Shown piece by piece: positions 1 to 25,195 of a DNA stretch of 25,195 nt; positions within the stretch are counted from its first letter, which is position 1; every line of letters starts with the position of its first letter. The DNA comes from a virus. The translations under genes were made by a program, and so were the position numbers. The notes under the pieces are model-generated. The model saw only the letters and a list, made by a program, of their open reading frames with translations. It did not search any database and was not told the origin of the DNA. The stretch covers positions 1 through 25,195 of the IMG/VR virus record IMGVR_UViG_3300037088_000153. One strand, written 5' to 3'.

Positions 1-564
1 CTATTCTCTGGGGTAGTCGGAGATGCCCCCCTAGCCCTTCCTAGTAAGTTTGAGACTCTCTTTCACCACCCTGATATTAGGTTGGCGGAGATCCCAACCT
101 TGAACGCTCTAAGGGAACATGCCTTGGTCGAGGACTTCAATGTGTTGTACATGCACACCAAAGGGGTTGCCTACTTAGAGAAGGGCAATACCAAGGAGAT
201 AGTGACCTTCTGGCGTAGATACATGGAATACTTCTGTATTGGAAAGTGGAAGGAATGCCTGGAAGCTTTAGATGAGTTTGATGCCGCTGGGTGCGAGTAT
301 TACGGGGTTGGACCCCACTTCAGTGGTAAGATAGAGGACCCACACTTCAGCGGTAACTTTTGGTGGGCTCGATCTAGTTATCTGAGAACCCTACCAAAGG
401 TCGAGGACATAGTGGTCTCTGAAGATCACGCTATCCATCCACGAATGAAAGCTGAGTTTTGGGTTGGTAGTAACCCAAATATTCGAGTCAAGGAGTTGTT
501 TCATCATGGTTTGAATTCATACTGCGTTGAGATCAGGCCAGAGATCTACGTCCACGAGGTGTAG
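1..564 (+). CDS. Glycosyltransferase-like protein, 3' part (5' end outside window)
   Basis: The frame is open from the first base of the window and ends at a TAG at 562-564, so at least 187 codons are present and the true start lies upstream. Recognisable signatures are a YMHTKGV segment, a W-R-R-Y-M-E-Y segment and FSGNFWWARSSYLRTLP. Together they resemble a glycosyltransferase-like family found in large phages, giant viruses and bacteria, in which the conserved SGNFWWA segment is thought to lie near the active site. It probably transfers a sugar, with unknown donor and acceptor. A 9-residue near-tandem duplication (PHFSGK then PHFSGN, 321-354) precedes the conserved segment. The next gene starts 9 bases downstream on the same strand and is also a glycosyltransferase, suggesting co-transcription. 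The family call rests on motif resemblance only. Confidence 0.75.
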   Translation, partial: LFSGVVGDAPLALPSKFETLFHHPDIRLAEIPTLNALREHALVEDFNVLYMHTKGVAYLEKGNTKEIVTFWRRYMEYFCIGKWKECLEALDEFDAAGCEYYGVGPHFSGKIEDPHFSGNFWWARSSYLRTLPKVEDIVVSEDHAIHPRMKAEFWVGSNPNIRVKELFHHGLNSYCVEIRPEIYVHEV

Positions 565-573
565 GGGTACCTA

Positions 574-1416
574 ATGGAACGTATTAAGTTGGCAGTAGTG
601 ATCCCCACTCACTGTGATGCCTTCATTCTAAAGTTGACCCTGGGGACTCTATTGAGGCACTTTCAGCAGCATGACTTGAATATCCAACTAGGGCTTCACA
701 AGTCATTCAACGTGGGCGATGTCAGTAAGGGCTTCCTTGATCAACTCAGGAGGGTTGCGCAAGTTCATCTAGTCGATGAGATAAACTGGGTTGAACATCA
801 CGCTAACCTAGCCCGCTACTCGCTTATGCATGCTAAGAATATAGAGAGCCTGTTTCAACAGATCAAATACTACAGATTCGACTATGTTCTCATCCTGGAT
901 AACGATGTTCAGGTCAAAGCGGATTTCCTAACTGAGCTGGTGACCCGGTTCCCTGAGGCAGACCTTCTAGGGACCTACTTTAGAGAGCCGGAGGTCGCAG
1001 AGGAGTTCACCAACGGCAGAGACCACGAGACCATGCTCTCCATCCCTAGGGTGGCACCGTGGCACCTACTCCTGTCGAGGAGGCTCTATGCCAAGATAAT
1101 GGAGAACCCATCGGTTCTCTACCCGGTAATCATTCGAGACGAGGGTTTGAGACGGGAGCGACAGAGGCTGCATGGGGTAGAGAAGGACTTACCTATCTTC
1201 TCAGATACCTTTGGCGAAGTACTCCATCATTGTAAACAGGACTGGGATATGAAGCTCGGGATTGTTTCAAATGCCGAGTTCTCACAATGGGCCCATCATT
1301 TTTTTTGCAGTTCACTTAACTATGGGAGATGGGCTTTAGGGGAACAGATGCCAGCCCACCTTGCTAGAATCAAAGAGATCTACGATACAGAGTTCCCTAA
1401 TGGGTTGGAGTTCTGA
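574..1416 (+). CDS. GT-A fold (family 2-like) glycosyltransferase
   Basis: This 280-residue protein begins with a typical nucleotide-sugar-binding strand (VVIPTH, residues 8-13) and carries a DxD-type metal/nucleotide site in ILDNDVQV (about residues 107-114). Both are expected for inverting family-2-like glycosyltransferases acting in the cytoplasm. No membrane segment is visible. The ATG at 574 is preceded by AGGGG at 563-567, overlapping the stop of the previous gene and six bases from the start, which supports this start. The 3' end overlaps the end of the opposite-strand gene by 20 bp (1397-1416), leaving no room for a conventional terminator. Donor and acceptor cannot be predicted. Confidence 0.85.
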   Translation: MERIKLAVVIPTHCDAFILKLTLGTLLRHFQQHDLNIQLGLHKSFNVGDVSKGFLDQLRRVAQVHLVDEINWVEHHANLARYSLMHAKNIESLFQQIKYYRFDYVLILDNDVQVKADFLTELVTRFPEADLLGTYFREPEVAEEFTNGRDHETMLSIPRVAPWHLLLSRRLYAKIMENPSVLYPVIIRDEGLRRERQRLHGVEKDLPIFSDTFGEVLHHCKQDWDMKLGIVSNAEFSQWAHHFFCSSLNYGRWALGEQMPAHLARIKEIYDTEFPNGLEF

Positions 1417-2668
1417 TATACGGCGTGTAGCGGAAGTCATCGATAATCTTCCGAGACTTCTTGATCTTTTCTTCCCGTTGGGCCTCGGTATCCGTCGTGC
1501 TTGAGCGGTAGAAGTAGAGGTGCTTGTCAATATAGGTCTGGGTATTCAGTAATGGGTAGAGTTGGATTGCCCAAACTCTGTCTTCTGCGCAGTCTATGGG
1601 CATGAACCGAACAGACTTCGCAATGTTGGACTTGATGGGACACCAAATTGAAGGGCACCTCAAATGAACCCCATTGGCATCTTGTTCCCAGGTGTTGTGC
1701 TGGTAGTTCATATCGAACCTGAACTCCCCCTCGTTGCTCCCGTCCGTGGTGATGACCCCTTTGAAGGTGATGCAGTCTGGGTGATGCTCATCGATGGTTG
1801 TGATTATGTCTTCGATGTAAGTATCAGCTACCAAGTCATCATCATCTACGAAGACAACGTAGTCCCCGGTAGCCTTGTCCAAGAGAAGGTTACGCTTGTC
1901 TCCCAAGATCAACTCACCGTTGTCCGAGGACTCAATAACTTCTACAGCACCCGGGAATCTATCGCACTGAGCATTGATGGTGGAAACCAGTTTAGCCTTT
2001 ACCTTGGCTCTGGAGTCCAGAGTTGCGATTAGTATCGAAAGCTTGGGCGTTCCGGAAGTTCCAGCGCATAACCATGAGTAGCCAGCATTTGTTTCTGGCA
2101 CCTCCTTGGTTATTACCACTGGAGGCAACAAGGTCTGAGGAAGCTGATATAAAGTAGTTTGGTTCTCCCGTATCTTACGTTGTGTCGGAAAATACATGGG
2201 GATCGAATCTGTCATACTGACTACGGTGGTGTACGGTTCTAAGTCTCGAAACTCCCATTGATACCTGAACAAACTCAGGGTCGGTTCGTAGTTGTAGCAA
2301 TGAGCTACACGTGGTTCCGTGTCATGTACAACCATGAACCTCGTGTTGTGCCTGAGCAGTTGCATATCAATGATCCTGCGTTCGCAAGGCCAGTGATCTA
2401 TCAGGACTATATCCCAAAGTATAGTTTGCAAGTAGCGCGCGATATCATCCCAGTTTGATACTGTACGGATTTTGTGTGAAAGAGACCTAAGATCTGCAAA
2501 CTTTTCGACCCACTCGGTCTGGCTGTCCAGCGACACGAGTAGGCGATCCTGGCATAACTCGTGAAGAATAGGGGTGCTGTTGTACCCCATGCCCATCTCC
2601 AGAACAGGCCCAGTGGTGACCCCAACCATGTGTTTTAGGACAGGCAGGTGAGTCCCGGCTGGGTCCAT
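1397..2668 (-). CDS. Fusion of methyltransferase-like domain and GT-A glycosyltransferase
   Basis: The protein has 423 residues. Residues about 15-160 look like a class I Rossmann methyltransferase-like fold: VLEMGMGYNST at 22-32 resembles the SAM-binding loop, an acidic residue follows strand 2 near D48, and DIVLIDHWP (86-94) resembles motif IV. Residues about 208-390 form a GT-A domain starting LSILIATLDSR with an FVDDDD metal site (273-278). This C-terminal domain is clearly paralogous to the fifth glycosyltransferase domain of the upstream 1335-residue protein: both have a PDC-T-FKGV-TTDG segment and a C-P-I-K segment. The ATG at 2666-2668 overlaps the TAA of that upstream gene by one base, so translation is probably coupled; AAAGGGAT about 8 bases upstream can serve as ribosome binding site. 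Whether the first domain really methylates is uncertain; its acceptor is unknown. Confidence 0.85.
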   Translation of the reverse strand: MDPAGTHLPVLKHMVGVTTGPVLEMGMGYNSTPILHELCQDRLLVSLDSQTEWVEKFADLRSLSHKIRTVSNWDDIARYLQTILWDIVLIDHWPCERRIIDMQLLRHNTRFMVVHDTEPRVAHCYNYEPTLSLFRYQWEFRDLEPYTTVVSMTDSIPMYFPTQRKIRENQTTLYQLPQTLLPPVVITKEVPETNAGYSWLCAGTSGTPKLSILIATLDSRAKVKAKLVSTINAQCDRFPGAVEVIESSDNGELILGDKRNLLLDKATGDYVVFVDDDDLVADTYIEDIITTIDEHHPDCITFKGVITTDGSNEGEFRFDMNYQHNTWEQDANGVHLRCPSIWCPIKSNIAKSVRFMPIDCAEDRVWAIQLYPLLNTQTYIDKHLYFYRSSTTDTEAQREEKIKKSRKIIDDFRYTPYIRTPTH

Positions 2669-5600
2669 TACAGTATCCCTTTGAATATCTCTGGGTACCT
2701 AGAAATGAATGATCTAGCTTGTGAGTCGGAACTCAGATCGGTTACAATCTCAATAGCCTCTTCTGATGAGTAGGCGGTGTCTCTAGCGTCGTAGAAGAGT
2801 CCGTCAAGCCCTAGGCGGAAGAAGGTGTTTGGGATGAGCTTGGGACCCTTCTTGGCTGCCTCAGAGCCCGAGGGGCTATACCGATAGAGATACAGTTCTT
2901 CATCTACGTGACACTGACTATGGAGTAATTGGTGGATCTCCTTACTCCATAGGAAATCTTCGTATGAAGTAACATTCTTGTAATGAACTTTCCTGGCTAA
3001 TTCCAACTTTATAGGGCACAAGTGATTCGGGGTCCTTCGGTGAGTTCCTTGTTCATCCTTACCCCAGGATTCTCTAGGGTAGTGTGCAGATAATCTAATT
3101 GGTTCTGGATTTTCCCCGTCAGTAGTGAGTACCCCTTTGAAGGTAACACAATCGGGTTTACCTCTGAGAGCCCGCACAAGTGACTCTAGGTAGTTAGGGC
3201 TTACCCAATCATCATCATCTACGAAGCAAACATAGTCACCTACGCACTCATCAATTACTTCTTGGCGCTTTCCACCAATAGTTGCTGTACCATCGTCAAC
3301 ACTAAGTACAATATTGACCGATTCAGGGCATGGTAGCTTGTTTCTTTGAAGCTCCAGCTCTTGGAGTAGCTTATTCATCATTTCAGCACGGGATTCCAAA
3401 CTTAGGATACCGATGGTCAATATGTTTGGTTCCGAAGGCAGGGGTGTGGTGGGGTCGAACGGGAGATCTGTAACTCGGCTATCCGATGTCAGGTTTGCCA
3501 AGAACTCAGCTTGCCCAGATGAGCTTGCATTGTAGTTGACCGAAGGGTACTTGGTAACCGTGTTTGGTTCTTCTCTCCAACGAGAGAATAATTCGTAATC
3601 ATGCCAGTAATTTACCTCGGTGCGAGGTAACCAGCCCCCGTGCTTTTGAATCAGGCTCTTGTGGTGGATAACACACGAAGTGTCGATCTTACCTCGCTCA
3701 AGCCGGTCGAACTTCAGGTCAACTCCGTTGATCATCATCGATGACCAACCCCAGACAGTGTTCTCCGCCAGGATGGTAGTCAGCAAGTTACTTACGTGGT
3801 CCTTCGCCCAGGTGTTATCGTCATCCAGGTAGGCGATGTACTGCCCAGCAGCCAGGTTGATGGCTACGTTCCTCGGTACGGCCCCACCAGCCCCATGGTT
3901 CTCTTTCAAGTTGATGACCCTAACTCGCGGCTCTTCTGAGTATGGGATTTCTCCGAACGCAGCAGAGTCTAGCTCTGGACAGTTGTCCCCAACAATAATG
4001 ACTTCCAGGGTCTTGTAGGATTGGAGTAGGGCAGATTGAACCGCTTTCCTCAAAAGATCTGTTCTCTTGTAAGTGGGGATCACCACGCTGACTAGTGGAC
4101 CCGCTTGTATCTTAGCTATTCTAGGATCATCCGTTCGGTCATAGTCAAGGATGGGGTGTTCCTCCCGCATCTTAGCCTTGTATGCTGGGTCTTGGAAATA
4201 GGGCTCCTCGGACATCAACCTGGAGTACAAGTCCTCAGCCCCATCACGATGCTTGCCCGTGTGGAACTCAATCCTATGCTCAATGAGTGCGTTGGTGACC
4301 CTAGCGCACTGACCGTGACCAACGCAGTGATCCTTGGTGATCCACTTCTCATGAACTTTGAAGACCCATTGGGAGGTGGCGTTGTTTTTAAATAGGAAGG
4401 GCTTGGCCACGAATTCTTTTCGACTCCCGTCTGGGTAGACAGCAGTCAAAGGAGCAAGGTAAGTATCGAAGGCACTCTGCGAGACGATACGCCTGTTGAA
4501 GATCAGCTCAGGGATAGCTTCAATGGTTTGCTTGTCCAAGCGTTCGTCGGGGTCTAGCATGATGACCCAACTACCATCTGCTGGTGTTTCTGTTGGGTCA
4601 AAGTGCAGAAGAGCCTGGTTACGAGTAGTAGCGAAGTCAACGAACGGAGCTGACTCCACTCTAACTCCAATAGACTTAGCTAGCTCGACCGTTCTGTCAG
4701 TTGACCCTGTATCTAGCAGGTACCAATCTTTCGTAATTGGTTCAAACTGCTTGAAAAATCCTTCAATGCAATTCTCTTCATTCTTGGATATGGCAATGAT
4801 CTTGATCTTCTGGTGTTTCACTCTGAAGAGTCTCTGATTCTCATTTTCGACTGCCACATGATCTTGTTTCAAAGCCTCGAAGGTTTGATGGCCCTTGTGG
4901 TGCACGAAGGTGCCTCCGACAAGCACGCTGGACGCCCCACGAAGGGCAGCTCGGGCGCACAGATCGTCATCCTCCCAGGTTAGGAACCTGGGGTCAAACC
5001 CTCCTAGGGAGGCGAATAAGCCTTTGGACAGCATCATGCATAGCCCAACTACCATAGGTAGAGTCTCCTCCCCTAGTGCTCTTGGCACTGTCTCCAGGGT
5101 CCAATCGCCCTGAGGGGGTTTCGCTCTGTCTGAGTACACTCCAGCAATGACGTTATCTCTGCGTGGGGGGTGACTACCCGGCCAACTATCCCCCTGTGGG
5201 TTATTCTTTACGTTTTCCAGGAGGCGCTGAGGAGTTTTCTCGTCTACAAGCTCAGCATCATCGTTGATAAAGCATAAATATGGCTTTGTTGCCTTACTCG
5301 CTCCGAGGTTGCAGCCTGCAGCAAAGCCAAGGTTCACGGGACTTGTTACAACTATGTCAGCTAGGGATCGCACTTGGGAATCGCAGCCATTCTCGACTAG
5401 TACGATTTCAGTTCCTGGTGCGAATGTCTTCAAACTCCTCAGACAAGCTACGGCATTCAACCCACCAGTGGCATCGAGGACAATAAAGGACACGTGTTTG
5501 GCTACTTCATAACCGATAGCCTCAGTAGAAATGCTCTGTATCGGCTTTGGGCTTTCGACAGGCTTGGAACTCGCGAGTAATTCATCGTTCTTCTTAGCAA

Positions 5601-6675
5601 ACCTATTTGCATAGTTGTTGCGAGCAAGAGCCAAGTGATCTTGGATTGATTGTAATCGCTGGAAAGTGGCATTCCCGTTCGCATCCCTGTACCTGTACAG
5701 GTACAGCATCTTGTCCAGGTGAAAGCACTGGGACTCTAAGAAGAATCGGGCGTAGAGGTCCCAGTCGTCGGCAACTGGCAGTTCAGGATTGTAGCCCCCT
5801 AGCTGGCGAAATGTCTCAGCTCGGAATGCTCTAATATGGTGAGGTCCTACGGTTAGGAACCATCCGAACACTTGGGTGAAGTGAGGCCCGAAACGGTCAT
5901 AAATATTAGGGTTGTTGCATTCTAAGTAATTACGGCCGTGGTACTCCACCTCTCTATAGCGCTTCGGATCTTCCCATGGAGCACCACTAAATCTTTGAGG
6001 ACTACCGTTTTCATAGAACGAAGCACTATTCGTGTAGACCATACCAACAGTTGGGTTGGTCTCAAAGGCATTCTTGACATCCTCCAGAGCAGTATCCGTA
6101 AGCATGTCATCATGATCTAGCTCGACCAAGTACTTTCCTCGGCAAAGTTTAGTAGCTAGATCCTTAAGTGCACCTATTTTCCCTAGATGCATTCCACTCT
6201 GAAGGGGTCTAATCCGATAGTCTTGGGCCGCAAACTCTTGGAGCCTCGCCCAGGTCTTGTCGGAGGAGTGATCATCTACAATAACCCATTCCCAGTTGGC
6301 GTAGGTCTGGCTCCGCAGTGATTGGAAAGTGTCCTGAAGGTAATCACCCGTGTCGTGAGTAGGGGTGTAAACGGAAACTATCGGGTGATCCTTTGAAAAT
6401 TGATGCTCTGTCCAAATGTTGAACGAGTAACAACTCTCTACACTATTACAAACTGCATCAACTGTTGCCTCGGTAGGAACGTTAATCCACCGTTTTCTAA
6501 GCTCGTGGGGTGATAAGGTCAGACCCCCCGGTATGAAGTTCGAGGTGACTATAACATCTGGCCTGAAGGTAGCAATTGTCTCGAGCAGACGATGCGTACC
6601 GTCTAGATGTACCACATTATACGGTAGGTTGAAGTGGTTACCGATTATGAGAACTCTAATTCCTGAAATGGTCAT
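2668..6675 (-). CDS. Five-domain tandem GT-A glycosyltransferase, 1335 aa
   Basis: After an N-terminal region (about 1-95, Rossmann-like strand IRVLIIGNHF) there are five GT-A-like domains. Domain 1, about 97-345: VSVYTPTH, metal site LDHDD at 186-190, DDWDLY near 303. Domain 2, about 395-615: rhamnosyltransferase-like, NLGFAAGCN, INDD at 470-473, WEDDD at 567-571. Domain 3, about 622-810: IIAISKNEEN, LDTGSTDRT at 654-662, DPDE at 708-711. Domain 4, about 861-1050: VSVVIPTYKR, YLDDDN at 949-954. Domain 5, about 1084-1270: FVDDDDWV at 1151-1158. Each retains an aspartate-rich site, so all may be active. No membrane segment is visible. A single chain with several transferases suggests stepwise assembly of an oligosaccharide in the cytoplasm, on an unknown acceptor. 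The start ATG at 6673-6675 has an AGGTG 15 bases upstream on the minus strand, a little far. A methyltransferase-GT fusion gene follows with a one-base overlap. Confidence 0.9.
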   Translation of the reverse strand: MTISGIRVLIIGNHFNLPYNVVHLDGTHRLLETIATFRPDVIVTSNFIPGGLTLSPHELRKRWINVPTEATVDAVCNSVESCYSFNIWTEHQFSKDHPIVSVYTPTHDTGDYLQDTFQSLRSQTYANWEWVIVDDHSSDKTWARLQEFAAQDYRIRPLQSGMHLGKIGALKDLATKLCRGKYLVELDHDDMLTDTALEDVKNAFETNPTVGMVYTNSASFYENGSPQRFSGAPWEDPKRYREVEYHGRNYLECNNPNIYDRFGPHFTQVFGWFLTVGPHHIRAFRAETFRQLGGYNPELPVADDWDLYARFFLESQCFHLDKMLYLYRYRDANGNATFQRLQSIQDHLALARNNYANRFAKKNDELLASSKPVESPKPIQSISTEAIGYEVAKHVSFIVLDATGGLNAVACLRSLKTFAPGTEIVLVENGCDSQVRSLADIVVTSPVNLGFAAGCNLGASKATKPYLCFINDDAELVDEKTPQRLLENVKNNPQGDSWPGSHPPRRDNVIAGVYSDRAKPPQGDWTLETVPRALGEETLPMVVGLCMMLSKGLFASLGGFDPRFLTWEDDDLCARAALRGASSVLVGGTFVHHKGHQTFEALKQDHVAVENENQRLFRVKHQKIKIIAISKNEENCIEGFFKQFEPITKDWYLLDTGSTDRTVELAKSIGVRVESAPFVDFATTRNQALLHFDPTETPADGSWVIMLDPDERLDKQTIEAIPELIFNRRIVSQSAFDTYLAPLTAVYPDGSRKEFVAKPFLFKNNATSQWVFKVHEKWITKDHCVGHGQCARVTNALIEHRIEFHTGKHRDGAEDLYSRLMSEEPYFQDPAYKAKMREEHPILDYDRTDDPRIAKIQAGPLVSVVIPTYKRTDLLRKAVQSALLQSYKTLEVIIVGDNCPELDSAAFGEIPYSEEPRVRVINLKENHGAGGAVPRNVAINLAAGQYIAYLDDDNTWAKDHVSNLLTTILAENTVWGWSSMMINGVDLKFDRLERGKIDTSCVIHHKSLIQKHGGWLPRTEVNYWHDYELFSRWREEPNTVTKYPSVNYNASSSGQAEFLANLTSDSRVTDLPFDPTTPLPSEPNILTIGILSLESRAEMMNKLLQELELQRNKLPCPESVNIVLSVDDGTATIGGKRQEVIDECVGDYVCFVDDDDWVSPNYLESLVRALRGKPDCVTFKGVLTTDGENPEPIRLSAHYPRESWGKDEQGTHRRTPNHLCPIKLELARKVHYKNVTSYEDFLWSKEIHQLLHSQCHVDEELYLYRYSPSGSEAAKKGPKLIPNTFFRLGLDGLFYDARDTAYSSEEAIEIVTDLSSDSQARSFISRYPEIFKGIL

Positions 6676-6960
6676 GTTGTCATTCGATTACACCTAATCA
6701 ATGGGAGGAGTCTGGGAGCTTCGAATGATTAATATTAGTAGGTCACCCAGTAGGCCCAACTTCTGAGATTTCCAAACTCAATAACGAATTCTCAGATTGA
6801 TTTCACGTCAGAAGTCTTAGGTCAACAGTCAAGTTTGAAGACCCGCTTATCTGGGACCCCTTCTAGGTTTTTTGAGGTAGGGCCCCGAACCCTGATGATC
6901 TTCTTATAGGTTCTGTTTCGGTAGTTACCTAATACCCTGTTCACTAGTAGGAGTCTCTCG
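6676..6960. promoter_or_regulatory. Divergent intergenic region with inverted repeat
   Basis: This 285 bp stretch separates the minus-strand glycosyltransferase genes from the plus-strand virion genes and must hold the transcription start signals for at least one direction. I see no convincing -35/-10 pair for a sigma-70-type promoter. It contains a perfect 7 bp inverted repeat, TCTGAGA at 6762-6768 and TCTCAGA at 6790-6796, with a 21-base loop. The ribosome binding site AGGAG at 6949-6953 serves the plus-strand gene starting at 6961. Confidence 0.4.
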
Positions 6961-7902
6961 ATGCTAAGGTTAGCCCATACACAAGTTTCTACAGGTGGCA
7001 TTATTGTCAACGACATTGACGACGGACTCCCGAACAAGACAGCAAAACGGGGGACTGGTGATAAGGACAAGTACATAAGGGATGGGAATTCCTTGGGAGG
7101 TCACGACCGCAGCACCAAGCCTGGAGTGAATAACCCAAAGCAGAAGTGTTACATCCCCTTCTGGAAGATACTTTCCAATAACCCACCGACCTACTCAAGT
7201 ACAGTTGCAGGGTACATTGACGTAGCGGAGACGGACAGGGTTCTCATCAGCCAAGACCGAGGGGTCATTCACGGGTTGGCTACCAAGACCCCCTCGGCCC
7301 TCATTACAGTGACCTCCTTCACTGCGGCTGATGTGGCAGCCCCAACGATTACCTCTGCGAATATGGCAGCTGGTGATGGGGTTGATGCTCTAACAATGGT
7401 GGTAACCAATGCCCTCTCTCTTGCCCCGGACATCTCCTCGGTGAAGATTGGGACAACAGTTATCACCAAGACTCAAATCACAGGGGCTGGTGGGACCTTC
7501 ACAGATACCTCGATTATCATTCCTAAGTCTCTTATCCCAACAAGCATGATAATCGGAACAACCACGATTACAGTCACGGCTGACAATCAGACAACTGCTC
7601 CTCATGCAATCGCAGTAACAAACACAGCTCCAACAATTGCGACCGCTGTAATTGGTGGGGGAAATCTCACCCTTGTTGGTACTGGTTTCCTTTCAATCCT
7701 GCCAAACCTCACCTCAGTCACCACAACAGGTCATGTTGGTACTATGACTGCAGCCAATATCTTGGCTCATGGGTCTATTTCAGACACCACAATTGTTATC
7801 CCAACAGCAACTACTACTGGATATCCGGCTGGGTTGACAACAGGGGATACGGTTTTGGTACACGCCAACAGTCTGGTCACCCTGACTCCGGCAACCATCT
7901 AA
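6961..7902 (+). CDS. Virion-type protein with two Ig-like (IPT-type) repeats
   Basis: The protein has 313 residues. The first ~110 are a distinct domain (with motifs such as GGIIVNDIDDG and DKYIRDGNSLGGHDR) without enzymatic signatures. Two related beta-rich segments follow, about 127-219 and 223-310. Each begins with APTI, is rich in Thr, Val, Ile and Gly, and has a T-I-I-P or T-I-V-I-P stretch near its end. This is the composition of the Ig/IPT-like domains that decorate phage capsids, necks and fibres. The ATG at 6961 follows AGGAG (6949-6953) at a 7-base spacing. It is the first gene of the plus-strand run, and the next gene begins 9 bases after its stop. A virion surface role is inferred; the exact position in the particle is unknown. 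Confidence 0.75.
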   Translation: MLRLAHTQVSTGGIIVNDIDDGLPNKTAKRGTGDKDKYIRDGNSLGGHDRSTKPGVNNPKQKCYIPFWKILSNNPPTYSSTVAGYIDVAETDRVLISQDRGVIHGLATKTPSALITVTSFTAADVAAPTITSANMAAGDGVDALTMVVTNALSLAPDISSVKIGTTVITKTQITGAGGTFTDTSIIIPKSLIPTSMIIGTTTITVTADNQTTAPHAIAVTNTAPTIATAVIGGGNLTLVGTGFLSILPNLTSVTTTGHVGTMTAANILAHGSISDTTIVIPTATTTGYPAGLTTGDTVLVHANSLVTLTPATI

Positions 7903-7911
7903 TGAGCTCCA

Positions 7912-8277
7912 GTGGAGGGTCAACCTAGCTTAAACCAAGTTCTGGATAAGGAGACTGATTCCTTCCAAAAACTGGATAATGTTTGGAGACCCAAAAACCT
8001 CTTCTTTCAGATTCAAACTCAAGAGCTATTGAAGGATATGAATCGGCGCTACGCGGCAATAAAAGCTAACGAGGACGAGATCAAAAAACTCGAACGAGGT
8101 AGTATTTATCAAACGCATATACGTCGACTTCAGTTCATCATTAGACGTGCAAAGTTCGTTCGCCTGTCCAATCAACTAGCTTTTGGACAGGCTGTATCTG
8201 AGTTTTACACTCATTACGGTCAAATTCTTCGGTTTTTGAGAATTGATCAAGCAAGAGGCAAGTTACAGTCCGCGTAG
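7912..8277 (+). CDS. Small charged helical protein, function unknown
   Basis: This 121-residue protein uses a GTG start at 7912. An in-frame TGA at 7903-7905 leaves no room for an earlier start, and the next in-frame ATG, at 8038, would remove a third of the protein. No strong ribosome binding site is visible, but the gene starts only 9 bases after the preceding stop, so coupling is plausible. The middle (about 35-65) is rich in Lys, Glu and Arg in a heptad-like pattern and may form a coiled coil; a basic patch (about 66-85) follows. I do not recognise the family. Its position between an Ig-like virion protein and a fibre-type protein suggests a minor structural or assembly role. Confidence 0.65.
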   Translation: MEGQPSLNQVLDKETDSFQKLDNVWRPKNLFFQIQTQELLKDMNRRYAAIKANEDEIKKLERGSIYQTHIRRLQFIIRRAKFVRLSNQLAFGQAVSEFYTHYGQILRFLRIDQARGKLQSA

Positions 8278-8283
8278 TCTTTC

Positions 8284-8289
8284 AGGAGG
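8284..8289 (+). promoter_or_regulatory. Consensus ribosome binding site of the fibre-type gene
   Basis: AGGAGG lies 8 bases upstream of the ATG at 8298. It is the best-formed Shine-Dalgarno sequence in the window at a normal distance from its start; many neighbouring genes instead use AGGGG or GAGGA. This fits high expression of a structural protein. Confidence 0.8.
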
Positions 8290-8297
8290 ACACTTTT

Positions 8298-9488
8298 ATG
8301 TTCATTGCAGTCATTCGTCGGGATCTCGAAAAGTCTATTTTCCTTGCGGACGCGGAGCCTAAGTCCACCGCAGATGCTTCAGTTGAATCCCCACGCGGAC
8401 AGGATCGGTACCTTTCTCCTCCTGACCCAGTTGCGATTCAAAAGTACCTAGTAGCTCAAGCTGCCCTACCTGGCCCAACCATTACAGTGAGTGGGCCAAC
8501 AATGGCCGCTACTCTAATAGCGGCTACCGTACCTACCTATACTGGTGGGGCTCTCGGGATCTACGATATCACATCAGCAACCATTAAGGGTGCTGATGCT
8601 GGCCTCAGTGGTGCCACAGCTGCACAGGTGAAAGCTCTTCAAGAGCTCCTAGCCCATCACTTCGTGGAAACCGATGTGGTCAAGAAGAGCTTCCTGAATG
8701 GAAACATCCACGGATACCTAGCACCCACTTTCAACCCGGACACCCACCGTGGTAACCTTGGACAAGGGACTCAGACCCCATTCATTTCAGGACAAGCCAT
8801 CGTTGCAATCAGTGATGATGGGCACACCTTCTTCTCAGTGAATACCCCCTGGCTCACCAAGGCAGCCGTGAACACTCCTGGTGCCGGTGCTCTTCGCATC
8901 ACTGGGTTACCCCAAACAGGTGTGGCAGCCGTTCATGTGGTAGCTACCCATAACTTAGCCCTGACAGGTGAGCAGACTATCGATGGTGTTCTTACCAGCA
9001 CCAACCGAATCCTCCTGACGGGTCAAACCAACCCGGTTCAGAATGGTATCTGGATTACTGCTGCTGGAGCCTGGGCACGTCCAGTAGGTGCCGGTGACAT
9101 GATAACCGGATCAAGTGCTGACAATATTTTGGTCGGTGTGGATACCGGTGGAACCAACTTCGGTGGAACCTACTTTCACAGCACCACTCTGGCCCCCAAC
9201 GCTGTTGTTGGAACCAATGCCCTGTCGTTCTCCATTGGTGGATGCGACTTCACGGGTTACGGTCTGTATGAGACAAGTGTAATCCTATTGGGCAAGGGTG
9301 CCAAGACAATCACTCAGGAGCAAATCATAGCCGGTGGCGGATCCATTACCGCAACTGATATTGACATCCCCGCTCCTGTCGTTCTTGGCCCGACAACGTC
9401 AAATACGTATGGTGCAATTGCAGCCACTTCGACTCAGGTTCGGGTCCAAGTGAACGACCTGTTATCTAGGTCACTAGTCTGCGTATAA
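8298..9488 (+). CDS. Fibre-type virion protein
   Basis: The protein has 396 residues with an excellent ribosome binding site, AGGAGG at 8284-8289, 8 bases before the ATG. Residues about 212-262 match a repeat module common in phage tail and head fibres: a T-H-N-L-A-L-T-G segment, then QTIDG, R-I-L-L-T-G-Q-T-N, QNGIW and a terminal GAWARP. The surrounding sequence is Gly/Thr/Ala-rich and beta-prone. The N-terminus (1-60) is charged and proline-containing and may be an attachment region; about 105-150 appears more helical. A strong GC-rich hairpin lies just after the stop. A surface fibre, appendage or decoration protein is the best reading; receptor binding cannot be claimed from sequence alone. 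Confidence 0.75.
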   Translation: MFIAVIRRDLEKSIFLADAEPKSTADASVESPRGQDRYLSPPDPVAIQKYLVAQAALPGPTITVSGPTMAATLIAATVPTYTGGALGIYDITSATIKGADAGLSGATAAQVKALQELLAHHFVETDVVKKSFLNGNIHGYLAPTFNPDTHRGNLGQGTQTPFISGQAIVAISDDGHTFFSVNTPWLTKAAVNTPGAGALRITGLPQTGVAAVHVVATHNLALTGEQTIDGVLTSTNRILLTGQTNPVQNGIWITAAGAWARPVGAGDMITGSSADNILVGVDTGGTNFGGTYFHSTTLAPNAVVGTNALSFSIGGCDFTGYGLYETSVILLGKGAKTITQEQIIAGGGSITATDIDIPAPVVLGPTTSNTYGAIAATSTQVRVQVNDLLSRSLVCV

Positions 9489-9505
9489 CCCAAGTCTCTG
9501 TTACT

Positions 9506-9529
9506 CGGCCCCCCTAATCAGGGGGGCCG
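9506..9529 (+). terminator. Strong GC-rich stem-loop after the fibre-type gene
   Basis: CGGCCCCCC at 9506-9514 pairs perfectly with GGGGGGCCG at 9521-9529 across a TAATCA loop, giving a 9 bp stem 17 bases after the stop codon. No U-tract follows (the next bases are CCTAGATG), so it is not a canonical intrinsic terminator. It could still be a pause, a factor-dependent terminator or a 3' mRNA-stabilising structure. Confidence 0.6.
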
Positions 9530-9598
9530 CCTAGATGTAAAACCAGATCCAGATCACACTCTACCACTCAATTATACCCAGATTTAGATGAGGACTGA

Positions 9599-9853
9599 AT
9601 GACAACAAAGGGAAACGGCGCGAAGGAGTTTCGGACTCCGGACTTGTACTTTGCGGCTTACCTCCAAACTGCAGGGGTGGAGATGATGCGGACGGACAGG
9701 GAAAACAACCGAGTTTTCTTTGTCTTCGATACCTCCATTGCGAACATAGATGAGTTGAAAACCGGGTGGTTCAATAATACATCCAAGGTTCCAGCTCAAC
9801 CCTATGCAAATGCGATTAAGAGCCTCAAGTCGATTTGTCATATGCAAGGATAA
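9599..9853 (+). CDS. DUF5659-like small protein
   Basis: This 84-residue protein has the pattern I associate with DUF5659, a small domain frequent in phages: F-R-T-P-D-L-Y-F-A-A-Y-L near residue 11, then a V-E-M segment, an R-V-F-F-V-F-D strand, a tryptophan/asparagine segment and a C-terminal AIKSLKSIC helix. The molecular role of the family is not known to me. The ATG at 9599 follows GAGGA (9590-9594) at a short 4-base spacing. It sits between the hairpin at 9506-9529 and a 154 bp non-coding stretch, so it may be transcribed separately from its neighbours. Confidence 0.75.
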   Translation: MTTKGNGAKEFRTPDLYFAAYLQTAGVEMMRTDRENNRVFFVFDTSIANIDELKTGWFNNTSKVPAQPYANAIKSLKSICHMQG

Positions 9854-10007
9854 TTATGGGACTTTTGTATGATAGTCCTTAAGACTTGCACAAGATTCGT
9901 GATGGTCAAGTTCATCAAGTCTACGATTCCTGACATAGCTCTCGCGGCTTAGTCCCACTTCAACAATTCATTGATTCGATGAGTTAGGTTGAATGTAGGG
10001 TCAGAGT
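9854..10007 (+). other. Non-coding gap with two possible stem-loops and a gene-derived repeat
   Basis: No gene is visible here. GGACT at 9859-9863 can pair with AGTCC at 9874-9878, just after the preceding stop. AGACTTG at 9882-9888 can pair with CAAGTCT at 9916-9922 across a 27-base loop. Neither is followed by a U-tract. Bases 9961-9984 are a 21/24 match to 10131-10154 inside the next gene. Confidence 0.4.
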
Positions 10008-10241
10008 ATGACTGTTCAAGCTGTTGCTGCAACCCTGTCAGGTTCATCTCTACTGGATGCTTTTGAAACATGGGTTGGGGCGATACGTCCAGCACCAAAA
10101 GCTCCGGCAGCTAACTCTGCTGCAACCCTCCAACAATTCATTGATGCATTGAGTCCTGGTAGGTCTGCTTCTAAGACCCCCACGAGTCAAAAGATGGTGG
10201 TGTCTACTAATCCACCAAGAAAACCGTTTGTACCAAGGTAA
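10008..10241 (+). CDS. Small Ala/Pro-rich protein, function unknown
   Basis: This 77-residue protein starts with ATG at 10008, preceded by AGGG (9997-10000) at a 7-base spacing. An N-terminal helix-prone segment (about 1-30) is followed by an Ala/Pro-rich linker (about 31-42), a short LQQFIDALSP segment (about 46-55) and a basic, proline-containing tail ending KPFVPR. The LQQFID segment is echoed upstream of the gene in a non-coding repeat (9961-9984), which suggests a past local duplication. I do not recognise the family. The next gene starts 20 bases after the stop and is a virion-type protein, so a minor structural role is possible. Confidence 0.55.
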   Translation: MTVQAVAATLSGSSLLDAFETWVGAIRPAPKAPAANSAATLQQFIDALSPGRSASKTPTSQKMVVSTNPPRKPFVPR

Positions 10242-10261
10242 CTAGGGACAGGAGATTTACG

Positions 10262-10684
10262 ATGGCCGCGAAAACTACATTCTTGGCTGGCAGGGTTCTG
10301 GATCGGGTTCTCAAGAACAATGCTGAGCTCGCCTACTCTTTCCCAGCAACAGTCTATGCTGCTTTGTTTACTACAAACCCGACAGTTGCCGGACTATTCG
10401 CTGGTGAAGTCCCCACGGGTGCCGGTGTTACAGACTATGCTCGTCAGGCCATTACCTGGGGTCTCATTGGTGCTGGAAGCTCGGTAGCAAACCTCCTAGC
10501 CATCACCTATGCTGTTTCCACAGCTGGGTATGGTGGGGCGCCTATCGGTTGGGTTGGTATCTGTGACACGGTAGCAACAGCCTCTGGAATGCTCTACCAA
10601 GGGCCTCTGACCACCCCCAAGACTGTTGGCGCCGGTGATCAGGTCTCCTTTGCAATTGGAGCTTTGGTAGTCACAGAATCCTGA
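10262..10684 (+). CDS. Phage tail/head fibre-like beta protein
   Basis: This 140-residue protein has the pattern of a widespread small phage structural protein: an N-terminal segment predicting a helix, A-T-V-Y-A-A-L-F-T-T-N-P, a D-Y-A-R-Q-A-I-T-W strand, a G-W-V-G-I-C-D strand and a C-terminal L-Y-Q-G-P-L-T-T-P-K-T-V-G-A-G-D turn followed by a final beta strand. Members are usually annotated as tail-fibre-like or minor structural proteins. The ATG at 10262 follows AGGAGA (10250-10255) at a 6-base spacing. A structural role in the particle is likely; the exact location is inferred only from neighbours. Confidence 0.75.
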   Translation: MAAKTTFLAGRVLDRVLKNNAELAYSFPATVYAALFTTNPTVAGLFAGEVPTGAGVTDYARQAITWGLIGAGSSVANLLAITYAVSTAGYGGAPIGWVGICDTVATASGMLYQGPLTTPKTVGAGDQVSFAIGALVVTES

Positions 10685-10725
10685 CCCTGAGTTACCAGTC
10701 GTAACCCTAGTAGGGGTCGAAAATA

Positions 10726-11313
10726 GTGACTACTGATATTGATACAATCCTGTCAGGTGACTCCTCAATAGTAGGGGCGTTAACCTATAATATTACTGCT
10801 CACTTAGTAGGATCATCTTCGATAGCCGGGGTACAACTACATAACATCTCCGCCCACCTGGCAGGGACGTCAACCTTCGTCCCAGTTGCTACTTTAGAGC
10901 TTGGTGGGTATGAGGCACCTATTCGATATCAACCTCCTGCCAGAGTAGTCTCCGCTGGCAGGATGATTCTCGACGATGTCGATCTGTTCTTGGGTGACGG
11001 AAGAACTCGGGTCAGGGAAGTCCCAGTCACTGATCTTCAGCTTCAACTTATTTTCAATAATGAACAGATTTCCTGGCCATTAGTCTCAGGGGCTGGGATA
11101 CCAGATGTGCGGGTCACTGCCGGTAGCGTTTACTGGACTGAATTTGCCCCTGGTTTCTACAATGTGAGGTTCTTTCCAAATGTGATTGGTTTGTGGAGAA
11201 TTATCCTTACCTACAGATCATATGACCAAGCAGTCTCACTATCTTATGACGTAATTCAGAAGGTATCCCTCAACCCATCCACTGGGCTAAGCACCTCATT
11301 TTTCAAAAGGTAG
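10726..11313 (+). CDS. Beta-rich virion-type protein, paralogue of the next gene
   Basis: The protein has 195 residues and a GTG start at 10726 with AGGGG (10712-10716) 9 bases upstream. The first ~50 residues hold two to three degenerate ~20-residue repeats (SAHLAGTST and TAHLVGSSS are equivalent segments). Residues about 80-176 form a beta-rich domain with WPLVSGAGI, a Y-N-V-R-F-F-P-N segment and LWRIILTY. The same domain makes up most of the following gene, which has WPLVSGAGI and YWRLILSY in the same order, so the two arose by duplication. The domain resembles an Ig-like or jelly-roll decoration fold; this is inference from composition and spacing. The function in the virion is unknown. 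Confidence 0.7.
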   Translation: MTTDIDTILSGDSSIVGALTYNITAHLVGSSSIAGVQLHNISAHLAGTSTFVPVATLELGGYEAPIRYQPPARVVSAGRMILDDVDLFLGDGRTRVREVPVTDLQLQLIFNNEQISWPLVSGAGIPDVRVTAGSVYWTEFAPGFYNVRFFPNVIGLWRIILTYRSYDQAVSLSYDVIQKVSLNPSTGLSTSFFKR

Positions 11314-11363
11314 TTTGATCTCTGACCCTAGTTACGAAACATTTTTTAGAATAGGGGTTTGAG

Positions 11364-11777
11364 ATGCCTACCACGAGAGGCCGGCTTGTATCCAATAACC
11401 TGGTCGTGTTTGACCAGGCTGACTTCTTTGGGCCAGATGGATTTACTCGAGCTTTGGGTCTGACCCCCTCTCAGCTTGTCTTGGAAGTATACCACGACAA
11501 CGACCTTCAAGCATGGCCCTTGGTATCAGGAGCGGGAATAACCGAGAGTATGGTGGCTTCGGGTCATGTGTACTTTGACCCTCTAGTTGGGGATGGTTAT
11601 GGAATCAGGTGGAGACCCAATGCGACTGGGTATTGGAGGCTTATCCTTTCCTATCCAGCAGGCCTTCAGGTTCTTGCTCAGGATTATGACGTAGGATCTG
11701 GTACAGGTGTGGTCCCACCTGGAGGTGGGTTGAAGGTTTCATTTGTTGGCGCGGGAGGTAGTACCTGTGATACTTAG
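11364..11777 (+). CDS. Beta-rich virion-type protein, paralogue of the previous gene
   Basis: The protein has 137 residues. The ATG at 11364 follows AGGGG (11353-11357) at a 6-base spacing. Residues about 12-110 match the C-terminal domain of the gene before it, sharing the exact WPLVSGAGI stretch, an R-P-N-A-T-G-Y-W-R motif and a YDV end. It lacks the N-terminal repeats of that paralogue and ends in a Gly/Pro-rich tail. The last 11 bases overlap the likely GTG start of the next gene, suggesting coupled translation. It is probably a small structural or decoration protein. Confidence 0.7.
   Translation: MPTTRGRLVSNNLVVFDQADFFGPDGFTRALGLTPSQLVLEVYHDNDLQAWPLVSGAGITESMVASGHVYFDPLVGDGYGIRWRPNATGYWRLILSYPAGLQVLAQDYDVGSGTGVVPPGGGLKVSFVGAGGSTCDT
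11753..11758 (+). promoter_or_regulatory. Ribosome binding site deciding a GTG start
   Basis: GGGAGG lies 8 bases before GTG at 11767. It favours that start over the in-frame TTG at 11743, which would lie upstream of the binding site. It sits inside the end of the preceding gene. Confidence 0.6.
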
Positions 11778-12252
11778 ATCAAGTCCCGGCGTATTTAAGT
11801 GGGGTCATGTGTTCCAACGCGGTGATCTCCCCATCTACATAATGGACGCTGTTGGGAGCCCATTCAGTCCATTTAAGGTCACCTACACCATTCTTTTTCA
11901 ACCTAAGCTTCATAATACTGATGGGCAACACCGCCAAGATCACCTGACCAAAATATGGCCCTGTGACAGAATTCCAGTTCAGGCTGACATCGGGGAATAT
12001 TATGGGACTGGGTGTGCCGGCGAGGGTGGCCAACCAGGTCAATGGTTCGTAGAGTGGACAATCCAAGAGTACCTTGACGGGCCCCTACAAGCTGATCGGT
12101 TTGGGTTCGAGGTCTTCAATACAGCTGAGTTCTGTCCTCGACACCACCATCTTGGACATGAGCATGAGAGGCGAGAACACGAATGGTTGGAGAATCAATG
12201 GGGTTGGGACAGGGATAGGGATTGTCGTTGTGGCGGTCGGAGAAGGTTGTAA
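11767..12252 (+). CDS. Ig-like virion-type protein with His/Arg-rich tail
   Basis: With the GTG start at 11767 the protein has 161 residues. Residues about 15-116 form a beta-rich domain (R-G-D-L-P-I-Y-I, then D-I-G-E-Y-Y, then W-T-I-Q-E-Y-L-D-G-P-L-Q, ending F-E-V). It is paralogous to the N-terminal domain of the next gene (S-V-G-E-Y-F, W-T-I-R-E-M-L-G-G-P-I-Q, F-E-V). The final ~39 residues are unusual: many His, Arg, Trp and Cys residues (RHHHLGHEHERREHEW, then CRCGGRRRL), which could bind metal or be disordered. In the paralogue this position is followed by a large helical domain instead. The stop is 3 bases before the next ATG, so both are likely co-translated. The function is unknown; it may be a head or neck accessory protein. 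Confidence 0.65.
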   Translation: MILRSSPGVFKWGHVFQRGDLPIYIMDAVGSPFSPFKVTYTILFQPKLHNTDGQHRQDHLTKIWPCDRIPVQADIGEYYGTGCAGEGGQPGQWFVEWTIQEYLDGPLQADRFGFEVFNTAEFCPRHHHLGHEHERREHEWLENQWGWDRDRDCRCGGRRRL

Positions 12253-12255
12253 CAT

Positions 12256-13146
12256 ATGGGAACTCTATTCCTTCGAGGGCAGCAGCTAGGTAGGAAGGAC
12301 TTGAACGTCTTTCTGACTAATTCTTCCGGACATCCAGTCAATGCGGCTGAGATCACCTACGCCCTCTACGACAATACGACAGGGCTCGAGGTACTAGTCG
12401 GCCCCCAGAGAAGAACTCCAGTGAATGCCTCGGTAGGTGAGTATTTCGCCAATATAGTCGTCCCCTTGGATGCCAACATTGGTTCTTACAGGGCCAGGTG
12501 GACGATTCGTGAGATGCTCGGTGGACCCATCCAGACGGCTCTACAAGAGTTCGAAGTTCAGGATAGGGAAACCACCGCACCCACTTGTTTCACTGACATA
12601 CAGATTGACCTCATCCGGAGAATGAGGATTCAGCTCAGGGACAACAACCCTGACAAGAACTACAAGTTTAGACCACCGGCGCATGAAGGAACTGTAGATC
12701 AATTCAGCCGTGTGTTCGGTTACATCTGGGAGGATCAGGAGCTACTCGACTGTCTGGAAGAGGGTCTTGACATGGTCATTGCGGCGCCACCTCGGACATG
12801 GTTCGAAAATGTCGACCATATGATGATGTTCAAGAGGGAGTGGAGAACCCTCCTCATCACTGCAGCCCTGCAATGGGCGATCCAGATGCTTCAGAACAAT
12901 TGGATTGCCGATGAGTTCGACTACTCAATTGGTGGTGTTAGCTTGAATCTAGAGAAATCTAGCAAGTATGAGTCTATGAAGCAGAGTTTGATTGATCAAT
13001 TCACTGCCCAGCTGGAACGAGCAAAGGCTACCGTGAAGATCATTCGTGGTTTGCAGCAGCCCAGGTATGGGGCCGGTATTAGGTCGTCCTTCGGGCCGTA
13101 TGTTGGTAGGGGTGTTCTCGCCCCAGCAAAATTCCTGGGGATATAA
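12256..13146 (+). CDS. Probable head/neck structural protein with N-terminal Ig-like domain
   Basis: The protein has 296 residues. The ATG at 12256 follows GGAGAAGG (12239-12246) at a 9-base spacing. Residues about 11-101 are an Ig-like domain related to that of the preceding gene. Residues about 112-296 are mostly helical: an I-D-L-I-R-R-M-R-I-Q-L-R-D-N-N-P helix, Y-K-F-R-P-P, then long helices, followed by a basic Arg/Gly-containing tail. The arrangement recalls adaptor or connector proteins that attach next to the portal, but I do not recognise a defined family. A homing endonuclease gene follows 50 bases downstream. A structural role is inferred from position and architecture. Confidence 0.65.
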   Translation: MGTLFLRGQQLGRKDLNVFLTNSSGHPVNAAEITYALYDNTTGLEVLVGPQRRTPVNASVGEYFANIVVPLDANIGSYRARWTIREMLGGPIQTALQEFEVQDRETTAPTCFTDIQIDLIRRMRIQLRDNNPDKNYKFRPPAHEGTVDQFSRVFGYIWEDQELLDCLEEGLDMVIAAPPRTWFENVDHMMMFKREWRTLLITAALQWAIQMLQNNWIADEFDYSIGGVSLNLEKSSKYESMKQSLIDQFTAQLERAKATVKIIRGLQQPRYGAGIRSSFGPYVGRGVLAPAKFLGI

Positions 13147-13196
13147 GTTTTCTATAACTAATTGACTTTACTACATTGTGGTGTAGAGTCAAGTCT

Positions 13197-14732
13197 ATGG
13201 CCATTACTTGCCCCTACTGCAAAGTTCATTTCCCAAAGTCCGATTCCATCAACTCTCGGCATAAGGCTACATGCGCTGGGTGGGTTGCAGAAGGGATCTC
13301 GAACAAACCTCTGCCTTGTTTGTGCGGTCATGAGTCAACCTCATTGACTCAGATGAAGAGGCATAGGTCTCAGTGTGCTACCTGGAAGGATCGGGATCGT
13401 GGTGAGATCCAGATGGATCGATTAGCCGCTACTCTTCAGAAGAATCACGGAGTAGGGGTTACCAATCCTAGACAGATTCAAGAGGCCGAGGAAAAACGGA
13501 AGGACACTCTTTTAGATCGATATGGGGCTGAGAATGTGTTCTGTCGTGAGTCATCGATCTTCGATAAAGTTCAAGGTTCCCTAGATGGGAAGAGGCCGAT
13601 CCTTAAGGGGGCTGACAATCCGTTTGCGTGGACTGAGGTTCAAGAGAAGATTCGCATAGTCAATCTCGAGCGCTACGGGGCTGAGAACCCTCAGCAAGTA
13701 CCGGAGATTCGAGAAAGAACTAAAGCTACCAATTTGGACAGGTACGGGGGGGAGCTTCTTGCTTCGCCAATTATCCGAGAGAAGAGTAAAACTACCAACT
13801 TAGTTCGTTACGGGTTCGAGAACCCTGCTAACTCTCCTGAGGTAATTGAACGGGCTCGCCAAACTAACCTCGAACGTTGGGGTGTTGAGTGGACTTGCCA
13901 ACACCCGGACATTAAAGCTCGTCAACTCAAGACTCAACTAGAAACTTACGGTAGCCACTACTTTGCGTCTGAAGAGGGTAGGGCGGTCATCAGAGCCACA
14001 CTTCAAGAGAAGTACGGAGTAGATCACCCCTCTCAAATAGAGGGCTTCTGGGATAAAACTGTTGCCACCTTTGTTCGTCGCTACGGGGCAACTCACCCAC
14101 TATTGCTGGTTGAGTTCTTAGAGAAGCGCCGTACAACCTGTCAAGAGAAGTACGGAGTAGATCACCCCCTTCAAAGCCCTGAGGTTTATTCAAAGCTTGT
14201 AGCCACAGTTCAGGATCAGTATGGTGTTGACTGTGTTTTTCAATCCAAAGCTATTATGATTGAGGAGGTGAAGGAAAAGGCTCGTCAAACCAATATTGTG
14301 AATTACGGTTTTCCACATCCGATGATGAATCGAGAGTACGCTAGAGCTCAATTGGAGAAGATTTCACGACCCGGGCCAAATCTTCCGGAGCGACTTCTTC
14401 AGGCTATGGCACCTGAACTCCTCTATACGGGCTCTGGAACCTTTTGGAGATGGCTTCCTCTTCTAGGGCACCATAAGAACCCAGATTTCATCCTCCCCGG
14501 ACAAGATTCAGAGAACCCCAAGAGAGGTGTCACTAAAGTAGTTGAGTTGTTTGGAGACTTTTGGCACTCGCGTATGTTCACGGGACGAGGTAACTTCGAG
14601 CATGAGTCTGAGTTAGTATCTGCTTTTGCAGGGATTGGAATCGAGTGCTTAGTAGTATGGGAGTCAGAGGTTAAAAAGACTCCTGTTGAAACCAAGGAGC
14701 GGATTAGAGCATTCCTCGGTGTAACCCCTTAG
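13197..14732 (+). CDS. Homing endonuclease: zinc fingers, repeat array and Vsr-like nuclease
   Basis: With ATG at 13197 the product has 511 residues; an in-frame TTG at 13176 has no better ribosome binding site. The N-terminus holds two zinc-finger-like motifs (C5, C8, H22, C26 and C41, C43, H56, C60). Residues about 79-388 contain around 12 degenerate repeats of ~23-26 residues centred on a T-N-L-E-R-Y-G-V-E-N-P pattern, as in the DUF7487-type repeats of phage and giant-virus homing endonucleases; these probably read DNA. The C-terminus, about 390-505, looks like a Vsr/EDxHD-type PD-(D/E)XK nuclease: KNPDF (D430), VVELFGDFWH (E450, H457) and LVVWESE (E489). It probably nicks or cuts DNA at a specific site to spread itself. 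It lies between structural genes as a free-standing mobile gene, with no evidence that it interrupts either. Confidence 0.85.
   Translation: MAITCPYCKVHFPKSDSINSRHKATCAGWVAEGISNKPLPCLCGHESTSLTQMKRHRSQCATWKDRDRGEIQMDRLAATLQKNHGVGVTNPRQIQEAEEKRKDTLLDRYGAENVFCRESSIFDKVQGSLDGKRPILKGADNPFAWTEVQEKIRIVNLERYGAENPQQVPEIRERTKATNLDRYGGELLASPIIREKSKTTNLVRYGFENPANSPEVIERARQTNLERWGVEWTCQHPDIKARQLKTQLETYGSHYFASEEGRAVIRATLQEKYGVDHPSQIEGFWDKTVATFVRRYGATHPLLLVEFLEKRRTTCQEKYGVDHPLQSPEVYSKLVATVQDQYGVDCVFQSKAIMIEEVKEKARQTNIVNYGFPHPMMNREYARAQLEKISRPGPNLPERLLQAMAPELLYTGSGTFWRWLPLLGHHKNPDFILPGQDSENPKRGVTKVVELFGDFWHSRMFTGRGNFEHESELVSAFAGIGIECLVVWESEVKKTPVETKERIRAFLGVTP
14003..14168 (+). repeat. 28 bp exact direct repeat inside the homing endonuclease gene
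   Basis: The same 28 bases occur at 14003-14030 and 14141-14168, 138 bp apart. That equals two repeat units of 23 codons. They encode QEKYGVDHP in two repeat units, so recent unit duplication or gene conversion within the DNA-binding array is likely. Confidence 0.85.
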
Positions 14733-14735
14733 ACT

Positions 14736-14951
14736 GTGTTTGGAGTCCCCTTCGAGTGTAACGATGTATTGACCCAAGATGATCTTGGGAAATGTTTTAC
14801 GGCTATCACAGAGGGCACCGACACATTCAAAAAGCGTGGCGCAAGAATCATAAAAGCCAGCTTTTCGCACGGTATGCTCTATCTAATTCCCGACAGTGGG
14901 CCATCTCTATCTTACGTTATTAGAAGAGGTTGTGCAGGGTGCCCTGATTGA
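14736..14951 (+). CDS. Possible small protein after the homing endonuclease
   Basis: This open stretch of 71 codons starts with GTG at 14736, four bases after the endonuclease stop and in the same frame as that gene. The only thing separating it from the endonuclease is the TAG at 14730-14732. No clear ribosome binding site is present. The composition is protein-like (a helical stretch near residues 12-30, then I-I-K-A-S-F-S-H-G-M-L-Y-L-I-P), ending in two cysteines. It could be a small gene using re-initiation, a remnant, or a chance open frame. I recognise no family. Confidence 0.35.
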   Translation: MFGVPFECNDVLTQDDLGKCFTAITEGTDTFKKRGARIIKASFSHGMLYLIPDSGPSLSYVIRRGCAGCPD

Positions 14952-15008
14952 TCCTTTTATCATCAGTTCACTAATGCATGTAGTTCCAATTTCACGGAGA
15001 CAACTCAG

Positions 15009-15386
15009 ATGAGTGACCAGAACGAATCAAATCAGCCAAAATTAACTCTCTCTGACCCAGTTGATGCTGAGACATTAAGGAAGTTCCAGCAGCTTCAAGC
15101 TTCAAGGCTTCAAGTTGCCGACAACCTCCTTGGTATTGAGCAGGAGAAGGTGAAGCTTCTGCGAGCGGCACAGAATATTGACATCGAGCGACAGAGGATG
15201 TTTGAGGGGGTTCTACTAGCCAGGGGTCTTCCTCCGAATTACCCTGTGGAGATTGACGCTAAGACTGGGGTTATGAAGCCGCTTGAGGAGGCTATGGAAG
15301 CCTTTAATCAGCAAGCGGCAGCCCAAGCTCAAGCTGCTCTCATGCAGAATCAAGCTCAAGCTGCACCTGAAACAGCCACAGCCTGA
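15009..15386 (+). CDS. Small coiled-coil protein with Gln/Ala-rich tail
   Basis: The protein has 125 residues. The ATG at 15009 follows CGGAGA (14995-15000) at an 8-base spacing. An acidic, polar N-terminus (1-18) leads into a long helix with heptad character (about 20-70, including a Q-E-K-V-K-L-L-R-A-A stretch). Then comes a short L-P-P-N-Y-P-V-E-I-D segment and a low-complexity Gln/Ala tail (about 100-125). Small proteins of this design are common among phage structural genes, but I do not recognise the family. It precedes the neck-like gene at 15454 by 67 bases. That gap holds a weak hairpin (AAGGG 15411-15415, CCCTT 15421-15425). Confidence 0.7.
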   Translation: MSDQNESNQPKLTLSDPVDAETLRKFQQLQASRLQVADNLLGIEQEKVKLLRAAQNIDIERQRMFEGVLLARGLPPNYPVEIDAKTGVMKPLEEAMEAFNQQAAAQAQAALMQNQAQAAPETATA

Positions 15387-15453
15387 CCAATCCTGTAGGG
15401 GACCCGTCTCAAGGGTTGATCCCTTTATTAGGCGCCTCTTGTGAGGACTCGCC

Positions 15454-16803
15454 ATGGCGGATGTAAGCAACCGAGACAGAAACCCCCAGCTTGTTGAAAT
15501 GAACAAGCTTCCGTGGCCTGCTCCCCCGTTGAATTTGTTCATGCTTGATGGGACTCGAGGGGTCATTGACCTTCGTTGGGATGACCCCTCGTACCTTACT
15601 TTGAACAGTCGCTTCAAGATCCTTGGGGTCAATGTTTACCGTAGTTTCGACTCAGAATTTGGCCCCTACCACAGGATCACTGAACTACCTGTGGGGGCCA
15701 CATTTTGGCGTGATCAGACGGATAACGAGTTGGTTCCCGATGAGGATGTCACTAATCAGTTCATTCTATTTGGAACCGCCAGCACTGGACTTGATGGCCC
15801 CAGGTATGTGTTCAGAACCCTCCACTTTCCAATTGTAGGTGAGGCATCTCGAGGGATTCCTACAAAAAACCCGACTGATGTACTAGTCTTCGTGGATGGG
15901 GTTCAAGCAAGGGTTTCTGCGGTAAATGGTCAAACAGGTGAGATTGAGATTGATGCTAATATCTACACGGATACGGTGCATCAACAGAGGATTCTCCCGG
16001 TAGTTCCTACTGCTCATAGTCGTGTAACTTGTGCCTATCGGTATACCAAGGACTTCCTCAAAACTGATCTCTCCCAGCGTATCTTTTATCGAGTCACTAC
16101 GGTGGGGATCCCGGTGAGCCGTACTTGGGATGAACTCAACCCTGACAATCTTGTTGAGACCCCTCTCGAGGCGGCGGCAGCGACCAACACCTTCGAAATT
16201 GAGAAGTTGGATTACATCTGGAGGGAGGCTATCAGGAGGAACCGGTGGATTCTGGAGCAGGGTGGGGAGCGAGTCAGGGTCTATTTGCGCAAAGTTGTGG
16301 GGTTACCCTGCCTATGCATTGATCAGACTCACAAACAGCCGTTGTCTGATTGTTTGTTCTGTTTTGGCACATCTATACTTGGTGGCTATGAGGGCCCCTA
16401 TGAGATCATCATTGGCCCGGATGATGCCGAGGTGAAGCTGTCTCAGAGGGACATAGGTCGAACAACCGAGCATAGTTACGAGGTATGGACGGGCCCTCAA
16501 CCTCTTTTAGCTCACAAAGACTTCATAATGAAGATCAATGGTGACCGGTACAGTATCGGCCCCGTAAGAATGCCTACCAACAGAGGCGTTTTACTACAAC
16601 AACACTTCACCATCGGGTCATTTGACGACAAGGACATTCGCTACAAAGTTCCTGTTACAGACCCAATTAAATTTGTTTCTACTCAGTTTGCTCCTCAGGG
16701 TCCAGAATTCGAGGCCTCAGAGGACATTACAGACAAGCCTAATATTCCTGAAGAGCGACAACTTCGGGGTAGAACCCTAGCGTGGGCTAACACGACTTAC
16801 TGA
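15454..16803 (+). CDS. Neck/head-closure-like structural protein with Cys4 site
   Basis: The protein has 449 residues. The ATG at 15454 follows GAGGA (15443-15447) at a 6-base spacing. The N-terminus (about 36-95) resembles a fibronectin-III-like strand pattern (V-I-D-L-R-W-D-D-P, then I-L-G-V-N-V-Y-R-S). About 140-200 is another beta-rich region. Residues about 255-400 form the most conserved-looking domain: R-V-R-V-Y-L-R-K, a Cys4 site (C286, C288, C300, C303), a G-G-Y-E-G-P-Y-E-I-I segment, and a closing D-E/D-K-D-I-R-Y type motif. Similar proteins occur in large myoviruses next to gp10-like and sheath genes. I infer a head-tail connector or head-closure role, perhaps with a bound zinc ion. 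It is followed by an HK97-gp10-like gene after 8 bases. Confidence 0.7.
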   Translation: MADVSNRDRNPQLVEMNKLPWPAPPLNLFMLDGTRGVIDLRWDDPSYLTLNSRFKILGVNVYRSFDSEFGPYHRITELPVGATFWRDQTDNELVPDEDVTNQFILFGTASTGLDGPRYVFRTLHFPIVGEASRGIPTKNPTDVLVFVDGVQARVSAVNGQTGEIEIDANIYTDTVHQQRILPVVPTAHSRVTCAYRYTKDFLKTDLSQRIFYRVTTVGIPVSRTWDELNPDNLVETPLEAAAATNTFEIEKLDYIWREAIRRNRWILEQGGERVRVYLRKVVGLPCLCIDQTHKQPLSDCLFCFGTSILGGYEGPYEIIIGPDDAEVKLSQRDIGRTTEHSYEVWTGPQPLLAHKDFIMKINGDRYSIGPVRMPTNRGVLLQQHFTIGSFDDKDIRYKVPVTDPIKFVSTQFAPQGPEFEASEDITDKPNIPEERQLRGRTLAWANTTY

Positions 16804-16811
16804 AGTTAACT

Positions 16812-17303
16812 ATGGATCGTCTTAGTACCATTTACGGTAAGCCCTTTCTCAAGGATCTCGATACGAGTCCGGATAAGGCACTCAATCGAATTAAATTCAG
16901 TGTTCTAACTCGATTGCGGCAGAAACTTGTCCAATCGACCTTTTCGGATAGAGCTAAGAAAGCCCTGTCCAAGTCTCTGAAAGTTGAACAAGGGCCCTCC
17001 TCGCTTACGTTCTACTCGACACATCCAGCTTTCATTCAACTGATGCGTGGGCAGCGTAAGGGTCAGATGCGATGGTTGACTAAGGCACGGGCTCCCATTC
17101 CAATTATTACTGAGACAGGGGAGTTGATCTTTCGAACTGCCACTATCAAGTCTATGAAAGATGGCAAGTGGATTCACCCGGGCCGCCCGCCTTACGACTT
17201 TGTCTCCAAGGCTAAGAAAGAAGCCAAGGAACAGATTCGAAAAGCTATCGTTCAAGAAGTAAGGAAAATGGTAGCCGGTGTGGTTAGTGCGTCTAAGCGA
17301 TAA
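16812..17303 (+). CDS. HK97-gp10-like tail completion/neck protein
   Basis: This 163-residue basic protein has the layout of the HK97 gp10-like family: an N-terminal helix (about 20-45), central beta strands and a KWIHPGRPPYDFV segment (about 119-131, the W-x-HPG signature) followed by a long Lys/Glu/Ala helix ending the protein. The family forms part of the head-tail joint and tail completion ring. No strong ribosome binding site precedes the ATG at 16812, but it starts 8 bases after the previous stop, so coupling is likely. The location directly after a Cys4 neck-like protein and upstream of tail genes supports the call. Confidence 0.75.
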   Translation: MDRLSTIYGKPFLKDLDTSPDKALNRIKFSVLTRLRQKLVQSTFSDRAKKALSKSLKVEQGPSSLTFYSTHPAFIQLMRGQRKGQMRWLTKARAPIPIITETGELIFRTATIKSMKDGKWIHPGRPPYDFVSKAKKEAKEQIRKAIVQEVRKMVAGVVSASKR

Positions 17304-17312
17304 ACAAAGAGT

Positions 17313-17969
17313 ATGAAAATGAATCCAGGAGATGTAGTAGTTAGTGGTATTTCGGAGTGTGTTCCAGTTATTGACATTGGTTACAATGTCCCCCACAAGG
17401 TGGCTATTACAATACCAGGGAATAAGGCTTATGCCTCAAAGGATCTCTGGGTGTGCGTAGGACAAGGTCGCATATTCGTACACACTAGGCTGCCCTCAAA
17501 GCCAGATCCTGTTGTTTCCGAACCTGAGCCTGTAGTTGAATCTAAGCCGGTTCCTGAACCCGTAGTCGCTCAGGATTCTCAGACCGACCTACAAACTGAG
17601 TTAGCAAGGATTCAAGCTGAATCCACAAATACCCGTCTTGATTTCGAGGCCAAGCTTGGGAAGCTACAAGCTGAAAATGCTCGTTTGAGGAATGAGAACG
17701 CGAAGCCAGATACTGGAACCGATAAGTTGGATACAATAATTGGGCTTATCGAAAAGTTACCCATCCAAACAGTCCAGGTGGTTACTAAGTCTCCCACTGA
17801 AATACAGGGTGGAGTAGTTGACGACTCAGCCCCGGTATTCATTCCTTCTAAGGTTATGGGGGATCAATCCAATCGCGGTAGGCTGTCCTTGAAGGAAAGT
17901 CAGTCAGATGGGGCTTCAGTGGCTTCAGCCTCGAAGGCTTTGAGCAAAGTTCGAAAGAAGGGTGGTTAA
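17313..17969 (+). CDS. Structural-operon protein with Pro/Glu linker and coiled coil
   Basis: The protein has 218 residues and an ATG at 17313, 9 bases after the previous stop. Domains in order: a small beta-rich N-terminal domain (about 1-58, with D-L-W-V-C-V-G-Q-G near its end); a Pro/Glu/Val repeat linker (about 61-86); a coiled coil (about 90-130); a helix (about 137-150); an APVFIPSKV motif (173-181); and a basic serine-rich C-terminal tail (SKALSKVRKKGG). The FIPS-type motif followed by a basic tail is reminiscent of short proteins found between neck and sheath genes of large myoviruses, but I have no named family for it. It could be an assembly adaptor or chaperone. The function is not established. 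Confidence 0.65.
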   Translation: MKMNPGDVVVSGISECVPVIDIGYNVPHKVAITIPGNKAYASKDLWVCVGQGRIFVHTRLPSKPDPVVSEPEPVVESKPVPEPVVAQDSQTDLQTELARIQAESTNTRLDFEAKLGKLQAENARLRNENAKPDTGTDKLDTIIGLIEKLPIQTVQVVTKSPTEIQGGVVDDSAPVFIPSKVMGDQSNRGRLSLKESQSDGASVASASKALSKVRKKGG

Positions 17970-18003
17970 AGTTCTTTCGATCTTCTAGTTACGGAGAGGT
18001 TGA

Positions 18004-18252
18004 ATGTCCACAATGATTGATCCCAAACAAGCACTCTTAGCACGAGCCGCCTCCCTCCTGGATAGGACTTCGGCCACGGTGCTTTGGAAGTATACGGATG
18101 AGGATGGCAAGGACTTCTACCTGTCTGAGAAGAAGGTTGGGACTCTGAAATCCCCACATACTGGCAAGTCATTCACTGCCAAGCCTGAGCGATCCTCACT
18201 TTCCGACGTAGGCAAGGAGTTGAAGGAGGATGACCTTGTGGAAGTACACTGA
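18004..18252 (+). CDS. Single-module repeat protein; 5' part of a frame-split gene
   Basis: The 82-residue product starts at ATG 18004 with GGAGAGG (17993-17999) upstream. After an N-terminal helix (1-24) it contains one ~50-residue module (about 25-75): LWKYTD, then F-Y-L-S-E-K, GTLKSP, TGKSF, a K-P stretch and a D-V-G-K-E-L helix. Three more copies are encoded directly downstream in the +1 frame. Alignment with modules 1 and 3 shows that the reading CTT-TGG is replaced by CTT-G-TGG at 18235-18241; without the extra G (18238) the two frames would fuse into one gene of about 480 codons. The last codons (V-E-V-H) therefore look like out-of-frame residues. This is a split gene, a programmed frameshift site or a sequence indel. 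The module family is unknown to me. Confidence 0.65.
   Translation: MSTMIDPKQALLARAASLLDRTSATVLWKYTDEDGKDFYLSEKKVGTLKSPHTGKSFTAKPERSSLSDVGKELKEDDLVEVH
18223..18229 (+). promoter_or_regulatory. Perfect Shine-Dalgarno at the frame junction
   Basis: AAGGAGG lies inside the upstream gene, directly abutting ATG 18230 (no spacer), 6 bases before an in-frame TTG at 18236, and 5 bases before the CTT codon where the frame changes. It may start the downstream gene at TTG, or act as an internal stimulator of +1 frameshifting. Confidence 0.5.
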
Positions 18253-19432
18253 CGGTGACGGCGGCACGTTCTTTCTGCCAGAGAGGGTAACTGGAACCCT
18301 CAAGTCCCCTCATACAGGCCGGAGCTTCACCCCCAAGGCTGAGAAGATGAACTTTGGGGAAATCAATAAGGCTGAGAAGACCGCCGCTTTGGCGGTACTT
18401 TGGCGGTACAAGGATGACATCGGCGGCATCTTCTACTTGACGGAGAAGAGAGTCGGTACCCTGAGATCCCCCACTACGGGTAAGACCTTTGCGGCGAAAG
18501 CAACTCGGGTTAGCTTACCTGATGTTGCCAAGGAACTCAGATTGGACTCAAATCCATCGAATGCCCTCTGGGAGTACACAGATCCTGAGGGAAATAAGTT
18601 CTACCTTGCAGAGCATGTACGAGGAACTATAAAATCTCCAGTAACTGGGAAGAGCTTTTCTCCTAAGCCTCTCAGAGTCACCATCAGTGAAGTTGGGATG
18701 GAATTGAGGGATCCGGAAGCTGACTACGAAGCTCGCGAGCTCCAAGCGGTTGAGGATCTTTTAGCAGCTAAGGGCTACAACCCGGCAGACGCGGCCATCC
18801 TTCGAGCAGAGGGGATGGGGCAAGAAGAGCTCATTGAACGCCTCAAGGAGCCAGGTGGGCTTGAGAGAACCCATGCGCTTCAGAAGTTAGCCGCTACTGA
18901 AGTAGTTGCGGCTTTGACCAATGCAGAGAAGAAGGTTGTCGACGCCTTCTACGAGAAGAAGCCAGCTGACGGTGGGATGTTGACCACTGACGGTAAGATT
19001 CTCGAGAAGAATGGCATAGGTGGCAAGAACTTTGCCAAGTGGGAAGACGGCAAGATCGTTGTAGACGAGAGTCGTCCTCAGGTTGCAAACGACCAGGAAA
19101 TTCTTCGTTATATGAAGAAGTCCATTCCGAAGAACACCTTAGCACCTCACACTTGGTTCAAGTCAGCTAAGGCTCGGGACTATGTTGAGGTAGCTGAGGA
19201 GTTCATTAAGGAGGGTGACAAGCACCCTGCCATTGAGATGTTGGAGAAGACTTGGAAAGGCCTTCTTGAAGGAATCGAGGCTGCTCAAAGGGCTTCAGCT
19301 GGTTATCAACGAGCAGGGGCGGGTCACACTGCTGATCCTGAAGTTGTCATGCAGAAGATCTACCCCAAGATCAAAACCCTTGGTGAGTTGGCGTTTACCA
19401 TCGCCAAGCAAATGGAAGAAAGACTGACATGA
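18230..19432 (+). CDS. Three-module repeat protein with helical C-terminal domain
   Basis: With ATG 18230 the product is 400 residues; TTG 18236 is better spaced from AAGGAGG. Three modules related to the one in the preceding frame lie at about 3-44, 55-106 and 111-162. Each has an LWxYxD start, an F-F/Y-L strand, G-T-L/I-K/R-SP, TG-R/K-S/T-F and usually a final V-x-x-E-L helix. A charged helical domain follows (about 165-400), with L-T-N-A-E-K-K-V-V-D-A-F-Y-E-K-K and G-K-N-F-A-K-W-E-D-G-K as its most distinctive parts. The modules look like short beta-hairpin units, perhaps for binding or stacking. An exact 11 bp tandem duplication lies at the module 2/3 boundary. The stop overlaps the ATG of the Dps-like gene by four bases (ATGA). 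I do not recognise the family. Confidence 0.75.
   Translation: MTLWKYTDGDGGTFFLPERVTGTLKSPHTGRSFTPKAEKMNFGEINKAEKTAALAVLWRYKDDIGGIFYLTEKRVGTLRSPTTGKTFAAKATRVSLPDVAKELRLDSNPSNALWEYTDPEGNKFYLAEHVRGTIKSPVTGKSFSPKPLRVTISEVGMELRDPEADYEARELQAVEDLLAAKGYNPADAAILRAEGMGQEELIERLKEPGGLERTHALQKLAATEVVAALTNAEKKVVDAFYEKKPADGGMLTTDGKILEKNGIGGKNFAKWEDGKIVVDESRPQVANDQEILRYMKKSIPKNTLAPHTWFKSAKARDYVEVAEEFIKEGDKHPAIEMLEKTWKGLLEGIEAAQRASAGYQRAGAGHTADPEVVMQKIYPKIKTLGELAFTIAKQMEERLT
18388..18409 (+). repeat. Exact 11 bp tandem duplication at a module boundary
   Basis: TTTGGCGGTAC occurs twice in a row (18388-18398 and 18399-18409). Because 11 is not a multiple of three, gain of one copy changes the frame: it puts module 3 in the same frame as module 2. 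Confidence 0.9.
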
Positions 19433-20124
19433 CCGACTCCGGTGCCTTCGCTCCCAAGCCTGACCACCCAGGCGTAAGTCCTACCGAGACTCCACCAGAT
19501 GATGCAACGTTCGTTATCTGGCAAGATCCCTCTTCTTACAACCCATTCTTTCATGGGCCTCCCTATCTGCCCGGAATGAAGGTTCGCATGGACAAGTCAG
19601 CTTCAGTCAAAACCGGTCAAGACATTGCAGCCAAGTTAGCTCACGGCCCAGGATTTAGCCTTCCTACGGCCTTAGCGTTTTTGCGAGCTCTCACCATGAT
19701 TCACCAGAGTCACCATTGGCTGACTCATGGTGATACTTATTATGCGGATCATCTTCTTTTCGAACGGCTCTACAATGAAACCGTGGAAGAGGTTGACCAG
19801 GTTGCCGAGAGAGCAGTTGGCCTCGGCTGCCCCATGGAGAAGATTCTTCCGACGATGCAAGCTGCTGTTGTGCACCACATCGTGAAGCTATTCTGCGAAG
19901 GTGAGACCGTTGGTGAACCCTCGGTTGCCCATGCTTACGTAGAATCAAGTCTGAAGGCTGAGAAGGCCTTTCTCAAGTGCTTGGCTGTAATCGTTCACGA
20001 GATGAAAGAGCACGGAGAGCTTACGCGGGGGACTGACAACCTTATTGCAGGAATCGAAGATAAGCATGAGTCCCATACTTATCTTCTCCAACAGAGACTC
20101 ATGGCCGACCCCTGGAAGGCCTGA
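19429..20124 (+). CDS. Dps-type ferritin-like protein with N-terminal extension
   Basis: The protein has 231 residues; usual Dps proteins have about 150-170. After a Pro-rich extension (1-77), residues 78-225 follow the Dps four-helix pattern. The ferroxidase residues line up: H96 in HHW, H108 (12 residues on), E112 where Dps usually has Asp, D123 and E127 in the D-x-x-A-E-R-A-V-x-L-G signature. Helices C and D (about 165-225) end with the D-x-L-I-A-G-I-E-D-K-H-E-S pattern. The family oxidises and stores iron in 12-subunit shells and can protect DNA from peroxide. The ATG overlaps the stop of the module protein by four bases, so the two are translationally coupled. Here it may protect packaged or replicating phage DNA, or the fold may have been reused as a structural ring. 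DNA binding cannot be judged from sequence. Confidence 0.8.
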   Translation: MTDSGAFAPKPDHPGVSPTETPPDDATFVIWQDPSSYNPFFHGPPYLPGMKVRMDKSASVKTGQDIAAKLAHGPGFSLPTALAFLRALTMIHQSHHWLTHGDTYYADHLLFERLYNETVEEVDQVAERAVGLGCPMEKILPTMQAAVVHHIVKLFCEGETVGEPSVAHAYVESSLKAEKAFLKCLAVIVHEMKEHGELTRGTDNLIAGIEDKHESHTYLLQQRLMADPWKA

Positions 20125-20163
20125 GTCAAAATCAGAAAATAACAGATGAAAAGGTAGAATCAT

Positions 20164-21201
20164 ATGTCAAATGGATCGGATGAGTTAAAGGGCAAGCTAG
20201 GCGTAGGCATAGACATTGGTACGATGAACTTTGTCTGCGCAAGGCACGATGGTACTCAGGTTAACACCACATTGGTTAGGGATGCTTTCCTTGACCTCGA
20301 GGTAGAGTCCAAAAAGACTCTGAAATTGAGTCAAGTGGACTTTCTAGAGTTGGGTGACCAGCTCGTGGTTCTTGGGGAGTCTGCCTTACAGATGGCAAAC
20401 CTTTTCAAGAGAGAGGTTCGCCGCCCGCTTTCCAGAGGTTTGTTGGCTCCGGGTGAGCTCAAGTCCCAGGAAGTTCTAGCTTGGCTGCTCTACTCAATTC
20501 TGGGTGAGGCCAAGGAGGTAGGTGAGCACTGCTATTATAGTGTGCCCGCAGAGCCCATCGACCTTCCGGATCATGACATCGGATTCCACACCGAAGTTTT
20601 CCGAAGAATCATTGAAGAGCACAAGTATACGGCTCATCCGATGAATGAGGCCATGGCTATTGTTTACTCCCAATGTGAGGATTCTGGTTTTTCTGGACTA
20701 GCTATGTCCTTTGGTGCAGGTCTATGCAATGTAGCCTTGTCACTTCAGGCCATGATGGGTATGAGTTTCTCGATTGCTCGTGGAGGCGGGGACTGGATCG
20801 ACAATCATTCAGCCAAAGCTGTAGGGTCAACGGCTTCCAGAATGTGTGCGCTCAAAGAACGTGGTGAGTTCAAGCTCTCAGATCCCCCCAAGGATAACTC
20901 GGAAGCTGAAGCCATTGCTCTCTATGTAAGGACTCTGATTCATAACTGCTTGGAGGATATTGCCAAGAAAATCCGCAAAGAGCAGAGCGGTGCTGATTTG
21001 ATGAGTCCCATTCCTCTTGTTGTGTCTGGGGGTACAACCTTAGCCAACGGGTTCATGGACGTATTCCGAGAAGAGTTCGAGAAGGTGAAGTCCAAGGGCT
21101 TCCCGGTTAGAATCTCTGAGATCAGGCAAGCAAAGGATCCATTGAAATCTGTCGCAGAGGGACTTCTGGTTCTTGCAAATCACGAATACGAAGCAGACTA
21201 G
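20164..21201 (+). CDS. Actin/Hsp70-fold ATPase homologue (MreB/ParM-like)
   Basis: This 345-residue protein has the motif order of the actin/Hsp70 superfamily. Phosphate-1: GVGIDIGT (13-20). Connect-1: Y-S-V-P-A-E-P (125-131). A helix with the N-E-A-M-A-I segment (161-166). Phosphate-2: G-L-A-M-S-F-G-A-G-L (178-187). RGGGDWID (206-213). Adenosine motif: L-V-V-S-G-G-T-T-L-A-N-G-F (285-297). The normally conserved Asp of phosphate-2 (D-x-G-G-G-T) is replaced by Ser and the GGGT by GAGL, so ATP hydrolysis may be weak or altered. The ATG at 20164 follows AAGG (20151-20154). Such proteins form filaments for segregation or cell shape, or act as chaperone-like ATPases. In a phage structural cluster it may organise virions or genomes in the cell, or assist assembly. 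Which subfamily it belongs to is not resolved. Confidence 0.75.
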   Translation: MSNGSDELKGKLGVGIDIGTMNFVCARHDGTQVNTTLVRDAFLDLEVESKKTLKLSQVDFLELGDQLVVLGESALQMANLFKREVRRPLSRGLLAPGELKSQEVLAWLLYSILGEAKEVGEHCYYSVPAEPIDLPDHDIGFHTEVFRRIIEEHKYTAHPMNEAMAIVYSQCEDSGFSGLAMSFGAGLCNVALSLQAMMGMSFSIARGGGDWIDNHSAKAVGSTASRMCALKERGEFKLSDPPKDNSEAEAIALYVRTLIHNCLEDIAKKIRKEQSGADLMSPIPLVVSGGTTLANGFMDVFREEFEKVKSKGFPVRISEIRQAKDPLKSVAEGLLVLANHEYEAD

Positions 21202-21290
21202 AAAGTTGGTTAGTCATCTACTATTATTTACTTTCAGCCCTAAAGCGAAGGCTTATCCTTGAGCTGCAGGAGAGTTTTTCTCGGCACCCA

Positions 21291-22382
21291 GTGTACGAGA
21301 AGGTAGTTCCTTTTGTGCAGAATAAATATGCCTTCGATGAGCGCCCTCAATTCGGAATCGTTGTTAAAGGGTCATCAGCCAACAACATCAAGCTCTCACC
21401 TCAGAACTTACTAGGGACTGTTGAGAGCCATGTGATGTTGTCCTACTTGGACACACCCTCCTACCTATTGGAGTGGGTCAAGGAGGACTTCAACACTGTT
21501 AAAGAGAACGGGGGTTCGATGCCGATCCCCGCGGGGGTCTACTATTTAGAGTGTCTGGACGCTCCAACTAACCCCAATGAGGTTGGACACTTCATTATAG
21601 ATCCCCTGCTGACGGTTACTGACGAGCCCCTACTTCAGATCGTATCCGGAGTTGAAACCTCAGCCCATCTTCAACAAGTTCCTGTTCAAGGAACCTTACA
21701 TATTTGGCTGAACCGCAAGATCCCACTCTACGAAGGCAAGGATTACACAGTAAACTACACAACTCGCGAGGTAACGATCCTTGTTAATCTGATCCCAGGG
21801 GCTATCCTGACTTCTGATTATCGGTATCCAGTTGACTCAATTGGCCCCCTTGAGTGGAAGTGGAACACGGCGGATTGGAAGACTCTTCCTGGGGTCATCT
21901 TGGCCTTTGGTAAGCGAGGTAAGAAAGGGGACAAGATTGGTGTTGTTGTCTATGATGATCGTGTAGATACAGCAACTGCACATGGTGGTAAGTTCGAAGT
22001 CTCGTTCGACATTGATGTGATAGCTCAAGATCCCATGCAAATGGAGGAGATGGCTGATTATGCCCTCATGTCTCTCTGGCATGAGAAGCGTCCCAACCTA
22101 TCCTTCGAAGGCATAGAGGTTACAGAGGTGTCAATCGGAGGCGAGGCCGAAGAAGCCTATGATGAGGTGGCTGATACCTTCTATTACACGGCTTCAATGA
22201 GCATTCAGATTCAGTCTGACTGGGAAGTACATCTTCCACTACCCTTTACTATCAGTGGGGCCAGTGCTGCTACCCTTCCAGATGGATCGCCTGGGATACA
22301 GCCAGTGTCCCAAACGGAACTTTTCTTCGCAACGGTTCCAATCATTGTTGGTAGAAATTCAAACTACGAACGAATTACGTAA
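21291..22382 (+). CDS. Tail-terminator-like structural protein
   Basis: The protein has 363 residues with a GTG start at 21291. A CAGGAG (21267-21272) is rather far upstream; no other ATG, GTG or TTG is in frame between the previous stop and here. The C-terminal part, about 215-315, has the strand-helix-strand pattern typical of phage tail terminator or completion proteins: K-F-E-V-S-F-D-I-D-V-I-A-Q-D, a Met/Glu helix, L-S-F-E-G-I-E-V-T-E-V and Y-Y-T-A-S-M-S-I-Q-I-Q-S-D-W. A beta-rich N-terminal region (about 20-190) may be an inserted or added domain. The gene is two genes upstream of the sheath gene, where terminator proteins are often encoded. The role is inferred, not proven. Confidence 0.65.
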   Translation: MYEKVVPFVQNKYAFDERPQFGIVVKGSSANNIKLSPQNLLGTVESHVMLSYLDTPSYLLEWVKEDFNTVKENGGSMPIPAGVYYLECLDAPTNPNEVGHFIIDPLLTVTDEPLLQIVSGVETSAHLQQVPVQGTLHIWLNRKIPLYEGKDYTVNYTTREVTILVNLIPGAILTSDYRYPVDSIGPLEWKWNTADWKTLPGVILAFGKRGKKGDKIGVVVYDDRVDTATAHGGKFEVSFDIDVIAQDPMQMEEMADYALMSLWHEKRPNLSFEGIEVTEVSIGGEAEEAYDEVADTFYYTASMSIQIQSDWEVHLPLPFTISGASAATLPDGSPGIQPVSQTELFFATVPIIVGRNSNYERIT

Positions 22383-22403
22383 ATTACATGAAATGAGATT
22401 AAG

Positions 22404-22841
22404 ATGCCAAAGTACGCATTCGAATGTCAGTTGTGCAAGACTAGATTTGAACGAACCTTGAAGATGGGGGAGCACCCAACCCACGAATGTCCGTCCTGTG
22501 GTGATGAAGCTCCTAGATTATTCTCTGGGACTGGGTTCGGGTTTGGCTTCGCACCTGGGGGTTCGGCGCCGGCTAACTCAGGGGTTCATGACCAGGATTA
22601 TCCTACAGCTGATAAGGTTGTGGGACGTAGTGCCGAGGAACGTTGGAATACCTATAGGAATCGAGACTTGGTCAAAAAGGAAGTACGTAGAGTAGGGGGA
22701 AATCAAGCCATCTCTAGGATAGATGGTGAGGGTTATGTTGATTATTCGACAATGAGCCCTCCGGAAAGAGAAGCAAGAGGGAGACTTGTTGATTACGCTG
22801 TGAAAGTTGAGAGGCAACCTGAAGTGAAAGTCGGCCATTAG
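22404..22841 (+). CDS. FmdB-type zinc-ribbon protein
   Basis: This 145-residue protein begins with a short zinc ribbon of the FmdB type: MPKYAFEC, Cys pairs C8-x-x-C11 and C29-P-S-C32, then a R-L-F-S-G-T-G-F-G-F segment. FmdB-like ribbons are usually annotated as putative regulatory proteins, but small phage versions are common among tail genes. The rest of the protein (about 60-145) is charged and helical with R-S-A-E-E-R-W, a glycine/tyrosine stretch and M-S-P-P-E-R-E-A-R-G. The ATG at 22404 is preceded by only a weak GAG-containing site. It is sandwiched between a tail-terminator-like gene and the sheath gene, so a role in tail assembly, or as a zinc-stabilised structural adaptor, is as likely as transcriptional regulation. 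Confidence 0.8.
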   Translation: MPKYAFECQLCKTRFERTLKMGEHPTHECPSCGDEAPRLFSGTGFGFGFAPGGSAPANSGVHDQDYPTADKVVGRSAEERWNTYRNRDLVKKEVRRVGGNQAISRIDGEGYVDYSTMSPPEREARGRLVDYAVKVERQPEVKVGH

Positions 22842-23086
22842 TAGGCCTTTTCCTAAGAGCTGATCCGAAGTTTCTCTAATATTCGGTGCGAGCTCAATAC
22901 TTCACTTGTAACTTCATTAACTCGAAAAAGGCAACCTACCACTTCAAAAAGTGAGACTGCCTTGTAGGCCCAGACTGATAGATCGGATCGGAAGTAGAAA
23001 CTAAGACCCTAAATCTCCAAAACCCAAATCAAATTAGACCAGACCCTAGATGTAGATCCGTTGTTTGTTAGCCAGGAGATTAGTTT
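22842..23086 (+). promoter_or_regulatory. Non-coding leader upstream of the tail sheath gene
   Basis: This 245 bp gap is one of the largest in the plus-strand run. It contains a two-part stem-loop at 22928-22963: AAGGCA pairs with TGCCTT, enclosing CACTT-CAAA-AAGTG. An alternative pairing, CCTAC (22935-22939) with GTAGG (22964-22968), would compete with the outer stem. CCGAA at 22865-22869 can pair with TTCGG at 22882-22886. No U-tract follows these. AGGAGA (23074-23079) is the ribosome binding site for ATG 23087. A late promoter or leader regulation is possible, but no clear promoter was identified. Confidence 0.45.
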
Positions 23087-25195
23087 ATGTCGATGGGCCC
23101 CTTCTCAACATATGTTCCGCCAGGTGTTTACTCCCGCACGTTGACCGATGCGAATGTGGCTGCTCTAGTAGCAGGTCTGCGCATCCCGGCCATCATTGGA
23201 GTTGGTCAAGAAGAGCTTGAGCAAGACGACCTCGAGATGGTTAGGGGTTCTTCTTCAACTCTTGATGAGCAGATCATCAACGAGGACGTAAGTGTTCAAT
23301 GGATTGTTGACAATACCAACCCAAGCAACCCGATTCTTGGTGTTCAGGATGGCAGCCGAGTACAGTTCAAGGTCAGGAACTTCCCGGTTGTTGACGGTGA
23401 GGGTTTTGGACGAATCACTAATGATGTTCGAACCATCAGTGTTACCGTTAATGGTTCCCCAGTTGCCCTTGGGGCCCTGATTGGGAACACGGGGTTGGTC
23501 ACTCTACAGATCCCAACTCAACCCATGGATACTGTTCGGGTAACCTACTTCTTCCACCGTGCAGACACGGCATTCACGGACGACCTGTCAAGTCAGGTTT
23601 CCTCGACCCCACCCATTCTGATTACGCCTGGGTTTGAGAACTTCGCAATCGTGGCTGGCTCCAATGATACTCTGCAGATTACCCTAGATGGTGGTGTACA
23701 GAAGACCGTCATCTTCCTGCCGGCAGCTGCTGCTACCGCGGCGAGCCTCAAGACTCAGATTGATCCGGTTCTCGGGATCGGTGTTGCAGGGGTGTTCACC
23801 GATAACCTAGGGCAGAACCACCTCCAGTTCACCTCATCATCTTCGATTCTGATTGGTTCGGGTAATGCCAACGGGATTCTTGGACTCAGTGCGGGTCAAC
23901 TGGTGAGTGGCAATACTCAGTTCAGAGTATTTCAGCGACCGGTTGTGGATGGTTCTTCCGGCGGCATCACGACCACTGACACCTCGAAGGTTGTGGTTAA
24001 GGTCAATAACGTCCAGGTAATTCCGACTGCTCTCGACGGAACCAACGGCATTGTGACTTTGGCGATAGCACCCCCTCCAGGGGCTACTGTTGTGGTCAAC
24101 TATTTCTCCAATACGTGGCAGGACACTTTCGACTACCTCCCCAACCCCTTGGTGACCAACGTCATTAGGGCTGGGATCAGTCCAGGTAGGTCGGACTACA
24201 TCCAGGGTGCAGACTTCGTGATCATGAATCCAAGTCCGGATGTCTCGATCGTTCATTGGGGTACCAGTTACTCAGTTTCCTCAACCCTCAATACCCCAGG
24301 TGCTGAAGCTTTCGATAGCTCTCAGATCATCCCGACCTTGGTCGATGACAAGTTGTATTTAGTTCCTTGCACGAACTTCATCGACACCTCTACAATACCG
24401 GCTCAGGTCAGCAGCACTGTATTTCTTCTGCCTGAGGTCCCAACGACCGGTAACGGCCGAGACACACCTCTGGGTCTTAATACATTCAATGCGGTTGCCA
24501 ACAGTCGTCAAGACCTCATCACGAACCGCCCCGACCTGGTTATTGCCAGGGTAGGTCGAACTCTTGGTGACGCTCTTGGTAGACCGGCAGCCAAGGTCAT
24601 TGCGGTAGACGGCCCCAACCGGAAGATTACCATCAAGGATCCAATCCCGGCGGACTGGAAGGTGTTCGCTACCTTCTACTACAATCGTATTGTAGACGAC
24701 ACCTACATCTTGACCAATCAGGTTCCAGGACCAATTGGTGTGGGACAGTACCTGGTTTTCTCATCCCTCCTGAACAAGAACCTGTACCAGGTTCGGTTTG
24801 TAGGCAAGAGTGGTGGCCCGACTATTCAGTGGCCTCGTGGGGTTGAATTCATCCCAGATGCCATGTATGCCGATACTGGAACACCAGTATCGGAGACCAT
24901 TACGGTCACCTTCAGTACGGCTGCAGCTCGTAATGCTGTGTTTACGAATGAGGGGGCAGCTCCTTACTCGTTCTACACCCAGTCTGAGACCTGGAGAACC
25001 CTTGTCCAAGGGCCCACCCCGTACACAACGAACTTGTCTACAGCGGCACCCGCGGCTCTTGTGAGCCATGCTGTTACGCTAACCGGTGCCAACGTTGTGT
25101 TCACTCTTGGTGTGAACGATGTATTCAACCTCACCATTGACGGGGTTGATAAGACTGTCACCCTCCTGACAACGGATACCCCAGCAAACACAGCT
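23087..25195 (+). CDS. Large tail sheath protein, N-terminal 703 residues (truncated by window end)
   Basis: The frame is open from ATG 23087 to the last base (703 codons). AGGAGA (23074-23079) lies 7 bases upstream. The N-terminus S-T-Y-V-P-P-G-V-Y (residues 7-15), then A-G-L-R-I-P-A-I-I-G-V-G (29-40), is characteristic of contractile tail sheath proteins of large myoviruses. The rest in view is modular and beta-rich. One Ig-like unit (about 100-166) is repeated at about 285-352 (both start PVVDG and end in V-x-Y-F with D-T-F or T-D-D). A hook/flagellin-type unit at about 187-275 (L-Q-I-T-L-D-G-G, G-S-G-N-A-N) seems to recur from about 664. A related V-F-A-T-F-Y-Y strand lies near 525. The conserved C-terminal sheath core is not yet reached, so the full protein is likely well above the ~650-residue T4 size. 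It forms the contractile outer tail layer. Confidence 0.8.
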   Translation, partial: MSMGPFSTYVPPGVYSRTLTDANVAALVAGLRIPAIIGVGQEELEQDDLEMVRGSSSTLDEQIINEDVSVQWIVDNTNPSNPILGVQDGSRVQFKVRNFPVVDGEGFGRITNDVRTISVTVNGSPVALGALIGNTGLVTLQIPTQPMDTVRVTYFFHRADTAFTDDLSSQVSSTPPILITPGFENFAIVAGSNDTLQITLDGGVQKTVIFLPAAAATAASLKTQIDPVLGIGVAGVFTDNLGQNHLQFTSSSSILIGSGNANGILGLSAGQLVSGNTQFRVFQRPVVDGSSGGITTTDTSKVVVKVNNVQVIPTALDGTNGIVTLAIAPPPGATVVVNYFSNTWQDTFDYLPNPLVTNVIRAGISPGRSDYIQGADFVIMNPSPDVSIVHWGTSYSVSSTLNTPGAEAFDSSQIIPTLVDDKLYLVPCTNFIDTSTIPAQVSSTVFLLPEVPTTGNGRDTPLGLNTFNAVANSRQDLITNRPDLVIARVGRTLGDALGRPAAKVIAVDGPNRKITIKDPIPADWKVFATFYYNRIVDDTYILTNQVPGPIGVGQYLVFSSLLNKNLYQVRFVGKSGGPTIQWPRGVEFIPDAMYADTGTPVSETITVTFSTAAARNAVFTNEGAAPYSFYTQSETWRTLVQGPTPYTTNLSTAAPAALVSHAVTLTGANVVFTLGVNDVFNLTIDGVDKTVTLLTTDTPANTA

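Follow-up and report, generated by a model that had tools for sequence, protein, structure and literature searches.

In the 25,195-nucleotide stretch of viral DNA that we analysed (hereafter the window; IMG/VR record IMGVR_UViG_3300037088_000153), we found that a single gene encodes a chain of 1335 amino acids that carries five different glycosyltransferase (GT) domains of the GT-A fold behind an N-terminal domain, and that this fusion recurs, with domains moved, dropped or inserted, in independent phage contigs of up to 512 kb. We propose, with chances that we judge to be evenly balanced, that its product is a soluble assembly line for glycans, contained in a single chain, by which a large phage decorates its own virion.

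The gene lies on the minus strand between positions 2668 and 6675 (ATG at 6675, stop codon at 2668-2670), and the plus strand of the same interval contains many stops; the frame given in the initial annotation was therefore real, and only its strand, which had not been stated, needed to be added. The Pfam family PF00535 (Glycos_transf_2) matched five stretches of the protein (whole-protein E-value of 2.7e-72; 242.6 bits in total for a cut-off of 23.3), which, together with the four strong structural matches described below, bears out the five GT-A domains that had first been noticed in this frame. Such a gene is not a product of chance, considering these E-values, the 62-76% identity of its orthologues in independent contigs and dN/dS values of 0.02-0.12. 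No hydrophobic segment of membrane-helix length is present in the protein (maximum Kyte-Doolittle value of 1.7), and the chain is predicted to be soluble.

AlphaFold2 models were built from alignments of the window protein with the proteins of related loci, with a mean pLDDT of 85.7 over residues 1-622 and of 75.8 over residues 616-1335. Residues 1-92 (positions 6400-6675; all domains are on the minus strand) form a confidently modelled alpha/beta domain, N, which is kept together with the first GT domain in stand-alone phage proteins of ~405 amino acids. This domain matched no Pfam family over the cut-off, with weak hits to MGDG_synth (0.098) and Glyco_trans_4_4 (0.23), so that the Rossmann-like region previously proposed at this end is an alpha/beta domain whose Rossmann-like character itself is plausible. 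The first GT domain (D1, residues 98-370, positions 5566-6384) matched PF00535 and is nearest in structure to the K4 chondroitin polymerase K4CP (Z of 23.8, rmsd of 2.8, 235 aligned residues). D2 (residues 388-620, positions 4816-5514), which also matched PF00535 and ends in a PF02709 tail, resembles the polypeptide GalNAc-transferase 2, ppGalNAc-T2 (Z of 21.5, rmsd of 2.9, 213 aligned residues). By structure and by profile, D3 (residues 621-848, positions 4132-4815) belongs to the GmaR/ThuS/SunS type: it aligned with ThuS over 209 residues (Z of 17.6, rmsd of 3.5), and its best solved relatives by profile were GmaR (2e-17), ThuS (6e-10) and SunS (2e-8), which are protein or peptide glycosyltransferases. 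Structure and profile matches likewise place D4 (residues 858-1070, positions 3466-4104) in the SpsA/TuaG type (for SpsA, Z of 23.7, rmsd of 2.2, 189 aligned residues). D5 (residues 1085-1280, positions 2836-3423) gave the least confident model of the five, of moderate quality and with loops of pLDDT under 50, but its clear sequence homology identifies it as a predicted GT-A domain: in addition to PF00535, it matched the GT profile PHROG 14775 (phrog_14775; E-value of 1.6e-45) and the solved GTs 5hea (1e-7) and TarS (2e-7), and it is homologous to the N-terminal half of gp108 of the mycobacteriophage Che8. Thus, D1 to D4 match solved GT-A folds with Z between 17.6 and 23.8, D5 is assigned by profile and by a model of moderate confidence, and the earlier statement that five different, apparently intact GT-A domains stand on one phage chain was right.

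Each of the five domains also has a conserved acidic metal/donor site: LDHDD 186-190 (D187-D190) and DD 303-304 in D1, NDDA 471-474 and WEDDD 567-571 in D2, DPDE 708-711 (D708/D710/E711) and VHEK 774-777 in D3, DDD 951-953 and HD 1025-1026 in D4, and DDDD 1153-1156 (D1153/D1154/D1156) and ED 1239-1240 in D5. Every domain is under purifying selection: where dS had not reached saturation, the dN/dS of each was 0.02-0.12. The domains do not evolve at the same pace, since a comparison with the orthologue on a 183-kb contig (L003) gave identities of 65, 87, 65, 88, 86 and 69 percent for N, D1, D2, D3, D4 and D5, respectively, making N, D2 and D5 the fastest-changing parts. The faster evolution of D2 and D5 among the GT domains, the replacement of D2 in one relative (L024) and the D2 site, which has no strict DxD and reads NDD in the window and NSD or NND in relatives, would all fit with the idea that catalysis is confined to some of the domains, the others being degenerate GT-A folds that bind the acceptor or hold the chain together. 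We consider this rather unlikely, because in D1, D3, D4 and D5 the acidic motifs hardly vary throughout the family, dN/dS is low in all domains and D2 retains its WEDDD motif; moreover, sites of the N-D-D type are found in active GT2 rhamnosyltransferases.

Where the five domains come from can be read from their kinship. D1 is akin to a widespread phage GT of ~405 amino acids with the same N domain, D4 to the TuaG/SpsA group and D5 to an actinobacteriophage GT group. Since the domains belong to different families, the chain is a mosaic; tandem duplication of one domain was ruled out by their different PHROG/PDB families and by their matches to one another, which are weak (24-32% over parts). 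An assembly join was excluded as well, because frames with the five domains in the window order and 62-76% identity are found in three other contigs (L003, L004 and the 512-kb L005), so that the fusion recurs in unrelated assemblies and is not a case of separate genes joined by error, which the initial annotation had considered as a possible objection. Other relatives depart from this order: the D5-type domain stands between D1 and D2 in two chains with five GTs (L009, 266 kb; L026, 235 kb), four GTs are present in L007, L019, L023/L027 and L095, with D5 dropped in some relatives, and in L024, D2 is swapped for a stretch that matches no family. An additional GT and a methyltransferase are inserted between D1 and D2 in L111 (1386 amino acids, five GTs and a methyltransferase), and L025 has the same type of insertion plus one further GT (1645 amino acids, six GTs and a methyltransferase). 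N-D1 alone is encoded by L096 and dozens of phages, and also as a single gene by a Desulfobulbaceae MAG. The exchange of domains extends to the neighbouring gene on the minus strand (positions 1397-2668), whose start overlaps the last base of the stop codon of the 1335-residue frame, suggesting that the two are translationally coupled. The C-terminal half of its product is a D5-type GT with 37% identity to D5 of the window and 58% to the terminal, D5-type domain of L004, which is itself 37% identical to D5 of the window. The same type of unit is thus carried in cis by one phage and in trans by another. Such domain exchanges provide the strongest evidence for a modular machine. The assembly line that the initial annotation had proposed is a reasonable inference, but the order of the domains is not fixed: relatives move or drop D5 and insert a methyltransferase or GTs, so that the order along the chain need not equal the order of the sugars.

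The gene also behaves as an optional module. A volactin-family actin gene, which marks a group of large phages, is present in the window, and only 1/15 volactin-marked records, the 512-kb one, had any homologue of the 1335-residue protein, indicating that the GT gene is accessory in that group; an ancestry from separate genes in close relatives was accordingly not borne out. In the 183-kb and 512-kb records, every PF00535 match falls within the multi-GT gene. Further genes of the window may act with it. In the N-terminal half of the 1397-2668 product, which matched no Pfam family, inspection by eye suggests a SAM methyltransferase-like region. A weakly GT2-like protein (positions 574-1416, plus strand; PF00535 E-value of 0.0017, below the cut-off) probably belongs to this glycosylation cluster too, and a partial, unannotated frame at the contig end (positions 1-564, plus strand), which has relatives in L138 and L141 and gave no Pfam family match, possibly encodes a further glycosyltransferase, as judged by eye from YMHTKG and HFSGNFWWARSSYL. 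On the other side, a divergent Thr-rich neighbour (18% T; positions 6961-7902, plus strand) belongs to a gene run common to L003 and L005.

The genes that surround the multi-GT genes of relatives point to a possible substrate. A gene for a collagen-like (Gly-X-Gln)n protein, called from runs of at least ten triplets, was found within ~7 kb in 10/15 distinct multi-GT loci (the window and short fragments counting as negatives) and in 1/66 control loci, fetched with a D4-type GT and searched over the same flank (Fisher 1.6e-8, a value that is optimistic and serves as a guide, because the threshold and the test were chosen after the first loci had been seen and the loci share descent). When GT genes were placed at random in seven long records, the combined p for closeness was 1.3e-4, or 1.7e-3 with two related records counted once, values that are to be read in the same way. 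All the collagen matches of the 512-kb record lie 1.5-3.3 kb from its multi-GT gene; L024 is an exception among long records, with its collagen gene 50 kb off. The window contains no collagen-like gene, but the contig stops 2.7 kb past the end of the 1335-residue frame. In L003 and L005, the multi-GT gene is on the opposite strand inside the gene run that is common to the window, a run that also includes fibre-like proteins, and the collagen-like gene is on the far side; the collagen-like proteins of these two contigs match phage tail-fibre families, with the caveat that repeats inflate such matches. In most of the repeats the X residue is Asn, Trp, Phe or Leu, and Pro is rare. Around single N-D1 genes, collagen-like runs were found in 33/84 loci, including Paenibacillus, Mucilaginibacter and Prauserella genomes, although stand-alone N-D1 genes in long phage contigs mostly had no collagen close by (1/12 within 6 kb).

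Altogether, these observations suggest how the protein may work. Its five GT-A domains, which differ in origin, would transfer one sugar apiece from a nucleotide-sugar donor. D3 would probably initiate the glycan on a side chain of a protein, and D1 and D4 would build a conserved core. D2 and D5, together with the methyltransferase-GT encoded at 1397-2668, would furnish the outer sugars, which would vary, and perhaps cap them with methyl groups, so that the oligosaccharide is possibly methylated. For the acceptor, on which the initial annotation made no proposal, the kinship of D3 and that of D5, together with the fibre-like collagen neighbour in relatives, argue for a virion protein, so that the sugar chain is probably built on the coat or the fibres of the virus itself. 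The most likely acceptor would be the virion protein encoded next to the gene, which in relatives is collagen-like, tail-fibre-like and made of (Gly-X-Gln)n repeats. Thr, the usual acceptor residue, is scarce in most of these partners, which speaks against a collagen acceptor (5% of X and 5% of Y positions in L003, 12% and 15% in L006, ~2% in L026), and the acceptor could then be another protein, such as the Thr-rich product of 6961-7902, which we regard as a candidate. It also counts against a protein acceptor that wider-family relatives of D3 (WaaE-like) act on lipopolysaccharide too. The more specific reading, in which a modular line of four to six GTs with an optional methyltransferase, shuffled among phages, is dedicated to glycosylating a collagen-like fibre of the virion with Pro-poor (Gly-X-Gln)n repeats, is one that we put forward tentatively.

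A different target would be the surface of the host. GtrB-type phage enzymes remodel host surface polysaccharides, and enzymes of polysaccharide and teichoic acid synthesis are among the matches of D1 and D4 (K4CP, the TuaG profile, RmlT, TarS, TarP). The window protein could in the same way remodel an O antigen, a capsule or a teichoic acid, either to block superinfection or to expose a receptor, a role that is often given to phage GTs (PMC7029224). The positive support for this view is limited to that broad similarity, and we find it unlikely: the protein has no membrane segment, the gene of L003 and L005 is within a run that includes fibre-like proteins, D3 and D5 have their kin in protein and virion glycosylation, and the association with collagen is strong. 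Lipid-linked O-antigen systems contrast with this membrane-segment-free protein of 1335 residues. Transfer of an oligosaccharide onto hypermodified phage DNA, as a means to evade restriction, seems very improbable to us. Phage GTs that add diverse glycans to DNA have been described (Pyle et al. 2024, cited in PMC12619734), but PF00303 (thymidylate synthase/dCMP hydroxymethylase) was found in 0/9 multi-GT records including the 512-kb one, records that are possibly incomplete and in a field where other base chemistries exist, and the domains are akin to protein and polysaccharide GTs.

Decoration of the virion by the phage's own enzymes is reminiscent of several known systems. In Che8, gp108, gp109 and gp110 are encoded by adjacent GT genes, and gp110 is a GT required for capsid glycosylation, according to the findings of Freeman et al. 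2023 as cited in PMC12363180 and PMC11256854. D5 is 27% identical to gp108 over 188 amino acids (E-value of 1e-13; 3e-28 by HMM), gp108 looks like a GT-methyltransferase fusion similar to the 1397-2668 product, and the GTs are phage-encoded and soluble in both cases; none of the window proteins significantly matched gp110 by blastp, phmmer or domain HMMs. Unlike in the window, where five GTs share one chain, the Che8 enzymes come from separate small genes, and their acceptors are the capsid and the tail tube. A likeness in architecture is offered by the A111/114R and A064R proteins of the algal virus PBCV-1, soluble viral chains with several GT domains (and a methyltransferase in A064R) that each add a different sugar to the capsid glycan (PMC9614988), with the difference that they have three domains instead of five GT2-type domains. 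Tandem GT-A fusions are also found in K4CP and in the Pasteurella heparosan synthase 2, which gave the best fold matches of D1 and of the D1-D2 pair, but their two domains alternate to make a polymer; a bifunctional polymerase of this type was rejected here, as the protein has five dissimilar GT domains of different families and not two. As for collagen, the gene of the Clostridioides difficile SgtA stands directly upstream of bclA3, and this enzyme transfers GlcNAc onto Thr in the collagen repeats of BclA3 (PMC7157674); the mimivirus L230 glucosylates viral collagen (PMC9614988). Like the collagen-linked multi-GT genes, these are cases of a GT with a collagen-like protein, but SgtA and L230 have one GT domain each and use GPT or lysine acceptors, in contrast to five GTs and a Pro-poor (Gly-X-Gln)n partner.

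That a five-domain phage chain would be unusual, as first suggested, is true only in part, since such a chain is not unique. The UniProt/BFVD entry A0A6J5LLV3, from an uncultured Caudovirales phage, is already known under the generic name of a GTA-type domain protein: with 1443 amino acids it is ~100 residues longer than the window protein and homologous to both of its halves (51% and 41% identity). Multi-GT proteins are also common in giant viruses, one example being the 'Multiple glycosyltransferase domain containing protein' of CeV-01B. Our literature searches on jumbo phages, GTs and collagen returned nothing relevant, and those on multi-domain GTs returned work on K4CP and the mimivirus L137 and no five-domain phage protein; in the literature that was searched, neither the five-GT chain of large phages, conserved and yet shuffled, nor its link with collagen-like genes therefore appears to have been described. 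If the dedicated fibre-decorating line is real, it would represent a first for phages, a single polypeptide that carries out multi-step protein glycosylation, and its sugars would perhaps stabilise or mask a proline-poor fibre. The chain would also provide a natural scaffold for the one-pot synthesis of defined oligosaccharides. To our knowledge, virion glycosylation in phages has been shown to date in a few mycobacteriophages; a recurrent, domain-exchanged, collagen-linked multi-GT chain would extend it to uncultured large phages and would be the bacterial-virus counterpart of the multi-domain GTs of chloroviruses.

Two additional frames on the plus strand at positions 1-1416 of the window, one of which matches PF00535 weakly while the other matches no family, both look like glycosyltransferases, and the glycosyltransferase cluster may thus comprise eight such domains and extend past the contig end. 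Elsewhere in the window, positions 20164-21201 encode a phage-borne Volactin-family actin homologue (PF25216, E 1.3e-64), relatives of which, at 47-69% identity, were found on 19 viral contigs, several of them 300-512 kb in size. Positions 13176-14732 encode a 518-aa protein with three arrayed DUF7487 (PF24308) repeats, the C-terminus of which looks endonuclease-like by eye.

Among loci carrying relatives of the multi-domain gene, Pro-poor collagen-like (Gly-X-Gln)n proteins (for example, GNQGWQGNQGFQ) are encoded in L005 (11820-14105), L019 (475-2793) and L026 (13103-15685). The collagen-like region of the L005 gene is broken up by about seven near-identical tandem repeats (STPSQVSWWTSVAYGGGLFVAVAYSGSGTQVMRSSDGINW), forming a propeller-like insert.

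In a Desulfobulbaceae MAG (L096, 3025-5945), the stand-alone gene for the N-terminal and first glycosyltransferase domains (N-D1) adjoins a reverse transcriptase gene and also two similar, apparently variable C-terminal repeats, an arrangement that is suggestive of a diversity-generating retroelement.
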